Shown here: in pieces, positions 1-64,000 of the stretch | Numbering within the stretch: the first letter of the stretch is position 1 | How the letters are laid out: every line of letters begins with the position of its first letter | Assembly: GCF_028389875.1 (NCBI RefSeq) | Contig: NC_084672.1 | Span: forward strand, 8,854,458 to 8,918,457 | Direction: 5' to 3' | DNA length: 64,000 nucleotides | From: Rhea pennata | Lineage: Eukaryota; Chordata; Aves; Rheiformes; Rheidae | Program-made: the position numbers and the translations under genes | Notes under the pieces: model-generated | Told to the model about the DNA's origin: nothing | Seen by the model: only the letters and a program-made list of their open reading frames with translations | Database searches by the model: none

Positions 1-3000
1 GGCAACTGAGTCCAAATTTCTTTCCTTCTCATAGATGCGCGAGCATTTTTTTTCAAGTGTCTGTGTCTGTTTCCCAAGCTTCATGACAAACTGACGAGCA
101 AAGTCTCCCCAGGCTGTCAGTCCACACTCCTTAATTTTTTATCAGCACAAAATTTGCTGTAACATGGGAAAAAAAAAACGTTTTCTTGAAAGCAAAATAA
201 TACTCAGTCAAATCAGCATCTTAGCTCCCAATCTATTTGGTTTTGGTATCTTTGTGGATGTTCAAAGGAAAACAATGTGATTTTTAATTTCACAGTGTTT
301 TGAAGGCATGAAAGAAACCATCTTAGTGCTAGAGCCAGACGGAGGCACGAAAGCTGAAAATACGATGTGCGCCTTACTGCTTTAAAAGGCAGAAAGTTCT
401 GTTGTAATTAAAGCTGATGCAATCATTTTAACAGATACAAGGTGGAACCATTACTTGTTTAGCTTCCCAATTGCCTGTTTTCTACCTATTGAGTTTTACT
501 TTGGACCAGGTGCAAAATGCTGAAACGCCAAGGTAGTGTTTTGCATTTCAAAGTTAATGGATGAATGCTATTCTGATTCATCAGTTACCTGTCAATGCAT
601 TGGGGTTCCAGGTTTCCCAGGTAAATCAGCACATTTAATGAAAGTTGGTACTTTGTTACATTCATCTTCTGCTGGCACATTCAGGGAGCAGGGTAAATAG
701 AAACAAAAGGACCGGCTGAAGTCTGACAACTCCAGCTTGAATGGGAAGAAAAATGGAGCTGAAGCTTGGTGTAACAGTTAATGTTAAAAACAGTCATTTT
801 CCATCAGTCCCCCAGTCATCTTCTCAAAGATTTTCTTAATCCTTTAATGATTCAGCCCAGCTTGGGAAAGTAATTGCAACAGCCCAATGGAGTATGGGAT
901 GAAAGACAAGTACACAGCTGAAAACACAAAAGAGAGTCTACAGGCAACGTATGTATAAGGTAAAATGAATACACAAGGCATGGAAGGAAGCATGCACAAT
1001 ACCGCAGTGGATACCAGTCAAAGCAGGAACAGGCTCAGATGCTCACACACCTATTACACACCAGCCAGAGACAGAGGGTTCACAGCAGAGAGCCAGGTGT
1101 CAGGCACACACCAGCTGTAAAGCAGTAGCTCACAGTGAAGGGATAGCCAGAAGGTCCCAGGACCAGCCTCGTGCACAAGGCATGCTGGATTGCATGCTCA
1201 TTGCTCACTTCCCAGCACAAGGTCCCATCTGAGCAGGATCGCCCTTCCCCAACCCCCACCTGGGTGGGCAGGGGGAAATGGGGAGGATGGTGGCGCACAT
1301 CAAGACAGGCTGAAGTGTTAGGTGGGAGGGAGAAAGGGGAAGCAAGGCATGAAAGCCAGATGATGAAAAGCCAGATGATGAAAGCCACATTAGATGCCCC
1401 AGCCCAAAGCCTACTGTGCCTACCAAGCCACAGCATGCTGCTGGTGCCACCTCTGACTGCCTGGGTCTCGCCGTTGACAACACCAGGAACAAAAATGATC
1501 AATTCCTCAGGGCCAGAGCTTTACATCTACTGGTTTGTACTTCCACTCACCTTGAAAACAGGGCAGCTTTGCTGTTTAACAGAGGAAGGCAGCCTGCCTT
1601 CACCTGCAGACTGGGCTATAGCTAATTTGTAAGGAAGGAGATGGTGAAACTAAGCATTTATGGTAACTCTGTCCTCTGATCTGCTGCCCACACACTCCAC
1701 TGAGTTGGAAGAAGTTGGAAACAGTTGATAGGAAGGTGGCTGGCAAACACAGCACATCACAGATCTGAGCTGTTACTCCATCCTTCTCAGTCAAGACACA
1801 CACCAGTCCTGGGCTGGGTGGAGAGAGACTGTAGTCACTGTAGAGTGAGTCTACCAGAGGATACCTCCAGGCTGACCTTTCCACAAGTCCCTGAAAAGAG
1901 CTTAGAGAAGGCAAAGGGAGGTGAACCCATCAAAGACCTGCAGGATGCCAGGACAGCAACAGGAAAGCAGAAATGCTGGTGTGCACATTGCCTCATAGGG
2001 CTCCCTGCAAGGATGCTCCCAGCAGGACTCCTCACATCTTGGAAGCTACCAGAAGGCAAATATTCCTGTGCTCAGCCCTGCTCTGTTCCCCTTAGGCCCC
2101 CCAAAAGGGCTCCTATCCTCCATGTAACTGCCTTTTTCTGCCCCTGCTCAGGTTTCTTGCCCATATCCATCGTTTAGCCAAACTGCTCAGGTGCTTTGCT
2201 CTCCCATCTCCAGTCCCCAGCTCCTCCAGCTTTAGCAACTTACCCTCAAACTCGTTCACACTCAGGTCCTCCTCCCCCAAAAAAGGGATGCTCAGCAATG
2301 CTGCTGTTCCATTCCCAGGGGAAACACCAGCTCATGGCTCTGCCTCTCAGAGCCTGCCAGCCAGGGCCAGCTTTAGTCACGCACCCTACGTCATTGGTTA
2401 CAGAGCTCCTGTGTGGTCCAGTCCTGTTCCTCCCTGGGGGCTGCAATGCCCCTGGCATGTTTTTTCCTCCTCCACAGGAGTCCTGCCGGCATTACTCCCC
2501 ACTACCCTCCACCTCCACAAGCTCTTCACCTGCTCCCAACTCCCCAGTCAGAACACACTGCTTGGTCCAAATCAAGTGGTGCAATTAGTCCCCTCACCTG
2601 GTCCCAGTGTTTGGCTGTCAGGGGAGGGGATGTCAACAGCAACACCATGCACAAGCTGGTGGCTGCCCCTTTGGGCTGTGGTCTTGCTCTGCACTGTGCC
2701 TGTGTGCCTCCTCCTCTGCTTGCAACCTTCCTCCTACAAGGAACCAGTGACTAATGTTAATCGCGCACGCTCCTCTCTGGCATGCATCATCTCAGCACGT
2801 GTGGGTGTGCGAGGGTGAGAGAGAGCGCATGCGGAGGAGGGGGAGAGAGCACATTTGCAACTGTTAGATGGTCTGCAAGAGCTGGCGTGTGATAGTGGGA
2901 GAGCAAGAGCACCCAAGGGAGAGAGAGCCAGGGGACATGTGGGCCAGGAGGCTGCAAGGGCTGTGAGGCTTCCTGGTACCCTGTAGTTGGAGCAGGGGGT

Positions 3001-3204
3001 GCAAAAGGGATGTCCAGGCAGCAGGAAGAGGTGACACTTTCTATCTGGACATTGCTCCTTGGATCTTGCTTATGTAGGAGAAAGTGGGGTCACAAATGGG
3101 AAGGAGCTGGAAATGTTGGGCACTCTGGGAAAGTCATAACTCCTGGGCTCCTTTATTGGCCTCCCTCAAGAATAGGAGACTGGGAGACCAGACAGAAAAG
3201 TTGA

Positions 3205-3300
3205 GACCTTTAGGACAAGTTATAGCCTAGCTCTGTCTACGTCTCAGTTTCCCCATTAGTAAATGAATGATGCTTATTATTGTCATAGCCATTATTTCTA
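3205..3300 (+). mobile_element. CORE-SINE/MIR relic
   Basis: The stretch contains GTCTCAGTTTCCCCATTAG followed by TAAATGAATGATGCTTATTATTG. This resembles the MIR core 'cctcagtttcctcatctgtaaaatggggataat' in order and spacing, preceded by a degraded 'gacaagtta'. No target-site duplication was seen. Confidence 0.5.
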
Positions 3301-4334
3301 TTAGGTGTCCTGGAGCTGCTGTTCTCTCATTGGTATGGTAGAGCTCCAGAGTCAGAGTCCTAGGAGAAGGAGCTGCTCTGGCACAGTACCACAGGGGACC
3401 CTCTTCCTTGTGCTGGCAGTCCGGCCAGCCTCCTCCTCATCTCTTTTCTTCTGTGGGCACCAGTTAGTGGCTCCTTGGGTATGCAGGATGCCTCAGGACA
3501 CAGGAGGCAGCCCCAGGGAGCCAGGTCCATGTAAACTCTTGTCCCCTCTGGGTAAAGTGTATTGAATTAAGGTCTTTTCTCACACACTGCGGTGTGGCCA
3601 GCCTTGTGTGTCTACATGTGATTTATCCAAACCTTCATGGAGGTCTTGGATACTGCTCCCAAAGGCTGTGGGACCGTTGTTCTGCAGGACTACACAACCG
3701 GTTCCTGTGGCCAGGATGCTCCGGTGGTCTTAGGCTTTGGCTACAGGATAGGCACCAGCATTCAGGCCATCAGATCTGGTCAAATCCCACCTCCAGAGCC
3801 TGCACCAAGGTCCTCACAGCCCCGTTGTCCCCTCAGACCCCCCGCACACACACACACTTCAAGCAGCCATGAAGTGGTGCTGGGCCTAGAGTCATATCTG
3901 CCCAGTTCCAATCCCCCTGCCAAATGCCTGGGCGCCCGTGTATCATGGGACAGCCTGGTCCCTTCTTCTCACCCTATGCACCTCTCCTAGCCAAGCACTG
4001 GGAGCCAAAGCGAGACTGGGAGCCTGCAGCAAGCTCCAAGAAGGCAGCCTCGGTGGGGATGCTGCAGGTGGGAGGCAAAGCAGTGCTTTAAACAAGACAG
4101 TTAAACATGGCTCTGTTTTCCAAGCACACCAGTGTGTTTTGTCACAAGCCCACTTAAGAGCGGAGGACGGTACGAGCTGTTGGCCGCTGCCAGCATCCCA
4201 GCGGGTTCAGGCGCCCCGTACTGCTGACCGCAGTCCTGCAAGCCTCGTGTAATGGCCTCAGGAGCAGCAAAGAGTCAGCAGCAGCCTGCTAATGCAAGCT
4301 GAGCAGACAGAGCCACTGGCGGGCCCCTCGCCCC

Positions 4335-4360
4335 CCTCCTCCTCCTCCTCCTCCTCCTCC
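4335..4360. repeat. CCT trinucleotide repeat
   Basis: About eight perfect CCT units lie in intergenic sequence. Confidence 0.95.
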
Positions 4361-6179
4361 TTCCTTTGCCAGAGCCCACTGCAGACAGCAAGCCCTAGGA
4401 GCTGCATTTGCCTGCTTTCTCATCACAAGGCCCCAGGGAGGGCTGGGAGGGGACACAGAACCAGGCTAGCACCCGAGGAAGCCTCTCTTCCCACCTCATA
4501 GTACACAGGGGTTTCCTTCAGCTTCATCCTCAGGGCCAGCCTCTGCTTTCTGCAGCTCACACTCCCTTGCCCACATCCTGCCAGGTCCAGGCAAGGCTGA
4601 GGGACATGGAGACCGGGTGCATATATAACAGGAAAAGCTGTCACTACAAGTTTGGGTAGCAATATAATGCAGGAAGTACCAATGGAAACCGTATCTCATA
4701 CCTGCCATTCTGCACACTAGTGCAAGCCATTGGTGTGAGCCGTTGACCCTCTTGCATCCTTCCTCCTGTAAACCAGGCATGTGACACACCACAAGACCTC
4801 CTGAACAGACCCTATACAGGACTGGAAACTGCCATGGCTTCCAGGCCAGATATTTTGGTACTTTTCAAGACTAGATGGGATGCTAGAAGCAGGTAGTTAA
4901 TGAACAGGTAACGCTCGCTATAGAAGAGGAACCATTTTGTAGGGCAGCTTGTTTGACAAGGAATGAAGTGGCAGCTGTTTACAGCTGATGGCAGACTGGC
5001 CTGGGTCCAAGGGAGCTGGTTTATTAGGCAGAAGGCAGACGCAATGGCCAAAGCCTTGATTCTCCCATTTACCAGTTACCTTCAGAGGGGACAAGAATGG
5101 ATCCAGAGCACAGAGAGCAAGCTGGAGATCCCTTGCCCAGATCCTGACAAGATCTCACTAAAGAATGTGCTACAGGATAATGAGGAGAGCTTTACAGCAT
5201 AGCAGAGATCCTGGAAGAGTTTAAGCTGCTGTTTGTAACATTTCAACGAGCAGCAGTCAGGCACATGTTAATGCAGCAGACCAAGCATCTTAGAAGCTTT
5301 CTTAAGACCTCAAGAATCCCTTCCAAAGCCCTGAGACCTTAGGGCCCATCATTTTCTTTAACAGGTAGGTTTCATTACATAGCAGTGAGGTAATTTGTCA
5401 TACAAACTTTTTCCATTGGCAGCAGGATGCACTCCAACCACCGCGTTTCACAAAGGGGGCTGAGCAGCTTTTAGGCCTGTTGTATCCAGAAGCACAATCC
5501 TTACAGGCACCTCCAACCATAAAACCCACTTCACTGAATGGGAAGCAACAAACACTCAGTCCACAACAGCATGAAAACAACCACAAAGGATAAACAAGTT
5601 CACCTCAGCCCAGGTAGCGAGGCTAGAGAGCGGTGCCAGTGTGGACCTCCCCTGGCTTCCTCCAGCATGTCTGCTCATGCACCCAGACTCACCAAGACCT
5701 GCCTTTCCCAGAACAGCCCCATCCTAGCTGCCTCACGCTTCCACCCATTGCATTAAGGACATAATTCCCTTCATCTCTCATCAGGAAGGATCAAGGCTTT
5801 TGGCAGATGCAACGCACACAAAGTATTCTGCCTGCTCCTACACGAACTTTTCCATTGCATGAGAAGCTATATACACCAGGCAGTGGTTTAGGCATCGAAA
5901 TCAGGGTACACACAGGCTGGAAAATACTGCCTGCCAGTTCAGCAGTGCTACAGAAGAGCTCCTCGGAGGGGGTTGTTGCAAGCAAAGAGCTGGCCAAATC
6001 CTGCCTATCAGATGAGATCTACCAATATCCCTGTTCACAGTGGTCTTACTGCAGGGTTTTTTGTCAGCTGATGCTATAAGGCTGAAATGAAGACAAACGA
6101 GAGCAGAGGGGAAAAAAAAGAAATCCGTCATCGAAACACATTTGAACTCAAGATAAGAAGCAGCTCAGCTGCAAGTTTT

Positions 6180-7350
6180 TTGTTTTCTGGTTTTTTTTCT
6201 CCCCAAACTTTGGGAACTCAAATGTGGGTGTGAATATCACTTTAAAGATTTATAAAATGACACACGGCCTCACCTGTCAGCATGCCAAAATCTGAATGTC
6301 GGTTTTAATTACACTGAATATTTTACTTTCTTATGCAGAGGCATAATCAATTATCTTATTTAAAGGCATTACGATAATGTGTGTGTAAAATGGAGCCATT
6401 CCCTGTATTGCATTAGATTCTCTAATTATAGGAGAATGTTTGGAGCTAAAATGTCAGCCTGTCATCTGGCGGGTGGGTAATTCATGATCTGCATTCGCCG
6501 GCGCGGATGGAACTGACAAAAATTGCATTTGTTCCCTTCCGCGGCTTTGGCCTCAAATTTGCTTGGTCTGGAGGTGACAAACCCCTCGCCGTCCTCTTCC
6601 CCCGCGCGCAGCCAGTCCCAGCCTGTCCCGTCCGTGGCGGATGGTGCTGCCGAGGGTTGAGTTTGACAAAGTGCTTTCTGTTTGTGGGTGTTTATTCGTT
6701 AAACCTCGGCGTGCCCAGAGATCAAGCGTGGGAATACGTATGAAGCTGTTGGACAGCGCAGGGCTGTTACAGTTTGGCCGCGGGCACGGCGAGCGGCTGC
6801 CTTGCCGTCCTGCCTCGTGGCAGGAGGCTGAGGCAGGCGGAGCGAGCAGAGCGAGAGGTGACACACACGTGACTAGAAAATCATCAGGGACTTTTAAAAA
6901 CACCCTCATCCCCGTTACTAATAATGAAACCCCTCCAACTCCTTGTTATTGAAGCAGAGGGATTAGATAAAAATAGTGCTTGTTTCATGTTAGCTTAGTT
7001 CTTTGCTCTGAGCGTTGAACAAGTGAAGCCAGCCTAGATGATTCTACGGCCTGTTTCTTTCTAGTTGCGTTTTGCAGGACGGTTCGTGATCTCAGCGACG
7101 CGGTGGACGCGTCGCGCTGCCTGCGCCTGCCAGCCAGGCCCACACGCGCAGCCCCGCGGCTCCTCCTGGCCAGCCTCCAGCTGAGCCAGGGACCGGTGCG
7201 CAGCGCCGTGGGCTGGGCACGGTTTCGAGCAGTGCTAATTCACATTAGGAAGAGCCAAAATCTGGAACTGCTGTGACAGCATCGATCTGGGGATCGTGCT
7301 GCCCGCAGAGCGAGGCGCGGTGAAAGCGTCACCCTGGACGCGAGACCTCA
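6180..7350. promoter_or_regulatory. candidate conserved non-coding element, AT-rich core with a CpG-rich flank
   Basis: The left half (6240-6500) is AT-rich with TTAATTACA, ATAATCAATTATC and CTAATTATAGG. The right half (6490-7350) holds many CpGs, for example TTCGCCGGCGCGGATGG and GACGCGGTGGACGCGTCGCG. It has no repeat signature. The pattern resembles developmental enhancers, or a distal 5' exon region of NTRK3. No conservation data are available. Confidence 0.35.
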
Positions 7351-8892
7351 CCGACAGCGGCCGCAAAGAGGACGGTCCTAATAAGGCATAGCTGGTGTTT
7401 TAGCGAGAGATCGAGAGAAATCACATCGGGGAGCAGCGTTGGTTTGTCCAGCTCTGGGCAAGGCCGTTCCCCCAGCGGTATCTACCAAGTCACAGCTCTG
7501 CAAAGGGGCACTGTAGGACCTGATGCGCCCCAAAACCTGCCACAGCACGTGGGGATGTCGATTGTGGACAGTGCACACAACCAGCATCTCTCGGCCTCCC
7601 CTTTTGAACGCGTCGCGGCTTTCACCTTCCTGATTTTCTGGTGTGAGCTGGATCTGCTCTTTGCATCATGAAAACACGCATCCTCCCTGGTCTGTAGAGC
7701 AATCTCCACCCTGAAGGATCCCACTGTGCTGCACGCAGCGCTTCCACTCCCTTGCTGAAACACTGCTGAAACATGCCCAGTGCTTGCACGGCTGCAGGCT
7801 CCAACTTTGGCTGCGCTATCGGGACAGGGCCGGATGCTGAATGCGGCCTCCTTCAGCCCCATGTGTGGTTTCCCAGCCCTACTCAAGGAACCACCCCTTG
7901 CCTGGCCCCTGCCAGGCAGATGGACCTAGCCTCCCCCACGCAGCAGAGGAGGACACAGGGTCACCCCTGAGCATTTTGCATTGCCACCTGCCTCTCAAAC
8001 CCTCCGGTTCCCAGCACTGCTTCCCTACCCTGTGCTCGCTGCGGCACTAGGGTAGCCTAATGGAGGCATCCCAAAGCTGCCAAGGATCCACACGATGCCA
8101 TTAAGAGGCTTATTAAAAAGTGATGCTCCAATTTAACACGTATTAGTGAGCACGATGCCCTTTAGCTGCGCAGGGGAACCTGCAAATGGAGGCCCCAGCT
8201 CCCAGCAGAACTCTAAGTGGACGAGTTTAACTTTATGGCACCAATTAGAGAAATACTAAAGAAGCACCAGCGCTGCGAATTTATTAACACTCATCCGATC
8301 CCCAGACCGCTGCTTGCCAATGCTCAAAGTACGCACAAGTAGGTGCTTTGTGGGCCAGACTCGGGGCCTGGCAGGGGCCCAGTGTTTCAAGCAGCGGTGA
8401 GGATGCCCCGTGTGCCTTCGCTCCGTCTGTCTGCATGCCCTTCAGGGCTTTGACGCAAGCTTCCAGCCTACGCTCAGCCGGGGGGGATCAGAGGTAGCTG
8501 AAGGTGGTGTACCGACAGAGCCTGTCCCCATGGATTTCCCCAGATCCCCTTTGCTATTCCTCCCTTCCCTGTGAGATCTGAAGTCTGGGATGTAGCTGTG
8601 AGAGGGCAGGGATGCCCCTTCCCTGAGCAGCACGGTTTTAGGAAAAGGAGGATTTCTGCAGGGAGGAGATGCCCCTGATGTAGCTGAGACCAAAGCAAGT
8701 CACCGTCTGCCAGGACCTGTCTCACCGAAGCGAGACCCCTCTGCGAGGAAAGTGCTGTTCTCAGCAACGTCTCACTTCCAAAAGAGCGTTTTGAAAAACA
8801 GAGAAATCCCAACCTCAAAAAGAGCACAAAGGGTGACGAATATCTCTTAGAAGGTTGCCCTTGTCTGCCAACCCGGGCTACTACTCACAGTA

Positions 8893-9010
8893 TAAGGAGG
8901 GAAACTGAGGCATAGAGCGGCTGAAGGAGTCAACCAAGGTCACGGGGGAAACTCAGTGGAAATTACCAAAGCGCCCAATGGCTGCCTGAGTCCTCGGGCC
9001 AACCCCGCAG
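8893..9010 (-). mobile_element. CORE-SINE/MIR relic, reverse orientation
   Basis: The plus strand reads GGAAACTGAGGCATAGAGCG, then ACCAAGGTCACGGGG, the reverse-complement layout of MIR-type SINEs (gaaactgaggcacagagag...ccaaggtcacacagc). The far end is diverged and the boundary is approximate. Confidence 0.5.
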
Positions 9011-10044
9011 TCCTCTGGTAGGGGACAACACTGCTAGGGCTCCACGAACTGAACACCCTGCATGTGCTCTGACCTCACCGACCAGAAAGGTATTAAGGCA
9101 AAACAGGGGAAACTCTCCCCTGGTCACACCTCTTCATTTGATTTGGATGACCATGCCGAGGTGTATTCCTCAGGCAAAGGGTTTTCCAGACAGTCTTTGC
9201 TCTGCCCACGTGTCCCCATGCCTCCGTGGTTCATGCACACCATGGTCTGACCCTTGTGAAGTGCAGAGGCTCTGGACAAAACCCCTCCAGGCCATGGGTT
9301 GGTAGAAATGCAGCAGGCAGCAATGGAGCCTACATTTCACCAAGCTGCGACTGTGCCTATCTGCAATGACCCTCTTGCCCAGCACTTACAACAGACCCTA
9401 CAATAACAAGGTGGGCAGCACAGCCTACCTAAATTCACAGCAATAAAACTTCGTGGGTGCAGCCAGAGATGATTTCTGGGAGGGAAATCTGTAGTTTTAC
9501 ATTTCTACCTGCAGACTGGAGATCCAGCTACACCTCTTACACATTGGTCAGAGCTAAGCACCAGCTAGGTCTAGGAAATGGCCAGAAGTGAAGGTCAGAG
9601 AGGGGCAAGGGGCTATGTACTGGTCTGGGGAGCTAAGGAAAACTCCTGCCCCTCTTGGAGCTTCAGAGCAGCAAGCCAGAGTATGGGCACTAAAAAGCCA
9701 GTCACTAAAACTCTCCACATCCTCCTGGGGCTGGATCAGCTGTGTGCTTGCAGTCTGAATCCCTTGGCCAAATGACCAAAGCAACCCCTAGAACCACTGG
9801 TCTTTGAGTAGCCAAATCTGAGACCCACTGCCCGAGTCCCCCAGGGCGCATTTGTCCATGCTCCCCTTGGCTGGTGCTTTCTGTTTCCCTGGAGCAGGTC
9901 CCACTGCCTGGCATGGCATGGGGACCGTGAAGTCTCCATGGGAGAGGCAGGCGCCCTGGGGCAGCGAGCTCCTGGCCTGCCTGGCCAAGGTGCGCTGCTG
10001 CTGAGAGAGGCAGGGACAGCAGCTGTCTTCATGCACAATCTGGT

Positions 10045-10260
10045 GTTGTTTAAAAAGCATGTTTATTCCAGGAGGTTTATAGGCTGCCTTTGCCTAATAA
10101 AGTAATTTTTTAGCATCTCACATCACCCTAATTACTTGTCATAATAATGTGAGACAGCTCCTGTGCGCTGTGCTCCCCAGCTTGTCTCAGGGCAGGTACA
10201 GCCAGCAGATGAGAGGCAGTTAAATATTGCAGCTCATTTGCTCGTGCGCCGGGTTCCCAC
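10045..10260. promoter_or_regulatory. candidate conserved non-coding element
   Basis: This unique stretch carries TTTATAGGCTGC, TGCCTAATAAAGTAATTTTT, CCCTAATTACTTGTCATAAT and GGCAGTTAAATATTGCAGC, with no repeat character. It looks like an enhancer-type element by composition only. Confidence 0.25.
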
Positions 10261-10269
10261 GGACACAGC

Positions 10270-10290
10270 CACACACGCACACACACACAT
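10270..10290. repeat. CA-rich microsatellite
   Basis: AC units are interrupted once by GC. Confidence 0.85.
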
Positions 10291-11274
10291 CACCTGCCTT
10301 CACCACTGGATCACACATCACTGCCACAGCCATAAACACCTCACACAAGCCCCTGCAGCCCCCTGCTTCCTGTGAGGGGACTTCACACCATCTGATGCCC
10401 AGAAATCCCAAGGGCTCTGTGGCCACAAGCATGCACCTTCACCCTGCCTGCTAGCACCCCATGGACACCCTCCGCTTCGCAAAACCCCGCAAGCACCTGT
10501 GCATCCCCCCAGAGATGTTCCTCAGCCTTCCTGCTTCGTCCAGCCCCAAGCCTTGCAGTGGCACGTCCCTGCAGGGCTGTGCCCGTGCACCCCTGGCACC
10601 GGGCAGTCCTGGGCCTGCGTCCCCTTCGGGGGACGAGACCAGCTCACTGTCACAGTGTGGGAGGTGGTAAAGGGAGTTGGAGAGTTTGAAGCAGAGTGGT
10701 GCAAGCCTGCTTGGAGGACTGACACTTGGCATCATCCAAATCCCACCCCCTCTGAGCCCCAACACTTGCAGTGATTTTCCCCATGCACCTGTAATTTCCC
10801 CATTCCCTCACCCAGCTCTGTAAAGTGGCTTTCCCAGCACCTCATACAAGTCCCTTGATGTGCTGTAGCACCTTTCACAGGACCTCCTGGCTGCCTTCAG
10901 CTTCTCTGATGGCTGGGGTGGAAGCAGGAGGGGAGATGAAATGTGCATCCTCGGCATGCGACGCCTGAAATCACCCTGCCACTATAACCTGCTCCTCAAC
11001 CCCAAAAGCTCTGCCAAATTTCATCTTCCAGCCTCTAGAGGCCTCCAAAAGGCAATGGGGCACCATAGTCACATGGGGCTGATGGTTCCAGGACGGAAGG
11101 GCTTCCCTGGCTCCAAGCATCTTGGGCAAGCACACAGCACAAACTCCTGCAGAGAAGAGCCGGGCTCCCCACACCTCCCTGCAGGCCAGCTTTTGGTCCC
11201 AGCAGCCTGATGTGGTGGTCCCTGCTGAGCAATGATCCTAGTGGTAGCAGCTGAAATTTGTGGCAACCCCAGCT

Positions 11275-11287
11275 TTGCCACGGCAAC
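11275..11287. promoter_or_regulatory. RFX-like inverted repeat
   Basis: The bases TTGCC-AC-GGCAA, followed by C, form a palindromic X-box-like site in a non-coding region. It is a motif match only. Confidence 0.3.
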
Positions 11288-12084
11288 CCGGATGAATTGC
11301 TCTGGGTGTGCATCTGTCGGACCGCGGCTGCTGGCAGACGGGAATTTGCTGCGCAGGGCTGGAGTGAGCGGCTGCCGTGGGTGTTTCTATAGGAACTGCA
11401 ATCCAGCAGCGCTCGCGAGGGGCACCTGGAGCTACCTCCAGAGCTCATCTCCAGCACAAAATGAGAGGCAGCAAAGAGGATTGCATTCAAGGGGCACGGG
11501 GACGCTCTGGCAGAAGGCACGATCCAGCCAGCAGGCTTGCAGGAAAGCTCCCGCAGTGGTGGACACGGTCTGACACCCTCCCTGAAAGGCTCCCAAAGGC
11601 TTGTCCCCCCGGCAGCTCCCACACGGCTGCCCATGCCGGCAAGCCCTGCACAGCAGCTCCCCAGCGGGGCCGAGCCCCCAGGCCCCACCAAACGGCTGCT
11701 AGAATTCAAAATGGATTTTCTTGCAGCAATTTTCTCCCCGTCCCACTGCCTGCTCGTTACCCGGCGTGCCCCCGCCAGCACGTGCTGTCATTTCCTCACT
11801 GCACATAACAGCTAACAGCTCTTTCTCCCTCCTCGTCCAGACAAGCAGACAAATAAACAAACGAACCAACAAACTGGGGCCTTCAAAACAAGGGGAAAAT
11901 TAGTAGCAGGTGAAAGCAGATTTTAATGAGACCAAACTGCTGCTAATGTAGCCCAGAAACAGCATTTAATTCCCCTCCCTCATGCTGTTCTGTGGTTGGA
12001 GTTGGCAAAAAGCAAAATAGCACAGGGAACACTTGCACACTGCCTGAGCAAGGTACCTGCCTGGGGAGAGTGTCCCACGCACCC

Positions 12085-12196
12085 GTGTGTCCCCGTCCTC
12101 ACACCCATTGGCCACACGTCCTCCCGGCTCGAGCCCAACCTGTGCTCCCGTCCTCATGCCCATCAGCTGTGAGTCCTCCCAGCTCTCACTGGACCT
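12085..12196. repeat. diverged two-copy tandem duplication, unit about 56 bases
   Basis: Copy one (12085-12140) and copy two (12142-12196) share the ordered blocks TCCCCGTCCTCA / CTCCCGTCCTCA, CACCCAT / GCCCATC, GTCCTCCCGGCTC / GTCCTCCCAGCTC and a final ACCT. The duplication is old. Confidence 0.6.
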
Positions 12197-12429
12197 TCAC
12201 TCTGGGAAAAAAAATAAAAAATAAAAAAAATCATTTTCACATGAAATACCTTGTTTTACTCTCAGGTTGTTTAACCTGCTTTTTTTTAAGCTTTTAAAAC
12301 ACATGGAAGATCAACTTCAAACCAAAAATCCTCAACATTTGGGAAAAGAAAAGTCCATAGTTTGGGTTCCAAACCAGATAACAAAGTGTCCAGACATGGC
12401 ACACGTTTGCCAGGAAACACTGCATCTCC

Positions 12430-13140
12430 GAGCCAAAGTTAACTGCTGTATTTGACTTTAATCCATTAGCAGCTTTTTATTCCCCCGACACTATTTTTAC
12501 TAAATTCCGTTACACCAAAAAAACTCCCCCTTCCCATTCTCCAGCTCTCTTCACTTATTAGGAGGAGCATCACAGGTATATTTATGGCTCAACTGAGCTC
12601 GCTAAATTCTTTCTTCCAGGAAAATAGTTAATCAAACTATCCATTCTGGCTCTTCCTTTAATCTCTACTGCCCATCTGTTGCCGGGCGGCCGCAGGGCCG
12701 GGAACGTGTGCCGGACGTTGCTGGCATCAGCTCGCTGGGCGTCTCCAGATCGTGCGGCCCCTGTCAATAACCCCTTCTGAACCACCAGCATGCCTCGAGG
12801 AAGGGAAAAAGCCAGCGTGAAATGGTCATGGGGCGCGTTAAACACGCCTGCAAGCGGCCCCGACAGCCCCGCCGCCTGGCTAAAAGCTCCTCCGCTCTGA
12901 TTTCTCTTGATATATACGAGGAAAACATCTGAGATCATTGTGTTTTTTATTGTCCGATTTGGCAACCTCTTCGTACTTGCTTGGATTGAGATATAAATTG
13001 AATTTGGTTTTCTCCCGCTGACTCAGTTATTTGTTATAGGAATAAGTATGTGGTAATGGATTAGACAGGGGAAGGAGATTTCTCTTTCAGGCGTGTGCGA
13101 GGTGGGATTTGTTGTGCTCTATCTCATGTTTTACTGGGGC
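12430..13140. promoter_or_regulatory. strong candidate conserved non-coding element
   Basis: This is a long unique stretch that switches between AT-rich homeodomain-like motifs (TTAATCCATTAGCAGC, AATAGTTAATCAAAC, GGTAATGGATTAGAC) and a CpG-bearing core (GCCGGGCGGCCGCAGGG, GGGGCGCGTTAAACACGCC). It has no repeats and no coding frame. The texture is typical of deeply conserved enhancers flanking developmental genes such as NTRK3. This is inference from sequence character. Confidence 0.4.
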
Positions 13141-15827
13141 AGTTTTGCACCGCAGATGACTTCGCAGGCTTCCCTTTGACACCCATCCATGGCCACAGCC
13201 GGCTGTGGAATTATTTTTGTGGGGGACTTGCTCTTTTTTCCCCAAGCTCTGCAACATTTTAGTGCAGAGGAAATTTAACCAACAATGAAATCATTTTCTA
13301 AATCTGCTCCCCACCCATAGCCCTTCCCCATCCCCCAGACCCTGTCAGTCACTTGGCTGGAAACAGGGCAGAGCATCTCAGGAGCTTCCACAGCAGTCTC
13401 CTCGCTGGGTGATCCTTTGGGCTCCTTCCCATTGCCCACTCAGCTGCGCTGGACACGGCAGCACAGGATGCCCCCCCCCAGCCTTTCCTTATCTTCTCCC
13501 AGATGTCTGAATTTGAGATCCTGAGCATCAAGGACAAACAGTAGAAAGGAAATGAAGATCTAACACAGGCTCAGTGTAGGAGGTCCCACTGGGGCAGTTC
13601 TGAGGGACCTTGTTACGTGACATCCTCAGCAGCCCCTGTGCTGTATGAGCCCAAGGGACTGCTGCGCCACACCACAGCTCCCACGTTTCTCCTCGCCGTC
13701 TGCATGCTCTCAGCCCCAGCACTACTACCTCGCCCAGGGCCTGGCACCCCCACGCCTTGCATCACTACCACGCACCCAGCTTGCCCAAGGAGCGACTAGC
13801 CGCAGATACGGCTCCTCCAAACCCAGCGCTGCCCTAGATGCGCTGGAGAAGGAGCGGCCAGCTGTGCCCCAAGGCACTCAGCACCCAAGCACCCCTCTGC
13901 CATGATGCACTTACCAGCAAATTTTCATGCAAATAGCAACAAACCCTCCTGTCCCTGGCACTTGACCGGGGCTGCAGGTCCTCAGAGCATCGCTGAAGCC
14001 ACAGCACACCCTGCAGGCACACACACCAAAGCACCAGCCCCACACGTCCACCGAGACCCCCGCGCCTGGGAGCGGCCGCCAGCCGGGAGCCGATCTCACG
14101 GCTGTATTTAGCGCTCTTCCCTCTGCGTGCGCGGGCAGGCAAAGGCAGCGCAAGGCATCAGACGGAGCCTTCAGCACTCACACCTGCCTCCACAACCCGC
14201 TCGGGTCCCAGCCTTTGCCTGCAGTTCGTGGGAGCCCTCGCACGCAGAAGAGGGCAACTTTGGGCATCCAACAGCCGGATCACTGAGCTGCCCTTGACAG
14301 AGAGAGCAAGGCTCAGGGAGGTGAGACCCGCAGAAGAGGCTTGGGAGGCAAGAGGCAGAGAAGAAGAGATGAAAGGTGCAGAAATGCAATGAAGAAACCG
14401 CCACGCAGCTTTGTTGCTGCCGACACCCTGGCTACCACCTCAAAAATGCCAGGCATTGGGAAATCAGCCCCAGGGAGAAGGAGCCCTGTGCCCAGGGGAG
14501 CCCAGCAGGCAGAGGAGCCAGAGTGGCCAGCAGCATGCAGGAGAAAAGCAGCAGACCCCGCCTGCGTCCTCAGAGGTATCCAACGCTGCCACCAGAGCCA
14601 GGCAAGAGCCATGCAATATTGATGAGAGCACTGCAATTACCCACTGTGCTCTGCAGGAAGCCAGGATGTCTCTTCTGACAGCGTGGGGGCTGCCGGCAGG
14701 AGGAGGCAAGGCCTGGGGGCCACAGACCTGCCCCACAGCCACAGGCTGGCTCCGAGCCAGGAGATCAAGGCAAGCGCAAGCACACCATCCCTGGGGCCAG
14801 CCTCAGGGCAGCCTCTTTCTTTTGCAGCCTCTTTCAGCTGGACAGGGTGCCCACCTTGGGGTGGGAGAGGCTGCCTGTATGTCAGTCAGTTGAAGGTCCC
14901 TCAGAGTTTATCACCCTCAAACTCCCCTCCTCTACCCTCTCTTTTCCAGCTGGGAAAACCAAGCAAACCCTGGGACAAGACCTGCCAACAGTAAACCAGC
15001 ACATGCAGCCTTCCTGCAAGGCAGAGCCTGCAACACGCTCCGAAACCAATAGAGAGGTAGCAAAGGGGCAATGAAGCCCTTGGGGAGAGGCACATTTTGA
15101 TGTGCAGCCTCTGGGGGAGCAGCATGGACTAAAAAGATTAAAAGCACCAGCTCTGCCCAGGCCCCAGGAAACAAACTTTCAGAGCAGCCTCTGCCCAAGG
15201 CATCCTGCCTCCCCAGTGAGGGAGGATGACGAGGGGCTCCCACACTAAGGCACCACGGAAGCAGGCAGAACAGGAGACTGGGCAAAGCAGCAGAATGGAG
15301 ACAACCTTGGTAGCTCTCTGAAAGCCAGAAGGACAGAGGTAAAGCAACACTCATGGTCAGTTCTGGTAGAACCATGCCATAGGTGCAGGCACAGGGAACC
15401 AGAAAGGAATATTCCCAGATTTTCAGGCTTGCATTAATGCCTGCGCTAATTGCCCATTGCTTCCACCTGCAGAGCTCTAACTCCATGCCCCTGCACCCCA
15501 CAGCCCTCTGGCTTGTCTGGATGCTGCTGCCAGGGGTACCCAGTAACCTGCGAGGGCAGCACAGCAGGCAGAGCATGTGGCCCAGAAGCCCACAGTGTCC
15601 TGTTCTGATGCTCATTCTCTCCACACATTTCCTGCCTTGTCAAAGCCCAACTTTCCCTCTGGAAACCACAGTCCCAGAGTGGCAGTTTGCAAACCACCAG
15701 GTGTTGCTGCCTCCAGCTCCCCCCTGCAGCAGGACTGAGCCCAGCTGCAGCAGAGCCTTTGAGCGTTCTGCCCTGCAAAAGGCCCGCAGGGCTCCAGCAC
15801 AGCAATATCGATGGCACCACTAATTCT

Positions 15828-15854
15828 ATCACCATAAACATAGTTTATGGTGAT
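15828..15854. repeat. perfect inverted repeat, 12-base arms with a 3-base loop
   Basis: The arms ATCACCATAAAC and GTTTATGGTGAT are exact reverse complements around ATA. No terminal-repeat transposon or RNA family was recognised around it. Confidence 0.85.
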
Positions 15855-17236
15855 GCAGCTGCTTGTCAGGGCCATGTCTCAACATCTCTAGATCACTCTG
15901 CACTGGGGTCCTAGAGTCCCTTTCCAGAGCATCAGTCTCTTGACCTACCTTCTCCCAGCACTAAAGGTGCTGGAGAGCCCCCTCAGAGCAAAGAACATGA
16001 AGCGAAGGCTTGCAAAGGGCTGCCTGCCAGGGCAGGCAGGATCCGCTGAGAACAGCCTCCAGCAAGGAAACCTCCAGGCAGCCCAGAGAGAGCAGGTCAG
16101 CCAGCTTTGTTCACTGTCCTCCATGCTCCCAGGGCTAGGGGAGGCACAGGCAAGAGGATGTCCTGAAGGAGGTCATATAGTAAAAACACTCTGCCTGAGA
16201 GCAAAGAGAGGAAGAAATATAGCTACTAGAAATCTGGCTAATCACTTTATGAGAGAAGAAGAAAGCTACTGTGTAACATAGGCCCCTCCACCTCAAACCC
16301 CAGAAAACCTTTGCTAGCTTCTCCAGGGGTTTTTATACCCCTGCCCACCCTGGGACACACTGAATGCCTGCTCTCTGCCCCACAGCGCAAACATCGCATT
16401 GAAAGGGCCCACATTAGGCCAGCTGGCTCCCACCTTGGGAGACAAATACTCGAAAGAGGGAGCAGCTTTGGCTCCCGACCACCTTCTCAGACTCAAAAAG
16501 CTGCTATGTCCGTGGCTCCTCATGCAAAAAACACACCTGGTCTGTATGAGACCATCATGGACCACCTTCACCAGGAAGCTAAACACCAGGATCTTCTGTG
16601 GAGCTGGGGAGGTAGGTAGTACTGAGGGAGTCCTCTCCTCTAGAGCCTCATTGCTTGAATCAGGAGTGATCCAGCAAGGGCCTACTACCAAAGGGCATCT
16701 GGCTGGGATGGGCAGACACCATTTCCCCAGCTCCTGGGGACTTCTTGTGTCTCAGTGCCACGTGCCTCCATGCAGGTGAGGAGGCCAGAGGTTGCTGGAA
16801 AGCAGAAGCAACTTCTGAGCAGAGCTCCCTGTCCTTCCCCAGGTGATGCTAAAAAACCCCTCAACACTCCTTCCCAGGAGGAAAGGTAGCTGCAAGGCAG
16901 GTGGGATCTCTCAGCCATCAAGGCACTGCAGTAAAGGCTGCTGAGTGCTGTCCATGATGCTTGTAAACAGCATCCAGCAAACTTTATAGAAGGAAATCTG
17001 CTGCTGAAGCCCTGTGTGGTGGTGCTGCATTCCCTGCCAGCGAAGCTGATTGCAGGAAAGCCAGTGTGGTAGGAGAAGGGGCTGAGTTCAGCCACTGAAC
17101 TGCCTACAGTCACAGCAGGGACAGGCCTGGACCCTTCACACCTGTACAGGAGCAGCCTAACAGGGGTGATAATGTCACACAGCTTCTAGGTGACAGGTAG
17201 TGATGGTATGAGCCAGAGGAGGAGGCTCTGCAGGCT

Positions 17237-17252
17237 GGGGGGGGGGGGGGGG
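17237..17252. repeat. G16 homopolymer
   Basis: Sixteen consecutive G bases lie on the plus strand. The run could form a G-quadruplex; its true length is uncertain in most assemblies. Confidence 0.9.
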
Positions 17253-17404
17253 CTGCTGCTGGCAAGCCTGTGCACGGTTGCATTTGGAGGTGGTCCCTGG
17301 AGGCAACACGGCTGCCACAAGCTCTGGGGAGCAGGGCACTGGGGAAGCACATCCAGAGCAAGGCAGCTTGTGGCCAGGCAGGATGCATGGGACCTGAGCC
17401 TTCA

Positions 17405-17420
17405 GACACACACACACACA
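17405..17420. repeat. short CA microsatellite
   Basis: About eight AC dinucleotides lie in intergenic sequence. Confidence 0.85.
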
Positions 17421-19529
17421 GGGACAAAACATTTGCTGCCACTCACCACCAGGGAGGGCCAGCTCCTCTGGGCTGCTGTCTTCCCCACGAGCAACACACT
17501 CCACTCCATGCTGAGAGGACAAGCTTGGCATCTTCCCCCTTGCAGCCCTCATTGCCTAGCGCTCTGCACATTTCATGATGCATTGGGGAAATTTGCCTCA
17601 GGTGTGAAAACTAAACAGGTGAACCAGCAAGTTTCAGCCCCTTGTGGATTTTGTTTAAAAGGCTGCTGGGCAGCATGGAGTAATCTCAGCTGGACTCGTC
17701 TACCACTCTTATCTCAGCTGAGGTTGCCCTCCCTGTCAAGCACACGTGCCTCTCACAAGTATTTAAAAATAGAAGGAATAACAATCTTTTTTTTCTCTTT
17801 TCTGCCTGGTTGAAGAAATAGCTTAATTAGTTAATAAGGGGGGTTAATTTGTTGCATAGCTGCGTGAAGAACTTACCGAGGGTGAGCTAAGGCAGTAAGT
17901 CAAAGAAATGAGCCTCAGAGGTAGCCTAAGGAGTGGAGGGGAGGATAGAGCTTTGTGTGCCACACGGGAAAGCACCCCATGCCCTGCGGGGACCTGCCAC
18001 CAACTTCAGGGAGAAATTCCAGTCTGGGCCTGAGGAGCTTTTCTCAGTGGTCAAATGGTTGTGTCCCTAAAGGAAAGTTTTCAATGTTGAGACAAATCAA
18101 CGTTTTCTGTTTTGATGAGCAATTTCTTTCAGCTCTAGCTGGACGTAACAGCAGCAGGGTCTCCAGCAAGCTGCTTCTTTCAGTGCCAGCTGAAGGCTGT
18201 CCAGCATCTCTCCTCGGGGAAGGAGGGGTATCATCCCGTGAAAACAGGGATGAGAGAGTGAGAGACAGTGCCCGTCTCCCGAGTGCACAGCACACGCAGT
18301 GTCGGCCGCCTTTTATCCTCCTGCGCAATTTAGAAGGGGAAAGCGCAGCCTCGTGCAGCACGCGGTCAGCCTCCGCCGTCAGCCTTGCTGTACGTGTCGC
18401 AGCGTGCCCGAATCATTTTCGGCATTGGGATGTTGTGCTCCATGAGGTGAACGTTCACACTAAAATGCAGAGATGTCCACATGTATCAACATATGGCCTC
18501 ACATCTCCTTTGAGCATCCTGTTGCTGGAGAAAAGAGCTTTGCCTACTGCCAGACCTTGCATTGCTGGGTGATGGTCCTTGGAAATCTTTAACTCCACCC
18601 ATGCCTCTAAGCAGCCAGCTGCTAACTTCCTAAAAAATGTGACAGAAGCATCACGCTTGCTTGGTTGCAAACACCCAGCCAAAAACACCCAGCACTTACT
18701 TGTATAGGCACCTCTCTTTTACCCTTCTCTGTACCAAGATGTTGGGCTCCCAGTATCTCTCCCCAGTACTGAGGAAAGTGAGAGAGGTGTCTAGAAGGTA
18801 ATTGTTTGTTCCTATGGGCTCAAACCAGATGGTAACTAGGTCGCCAATTCCTCAATATACGTTTCAGAGTCTTTATCTCCAAGTGCACTGGAATTGTACC
18901 CCCAGGGAGGCTCCTTATCATCTCCCATTCGTCTTTCCCATGCTGCAGCTGCAAGACCTGCTCCTTTGATGTCCAGCCATTTCAGCAAAACTAGTCAGCT
19001 AGCTACCATCTGGGGCCTATATTGTCTCAGCAGGCCTTTACTTGTTCCAAAATAGCCTGTTAATTAGCATTTATCCATAAAAGCATTTAAAATGGTGTGA
19101 AATGTATATTTACTCAGGATCACCTCCACGGCACAGAAAAAGCTTCAGTGCTTCCGATCTCCATGCCATTGGTGAAGGGGACAAGGTCCCCAGAGATGAG
19201 GGGGAGACTGGGGCTGGACTGGCAGTTGGACCAGGGCACATGGGTGGACTCACTGTTTTGGGTCCACCAAGAGCTGAATGGGAGAAGCCAGAGGAGAGCC
19301 AAAGGATCTCCCCTGCCAGGAGCAAGCCAAGGAAAACCCATGGCAAATTTGTCTTTCCTTTCCCACATCCCAGCACAGCCAGCTTTCTGCATCCATTTGG
19401 GTGTCCTTATAGGTAGTTCCCTGCTTGACGTCTCATCAGAGCTGGGGGAGGGAGACACCCTTTCAAGAAAAGACAAAAGGGCTCTTTCTTCATCACCATT
19501 AACCTCAGGCAGCTCTCGAGAAAAATTCT

Positions 19530-19860
19530 GGGCAATTAGTGGAGCATGAGAAGATTTATAATTGAAATTTAGTTTGTAGCACTACAGGCAGCTCCCTCGA
19601 AAGACATTTTTCACAGACAAAAAAAAAGTGGGGGAAAGAATAGAGACAGACAGAGGAGGAGAGAGAACTAGTTAGAGTTTTAAAATCTCTCCGAAAACTC
19701 CATTTAGCTTAACATTGTATGATAGCTTTCATAATTCAGAACAAAGTGCAAAGCTCTTTAATGAGGCCATTAATGACCCTTTAATTTACTCCACCAGGGC
19801 TGAATTCATAAAACATTTATGTTCCATTTACATAGGATTTTCCTGAGACTCTTTGGGGCA
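19530..19860. promoter_or_regulatory. candidate conserved non-coding element
   Basis: This AT-rich unique stretch holds GATTTATAATTGAAATTTAG, GCTCTTTAATGAGGCCATTA, ATGACCCTTTAATTTACTCC and TTCATAAAACATTTATG. It has no repeat or coding character. The call rests on motif density only. Confidence 0.25.
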
Positions 19861-22800
19861 AGGCACCATCACAGAGCAGGTGGGATGAAACAGAAGACTT
19901 TGCTCTTCTGTTCTCTCTGCTTTTCTCTCTTCTTCACTCTCTCACTAAAACTCTGTGTGTGTCTTTTAATTCTGGTAGAAAAGCTGCAGGGACTCTGAAG
20001 GGAGAAGAGCCATTTTTGACCCTTTTGCACAGTAAATAGATGCAGTGCACTGACTTGTATTTTTGTTTTAGGAACAATGAAATGCTTTCTAAGATCTAGC
20101 TGGGATACCCAAAAGCAAGCCTCAAAAAAGAAAAAAAAAAGGGGGGGGGAAAAAAGAAAAAAAAAAATACCATCCAGTTCCACTTCATTACTTTCCTGCC
20201 CTCTGGGACAGCTGTCTATTGCAAAATCAAATTTGCTTCTGGTATAGCTTTGTTGATCTCAGAGCATGTGGGGGGAATGTGTCCCACCAGATTTCCAGGC
20301 TGCTCCCCACCATTCTGGGTGGCAATACAGGATAGGAGAAGGGAACAGGGGAGGCTTGAAGGATGCAGGTACATGAGCGGGCACCCACGGCTGCTTTTCC
20401 AAATACTGGGGAGGGAGGGATGAACTAAGAGCTGCTGCCAGCCTCAGCAGGGGTGTTTGCACGGCTGCTGCTTGAGGTAGGAGCTGAGGTGGTCTCTTAG
20501 CATCTCCGTATTTCTTGTTCTGGCAGATCTGAGCTCAAGGAGAGCTGTCAAGGTGCACATGGGGCAGTTTCCTTCAGTGAGAACATGGCTAGTTTACTGC
20601 TCTCATTCAGACCTCATTGAAGATCATACATGAGTTTCAGGTGATGGTTCAATTTGGTTGTCTCTTGATCCAAACTGAGCTATTTACCTCTAACTAGATT
20701 TTCTTCTGTTACAGATTTCAAGCAGGGAGAGCTATATAGAACTGTGTCGTTGCTTTTTTGCTGAATTTTTTTAAACACTCTTCCTAGTTCGCTATAAAGA
20801 CCTCACTTTCATTTCTTCAGAAAAATGTCAGTTTCTAGGCATCTTGAGATAAAAGGAGCCATTAATCATCACAACTGCTTGGTTTTTTTGACCTAGGATG
20901 GTTTCTTACACCAGCAGTCACAGTATTCTTGGCAAATCAGACTTCTGTAGGTACTGTACTTCGAAAAACAAAAATTAGGACCTGCATTCGCCTGAGAACT
21001 GTTTCCAGAGGGAATTCTTTTACACTAACCAGGGTAAAGCTACCTGCATCTCTTCCCTTCAGTAAAATGATCATCTGGACAACTTTGTTCTTCTTGGGAC
21101 TCTGCCCACAGAAGGACATTCAGGCATTTTCTTGGACTACTGTATCCAGACAGCAAATGCATATCACAGCAGTGCATCATCCTGAGGGTTAAGCATGTAT
21201 GAGGCCAACCTGATCCCAAGCAGCCCACAGTCTTTTGCTGGGAGCTGGCAGCTTGTGTGGTGCTACCAAAGAGTGAAGAGACACATATCCAGCTCCCAAG
21301 GACCTCACACCAAGGCAGATGGGAAAACCTAACCTTCCAGGCCATGCCTGGGAGAGCCGTATCCTAACAGGGCAGGTACTCTGGTATTAGATGATATCCG
21401 GGCTGTCTAGTGGGTCTAGAAGGCTTAAGGAAAAGGTGGAGGAAAAGGAGGAAAAGGAGAGGAGATCCTGAGGAGGGGAGTAAGAAGAGGATCCTGCTGG
21501 ATGTGTCAGAGGAGGGACTGCAGGGGTGAAAGGGTGGCACTATAAGCCAGAGGGTTGAATAGGACCTCAGAGGAGGGATTTGAAGAGACAGACCTGCCCA
21601 AGGGTCACACTAGGAAGTCTCAGACCACTCAGGGTTTGGCCCCAATCAGTCATTCCCCTGCTGATAGAAAAAACCTACAGGAGGTGGGCCTGTGGCCCAG
21701 CATCTCAGGCTCACAAGAACCAGCATCTCTGGGAAACCTTGGCTGCATATCCCTGACCTATTGCCTCCCTGCATTTGTCTTCTACCAGAGTCTGTCACTG
21801 CTGGAGCTTTCAGACAACTCCTCCTTCTTTCTCACTCCCCAAAACCCTGATTAGAGCTGCTTGCCCACCTCATGCTGCCAGTTCAGCAGATGGTCCCACT
21901 TTGCATGTCAATATTTCTGAACCCCACCATCAGCACTGCAGTCTTCTCTCTCCCAGGCCACCAGCCCCAGGGAGCTTCCTCAGCACAGGAGAACACTGAT
22001 CTCAGCCTGCAAAGCACAGACAATCAGTCATCCAAAACCCACCACAGAGAACAGCAGGGAAGATGCTCTCAAACTATTGGCAGAGGAAAAAATTAAGGGC
22101 CATTGAAGAGCATGTCAAGAGTCAAAATTTTTAGTATCTCTAAATGACAGTAATAGGAACAGTCCATGCTTGAAGGTCTATGAAGGCGGTTCTCCCAGCA
22201 GGACATGTCTCATAATGAGTGGGGACAGAGTCTCTCAGGGAGTTTTATTTTCTGTATCACTTGCACTATTCCCCCAAATTCAGGTTTTGTTGTCATTCTC
22301 ATTTACTTTTTCACCCTTGATTTTGCTGACGCAGGTTAGAAACCTGATGGACCATCAAGGTACTGACACCACTTGCGTCTGTATGGTTCATGAGTCATCC
22401 TCCTCACTTCACAGTTAAAAGGACTGCTGATGCTGATGCCCTCAGAAAGGACATATCAGCAGGAACATCAATACTTTCGAAGCCATGTCAGTGCTCATCA
22501 GTAATGGGCTGTGTACACGAGTTAGTTATTGTAGGGTCTCTAGAATGCGCCAGGTTCTATATGCGCTGGGTTTCTTATTGTAGGGTCATCTTTTTCTTCA
22601 AAGAAAGGGCACCAGAAAGGGAGATTGCTTGACCTACCTGGATTATTTGTGCAGAGCTGCATTGCAATACAGGATCAACTTTGTCAGAACACTTCGATCT
22701 CAAAAGCCTATCATGAAAAGAAATTTTAAAAATGGATTGGAAAAAATATAGATAAATGCTATAATGGGGAGAAAAATAGGACAGTATTTTCCAAATATTC

Positions 22801-24519
22801 TAAATGATTTGGGAATCTTATATTCAAAAGTGATTTAGGCACTGAAAGTGTCAGACCCCTGACAGGAGAAAAAGGGTAACCATTCCCGAAGTGTTCAAGT
22901 CTGAAGTGCCCAGTGCCAGTAACCCAGCTGCAACTGCACAAGATTAGTGAATGGATAAGGAGGGAGCCCATGATGGGAAACTGAGGCAAGATTGAAAGGG
23001 CCTGCTCAAGAAATTAGAGCATCAGACAGTATTCTCTTACAGACAGTTGGTATGGCACATCAAGACACACGCACTCAGACTTGCTAGGGTAAGGCTATTC
23101 ATTTTCCATCTTCACTGATTATTTTAGGATCATTTCAAATTTCTAGGGACACTGGAGTCACATGCAGACTAAAGCAAAGAGAATTCTGTTCAGCACAGGA
23201 AAGGGAACGTGCAGCTGTTAGTCAGTCCCAAATTCAGAATGAAGCTGGTTGTCCTAGCAAGGCTGGTCACAGAGAAAGACAAACTTTGAGCTGGAAATCT
23301 AATCTAATTGTAGGTGTTATAACTATGTCTTAGCTATTTGGCCACAAAAAGTGTATCACGTGATCCTTTAGTGATCTGTGGACTGAGCTCCTCTGAGCAG
23401 TCCAAGATCTTTTCTCACTCCACCGCCACAGCCCATTGCACATATACCTGAGGATCTGCATATGACCATTTTCTTTCTGCTGCTCTTAAAACTCCAGGAG
23501 AGGCCACAGGTGAAACATTTAAAGCCTGTTCCCTCAACAGGTGATCAAAATCCTCCTGGACATGGGGCTAACACTCAGAGTGTCTGCATTACTGGTAGTG
23601 TTGATCTTATCTGATAAGCAGGGTGGTTTGACAGCCTATCATGAGCTAAAAAAAGACAGGACCAGCAGGCCTATGGAAAAGTCCCTGCAAAACTGTTTTC
23701 CTTAGTACAGCCATTGGATCTTATAATCAAGACTATCTGATATACTGATGCCACGCTAGTAATGATATAACTCGATATCAGTCTAATGGCACAATGGATT
23801 TACAAAGGGAGCAGTATACACAGAAACATGCATTCATTCTTGCTAATCCCTCATAAGCCTGTAATCCTGATTCTTTTTTTCCAAATAATAAGTGCAGATC
23901 TATTAAGACTCTATCACTAGCTGCATGTGAAATTCTCTTTTTTCCCTGCTTGGGATCTGCTGTGTATCCTACACGTAGTAGGGGCATGGCAGAGACACAG
24001 CAATCCTGCTGTGCGGGGAATGCCATCCCTTGGCAGTGCTTGTCCCCTTATGGTGATGACTGTGATCATGCACGCTTGTAAATCCCGCTCCGTAGTTTGC
24101 CCCTTAGCCATAGCACAGAGAGCACGCTGAAGCTGCTGCAGCCTTTCTGCAAGGCCTGCCGGGAACAGCTCTGACGAAGAGGCCTGCTGGACAGGTTGAG
24201 GGTATGGATCATGGGTTTGTGGGAGGCCTCGTGCCATGATTTCTGTGCCCTGAAGACAGTTGTGACAGGTATCCTTCACCTGCGTCTTCTCTGCTGAGCA
24301 GGGAGGTTGGCACCTGCCTCACAGTGAAACATGAAGTTGCATTTAATCACAGTCATGCAAGTAAGCAAGGGGACACCCGTTGGCATTCGGCAGCCTCCTC
24401 AAGCCAGCCCTGGCAGTGTTTCTCTCACCCTTCCTGCAGGCAGTATCTCAGCACTGCCAAATCCCCACCTCCACCAGACCCACAGCCACAGACAGGGATT
24501 TCCAGGGAGCCTTGATAGC
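19861..24519. other. intergenic segment 4
   Basis: No exon is recognised. A purine homopolymer-rich stretch (A and G runs) lies at 20125-20167, a GGA-rich patch at about 21430-21500, and a 13-base direct repeat at 22526-22538 and 22575-22587. A weak MIR-like trace at about 22,970 is not strong enough to call. Confidence 0.65.
20125..20167. repeat. A/G homopolymer-rich low-complexity run
   Basis: Runs of A interrupted by single G bases surround a G9 run. This is simple low-complexity sequence. Confidence 0.85.
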
Positions 24520-24850
24520 AAATAGCATTTCATAAAGCATTCCCAAGCCATTGCATGCATACAACCTGGAAATAACCTTTCCAGGAGTGACAAAGTAATA
24601 GTCACTAATTACACAATTAATTTATTCTTTGGTACTAATAAAAATAAAAAAGAATTTGAGTTACAAAGGAAAGAAAACAGTTTAAAGATTTGTTTAATTA
24701 AAACTACAATGTACTGAAAAATCAAGTAATTTTAATGATACAGACAATGCTGTGATTGTATAATTAGTAATTAGTTACCTACAGAAATGACACTTTCGTT
24801 TCTTTAGAACCATTAATTTTTTTCCTCTTAATTTTTTTTCTTTCTTCCTC
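24520..24850. promoter_or_regulatory. candidate conserved non-coding element, very AT-rich
   Basis: The stretch is dense in homeodomain cores: GTCACTAATTACACAATTAA, TTTGTTTAATTAAAACTAC and TATAATTAGTAATTAGTTAC. It is not a simple repeat and has no open frame. It may be an enhancer, or just AT-rich sequence. Confidence 0.3.
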
Positions 24851-25163
24851 TTGAATGTAACTGTCTTCAGAGCACACAAATCATGATAGTAAATTGCTGC
24901 ATGGTGCAATAGCTACTGAACTGACTGTACGCGTGATTCCTTGCCTTCCCCATCAAGGAACGGCCACAGTGCCACTGACCTTGCTCCCCAGCCTCCATCA
25001 GCCTTGCTGTCCCCGTAATATCCATCTTATGCACTAAAAGCAGAGTGCATATAGGCAGCAGTGCAAATTGCGACTCCAGCCACAAAGCGCTGCCGGGACA
25101 GAGCCGACAGGCAGCAGAGGCTATGGCCTTCTGAAGAGGGAGTCAAGGAACAGTTAGCCCAGT

Positions 25164-25171
25164 GATATATA

Positions 25172-25224
<53 letters not shown>

Positions 25225-25250
25225 GTGTGTGTATATATATATATATATAT
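25164..25250. repeat. compound TA/TG microsatellite
   Basis: Alternating TA runs interrupted by TG and TATG units span about 87 bases. A second TA tract follows at 25281-25307. Such tracts vary in length among individuals. Confidence 0.95.
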
Positions 25251-25280
25251 CATGCTTATATGTCTTGATGTTAACCAATG

Positions 25281-25307
25281 TTATATATATATATTTTATA
25301 TATATAA
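25281..25307. repeat. TA-rich tract
   Basis: Two short TA runs flank TTTT. The tract is probably part of the same low-complexity block as the microsatellite just upstream. Confidence 0.85.
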
Positions 25308-28300
25308 AGTATTCATATATTCGTAGCTATAAAGGCCTTTTCTCTATTTGAACTAGATTGTACAGCCATGACCTACTGTCCCAGAAGGCTCTTTATTCAC
25401 GTTAAACGGGTACTGAGATTATAACGCTCCTTGGTAGTGGGTGCAGAAGCGTTCCAGAGGAGACAGAAGGTGATGAATGATCTTATCTGAAGCTCAGCAA
25501 AGAGGACAAAGAAACTTTCATTGAAAACAAGAGAACCGAGGGGCTCTGCAGTATGCCAGGCTTCACATCCGACAAACAAGCTAGGGAGAGCAATACTAGG
25601 GAGAGCAGGGAGGAGGGAACTGCCGCTCCTCTCAGCATGTTCTGGAGCCAGGGCAGGGGAAGCAGCGGCTGGACCACCAGGAAAGTCCTGGGGACAGTCA
25701 GGGTTACCCAGTGCCCAGGCTGGGGAAGGCCAATGGCCAAGCTCGGACAGAATCGTGGGAGGGAAAAAGGGGCCAGCTAAGACCTTCGCTACTGTGGGTC
25801 TGTGGCCAGGGCTGACCACAGCATGGCTGTTATTCCTCACAAGTGATGCCATAGCCTCGTGAGCCACCAGGACAGCACAGTTCCCACTGTGACCCTGCAA
25901 GACCAACCCACTGTCTGTCCTCCTGGACTTGCAGCATGACCCAGTTCCCAGCCCAGTGCCAGATCTCCCTCTGCCACAGGGGCAGCTTTACAGGCAAGAT
26001 GAGATCCCAGACAGGGTCTGGAGATGAGTTAAGTCCAGCCCTGCTCCACTGAGGTCAGCAGCAGTGTTTTCACCTTCATCACCCACCTGCTTTCAAATGG
26101 GGAGGGAGCTACAAGCTGCAGACATCTCTTCATCACATCTCAAGGCAGTACCCTCAGAGGCAAGGGACTAAAGTCAGCATCTCTCAGTAAGGCGCTGCTC
26201 CTGACTCTGGAAAGGAGTCCTCCCTCAGGAATAACCCAGGTGCACATGCAGCAGTGAGCAACCTCACTTATCCAAGGAGCTGGCAGCCCCCAAATGCCTC
26301 ATCCTCTTCCTCACACCCAGGGTCAGAGCTCTGCAAGGTTCAACAAGGATGAACAAGAGAAAGGAAGGTGATTTACCGCATGAGATTGCACAGTGTGCAG
26401 CTCTGCTTGGCTAGTTAAATGCTCCCATCACTTCACTCACCACTTGCTGGCCTTGGTCAGCGTTGGCAACATGCCTACCAGGCAGCACACATGGGGGAGA
26501 GCCCACTCGGCAGCAGAAGCCATGGTCGGGGGGGCGGGCAACTCATTTCTAGAAGAAAAGCTCAAGGGGTATTATGGGGCCTCATCCCCTCCCCAGGAAG
26601 GTGACAACTGTACCTGTGGCATGCGGGGACACCAGCACCCAGTCCACACACACACCAACACACTCACACATCCCAAGTCTGGAAGCTCCGACCTTTCAGG
26701 TGGTCTCTGACCACTCACCGCTCCTGTCTGTTCCTCCATCTATAAAACAGGGAGACTGTCCCCTGGGAGAGAAACAAGTGTCTTGGACTTCTCTGAAGGA
26801 GGGAAGAGGCCTTGTACTTTATACAGGCATTGATCTGTTCCTTCTGTGCTTTTTCCACTGGGGACTTACTGCCTCTGGATCTCATCTGCCTCCCTTTTGG
26901 AGGGAACAAATTAAAGGGTTTATACACTGATGCCTTTCTCACATCCAGCTTGCCATGCCCTATACATTTTCCCTAGTACCCTCTAAGTACCCCCCTACTG
27001 GCCCCTGCCAGTGTCAAATGCTGGGCAAGATAGACCCTTTGCTGGATATGAAATAAGAACTGTATTTCATGGAATCAAAGAAGAACATCTAGTACCTTCC
27101 ATTTTTCCTTTCTTCGCTCATGCTCTGCTCCAGAGGAGGAAGATGGTGACATCCTTGAGATCATTCTCCCACAGATGCTGTCAACATCATACAGACAGCT
27201 GGGTTGAGTGTTAGAAGAACAGCCGAAAAAGCTATTCAGCTCTGCCACTTCACCTCTAGCCCAGGAAGTCATGACCCAGATCTTCCAAAACCAAGTCAGT
27301 TCCCTCCCGATGGGGTTTTGGTGGAGGAGATAGAAGCACAGGGCTGGGGTGAGGCTGGTGCAAAATTCTAGGACAGAAGTCTCCCCTATTGTAGGCCAGG
27401 GAGCTGGAAATTGAAAGATTTTCCCATCAGCGCCATCACCCATGAGTGCAGCACCTGCAGTTATGAAGCATGTCATAGTCCTTGGCTCACAGTCACAGTC
27501 AACAGGCTGTGAAAATATGGGTGGAGTTAATCTCCACTGGTAAGGCTCTGCTGTGAGAAGGCATTAGAGGATGCCAGCTCTGAGCCAGGTAGGTGAGCAG
27601 AGCAACAAATCCCACGCAAGAGATTCATCAGTAAGGGACTGGCAAATGCAGCATAGCTCCAGGGCATGCTGGCAGCTCCAAGGCCAGAAGATGCTCGGCC
27701 TCAAATCCAAATCCTGGGTTTAAGGTCAACAGTAGCTCGGGGCTGAATAAGAACTAGGATCTCCATTAGTAAGTAAACACACAGTCCAGCTGAGAGCACA
27801 GGCTAGTTTGCAACACTGGATGATAAAAGACCTTACCTCTTTCCTGCAGAGCGAAACAGCTCCAAAATAATGGAAGTGCCATGAACGGAGGCGAGAAAGG
27901 CTCGGAGCAGAGCTGTACTTCCCAATTAGCATTCATAGGGAAACACAACCTCTTTGCAAAACCTCTGCATCAGCGTCCTGCAAGGAGCCCCTGACCCCTT
28001 GGTCCTCTCTTCCCAGCCAGGAGATCACTACAAATCACGTTAGCGAGGAGGGAACTGGTTGCGGAGATTAGCCAGTTCCTCGCTCAGATATTAACCTTTC
28101 TGTGAGGTCTGGAAGTATCTCTGGTTGCTGGCTTTGAGTCCCATGGTCACAGAGGCACAGGCAGTGAGATGTTCCAGTCCACTTATTCATCCCCAGCCCA
28201 TGCTGGGAAGAGCCACCAGCCATCCCCTGTCCTGGCCATGCCAGCTCTTCTCCCTCAGAACATCTTGCTTTCCCCCGTGGGCCTTCCCAGGGCACCAGGC

Positions 28301-28648
28301 TGTCCCCCCTTCACTGTGACATGGAGACAATTCATCTTGGAAAGGAATAGGTGGAGAGGAAAAATCCAGATCCCTTTTCCCTCCCATAGCCACCAAGGAG
28401 TCAGGAAGAAAGGGAAGAAGCACCAGCTGGACCCCTCAGGGAAAAATTCTGCCATTTCCTCAGAGAATTGTGGCTTCTAGGCCTTGATTACCTCTGAGCT
28501 GCCTTGGGAAGAAATCAGGACAGGGCTGGCCTGGGTGCTGGTGCCAGGGCATGCAGTGGTGGCCAGGGATGCTGGTGTCTCTCTGTTGGCTCTGGCACTC
28601 CAGCAGGGTGGAAGCGGCAGCAAGCTGGCTGCTGGCTGTTACGCTGGT

Positions 28649-28744
28649 GCCAGATGGTGGATGAGATTAAAAGAATTTGATTTTCAAATAATCCATAAAC
28701 CTGGCTGAGCTAATGTCGTTTCATATGCATTATCTTGTAATCCC
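28649..28744 (+). mobile_element. fossil of a Ty3/gypsy-type pol gene (RT/RNase H C-terminal motif) with premature stop
   Basis: One frame reads ARWWMRLKEFDFQIIHKPG, then TGA at 28706-28708, then ANVVSYALSCNP. Ty3/gypsy pol proteins typically carry ARW-x-L-x-L-x-EFDF-x-I-x-H-(K/R)PG followed by K-x-NVVADALSR at the end of RNase H. The order, spacing and most signature residues agree over about 32 codons, with no frameshift. The stop sits where a Lys is usual, and the Asp of ADALSR is replaced by Tyr, so this copy is dead. I cannot follow the element into the flanks in any frame. The preserved motif in a non-coding region could reflect chance, slow decay, or reuse as a regulatory element. Confidence 0.6.
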
Positions 28745-31700
28745 AGGGAAGAGAACATTTCAGAGCAAAGAGCCTTATTCTTCCTCCCTGCAAGGACTCT
28801 AACAAGCTATAGATAATCCCCTTTTTGTTGGAAGGTGCTTACAGGGGACCTACAACAGCCCTGTGCTTGGATGGGGGGGGGGGGGTGCAGCGTGGTTCTG
28901 CGCCTGGGAAGGGAGACAACCACGCATCCTGCAACTGCAGCCTGTGATCTGTCTTGCCCTAAGCTTCGCATGGGTGGGAGTAGCAGGTATCAAGGCCCAA
29001 GGACACCTGTCTGGACAGAGTCTGTCTGCTGGTAAGGACACAGCTGTGGGGATGCACAGAACGGACACTGAGGGCTGCTGGGGCTCCCCAAGGTGGTGTC
29101 CAACTAGTGTGCAGAAGCTCCCGAGTCCAGCCACAGAAGCACAGGACAAAGTCATGCTCCTGAGCAACTGGGGTGGCTGTCCTCTCCCTTAGGGAGGGGC
29201 AGTGTGGGCTGGCTAGGAGGAGACTTGGCTCTGCTTGCTAGTGATGGGGACAAACTTCGAGGACAGAGCTGAGGCCAAACCTCTCCTGGCAATACAAATC
29301 TCGGCACCCCAAGTTTCTCACTGACAACCCTTCAGGAGCAGAACACACCTCTTGGAGGGTGCAGTGCCCTCAGTGCTATCCCCACTGAGACCCTGTAGCC
29401 ATCTCCAACATGGGATCCTGAATGGGAACTCGAACTCAGACCCCTAGGAGCTAATCATCCCACTTGCCTGATTCCTAATGCCAACCTCGGTCTGCCTAGC
29501 AGCATTTTCTGTTCTCTCCATACTATCTCCAGAGCTGTCTCCAGTTGTGTGGGAAGGGAAGGGGATCCCTATCTGGGCTAGAAAGGAGAATTTTCTGCTC
29601 TCACTCGCTCACATTGCATGGGAGCCCATGCTGCCTTACTCAGCGTCGGGGGAGATGCATTCCCTTTTGCAGGTAAAACTGCTCTTGACTCCCGAAAGCC
29701 CAACCCAGGTGAATCAAGTGCACACTGCACTGTGCTGGGGACAGGACCAGGCCCCCACTGGTGACTGACCCCTAAAGCCAGGCCCCTGGCAACCACACTC
29801 CCTCCTGCAAGGGGAAGAATAGCACATGGCTGAAAACTGTCACTGAACACAAGCGGAAAAATCCCACGCTGCCTTCTCCAACACGAATGTCTCACAACAA
29901 GGCCACAGGAAATTAACGTTCAGGGATTTGTTGACTTCTACCCGCCTGTGCAACCATTCTTTCACCCCCACCTCTACCCCACACATACGCAATCCCCTCT
30001 GCACACTCACTCCTCACCCCCTGCCCACAGCCCCTCGGGCAGTCCTAAGCATCTGCTCTCCATCCTCAGATGCTGACTGACCATTCCCCTGCCCGAGCTC
30101 TCTTGCCAGCTCACCCCACGGAGTCTCCAGACTGCTCCTGCCCTCAGACACTACAAGCGAAGCCCTGCAGGACCCCTCAGCAACCCCCAGCAGTGACAGG
30201 GAGCACGTCTCTGCCTCAGCCTTTTTTCTCAGGCTAACCCTGCACCAGTAAGGCTCAAGCCACCTAGAGACTCCTTTGAGCCTCAGGCTGCTCATCAACC
30301 CTCTGTGGTGCAAACACAACCCTAAGCCCATCCCTGGGATCCTTCAAGGCACAAGTCAGAAGGACTGGGTATAGCTGGGAAAAACCAGTGACCCTACTCA
30401 ATGGTTCCATGCTGGACTGGACCTAAGGGTAGAGCAAGAAATGATTTTGAGGGGGAAGGGAAGAACTCCATGGACGGGATTTCCCAGTCACTGCCTGCCA
30501 TCTAGTGCCTAGTGCTTGCTGCTGTTTTATAAGCAGTAAGCAGCATCTGACTCCATCCTCGGAGGAATTTAGCTCTTAAATTAGAGACAGTGACATTTGC
30601 TTATCAGTCTCCCAGTGCTGAGAATTCCCCACTATGCTCTTCACTCTGTGCCAAGGCCAGGGAAAGGGTTTTGGAGGCAAATAGCTCAAATCCTGTTGGC
30701 ATCAGTCAGGGGAAACAGTTCAGGAGCTGGGGGAAGTGATGCTGCATGCACGCACTGACAGCACCCAGTGCTGAAAGCAGGCCAGGGAGAGAGGCACCTC
30801 ACCAGTGGGTTGCAAACACAATGCCCAGCAGCTGCAGCAGACTAACTAAACAGTACATCTTGCTTCGCCACGCACAGTTACCTTCAAGGTCGTATCATCG
30901 CTGTCAGTAGCTCCTAGCAAAACAGTACATGAACGCATTGTGCAAATAACGCCACAAAGGCTAAAAATAGGGAGACAAATGGAAGCGCGAGGGAAAGGTA
31001 TGAAGGGTGAAGCTTGGCAACTGTGCAGAAGATTGTCCATCTATAGAAAAATCTGAAAACAAAAAACCTATCAAGAAAAGAAACACTGCCTTCATGACTC
31101 AGATATTCTCGCTCTCAAAGACACTATTAAAATGTTTCCTACCCAGTTCAATCCCTGGGCAACCGTGACAGTAGAAATGTGGTCCCTCCAACTGACTCAC
31201 AGGCTTTGGGTAAGTGTCAACAGCAGGTACCCTGGCATGATGGCATGGTGCTGGAGCTTGTGTCAATGCACGGAGGGCCAAGAACCCCATCCTACATCAC
31301 CTGTATCCCTCTCCATCCTTCCGCGGGGTGGGAGGGGTCACACCAGCATGGACCCAAGAACACAACTGAGAGTACAGGCTTGTGCAGGAACAAGCAGGAG
31401 GAAAGCTTTGGCTGCACAAAGTCATCCTAATCCTACACAGGGCCAGGATCTAGCTCACTCCTTGCTCCCTGAGCCCACAGGACAAGGTGACTGGGCCACT
31501 GTCCTGATGACTGCAGGTGATTTAGAGTCTTTCATTGGTCTTCAGGCAATTGGTAGGGCTAATGCTCTTCCTCTGTCTTCAGTAAGGGCATCTCTGTGTT
31601 TCACCTCAGGAGCTGGTCATCTGTCAGCTTCTTGCCCTCTGAAAGGGTTGTGACATTTACCCACAAAGGCAGGAGAGAGCAGCCAGCAAAGTTGAGTCAC

Positions 31701-34700
31701 CACAGTCGTGTTTCCAGGCAGAAGAAATTAAGGGAGCTGAAAGGCAGGAGGGTCCCTCTCTCCCGACCTCACCTTGTATCAGTTACCTACCTGCTCTCCA
31801 TCATACCCCAGTGCTTTCTTAAAGCTCCTCTAACGTTCACACGCTGTGCCATTTGCTAACACCACGGATCAGGAAACAATTGCTACTTCACAGAGGGGCA
31901 CACCGGTGTCTGACACAAATGGGCTCCACTAGTCACTCGGCAAAGCAAGCCAGGGCAGGGCAGCAGCTTACAAACACGCAGAACCAGATTTACCGATGAG
32001 CACATGGCTCGGATTTCCTCCAATACTTCCAAAAAAGCAATAGGCAACATTAACAAAAGGATTACTCAGAATTCAAAAGCAAATGGGATTTGTGACCCAT
32101 TATATTAACCAGGGACCAGAGAAAGCTCTGCAGAGAATGAACGCTGCCAGTAGGTCACCAAACCAATTATTAAGAGCTCACAGATCACGAAGCTAGATAT
32201 ATACACACACACCAAGATAAATTTCTATTTGCCTGGAGAAGCAGGATGCTGGCTGAGCCACCCTCCCAACTCAGCGTTCTTTCCTTCCATGTGCCCATTA
32301 AACCTGGATTATATCTAGTTACTTTCCCCAATAATTCACTTCTCCCACAGGTTTAATGCTGAAGAATAACATTTTGGAGGGTAAAACCTGAAAGGAGAAA
32401 TTTAATGTGCATAATTACTTTGATAGTCGAGAGCGAGCAGAAAGCAGGCAGGCAGCACGTGGAAGGAGCAGGCCAGCCACACACACGCTCAGGCTAACAG
32501 CCGTCACCATCCTCCCCGCACCACCGCTGGCCTGCGCCTAGGGCCACCAAAGTCCCAGTTTCCCTCTGCCCACATGTTTGAGGGGGAGAACAGCCCTTAG
32601 CCACAAGATAACCTGCCTACATTAGCTGTCACCCTAATCTCCAATAGAGGCCATCTTAGGCTGGAGATTGTGCACTATCATACATTTTCCTAAACTTTTG
32701 CCTTTTTTAATTATAAGACTGGACATTCTTGACAGCCATTTAAATGTCCAGTTCCTGTTAGCACTCTGCCCAGCCCCTGACACAGACCCCTAAAGCCTTC
32801 TATGTGCTGCATAAATGCTTTATTGCCTTGCCTGGGTTCTGAACAAGCTTTATTTTAATGTTGCTGAGAATCCCCTCATATTCTGATTGAGAAATGCCCT
32901 TGCATCTTCAAGTACTGCCTACGAAATCCTGCCAAAGATCTGTTAGGAAGAAGTAGCCTTGACAGGAAAGCCGTATCCAAAACAACTTGAAGGCTACCTG
33001 CTGTCAATGTTTTGTACTCACATCACAAACTCCTGGCTTTGCTTTTCGAGGGCGTGGTGTTAAGGACCGAGTATTACAGCACAGCTTTTGGAGCAATTTT
33101 CCCCAAGTTTAAGTTTCCCAGTAAGCCACCCTTCCTTTATATCAGTCTTGACCTCTGCAGAGGTTCACCCCAGCACTGCCCTCTACCTACCCTACTCGGT
33201 ATCCTTGAAGCCTGTGGGTTATGTTAATGCACAGGGAGGGCTTCACTAGAAAGGGAAAGAAAAAAACATCCCAAGACAGGAGGATAAGACCTAATCAACT
33301 CACGCCACTAGTAACCTCAACCAGATTTTCCAAGCCATTTTCTTCTGGGCCTCCTGGCTGTCACAAGCAGAGTTTGTTTCAGAGCACCCCACCCTGCTTC
33401 CCCTGCAGACTGCTGTGCAGGGCAGGAATGGGCAGCTCTCATGGAAACCCTGGAAAACACCAGAGAAACACCTGCTGAAGAGACGCATCCCCCCAACACA
33501 AACACTCCTACGCCTAAGCCAGCTCACTCGTTTCCCTGCCAGGGAGGCACAGTGCTCCTTGCTCTGCCAAGCTCGTGGCTTCATTTGGGAGCAAGAACAT
33601 TTCTCCTTGTTTGGGTTTTCAGAGAGCAGGAAGACCTATTGCCCATGGCTACACTTGCCTCTCCTGGCTCTGTGTATATCTAGCTTCCAAATGTTGGTGG
33701 TTTTGTTACTTGGAGCCAGCCAGGAGCAACAGCTTCCTAATAGATGGGAAAGCATGCAGTTCTGAACAGTTCACAGTGTACATAACTGGGGATCTGCTTA
33801 AAGAATGCCAATACCTACCTGAAACTCCTGCAGACAAGGGGATATCCGTTATGGAAGATATTTTGTAGGGAAAGTAGAGGAAATCTGTATCTGTAAAGCT
33901 GAAAAGTGGTTTTATTAGGAGTTGTTATCTCTCCTTTGCTGGAGGGGAGTGCTAGCATCCAATTTGTCTCAAAGAAAAACTTCATCTCACTCTTCTGACA
34001 CAGTGGCCTAAGCAATAACTTAGATGCAGGAGTTTTAAACTGCAGTTGAGCCTTCCATTCTTTTCTGCTTCTTGAGGCTTTTAGCAATGCCAGCTAGACT
34101 GCGTTGCACCACAGAGAGGTCATCTAGATTTGTCTCCTTCCCCCTTTGAGTGAGAAATTATCCGTCTTTTGTGAATCACCCTCACAAATAGAAGTGCTCT
34201 ATACTGAAAAAGTTTAAAGAGCAGAAAGCCTTTGCAGTCTGATCATCAGTGCTCTCCCAGTTCCTCCCCAGGTTGTCCTGTCTGGGGAAGATAAACCTTG
34301 CTTATCCTAGCACCTGCAGCACTTACCTTGTTTTGGACTTCTCCATGCTGTGCTTCTCAGAAACTGAGGAGTTCTAGGCCCTTTGCAAAACATCTCTCTG
34401 CCCATACTTCAAGTGAGAAGTCTCCAGCTGTTCCGACTGTGCTTTGCAGTAGAGAATCACAGCAAACTTGATGCCTTCGAGCTACTCACTATTTCAGGTT
34501 CTTATGTAGACATCTCATGTGATGAGGTCTTTGCCAAGATGAGAAACACACTTTAGGCTTTGGGGACAAACTGGTGCCAAAACATCTAGGCAACGAACAC
34601 TCGTACAATCCACCATCACATTTGCAAGGCAGGAGTTTTGTATTTTGTGCTCAATGCAACTGAAATCAAAGCCTCAATGACCTACTGCAGGACCTCTGGC

Positions 34701-37338
34701 AGTAGAGAAAAAACAAGATGCAAGACCATTCTCTCTCCTGGAAGACCTGCAGAACATTCTTCTGCCTTTCCTGCTAGAGGCCAAGGTGATGGGCAACAGG
34801 CCACACAGGACAAGAAGTGAGCAAAAGCACCTGAGTCAGAGGATCCAGGACTGTTTGCAGAAACCGGCTGAAGCTTGGCAAATAAAATAAACAGCAGGGG
34901 GGCAGACACTGCTCATACACAGGTTGGAAGCAGGAAATTCTATTTTAGGTGCTGAAAAAAAAAAGAGTATTGCAAGTTCCAGATAAGGCCAAGTTCCTTG
35001 CACACCTGCTACCTTTAAGAACAAGGGTATGAGTCTGAGGAAAAACAAAATAAAATAAAATAATTTTTAAAGAAAGGCTGTTGATTCTGGCCTTTCCATC
35101 ACTGGAAGGAGCTACTCGTCTTTCAGCACAGACAGTGCCCATAGGCTTGAGTAAAACAGAGAATAAGAACTGTCTGGATTTGAAGACCAGTAAGTTTTCA
35201 GCTCAGCCCTTTCTCTCTCTTGTGTTCCTAGTTTTGAAGGCAAACAAGCACTGTTTAAATAGCATTTCACATGCTTTGAAAGTCCAACTCCAGCGACATA
35301 GAATCTGCCTTTGGTATAGGGAATGTGGTACAGACCTTGGCAAGGGGCCTGTCCTAAGCCTTGCCCACACAGCTCCGCTTGGAGACTGAACGCTACAACC
35401 TGGATCAGTGGGGCCAAGAAAAGTCTCTCCAAAACTGATTGCATCTACTGCCCTGAGCCAGCTGGGGACACAAGGGTCACAGTGGTGACGGAAGGTACTC
35501 ATTTCTCCCCTCTGCAGGAGCTTTCAGTCACAGAGAAGGCAAGAGTCTCACCTTCAACAGTGCTGGCCTCAGACAGGAGCCAAAAGAAATCTGTAGCTCT
35601 GCAGGCACATTTCCTGCTCCACATTTATTTCCTCTTTGCAAATGCTTTTTCAGCACAGGCACAGCCTCCTTGCCAGGTCTGCAAGGGCATTTCAAGAAAC
35701 CAAGTTTTGTTTTGTTTGTAATTTATTGCAAGCCTGCAGCTCCTAAACTGTCCAGCATTAGAAAATAGAAGGCTGCTGTGCTACCCCTCACCCCAGTGGT
35801 TGTGGAGTGATTAAGGATAGCTTTAATTTGAGGCCTGCAGCTCAACAGCTCCCAAAGGATTGATAAAATATATATAGCAATCTCCAGTTCCACCTCTGGA
35901 GGCTGAACTCTCACTGGATGATTAACGACAGCTATTTCCTCCATCTCTCTGCCTGCCACTGAAGAAGGCTGATTCTCTGCAAGGTCCTACCAGCACTGGC
36001 CCACACTCTGACTAGCAAACAGCAACATTTACAATCAGAAAAACACCCCAAGAAATAGAACCAGCCCCAAGGAGGTGAGGTAGCACCACACAACCACAGG
36101 AGAGTGCTTTTAATAAATAAATTGGGGTAAATAGGGTCAGGCTCCTTGAAGCAGGCCCTGCTTGGCTGCATTAGCAGCACTGGCCTAACACAGTGGGAAT
36201 GGAGCTAAGAACTGGGAACTCCTCAATGCAGCCTCCACGACTTTCCCAAGAGCAGCAATGCTGAGAGCAGCTTTCCCAATGCAAGCAAAAACTAGCATCT
36301 CAACATAGAAACAGAGCTGCTGGTCAGTTGTTACTCTCGTTTTCTGCCTGTTGTTGCAGCTTCAGGTTCAGAAAGACTGCAGCATGGCTGGAAAAACAGC
36401 AGATATTTTTATATTAAAGAAAGAGCTGCATGAGGAATAGGCAGCAGCTGTGTCCTCTGTGCCACCACTTACCAGAGGCTCTTGGGTCAGAGGCAGCTCC
36501 AAAACAGTTGAAATGTAATTTTCAATCCACAGGTACCACACACAAACAGCAACAAGGCTGTAACACAGAGCTGTGAACAACCTGCAAGAACACAAAACAG
36601 TTCCCCAGAAACCTGCCTTCCCCAGCCTTGTGGGCCCTCATCTGCTGCCCAGGATCTTTGTAGAGGTCCCACACTCTGCAGGTATGTGGTTTCTGGTTAC
36701 TGAAAAAAGAAAGTTCAGCCACGGCAGACAGGGTAAGGAAAACTGGACTCCCTTTTAGTGAGCTGGGCAAATGAACAAGTTGCTTCTACAGAGCCCAGCC
36801 ACAGATGCAATTTGCATCCTAAGAGATCAAAGTATGGCTGGAAAAGCTCATCAGGCTGCTCCAGGCCAGCAAGAGCTAATTCTGATTGCTGCTCTGATGC
36901 ACACTGCAATGTGCATTTCCTCCCAAGAGAGGTCACAACAATTCAAAGAAAAACTATAGTCTTAGGAGTTGAGATGGTGCTTAAAAAAGAGAAATACTTC
37001 AACTTGGTCCCTTGCTAGGTCTCCCAATGCAGCTAGCTGGCTGGCAAGTCCCCCTCTTATACCTAGGAGGGCTTATTCCCACCTGGACACACAGGTAACT
37101 CTCCAGTGCTGCTCTTAGTAAAGAGCAGGTGCCAGGAACACAAGCATTAGCTGTTATTTAAAAGAAACTGTTTGAGCTCTAAACTATGACAGGAATCTGG
37201 GGAGGACAGGCAGCCTCTTAGGTACCACAGCCCTAGGGAATGGCCCACTCAGGAGAGGAAAAGGAAGTTGCAACATGCATTTCCAGAGGAGGTGGAACTC
37301 CCTAAGGAGAGCTTCACCAAGGAGTGTAAGTTTTAATA
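28745..37338. other. intergenic segment 6, up to the MRPL46 3' end
   Basis: No exon is recognised. A G13 run lies at 28873-28885. An AT-rich unique patch at about 32290-32420 (GGATTATATCTAGTTACTTT, ATGTGCATAATTACTTTGAT) may be a conserved element. The rest, including 33-37 kb, shows only chance open frames. Confidence 0.65.
28873..28885. repeat. G13 homopolymer
   Basis: Thirteen consecutive G bases lie about 130 bases after the gypsy fossil. Confidence 0.9.
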
Positions 37339-37344
37339 TTTATT
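37339..37344 (-). terminator. MRPL46: MRPL46 polyadenylation signal AATAAA
   Basis: A canonical AATAAA on the minus strand lies about 165 bases after the MRPL46 stop codon. Cleavage would fall near 37,320. It is the first canonical signal past the stop. Confidence 0.7.
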
Positions 37345-37508
37345 TAGTACAGGCCCGAGGAAGAGACCTGGAAAATAAGGCAAAGGCAAATTATCCTCCA
37401 GAGCCCAATTCAGCATCTCGTACACACAGACCATGGAAAGCAGCAGCTGTGCTTCTCCCCAGAGCCATGCTCCACATCTTCCTCATCTGCTGGAGCACAG
37501 CCTAGCAC

Positions 37509-37759
37509 TTATAAGTCCAGAAGGAATCGAGTGACTTTCTTCAGATATTCTGTCTTCAAGTAATCTCCCAGCTCGTCCTTTGTGACCCACAGGTAATCTT
37601 CTTTCAGTTCTGCCTGGGACAAATCATTGCTCTGGAGGAAGGCTTTGAAGAAGAATACTTTGGCTCCCACGTTATCCTCAGTCCTGATGGCCCTTGGGAA
37701 TTTGTACTTGTAAAGCCCATATGGCGCATTCCCCAGGAACTTGGCTTGGATATGATCTC
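37509..37759 (-). CDS. MRPL46: MRPL46 coding exon 4 (terminal)
   Basis: The acceptor is TCTTGCAG|GAGATC. The exon codes [20 protein letters not shown] through the C-terminus [10 protein letters not shown], ending in TAA. It carries the most conserved part of the protein. Confidence 0.95.
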
Positions 37760-39959
37760 CTGCAAGACCCCAGCAATGCAAGAAAACAAGACATAAGAAC
37801 ACAAAGCAACAGCAACTGCTTTCCTAAAGTAACAGGAAGGGAACAGGACACTCCCAATGTCTGGCTCAGACTGACTGCTCCTTCTTCCCAGCAGAGATAT
37901 TACCAATCATAAAATTTCATGGGTTTATTTCATGGAAAACCTCTCTCTCCTAGAGTCCTGCAAGTTGCCTAAAAGTGAGAGAGGTAGAGAGCGAGTATCA
38001 AGCTCTGCCAACCCATAGTGGAAAAAAAAAAGGACACACAGATTTGCTAACACCATTTGCCACAAAAGCTGCTACAGAGTGACAAGAAGGAAAGTGAAGC
38101 TGTACCTAGAGCAACCTTAGACCATTCAGGAGGCAGTTAGACCTCAGACTGTGGGCCAGTCTTGGCACTCAGTTGCCAGCCCAGTTAGCCCCTCACATGC
38201 AGCACAACAGCTGAGCTGAGCGTAGTGCTGTTCTAGTCACTCTGCAACAATGCAGTTACAGAGCAGCTTATGCAGCCTTCACAGCTCTTGCCAGAAACCT
38301 CACCACATTTAGCTCAGTTCCATTGCCATAAAATCCCTTTTCCCAGCAGACGGGAGGAAATTTTACTACAGAGGATTTCAAAATATCCTTAAGTTAGGGC
38401 AAGGAATGAAAACAACTAGGACAAAGAGGAGAAGAGGGCCAGGTACACAGAAGGCTACATACCCAAAAAGGTAGCCATAGCTCGCTCAGCTGTGCTTCGC
38501 AGTGTCTCTCCAGGCTGCCATTCTGCTTGAGGCAGGAGCCACAGCTCCTGGTTACCAATTTTCTGTTTCACCAGAAGCATCAGGTTACTGTCCAGCTTTC
38601 TGTTCAGTGATGTTCGAATGTTGTTTTTGTCAGCATCTGCCAAAAAAAAATACATACTGGAAACAAAGTCTCTCAGCAGCACTGGTCTGATCACTACAAT
38701 TCATCACTTGTCTCCTTCTGATGCTTTTCCAGTAACAATACACACACAATACTGATACATGCAACGAGACCAAAATTGAGACCAAACACTATCAGTCACT
38801 CTAGGAACTGATGCAGGGTTTAAGTGAAATCCACTGCTACGCTGCATTCTACTTATTTCATTTTCAAACGAAATCAGAATAAGCAGTTTAGACTTTCAAT
38901 TTGACAAAAATCAGCCACAGCTCTAAGCAAGTTTGTGAATCAAGCTATCCGAAGTTTTTCTTATAAGAAAATCTATTTGCATCATTTTGTAAAGCTGTGT
39001 TAACAAGCACATGGGGACAGAGCTTCCTTTCTAAGCTAGGTAATTCCTCTGCCAACCGTGCTGCCACACAGCCAAGACCCTCCTTAAAAAATCAGCAAAT
39101 GCCTTCATTCAGCATTCAGTTGTGTTCCGCAGACTATCAAGGTGTTCTCCTCCACCACGATACAACAAAAACTTCAGTCTGTACCTGTTATCCGTGGAGC
39201 AGCTTTGAACTGCAGTAACTTCTGTTCCCACTTGTCCTCAAGGTCTTGAGCCATGACAACAGTTTTGCCAGGTCCTTCATCATCGTCATCATACATGCTT
39301 TCCTTCCTCCTCTTCAGCTGCTCTTCCTCCTCCAGCTTGCGAATTTCATGGTCCGAATAGTGGCTTTTCTCCAACTCTATCTGAAGAGCACCACAGAGAA
39401 CCGTTACGCCCTGCAGTGCCGTCACTACAGCTGCACAGAGCTGTGGGCTGCACAGGGGTGGGCAACGGAGCACACGGCCAATCTCCGGGGCTGCGGCCTG
39501 GCTTCTCCGCTCGCAGCGGGTCCCCACCGGGGGCAGTGGCAAACCCAGCTCCGGAGGCGACAACCTGACCCGGGACCGGCACCGGCACCGAGTCCCGGCC
39601 GCAGGCGGCACGGCCGGCACCTCCGCGTCACCCGAGCGAGGCCTCCCGAGGCGCTCCCCGCCCGGCCCCCTCGGGCTGAGCGGACCCGCCGCCCCCTCGC
39701 CGCTGCCCCCGGCAGCTCCGCGGGTCCCCGCGGCCGCCACCTTCCCCGCCGGAGGGGTCGCCACTACCTGCCCCATGAGGGCCGCCATCTCCTCCTCCTC
39801 CCGCCTCAGCGGCTGCGTGATCCTGGGCAGCCGCAGCAAGCAGAGCGCGCCGAAGAGCCGCCACGGCCGGGGCGCGGCCGCCGCCGTGCACAGCCGCTGC
39901 CCGAGCGCCGCCATCGCGCTCCCGCCCGGCCCACAATGCCGCGCGGCGGGCGTCGCCAT
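37509..39959 (-). CDS. MRPL46: mitochondrial ribosomal protein L46 (mL46), four coding exons
   Basis: The product is a structural protein of the mitochondrial large ribosomal subunit, acting in the matrix. Coding exons are 39959-39768, 39380-39185, 38636-38463 and 37759-37509. All junctions are GT-AG and the phases agree, giving 813 bases, or 270 residues plus stop; the human protein is about 279. Residues 1-64 form a basic, Ala/Arg-rich presequence followed by [12 protein letters not shown], typical for this family. Residues 65-129 include [13 protein letters not shown] and [15 protein letters not shown]. Residues 130-270 are the Nudix-like region ([47 protein letters not shown]). A catalytic Nudix box is not intact, as expected for a ribosomal member. 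I chose the ATG at 39959 because its context (AAAG-ATG-G) is strong; a second in-frame ATG at 39914 would remove 15 residues. The gene is divergent from MRPS11 and shares its CpG island. Family identity is very sure; the exact start is less so. Confidence 0.95.
38463..38636 (-). CDS. MRPL46: MRPL46 coding exon 3
   Basis: The acceptor follows a long T tract (TTTGGCAG|ATGCTG). The exon codes [15 protein letters not shown] through [10 protein letters not shown]. The junction codon with exon 2 gives Asp. The donor is TTGG|GTATGT and the exon ends after one base of a Gly codon. Confidence 0.94.
39185..39380 (-). CDS. MRPL46: MRPL46 coding exon 2
   Basis: The acceptor reads CTCTTCAG|ATAGAG. The exon codes [16 protein letters not shown] through FKAAPRIT, with an acidic run (DDDDEG) in the middle. 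The donor is ACAG|GTACAG and the exon ends after one base of a codon. Confidence 0.93.
39381..39767 (-). other. MRPL46: MRPL46 intron 1, GC-rich and fully open in frame
   Basis: The intron has a normal donor (GTAGTG) and acceptor (TTCAG). Its length is 387 bases, a multiple of three, and it has no in-frame stop, so unspliced RNA would read from exon 1 into exon 2 without interruption. The composition is that of the surrounding CpG island, which may alone explain the missing stops. Confidence 0.85.
39768..39959 (-). CDS. MRPL46: MRPL46 coding exon 1
   Basis: This exon codes residues 1-64, the probable mitochondrial targeting sequence and the start of the mature chain, ending MAALMGQ. The donor reads CAG|GTAGTG and the exon ends in phase 0. 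A YY1-like motif overlaps the first ATG on the coding strand. Confidence 0.88.
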
Positions 39960-39963
39960 CTTT
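39954..39963 (-). promoter_or_regulatory. YY1-like site at the MRPL46 start codon
   Basis: The minus strand reads AAAGATGGCG, matching the YY1 consensus AAGATGGCGGC. YY1 sites in this position relative to the start are common in nuclear genes for mitochondrial proteins. The match supports initiation at this first ATG. Confidence 0.5.
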
Positions 39964-40070
39964 CCTCCCAGCGCCCGTCGTGCCTCGCGGTGACCCGGCC
40001 GCCGCGGCCGGTCGGACGCTGCGGCACCCGGGACGGCGCGCGCGCTACGGAGGGCCGGAGGGGCCGAGGC
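39960..40070. promoter_or_regulatory. bidirectional promoter of MRPL46 and MRPS11
   Basis: Only 111 bases separate the divergent start codons. The stretch is very GC- and CpG-rich with no TATA box, which is the usual architecture for mitochondrial ribosomal protein gene pairs. Both transcription starts must lie here or inside the first exons. Sharing one core promoter suggests matched expression of a large- and a small-subunit protein. Confidence 0.8.
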
Positions 40071-40123
40071 ATGAGCGCGGCGCTGGCGGTTGCCTGGCAA
40101 CGGCTGGTGGGCGCGGCGCGGGG
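40071..40123 (+). CDS. MRPS11: MRPS11 coding exon 1
   Basis: This exon codes [17 protein letters not shown] and two bases of the next codon, an amphipathic Arg-bearing presequence. The donor is CGGGG|GTGAGC. An RFX X-box at 40089-40101 lies within the coding bases. Confidence 0.85.
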
Positions 40124-43100
40124 GTGAGCGGGGGGCGCCGCGGCCCGGCCCGGCCCGGCCCGGCCGCGCGGGGGGCCCAACGCGGCTCCCGGGGCCCCGC
40201 TCCGTCCGCCGCGCTGGCGCGGGCCCCGGCCTCCGCCTCGGCAGCAGCCCCCGGCCCTTCCCTTTGAGCTCCCCGCGGAGCAGGGGGCTGCCCGGACCCC
40301 GAACTCGCTGCGGCCAGGTTCGCCGCCCGCGGCGGGGCCGAGGGTCCTGCCCGCTCCGCCGCTGCCCCCCGCTGGCCTGCGGCGCTCTCTCGGGCGCAGG
40401 CCGGAGGCCCCTGGGCAGAGGTGCGCTCGGGACGCCCGCTCCGTGCGGATCCCGATCTCTTCCTTCCGTTTCTTTCACGCAGGGGCTGTAACGCTGCCTT
40501 GCGCCATGGCGTACACACCGGTGCCTGGAGACTGCAGGAGCTTACGGAGAAGGTTGCCGCTAAGGAGCCGGAGAGCCAAAGCTTGACTGACCTTGGGTGA
40601 GACGGCCACGCTGTGCCGTGAAGTCTCTTCCATTTGCCTCTCGCTGGGAGGCTTATCGCCTCTACTGTTTTTCGGTGAAGGAAAGAAAGCAAGTGATTGG
40701 AGTCAATCACAAACACAGCTTGTGTGTTTCTGAGACCAGACATTGCTGGATCCCTTTTTTTTTCCCCTAGATTTCCAGAGCATACAAAATAAGATTTTGC
40801 AAAAGTTAAAGAGTAAGTGTCTGATATCTCTTGTTTTGCTTCTCAGCCCTTTAATCCTGCAAAGGAACTCCATGAGATGGGATGGAAAGACATACGAAGA
40901 GATCCCAATAGCTCACATCAAAGCTACATACAACAAGTAAGCAAACAAGCTTCTCCCTGCCTATTTTCACGTAAAATAAGTTACAGTGTACCTAGGTTAT
41001 GGCTAGTCATCATTTCAATTGAAAAACTCAACGGAAAAAGTCAGGGAAGCAGTGTTCATGACTGGGAACATAACAACACTGAACCCAAACCTTAGTGCTG
41101 TTCAGGAAGCATTACTGTCTTTATATTATCTCAAACAGGAATAATAGTGTTATTACACATTTTGACTACATTCTGATATGAATAATTAGATGCTGACAGC
41201 TTTTAATGTCAGGTTCATTCCTGCCCTCAGTTCTAGCAGCACTGGTATACAGCAATCGAAACTGAAAGAGCTGTCGTATTATCCTCAGGAGGTGGTTGGG
41301 TTTCATTAGCAATCCCTAGTACAGTATTTTACCATCTCTTAAAGCTCTCTGAAGTTCTAAAAATGTTCTGTGTAGTTTTTTAATAAACAGAAGAGGTAAA
41401 ATGCTCACAATAGGAGGTGATTCTGAAAGAGTTAAACCTTATCTGAGGAATAGCTAGCAGGAGAGAATTATCCAGAAAGGTTTTACCATCTGACTCTGAT
41501 TCTCCAGGATAACCTAGAGGTTCTCTGCTCGAAGCTCTGCAGCTGGTTAGTGTAACTGAGATAGTTAAAGTGCTGAGTTAAGATGGCTTTGAGAAGGGAG
41601 ACAAGAGTGGTAAGCCTTGCAAGTTAAGAGACTGGTCTTGTTCTAGCTTATTCCTTCCTTTTTCTCCTCTCCTATAGCACCCACATCCAAGTTGTCAGCT
41701 TTGACAATAGGCCGTTTGCCCGTACATCCTGTGGCACAGAAGGCTTCCAGAACGCCAAGAAGGGAACTGCCATCGCAGCACAGACCGCAGGCATAGCAGC
41801 AGCAGTGGTGAGTCTGTATTGGTTATTCCCACTGTCAGAGAGGAGAGCTGATTGCAGAACGCAGTACCAGGGTATTTGGAGTTATTTTCAGTGGGATAGA
41901 GAAGGGAGAATAAATTTTGCTTCTCATTCATATTGCTGTCCCTTGCTCATGGGTAGCAGTCCAGACCTCTGTTCCTCAGAGCCTGAGCAGCACACTGCCA
42001 TTTGCAGGTTGTTTCCCTAGCTTCATCAGGCACCGTGAACATCTTGACACAGAGCGGATCTGAAACAGCAGTTAGAAATGCCCAGGTGGTGAGCTTAGCT
42101 GTGCAAGCTGTGATTGGGAAATGTAAGCTGTAACTTATCCTCTTCTGCTCCAGTTTGCATAGCTTCTTTTTCTAAGTGAACATATCTCAGTCATTTTGTG
42201 AGGGAAATGTTGCCCTACAATCAGCAGTTTTTCAATTTTTGCACTGTAAGGGACTGAGAAGTGGCTGTAATTACTGGCTGCGGGTTTTATATACGCTCTG
42301 TGTCACAGGAGAACCGAGCTGCTGCCAGCAGTTCCTGTCAGAGAAGGTGATGTCCTTGCATATGTAGTTTCCAGATCCATGCAGTGTCCTGTAATCATTT
42401 CTTTTTAAAAAAATAAAATAAATAAAACACACACACGGGCTTCCAGATGGCAGGAGAAGATGAGACTGTCTGTGTCATGGCCCTCATTATAGCAGAATGA
42501 GGCAAGATGAAACTGAAAATCCATACCCTAAATTAGGTGGAACTCACTCTAACCTTTTAGATCAGAGGTATTCAGGGCCACTGCTGGCTAACAGCTTATT
42601 GTGGTTGGCTCAGAGGAAGAGAAGAACATTTTTGCTATTAATCTTTGCTCATTGGAGTCTCAGAACAGCTGTATAACTGTGCTTGGCCAGATTTGTTCCT
42701 GTACCTGTTAAAGTCATTAGCAGATTAAATGCACTGGAATATAGGAGAGAGATCCAGAAGGGCTCCACTTGGTGGCACTGCTGCCACACGTTACAGCAGG
42801 TGTTTTTCATCTTCAATTTCCAAGCCCCTAGAAGTTTTGTACTGAAGGTGCGGACTCCTGCACAGCAAATCTAAAGTTTCCTCGCTGTTCTCATTTACCT
42901 TCTAGAAAGAATCCACTCATCACAGGATAGAAGTCACTGTGTTAGACAAGAGAAAACGGCATGGAATTAGCCCTTGCTAGTCCCTGTACAGTTTAGTCAC
43001 GGATCAGGGATATGTCGTTTTCTGTCCTGACTTTAGGTTGCAGAAAGTTTGATCTTAAAGCTTTCTCTATATGCGAAGTTGACAACCTAACACCTAACAG

Positions 43101-43955
43101 AAGTTCTTCTGAAACTACCACTGATTTTTCTAAGCCTCTTTTTTTTTTCTGCTAAAGTCTCGCTTTGTGTAGTGATCCCACTATTTGTCTTCTGTATCCA
43201 TCCATTAAAACCTACCTTTTATTTTTACTTAAAGCATACCATAATAGTGGATCAAAAGAGAAAGAAAGACTACAGGGGAGCTAGAGCAGCAGTGGATATA
43301 TCAAAAACACTAACCAGTTCTTCTTTCCTCAGAAAGCACGTGGGAAAGGTGTATTGCATGTACGAGTCATGGTGAAAGGACTGGGACCAGGACGCAAAGT
43401 AAGCATCTGAATTTCTTTCCGTATTTTTCTTTCCCTTTAAAAAAAATCAGGCTGGGCTCGTGACTGTACCTGTTGAGCTCATCTTTCTGAAGGCAATACA
43501 AAGAATTCGTCATTCAAGTGCTTTTTCCTTTCTCCTCAGAAACAATCCAGTCACAAGAAGAATGCATCTTAGTAGTGAAATTTTAGAACAGAATAGAAAC
43601 TATGGAAGTTTCTTCCAACTAAAGTAGTATAACTGATAGGAAATGTGATAAAAGGACTGGAAAGGAAGGAAGGTTTGAAATGGATTTTCTAATACTTATT
43701 GATTATTTTTAAGATAATTGCGAAGTGGAAGCATTGGTTACTTCTAAAATCAACTCGTTCCAAACTGTTTTCCCCTGAGCTGCTTCTCCTTCTTCCACTC
43801 TGCACCATGCTGGTAACAGTACATCATCTGTCATCTTGCTCTTCCAGGCTGCCATCAAGGGTTTGACTATGGGAGGTTTGGAAGTTATCTCCATCACGGA
43901 CAGCACCCCAGTTCCACACAATGGCTGTCGTCCCCGGAAAGCCAGGCGAATGTGA
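40071..43955 (+). CDS. MRPS11: mitochondrial ribosomal protein S11 (uS11m), six coding exons
   Basis: The product is the mitochondrial counterpart of bacterial S11, in the small-subunit platform near the mRNA exit and 12S rRNA 3' region. Exons are 40071-40123, 40483-40596, 40847-40936, 41678-41807, 43333-43398 and 43848-43955; all introns are GT-AG and phases agree, giving 561 bases, or 186 residues plus stop (human about 194). Residues 1-55 form an Ala/Arg-rich presequence and a linker ([16 protein letters not shown]). The S11 domain spans about residue 75 to the end: [72 protein letters not shown] and the basic tail PRKARRM. The reading frame upstream of the ATG is open, so no stop fixes the start; the ATG is chosen for its position next to the divergent promoter. 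A 42-base candidate exon at 40771-40812 is left out because it carries an in-frame stop. Confidence 0.93.
40089..40101. promoter_or_regulatory. RFX X-box in MRPS11 exon 1
   Basis: The bases GTTGCC-T-GGCAAC form a perfect 6+6 inverted repeat with a one-base spacer, the classical RFX-family X-box. It lies in coding sequence immediately downstream of the shared promoter. Confidence 0.55.
40140..40164. repeat. CCCGG pentamer tandem repeat in MRPS11 intron 1
   Basis: About five copies of the GC-only pentamer lie 17 bases after the exon 1 donor. A G-rich stretch follows. The block may form secondary structure, and it is a place where assembly errors are common. Confidence 0.7.
40483..40596 (+). 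CDS. MRPS11: MRPS11 coding exon 2
   Basis: The acceptor is TTTCACGCAG|GGGCTG. The exon codes the rest of the presequence and a variable linker ([20 protein letters not shown]), resembling the human TGARQLQDAAAK segment in frame. The donor is CTTGG|GTGAGA, leaving two bases of a codon. Confidence 0.85.
40771..40812 (+). other. MRPS11: candidate 42-base cassette exon of MRPS11 with an in-frame TAA
   Basis: The stretch has a strong acceptor (a T-rich tract ending CCCTAG) and a consensus donor (GA|GTAAGT). It enters and leaves in phase 2, so it is frame-neutral. Read from exon 2 it gives FPEHTK and then TAA at 40790-40792. Skipping it keeps MRPS11 open and gives a length close to the human protein. 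It may be a cryptic or poison exon, or a decayed one. Confidence 0.4.
40847..40936 (+). CDS. MRPS11: MRPS11 coding exon 3
   Basis: The acceptor is GCTTCTCAG|CCC. Joined to exon 2, the frame reads [20 protein letters not shown] and continues with IAHIKATYN, where the conserved S11 domain begins. The first ten residues match the family poorly. Frame +1 of the same bases gives PFNPAKE, nearer the human PPIPGEE, which hints at an old compensated frame change. The donor is AACAA|GTAAGC. Confidence 0.88.
41678..41807 (+). CDS. MRPS11: MRPS11 coding exon 4
   Basis: The acceptor is CTCCTATAG|CACC. The exon codes [19 protein letters not shown], then [16 protein letters not shown] and ends IAAAV. The donor is CAGTG|GTGAGT, phase 0. 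This is the core of the S11 fold. Confidence 0.95.
43333..43398 (+). CDS. MRPS11: MRPS11 coding exon 5
   Basis: The acceptor is TTTCCTCAG|AAAGCA. The 22 codons give [18 protein letters not shown] then PGRK, the conserved S11 loop. The donor is CGCAAA|GTAAGC. Both ends are phase 0. Confidence 0.95.
43848..43955 (+). CDS. MRPS11: MRPS11 coding exon 6 (terminal)
   Basis: The acceptor is GCTCTTCCAG|GCTGCC. The exon codes [18 protein letters not shown], then [17 protein letters not shown], ending in TGA. This is the S11 C-terminal signature with its rRNA-binding basic tail. Confidence 0.95.
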
Positions 43956-44174
43956 AAGAGAAGTGGAAGAGATGCAGCTGCATTCACTCTTAGCTGGTGC
44001 AACATGGACTGGGTGACTAGGTTGACGGTTGCTCTTGTGACAGATCCTGGAAAGCCATCTTCCATAGAAGTGTTTGCTGAGAGAAACTTGGAGGAGAGAG
44101 ACCTCGGCCTGGTGGTAGAAGCACGGATACGTTTACTTTCTTAATGGGAACCCTCTTGTGTACAAAACCTGTTG

Positions 44175-44180
44175 ATTAAA
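44175..44180 (+). terminator. MRPS11: MRPS11 polyadenylation signal ATTAAA
   Basis: The common variant ATTAAA lies about 220 bases past the MRPS11 stop, with a T/G-rich stretch downstream (ATGTTGATCTTTTG). Cleavage would fall near 44,195-44,200. Confidence 0.65.
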
Positions 44181-46529
44181 ATGTTGATCTTTTGACAGCC
44201 ATTCCTGCTGTGTTCAAAGAAGTATTTTGGATTATTACTGCCTCTCAACTGCTCTCTTCCTCTCGCCACAGTAGGTGGCTCTTGTCTAGCCCTCAGTGGT
44301 ATTACTGCCCTTGTTATGTGGAAGAGGAGCTTTGGGAACGTTAAGAATCAGTCATTCCTTTCCAGTCATCTGTTACAAAAAGAGCCCCATAGGATCACTA
44401 TTGTCCTTGCTCTTTTTCCCGTATATTCTCTCCTTGCAAATATTTGGAAGCTAGACCTGGGGGTAACTCTTTCCCTTTCATCTAGCTTGCAGAGCTCAGT
44501 GTGCTGTGCAAGAAGCAACTCCCCCTCTGTTTGCACAGCACAGAGCGCTGTAGTCTGAACTCATTATTGTCAAAGATCTGTTGTGGTGCTTTGTTTTGCC
44601 TAAGCTGTAGCTGACCTGTCAGTGTTATTGGCAAATAGAAAATGCCAGTCCTTCTACAGGGGCTGGTATCTTGCCAGTTCTGATGCTTGCAGTCTCTTTG
44701 GTCGTGTCCTGTGCACCACAAACTGAATTTGCTGGGACTCCTGGAGAAAGCAAGCAAGGGGTTAGTAGGCCTGAGGAACAAAGAAACACTGCTAAAGAGA
44801 TTTAAAACACTTAAGACTTGAACTGCACCTCTGTATACCCACAGGCAGCATAGGCTGTGTCATAGCTTTATAATATATTACTGCTGTTCCAGTTCCATCT
44901 AGAGAGAATTTCTGCCAAGCAAATATGTCTGTGTCTCTCTAGAGCATTAACTAGAGGAGGTAACAGCACCAACTGACTACAGCATTGATTTCCTGGGTGG
45001 CATAGGCACAATGCCTAGCAAAGGGCAGCGTCTCAAGACGCCCGCTGCCAGAGAGAACTGTTGAATATACACAGCATATGCTGGGAAAATACTTCTGTAA
45101 ATAAGACTGTCTTCTGCTGCAGCCACCAGTCTTATCACAAACCCAGAATCTTCCCTTCTATAATTTCTTTCTGTGGTTCCTCCTTAGTATCTTAAATTGC
45201 ATAATTAACTCTTCCTCTTTAGTGAAAGGGTACCATGGCAACAAAGCAGTGAACCTCCTTCATGGGGCTGAAAGGCATGCAGAAGATTTTGAAAGAAAGA
45301 AGTCTGCTTGTAAGAGCCTGGTGAGGTACTTTTGACAGAAGAGAATATAAGATTCAGATGAATGCCCTACCGTACTCCAACCCAGTGTCTGAATTTGAAT
45401 ATAGGATAGGTTGTCTAGGGAGGTTCCTTGAATTGTCAGATCTGACAGCAAGAAAGAGAGGTTCTTCCACAGATGCAAACATCTAAAGGACTGGAAGAAT
45501 TTCCCTTTACTCTAGAAACATGACTGAGCTTCCAGTGAATTCAGATTACTCTTTTTAAAGAGAAGATATCAGGATAGCTATAAATCACAAAAGATTACCT
45601 CGGAGTATCTGGGCAGCTGTTTGAGAAAAGCCATGTGCAGACACTGCTGAGCCTTACAGCAAGGCTTGACCGGTTTCGGCGACGGCCGCTGTGACTAGCC
45701 GCGACGGAGTGCCGTTCAGTACTGGCAGACCTGTCAGTGACATACTGCACAGCACCCGCTGGAGAAGACAAAACCTTCTCTACCGCAAGCTGCTCACTGC
45801 ACCAATGCAGCAGAAACGCTGTGTTTAAGATAAAGACAATAGAACAGATTGAAAAACGAGGTGGAGAAGAGAGCTGTGGTCCTTCTGAAATTCAGGAAAG
45901 AGTAGGCGGCATGACTCTAGAGTCAGAAAGCAACTAGAATAAATCTTTGTCTTACCCGGACTTAGGATCAAGGCTATGCCCCTTTTAAAGACTGCTCTTT
46001 AACACCTTTGGTTTCTGAGCATTTACAAACATACAAATCTACCAGTACACTGTCACTGTCTAAAAAATAGGAAGTTTTCTCTCTCTTTCTGCTCTGTCCA
46101 GTTCTAGAACCTTTCCCTACTTCGTCCTCAAACTCAAATGTATACAGCACACTGATCTGGCCAGAAGATCCGTAGTTCAGTGCCTGGATCTGTACAATAT
46201 CCTGCAGTATTTGGTTGTTTTCTAGTCCCCCAGATCCACACACCTTTCCAGCACTTTTAAGTGCAGTGCCTCGGTTACACAGCTTTTCATTGAAGTTACA
46301 TTTTCCCCCCATCTTCTCTCTTATCCTGAAGGAGGATCCCCAAAGCTGAGCCCTAAGTACGTACTCAGCCGGAGCTGTTTACTCTGCAGCAAACCTCAGG
46401 CCTTCGTGGCAGCTCTCAGTGATGGAGGCGAGCACAGCTACACAAAGGGGGCTTCTCCTCCCTTGTGCAAGGACTTATACCCCCCCCCAACACACACACC
46501 CTACTGCAAAAGACAACTCTTAAAACTCT

Positions 46530-46720
46530 CTATTGTTCCTCTTGCAGGGAATTAATAGATACCAATAGCACTTAATGATTTCCTTACCTTTCAAATTAAA
46601 CTATTAATTAAAGACCTGGCTTTAGTCAGCCACTGGTATTTACCAGGTTTAATTGCTTTCCTTGGCGCCTGGGTGGAATACTGTTTTATACCAGCTCACA
46701 TCCCTCCTGAGCAGCAATTA
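46530..46720. promoter_or_regulatory. candidate conserved non-coding element
   Basis: The unique AT-rich stretch carries GGAATTAATAGATACCAATA, AATTAAACTATTAATTAAAG and CAGGTTTAATTGCTTTCC. The call is by motif density and absence of repeats only. Confidence 0.25.
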
Positions 46721-47140
46721 CTTCAGTTGTCAGTAGCACAGCCACAGCATTAGCACATCTGTGAAGTTCAGATCCTTCCTTTTGGGGCTTCTCCCTTTGC
46801 TTTGGGACATTTTTCACTATATCCCCTCCTCCCCCTCCTAATTTTGACTCCTTACCCTCAAACAAGCCTTTCTTCTGAACATCAAGTCAGAATTTTCTAC
46901 TGACCACAACACCACTGCTCCTCAACCTAGTTCCAACCCTGGCCTTTCTAGGTTTTCCCTCTTCCATTTAAAATATCTTTCTCCATCATCTGGAGGCTGA
47001 AATAAAGAAACAGTTCCGAGTTACAGAAAATACACTGCCTCAGGTCTGTTTACTCCTTAATGAGCATAAGGTCTGACATATCACATTCAGGATCTAACTC
47101 CATTGTCCCACTCTTGGCCATGGATGATACCAGGTGGTTT

Positions 47141-47182
47141 GGGGGGGGGGAAAAAAAGAGAAAAGAAAAAAGAAAAAGAAAA
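47141..47182. repeat. G10 plus AAAAG-rich low-complexity run
   Basis: Ten G bases are followed by A runs broken by single G bases. Confidence 0.9.
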
Positions 47183-47284
47183 GCTCCTACATTTATTCCT
47201 AGTAGTGTGTTATTCTGCAAAGAGGAATTGCTTTCCCAACCCCTGCAACAAGGGGTTTCTATTTAGAGCCATAACTTTATTTGC

Positions 47285-47400
47285 TGAATTGGTGATTTAC
47301 TATTTCCTGTGCGCGCATCTTAGTGACAAGAGTCAGGCAGCCAATTTCGATCCCTTTGTGAGATTCAATTAAACCATTAATTAAGTGATGTCAGTGTCCT
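47285..47400. promoter_or_regulatory. candidate conserved non-coding element
   Basis: The stretch holds CCTGTGCGCGCATCTTAGTG, GCCAATTTCGATCCC and CAATTAAACCATTAATTAAG, mixing CpG and homeodomain-type motifs in unique sequence. Confidence 0.25.
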
Positions 47401-49227
47401 TTACCAGCTGACTGTGTATACAAGTAAGCAAGGAGAAGGAGACAGACCCTGCAGTGCCAATAACCATAGCAGCAGGGGTGGATTGCCATAGCCCAGCAGC
47501 TGTGAGCAACATCTGTGCAGGTTTTGCTGGCTTTCCCCCGGTGCGGGAATACCTGGCTCTAGAGCCACACAAAGCAGGTCTGTGCCTAGGTGTTTATAAC
47601 TCCAGAGCACCCCATGGGAGCCTCAGAGGTAACAGTCCAAACAAGGTGGTGTTCTGCACTCAGGCTTTGACAGATAATCAGCAGTCTGCGAAGTTGCCAC
47701 TTCCATCCCCAGAAGCCCTGCTCAGCCCCTCTTCTCCTTGCAGCTGCCCCTCCAACCTCAGCCCATGACCTCTCAGATTAGAACGAGATCAAGGACCCTC
47801 AGATTGTTTCTGTGCTTTTACAATGTTCTCCTCTCCCTCAAGAGGCATTAATAGGTACTTAACAGCAGTGGGAGCCACTCAGAGGTTTTACTAATGAACT
47901 GCCTAATAGCATCCAAGTCCCCATGCTGACAGTGAAGTTGGGCTGCACGCTCCTCTTAGGGAGGAAGCAGCAAGTGAGCCAGGCAAACAACATCTCATTA
48001 CTATTTCCTTCTTTTCAAACCACTCATGCTTCCTCCGCTGTGTTCCCCCAGCTTCCCTTGTACTAGTGCCACTTTGCAGGGTCCTTTTGTTTCTCTGGAG
48101 CTCACAAACCTCTTGCAAGGCCCCACATCTACTGATAGTCAGAGACCGTGCACAGATCTGAGACCTGGACTGAAAGCTCTCAGCAGCCAGGGAGCCCTAA
48201 CAATCATCAGTTGGGGTAGGTGGCTGCTCCAGGAGCAGTTTCACAGCTTGTTCTCTAGAGAAAGAGGGCAGAAGGGAGAAAGTATTGAGACTGAGGAGCT
48301 GAGCAGTAGGCAAGGATGTGGGGAACAAAGCAAACATGGGTCAGAAATGAGAGAGAACACAGAGGCAAAAAATGGAGGCAGAGGTGGTCACATTTTGTCA
48401 AACAGCACAAGCCTTTCTTAAGGCTAAAAATTCCCAGTTCACTGTTCAGGACTCTGTACAGTATTAGGAAGAGAATTCAGGAAAGGGCGCTGCAGCAAGA
48501 GGGTCACTTCATGACCACGCTTGATCCACACCCCTTTCCTCTCCTCCCAGTCAAGGCCTCCCCATCAGAAGCACTGGGCAGCCTTTCTTTGGAGTCTTCC
48601 TCCGTCAACAAGGTCAGCTCTTTGGAGCTTTCACTGAATCACTCTAAAGTAGGCTTGAAGAGCCTCCAGGAGCTATATCTACAAACTTCTCCAAAGCATC
48701 TCCAAGCAGCAATAAGTCTTCAAAAACTTCCTTTCCCTTCCAGGTAAGGTCTGAAATCCCTCTACAGTGCTTCACTATTTCATGATTCATTTTGGAAAGC
48801 CAAACTAAGCCACAGTGGCTCAGGTTGACAACTGCAATGCCTCCCAGCCACATCAGCGAATGCTTCTCCTTTTGGTCTGTTCTCCCTCTGTTTGCTTCTC
48901 TGTGCAAGAATAGACTAGGCTTCCCCCACCCCACAGGCAGGACTTCAGAAACATGGAAAGCTTGGGGCTAGGCAGGAGTAAAACACATTCTCTCCCCTCT
49001 CCCCTGCTACTCATCACCCGTTCCTTCAGCAGGTCCCAGGATGCAGTGGTGAAATACGACTCTGATCTCTTTACCAGCCTGGAGGTAAACAACTTCCCGT
49101 AATTGCCAGGAATAGCCATCACACCACACCTTGCAAAGTCTGGCTCTTTCAGAATTCACAGCAGAAAAAGTACCCACTGACTGAGCCATCAGGACCAAAG
49201 GCCACCAGTAAAGCCTTGGGTACATAG

Positions 49228-49253
49228 TAAGAAGAAGAAGAAGAAGAAGAAGT
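49228..49253. repeat. GAA trinucleotide repeat
   Basis: About eight AAG units lie in the intergenic spacer. Confidence 0.95.
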
Positions 49254-50121
49254 AGTTTAGGTGGTGGTGTGAAAGACAACAGGAAAAACAGCCTGTTTCA
49301 GCACTGGCAGATGCACCGAAACAATCTGTCCTACGACACATTTAAAAATACAAAACAAAATGAAAATATAAAACAAAACAAAACAGATTCCCCCTCAACA
49401 GCATCCATCTCAGCTCATTGCCAGGATCACGGCCGAGAGCAGCAATGCTGCCACTGAACAGCCAGGGTAAGACTGGGACAAACCCCGCTGGGTTTCAATA
49501 AGCCCAGATCCTTCAGCTTGGAGCCCCCTCTCCAGCGTGGGCAGAGCCATTGTCCAGGGATGAGGGGTAAGAGAGAGATTAACTCTGACCTTGCTGCCCA
49601 TAGCCAGGCAGGCCGCGCGGCACCATCGCGCTGTCAACGCGACATTCATCTGCCCTGTGTTACAAAAGACCTTGCTTGGCTGCCAGCTGCTCCTGCTCCC
49701 TTACAAAGAAACATTTTCCCAACATTAAGGACTCAGCAGGCAGGGCTGTTACAGTGACCCAGCTACGCCACCGCGGGTATCGGCGCAGCTAATCTAGACC
49801 CTGCCCTGACCTTGAGATTAGCCAAAAAATAGGACAGTGGTGAAAAAAAAAGAGAAAACCACCCTTTGTGGCGGAAGAGGCAGAAAGCACATGGCAGATC
49901 CCTAACGGAGGTGATGCTGGTGTTTAACCCAGGGTCTCCCGTGCGTGGGGACGGCATCACCTTTTGCCAGGTGCTGCACCAGCCTCGCAACGTTCCCCGC
50001 TGCTGCCAAGGGCCAGGCTGCCAGCTGGCCGCCTGCTCCTCCCCAAACTTGCCGTTTGGACCATTTTTCCCCAGTCTCACTGGCAGCAAGGACGTTTCCA
50101 TGTGGACGGCTGTCTCTCCCC

Positions 50122-50135
50122 GTTGCCACGGCAAC
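50122..50135. promoter_or_regulatory. RFX X-box
   Basis: The bases GTTGCC-AC-GGCAAC, extended by one pairing base on each side, form a 7+7 inverted repeat with a two-base spacer. This is a textbook X-box in a locally CpG-bearing stretch about 6 kb past the MRPS11 end. Confidence 0.45.
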
Positions 50136-53100
50136 GTGCTCAGCACCAGCAGGGCCGGAGGCGGGAGGGCGAGCGCCGTATCTCCCCAGCGCTCACCAAG
50201 GGCAGCGGGTACAGCTAATCCTGGCATCGCTCCACTTTACGCCTCGGAGGAGCACTGAGGTGCTATCAAATGACCGGCATGGTGGCTGCAACCAGGCACG
50301 CCGAGGGGACGCAGCACAGCCCTCTTCTCCTATTAACACCCGAAATCACGTCCAAGGGTGGACGGGCAGCCCTGCAAGGGCCAACCGCCTCCCTCCCACC
50401 CCATGCTGGGTTTCTGTGGCTACCCTGGGGCTCCACTTGCAGCAGGCACATTCACTAGCCTACGTTCAGCAGGGGTGACACAACTTGCCTGGAGGAAGGA
50501 GACTGGTGGATGAACTAGCTGGCTAGAGAGGGTTGGTGCTTCATCAAGGGCAGGGGCACGGGGAGTCCGTCAGGACACAGCTAAGCCTGCTTCAGGCGAC
50601 GCTCAGCACATCAGGAAGCTGCTGGGGAGAAAAATGGGAAGAGCGACAGCAGAGAAGAAATAACATGTTTCTAGCTCTAAATAGGATGAATTCAATCCAG
50701 TTCCATCACTGACAAAAGTGAACTCTTCCAAAGCCTCTAGTGTGTACCTGGACAAGGCAGAATGCAGAAAATGCTAGAGGCTTTTTAGAATTTTTCCCCT
50801 GACTTTCCATTGCAGTTTCTACCTGAGTTTCCCCTCACAGCGAGCAAACCTTCTGCTGTCCCTCCTCCAGGAAGGCTGCCACAGGACGCACCTCTCCCTG
50901 CGGTCCTGCTCCCTCCGCGGTGCCAAGGGCACTGGGCACCTGGCAATCACCTCCCAACCACGCTCACAGTTATCCCACTTCCTCTAAAATCGTCCTCAAA
51001 TTTTCAGGTGCACTTGACATCCTACGAAAACAGAGGAAAGACAGCAATCGCCACATTAGCAAAGTGCGACAGCCAGAAGGCGTGCAATGAAGGGATCTGG
51101 CACGTGCGAGGGAAGAAACAAGATGCACAGTCAGAAGCTAGGACTGCACGTAGACACGGCCTATGGGCCTGTGGGCCCTTACAACGCCCTCGACCACTTG
51201 GCAACAAAACAAGGCCAATACGTTACCCAGATGTTGCAGCACAGTCCAAAGCAGCTGGTACAAGGGGCACTGTACCTCTGTCAGCATGGCCCCCTTTTCA
51301 GTTCTCTTCTCATACAAGACCACTGTAATTATCCACAAGTCACCAGTTTCCAAACTGCTAGTCTAATACGCTGTAGTATTTTTGTGTCATAACACCAGAA
51401 AAAGCATCTATGCAATTCACACTGTTATTTTTCTAAGAACTCATTTTCGTACCCAGTAAGTACAGCTCCTCCCTGGTTGCTGCTCCGAGAGAAACAAAAG
51501 CTAATCAGACCTTAGCCAGAAAACAGCTCTAGCAGGGGATACTGCTGCCTGATGAGCAGTCAGTCGAGTTGGTGGGTAGTGCTAGTCTGCTACTGCTACA
51601 ATGACTTATTTTCACAGCTCAGCTCAGCCCACATCCCCTGCAGCCCAAGAGCAAGAAAAAAATATATAGATATATACACATATATCACCATTCCCTTCTC
51701 ATAGGTAGTAGTTGGCTGGAAAAGCTTTTACAGTCATACTAACAAGACTGAGGTACAGTTATTCAGGCATGCTAATGACCTGGACTTCGACACTCTGAAA
51801 GCTACACGGAAGCAATTCCCCCAAATCCTGCTGTGTTGCTTGTCCACACTACCACCTGCATGTTCTGCAGTGTGCCCCTTCCTAATAAAGGTTCACACAA
51901 GGAGAAAAGCTGTTGGATGACCATGTATCCCACCGCCTTCCAGCCTTTACAAGGCCTCACTTGACTCCATCTTTCTTCCCACAGTCCTGAGAGATCCTGC
52001 AGAAAAAAAATGGCAGAAAAGAGACAAGACAGAGGATGCAGGAATAAGACAGACAAATAAATAGAATCTCTAAATTATCACAAATCTGTTTCTTTTAGCT
52101 GAGTCAAAAGAGACCAAGGGAAGCAAAGCAGACACATGCCAGCACCCGAGCAGAAGCAAGGCCCTGTAAGTACACAGGGAACATAAGGGACTATGTCAGG
52201 AACAGCCACTCAGCGCTGGAAGGTTATCTGAAAGGAATCTTTAGCAGACACACCATCAACGGATACATAGGTTTGATTCTATTACGATTTCTGTGGTTCG
52301 CTGTCTAATACAGTTCACAGAAGAAACATCACAAGTGTCCTGTTTTTCTTTATTTATTTACTTTCATTTTAAAAAGCCAGAGTGGTGCAAGAAGTAACAA
52401 AAAACAGTAAGATTCTGCTGCCAGTCAAACACACTTTTCAAGTCAGGTGCTATAAGGCAAGGAAATGCTTATTTGACCCGAAGAGCAATCGCTCAAGAGC
52501 GGATAACTCCCCTGTCTTTCTGATATGCTCAAAGTTTTCAAAAGAAGGCTGCTGGGCTTTCAAGTCAGAAACAAAATCGCACACACATAAAGGAAGGAAA
52601 GGTTCAAAGGAAAGCTGCTGGGGGCTGAGCTGCTTTCATGCCCAAGATGCAGATACTCACAGAACTGACGCGTACAGGGACAATGATGGCTTGTTACAGA
52701 GTAGCAGCGGGTTAGAAGGGGATCCTGAGCTTTCGGGAGGAGTTTTTTCAGGTTCTCGGCCACTACATTCTGCGAAGTTGCCTCTCAGCAGCTGGAAGCA
52801 GGACACAGCTGGAAAATCCAAGTGCCTTAGCCCAATCTAAAAGCAGCGGAAAGATAATGGCTCTTCTGCCAAGGCACGTGCATTGCTCAACTTTCATCTC
52901 TTGATCACAGAGCATCAACAGGTAACAGCCACAAGACAAGACAGTTGCTATGGATGGGCTGAAGGAAGAGTCTCTGAGCACAAGTTGGATTAGTAATAAA
53001 GTACAAAAGGGGAAAAACAACTGAAATGCAACCCAACCGCTCCTCTCCAAGCATTAGCTCATGGGGACTAAAACAAAGAAACAAGAAATCTGCAATAGCT

Positions 53101-53307
53101 ACAAAAACGCCTGAGGTAGGAACTTCCACGAGCACGAGCACATTGTCACTCCAGACACCTAGGAAGAAGCAGCAAATTCACACAGGATATGCCTGTGCAG
53201 CCAAACACACACACCTGTCGCCTCTTTTTTAAAAAGGGATTCCCAGGCACACTACTAGTATTTTTGGAAAACAGAGACAACAAATCAGGCCATTAAAGCA
53301 AATTCTG

Positions 53308-53313
53308 TTTATT
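53308..53313 (-). terminator. DET1: candidate distal polyadenylation signal of DET1
   Basis: The first clear minus-strand AATAAA after the DET1 stop lies here, which would make a 3'UTR of about 2.7 kb. I saw no canonical hexamer between this point and the stop. A further AATAAATAAA lies at 52348-52357. The assignment is inferred only from position. Confidence 0.4.
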
Positions 53314-53624
53314 CCATTTTTGTTTTGTATTACTAACAAATCTTCATTCTAGCCTAGTAAAAATATCACGTAGAAAATATCTGTCCCTTTCCACTCACCC
53401 TCCCCACCACACACACTTTTTGTTTCTTAAATAAAAGAATCAAAATTTCAAGCATGAGAGACTTTTCTTTCAAAACATTTCTGTAATAAAATTAATTCTG
53501 TTGTAGATACAAAATGCAGCCGCCATGGCCAGAGGATCTGCAATGCTACTCCAAGGCAATTAGTACTAAGAATGATCAATCAGTTTGTCTGCAAACATAA
53601 TAAGAAAATACTTAGCACTTATCT

Positions 53625-53820
53625 AGCACTTTTTATCCATGAATCTCAAAGTGTTTTACAAAAGCTGAAAATATGTTTTTGGCCTCATTTACAGAGAAGA
53701 AAACACCAGCTGGAAAAGGAAGTGATTTGCCCCCAGTCACAGAACAATTTAAACAGCAGAGCTAAGAACAGATATCTTGTCTCTCAGCCCCAAGTCCGAT
53801 CATCTGTGCCATGCTCTCTG
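53625..53820 (-). mobile_element. amniote CORE-SINE/MIR-type element, nearly full length
   Basis: In order on the plus strand are AGCACTTTTTATCCATGAAT, CTCAAAGTGTTTTACAAA, CCTCATTTACAGAGAAGAAA, GTGATTTGCCCCCAGTCACA, AGCAGAGCTAAGAACAGAT and TCTCAGCCCCAAGTCCGATC. This is the reverse complement of an amniote MIR-like SINE. The final part corresponds to the tRNA-derived head. It is the best-preserved SINE in the window and lies in the putative DET1 3'UTR. Confidence 0.6.
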
Positions 53821-55354
53821 CTTCACACAGGACAGCCTGAATCTGGCAAAAGCCCCTACTGCAGAAACACTGAACTGATTTATATGTTTTCCACCTAAAA
53901 AAAATTAAATGAAAACCTAACAGCTATTTTAGTAAGCACTGATGTCCCAGACTGTGACACCAAGTAGTAAAACCAATCTTGGATGGAGCTGCTGCGAGCT
54001 CTGAAAAAGAAGAAAAAAAATCTCATACTAGAAGTGTGAGCATATGTGAGAGTGGTGCAGGAAGGAGGTAATTCCATGATCTACAATGTGCAAATGATTC
54101 CCCACCTGGAGCTTAATTAAATGTGTTTGAAGAACAAAAAGAAAAACCTAAAACCTTGACACATAGTGTTATTAGATGGAGAAAAACCCATCGCTAAAAG
54201 CATGCGTGGCCTGACACCCCCTCTATTAGCAGTCTTCTGACCAGAAGTCGTTCCTGACAGTCCTGAGAAACCAACAGTGCAAACACCAGAGAAAGAGCAG
54301 CAAAAGATGGTGTCTTGTCCTAGAGAGTAGTTTAGCAAGGCCAGGAGAGTTAAGACATGCAATGAGACAGAGACTAAAGGCTGACACAAGAAGCCCAGTA
54401 CCCCCTCCCCCCCCCAGTTCCGAGGTCAGACATTTATGCCATATCCAGGCACAAGCAACACCACACTTATTTTCCAGGCCATTACTATGCAAAATGAATG
54501 CATGACCTCAGGATGATTCTTCTCAAGCATGTGGCCACAATATGTTACCCACAGCTAGGCCCATTTTGGTCCAAACAAGACAGCAACAGGGTGCTTTCAA
54601 GTAAGGTTCTCCACATGTATCAGCACCAATTTCCTAGTGTCTACTCTGTACCTCACGTGGAAGTGGATAACAGCAGGCTCCCAGCTGAGCACTTTGCATT
54701 TCCTAGGAGGGCTGCCTTGACTGACAGCTCACAGTCCTAAAACCTACCTGTATGCAGCAAAACTCAAGTGTTAATCAACATCCAAAAATTACATTTTTAA
54801 CAGAGGAAGGCAGGACGGCATCCCCACCAGCCCACAGTGGTATGTAAGATTACATCCAGGAGCTTATTTTATAGACAGCACAGATGCTGCAGCAGTTCAG
54901 TCTGCATCAAGCCAAATATGATGCATCAGCCAGCTGTGCTTTGAAGCCTGGGCACAGCAAATCAGGTTCTCACAGAGAACAGCACATCAAACAGGGATAC
55001 ATAAGCAACCTAAGTCAACAAACTCAACTGCAAATCTGCAGCAATGCAAATTAATTCAGGTCTCCCTTCTCTTTTCTGGGGAAACCCAAATGCTACTAAT
55101 TCTCTGTGTTCAGAGAGCCAACATGCAGGATGCTGCCAGCAGCTCGGTCTCCCTTCCCCTCAGCAGCAGAATCAGCAGATGCCCACAAGGATATGCTCCT
55201 TCTCTGCAGAAGCAAGTCCTCTGACATGGAGAAGGACCTGCTCTTGCTTCCCACACCCCTCTCAGCCACCTGTCTTTCTGCTGTGCCCACCTCCTCATCC
55301 ACTGCAGACACAGTCAGCTGCCCTGGCTGTCTGGTATTAACATATCACCTTTCA

Positions 55355-55450
55355 CTGGGGGGGGCTTTACAGAAACTAAGGCACAAAAGATTAACTGACT
55401 TGCATAAGAGTCAGGAAAACGCCTCACCTCCCCTAATTCCAGTGATTTCT
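55355..55450 (-). mobile_element. degraded CORE-SINE/MIR relic
   Basis: The stretch GCTTTACAGAAACTAAGGCA, then AAAGATTAACTGACTTGCAT and AAGAGTCAGGAA follows the reverse-complement MIR layout, but with many differences. Confidence 0.35.
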
Positions 55451-56041
55451 CAGACCTTTCTTTCCTAACCTCTTGCATACTAAAATCACGTAGAGATCGT
55501 GTGAATGAGAATAGGATTTCACTTCCCTAGTAATACTGAAAGTACAAATATGGGTAGCTATGTTTCTAAGCCCCCACCATGGCTTATATCCGTTCTCTCT
55601 AAGACAGGCTGTTTGCCTCAACAAGGTAGAAGAGCATCAGTGCAGAAGGGAGCACTTCACGCATTGCAAAGCTCCATCTTTGCCATCCTAAGACAGACAA
55701 CAGGAGAGGAAAACAGATGAGCCTCTGGGAAACCAAGACAGGAATCTCAGCTACGCTTTGTTCATCAATAAGAACAGGGAACAACAACAGTGCTTAATGC
55801 AATAGAAACCTTAGCAGTATAAACGGATGGAATCAGGAGAAACATTCACAGGCCTAACTTCAGTGGATTAGCCTTCCACAGCCAACTGGCCGGCGAGATG
55901 CTGGTTGGTAGGAGCTCCCAGGTCAGGTTTCTTGACATGAGCGATGGTTTAGTTTCCTAGAAGGTGTGAGTGTCTGGCTTTGGTGTGTCTGTGGCAGAGG
56001 CCCAGACCTGAGGAGAACAGCTGCACCGGGTACCTTCTGCA

Positions 56042-64000
<7,959 letters not shown>

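Follow-up and report, generated by a model that had tools for sequence, protein, structure and literature searches.

A probable remnant of Ty3/gypsy RNase H between NTRK3 and MRPL46 in Rhea pennata and its related copies

In the interval between NTRK3 and MRPL46 of the Rhea pennata genome a stretch of 96 bases can be read, across a stop codon, like the end of the RNase H domain of a Ty3/gypsy element, which raises the question whether this likeness is due to chance, to the decay of an old insertion or to a piece of DNA that was kept for another use. As gypsy elements are scarce in birds, a fossil family whose copies are open to mutual comparison tells something about the LTR elements once present in the bird lineage. 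We analyzed the window, meaning the whole stretch of 64,000 bases (C10:8854458-8918457), together with the 1.27-Gb assembly to which it belongs.

The fragment and its likeness to gypsy RNase H

The plus strand at 28649-28744 translates as ARWWMRLKEFDFQIIHKPG*ANVVSYALSCNP, and re-reading it gave the same frame, coordinates and in-frame TGA (Table 1) as a preceding sequence-only reading. The NTRK3-MRPL46 interval had also been named correctly: besides MRPL46, a query based on human TrkC located NTRK3-like exons at 8.728-8.804 Mb of C10, minus strand. The fragment is upstream of the nearest of these exons, which lies left of it at a distance of about 79 kb and about 50 kb outside the window; inside the window no NTRK3-like exon was found. 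Two simple repeats stand in the neighborhood, a run of 13 G directly right of the fossil (28873-28885) and an array of 43 AT dinucleotide copies (25165-25250).

Table 1: Features of the fragment and its neighbor in the window (feature, positions, strand, basis).
Decayed end of Ty3/gypsy RNase H domain (ARW...L.EFDF.I.HKPG..NVV..ALS.NP)	28649..28744	+	profile match, translated matches, related copies in genome
TGA stop; same codon TGA in four of six copies, CAA in two of six	28706..28708	+	copy comparison; putative CGA ancestor
Extension of the fossil into the linker between RNase H and integrase	28745..28819	+	copy comparison; protein match to 28771
Possible weak upstream extension, doubtful	28607..28648	+	protein match to one relative starting at 28607
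MRPL46 coding sequence	39174..39389	-	neighbor of fragment

The reference pols for the comparison came from a degenerate-motif scan of prokaryote assemblies, which led to four contigs (L001-L004) with open gypsy pol frames. They are filed under Mycobacterium, Streptomyces clavifer, Granulicella and an actinobacterium MAG and are apparently eukaryotic contamination of these assemblies. The fragment shows the motif of the RNase H C-terminus in the order and spacing known from Ty3/gypsy elements (Metaviridae), with ARW, L, FDF, I, PG, N and A-L-S following each other at the same distances, and it shares 14, 15, 15 and 14 of 32 residues with the tails of the four pols. A profile HMM built from these four tails and run on 858 chunks of the six frames of the window gave 36.3 bits (E 1.9e-10) for the fragment and 4.3 bits for the second-best chunk, while the top scores in shuffled windows were 8.9 bits (40 first-order shuffles) and 8.3 bits (100 third-order shuffles). 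Motif patterns matched the fragment alone in the window and none of 60 shuffled windows.

The sequence-only reading had stressed that both sides of the stop agree with the motif. This holds for the two sides jointly. Left of the stop the profile score is significant by itself (21.5 bits, E 8.4e-6, top shuffle 10.1), but the part on the right fails the profile test when taken by itself, with 4.1 bits under a top shuffle of 10.7, and contributes only by being in register with the left part.

A translated match to gypsy pol, named beforehand as a suitable check, was obtained with all four pols in a search of about 3 kb around the fragment together with five other loci; they match from 28649, 28652 or 28655 up to 28735 in the same register. 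When tblastn was run on the whole window with low-complexity filtering off, the fragment was matched by three of the four pols among the 25 matches listed, the match of L001 being absent among these 25, and some matches to GC-rich frames that are not pol ranked above the pol matches. Pfam and PDB sequence searches with the 32 residues of the fragment were empty. Two real gypsy tails of equal length also failed to retrieve an RNase H family from Pfam, whereas longer pieces of them scored 109 and 127 bits; the empty Pfam result therefore reflects low power. Rfam gave nothing on the window at gathering score. Two degenerate gypsy patterns and an exact 26-mer gave no match in viral contigs, and none of the four stretches found there with a gypsy RNase H query was confirmed.

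An AT-rich intergenic stretch could in principle resemble the motif by accident, and the right half within the shuffle range, the empty Pfam and PDB searches, the GC-rich frames outranking the pols and the absence of L001 among the 25 listed matches would all fit such a coincidence. Against it stand the joint profile match and the five further loci, alike in DNA and register, and the existence of these related copies refutes a chance origin, to which we give practically no probability. The earlier judgment that this is a gypsy RNase H tail and chance an unlikely cause was thus borne out by the joint profile E-value, the copies in register and the far lower shuffles. Judged by its sequence, the fragment is a remnant of Ty3/gypsy pol from the tail of RNase H.

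Related copies in the host genome

When 121 or 801 bases of the window served as DNA queries against the host assembly, the window itself was the sole match. A protein query with X at the stop matched the loci L026 (C10, E 0.005) and L027 (C1, E 0.019) and, more weakly, L028 (C1, E 0.38) and L029 (C13, E 1.95); the E-values of the last two are weak taken singly and are backed by DNA likeness, as all ten pairs formed by the window copy and these four loci align in DNA at the core. Using 73 residues of L029 as query, a sixth locus appeared (L037, C1, 115.929 Mb, E 2.1) and the window was matched at E 1e-4. A 38-residue query from L028 recovered no additional locus; it matched L029 at E 2.3e-5, the window at 6.6e-5, the sixth locus at 0.0016 and L026 at 0.039. 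The reversed 32-residue query had no match in the genome. When the six loci were compared over 8 kb each, all 15 pairs aligned at the core, in register and with E ≤ 1e-5, in comparison to none of 90 shuffled controls at this threshold and one of 90 at 1e-3; two of the 15 pairs align elsewhere too. This agreement in register, set against the shuffles, identifies a real repeat family, dispersed over contigs C1, C10 and C13 with at least six recognizable copies, a count that is a lower bound. Reading a motif by eye, even one interrupted by a stop codon, can thus lead to a real repeat family that Pfam misses because the piece is too short.

The window copy agrees with the others at 66-77 of 96 positions (69-80%; 19-30 differences), which makes the gypsy family old and agrees with the very old insertion that had been proposed from the sequence. 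Several copies bear additional stops and indels of their own, some of the indels within or beside the core. The left edge of the DNA likeness falls at 28648 or 28649 in all five comparisons with the window copy, and the right edge varies between them (28726, 28753, 28769, 28771 or 28819). Past the RNase H end the linker residues of the window, NPREENISEQR, have counterparts in NPKENKISDER and NPQEENISMER of other copies. In the 50 bases before 28649 the identity of the window to the other copies drops to 0.28 and the TDH-type stretch of gypsy is gone or unreadable, while L029 retains such a stretch upstream and in frame. The fossil is accordingly no isolated relic, since the genome holds at least six copies, and its homology extends past 28744 to about 28771-28819.

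These copies also bear on two other origins. The recent gain of a short piece of foreign DNA, such as one from a parasite, or of filler DNA at a repaired break might explain an AT-rich piece (GC 0.354) within GC-rich flanks (0.54-0.58), the constant left edge and the failure to find a near-identical copy in the genome. As 6.6% of the 96-base stretches in the window are as AT-rich as the fragment or more, composition alone says little, and six dispersed copies with 66-77 of 96 matches and marks of decay in most of them point to an old vertical presence, so that we consider a recent acquisition very unlikely. A remnant of an endogenous retrovirus instead of a gypsy element is conceivable inasmuch as retroviral pol is related to that of gypsy and the host genome has such pols, yet 14-15 of the 32 residues in the tail of the window agree with the four gypsy tails and the retroviral-type frame on C4 is, by eye, without such a tail; this origin is highly improbable. 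The frame on C4 (L007, C4:6517317-6517652, minus strand) is open over 1223 amino acids, matches a gypsy RNase H query with E 1.1e-6 and may represent either a young provirus or a gene that was domesticated.

Missing pol parts, stop codon and age

In comparison to Ty3/gypsy elements the window copy is reduced to about 100-170 bases interrupted by TGA, and LTRs, reverse transcriptase (RT) and integrase were not found there. No direct repeats of at least 14 bases occur within 27600-29800, and tblastn with the four pols (about 8 kb around each copy, E ≤ 2) detected the tail only between 24649 and 32744, with no RT and no integrase. For none of the six copies did the same search recognize integrase within about 4 kb, and around four of them, the window copy among these, it recognized no RT remnant either. 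In the other two copies RT-like scraps lie upstream of the core on the same strand. L041, which is the L029 locus, has the motifs YPLP.I..L and F.LTN..A.FQ..M in one frame about 1.9 kb upstream, and L037 has L.NAPA..Q.LM about 0.7 kb upstream. The protein matches are weak singly (E 0.03-1.1), and the two loci also align in DNA at this RT-like stretch (58% of 340 bases, E 3e-7). The scraps together with the common DNA suggest that both copies inserted as longer elements bearing pol.

Another gypsy fossil of this genome, L008 (C1:18785138-18785341, minus strand), has a different tail and contains decayed RT and RNase H with many stops (E 2e-12 to gypsy pol). Beside L008, which still shows both domains, the lack of integrase at all six copies and of RT at four of them counts against purely neutral decay. 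Truncation or greater age would explain the missing parts, and so would a preferential preservation of the tail.

With regard to the stop, TGA and CAA are the products of CpG decay of CGA, one for each strand, and the stop is thus a typical product of this decay; the ancestral codon would have been CGA for arginine. Birds accumulate close to 2 changes per 1000 sites per million years. From this rate and about 20-28% change per copy, the family may roughly be 100 million years old or older, an estimate that is affected by the picking of copies for their likeness.

Taking these observations together, the fragment is very probably what neutral decay has left of an ancient Ty3/gypsy LTR retrotransposon. 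Members of a single gypsy family would have inserted at several places in an ancestor of the host genome, and the copy in the window would have decayed or been cut until the RNase H end and the start of the linker towards integrase were left, about 28649 to 28771-28819. The TGA would have arisen through methylated-CpG decay of an arginine codon, and the fragment encodes nothing now and most likely has no function.

Neutral decay or regulatory reuse

The survival of the frame free of indels had been taken as a hint of regulatory reuse. In such an exaptation several ancient gypsy copies would have kept their RNase H tail as a conserved non-coding regulatory core while the rest decayed, the copy described here possibly serving NTRK3. 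The mutual identity of the five other copies fits this picture, with 0.73 in the core (positions 40-96) and 0.65 at positions 0-40 against 0.51-0.57 just outside and about 0.35 further out. L026 and L028, the closest pair, are alike at 49 of 56 core positions and at 92% over 53 bases, and a query of 501 bases from L028 matched three other loci at the core only. The lack of RT at four and of integrase at all six copies points in the same direction. Also in its favor are the human Repbase families that are derived from ancient gypsy internal pieces (X1_LR to X4_LR) and the concentration of ancient repeats in conserved regions, both given in the accessible text of PMC5753468.

All copies were found by their likeness to the core itself, and the window copy was noticed for its readable frame. 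We therefore simulated decay without constraint, on a star tree and without indels (60 runs per setting), and picked the five copies nearest to a well-preserved one. Roughly 30-300 copies at 20-24% change sufficed to reproduce the mean identity over positions 0-96; when positions 40-96 are taken alone, 24% change needs nearer 300-1000 copies and 28% several thousand. The closeness of L026 and L028 was reached in at most 58% of the simulated runs (20% change, 10,000 copies) and in at most 8% with up to 300 copies. This pair is thus closer than uniform decay usually yields, which counts against the neutral reading, and a common subfamily would explain it.

Picking for likeness without constraint thus yields the mean core identity, so that survival free of indels needs no selection, and the hint drawn from it was not supported. 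Exaptation was also weighed as the cause of the higher core identity and set aside in view of this simulation. Further points against it are the 19-30 differences of the window copy in 96 positions, the indels in or beside the core of other copies and the RT-like scraps of two copies, with which the tail would not be the sole surviving part; these scraps make exaptation less likely and a neutral fossil more likely. Such comparisons do not show a regulatory reuse of the fragment, and we regard a conserved core of this kind as conceivable but unlikely. The wider proposal, in which the six loci form a family of regulatory cores from the last 60 or so bases of gypsy RNase H, co-opted at several places including upstream of NTRK3 with nearly all else decayed, seems to us improbable as well. 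A constrained core would mean that coding sequence of pol had been converted into regulatory DNA.

No description of this family of six copies appeared among the papers listed by our literature searches, and the word gypsy is absent from the text of Jurka 2012 (PMC3500645). The accessible part of PMC3424704 describes gypsy elements as extinct in mammals, with active ones in fish and amphibians. Human Gypsy-derived families in Repbase include MamGyp-int in addition to X1_LR to X4_LR (PMC5753468, accessible text); they are likewise very old gypsy internal fossils in an amniote, a likeness by description only. The same limit applies to the likeness with the non-ERV LTR elements of birds, which are also LTR remnants of low copy number and make up less than 0.1% of five bird genomes, as given in the accessible part of PMC5486457. 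Off the gypsy core, two loci on C1 have a second stretch in common (L039:1594-1751 and L040:7847-8001 in reverse-complement coordinates; 67% identical, E 2.5e-11), which is probably a different repeat.
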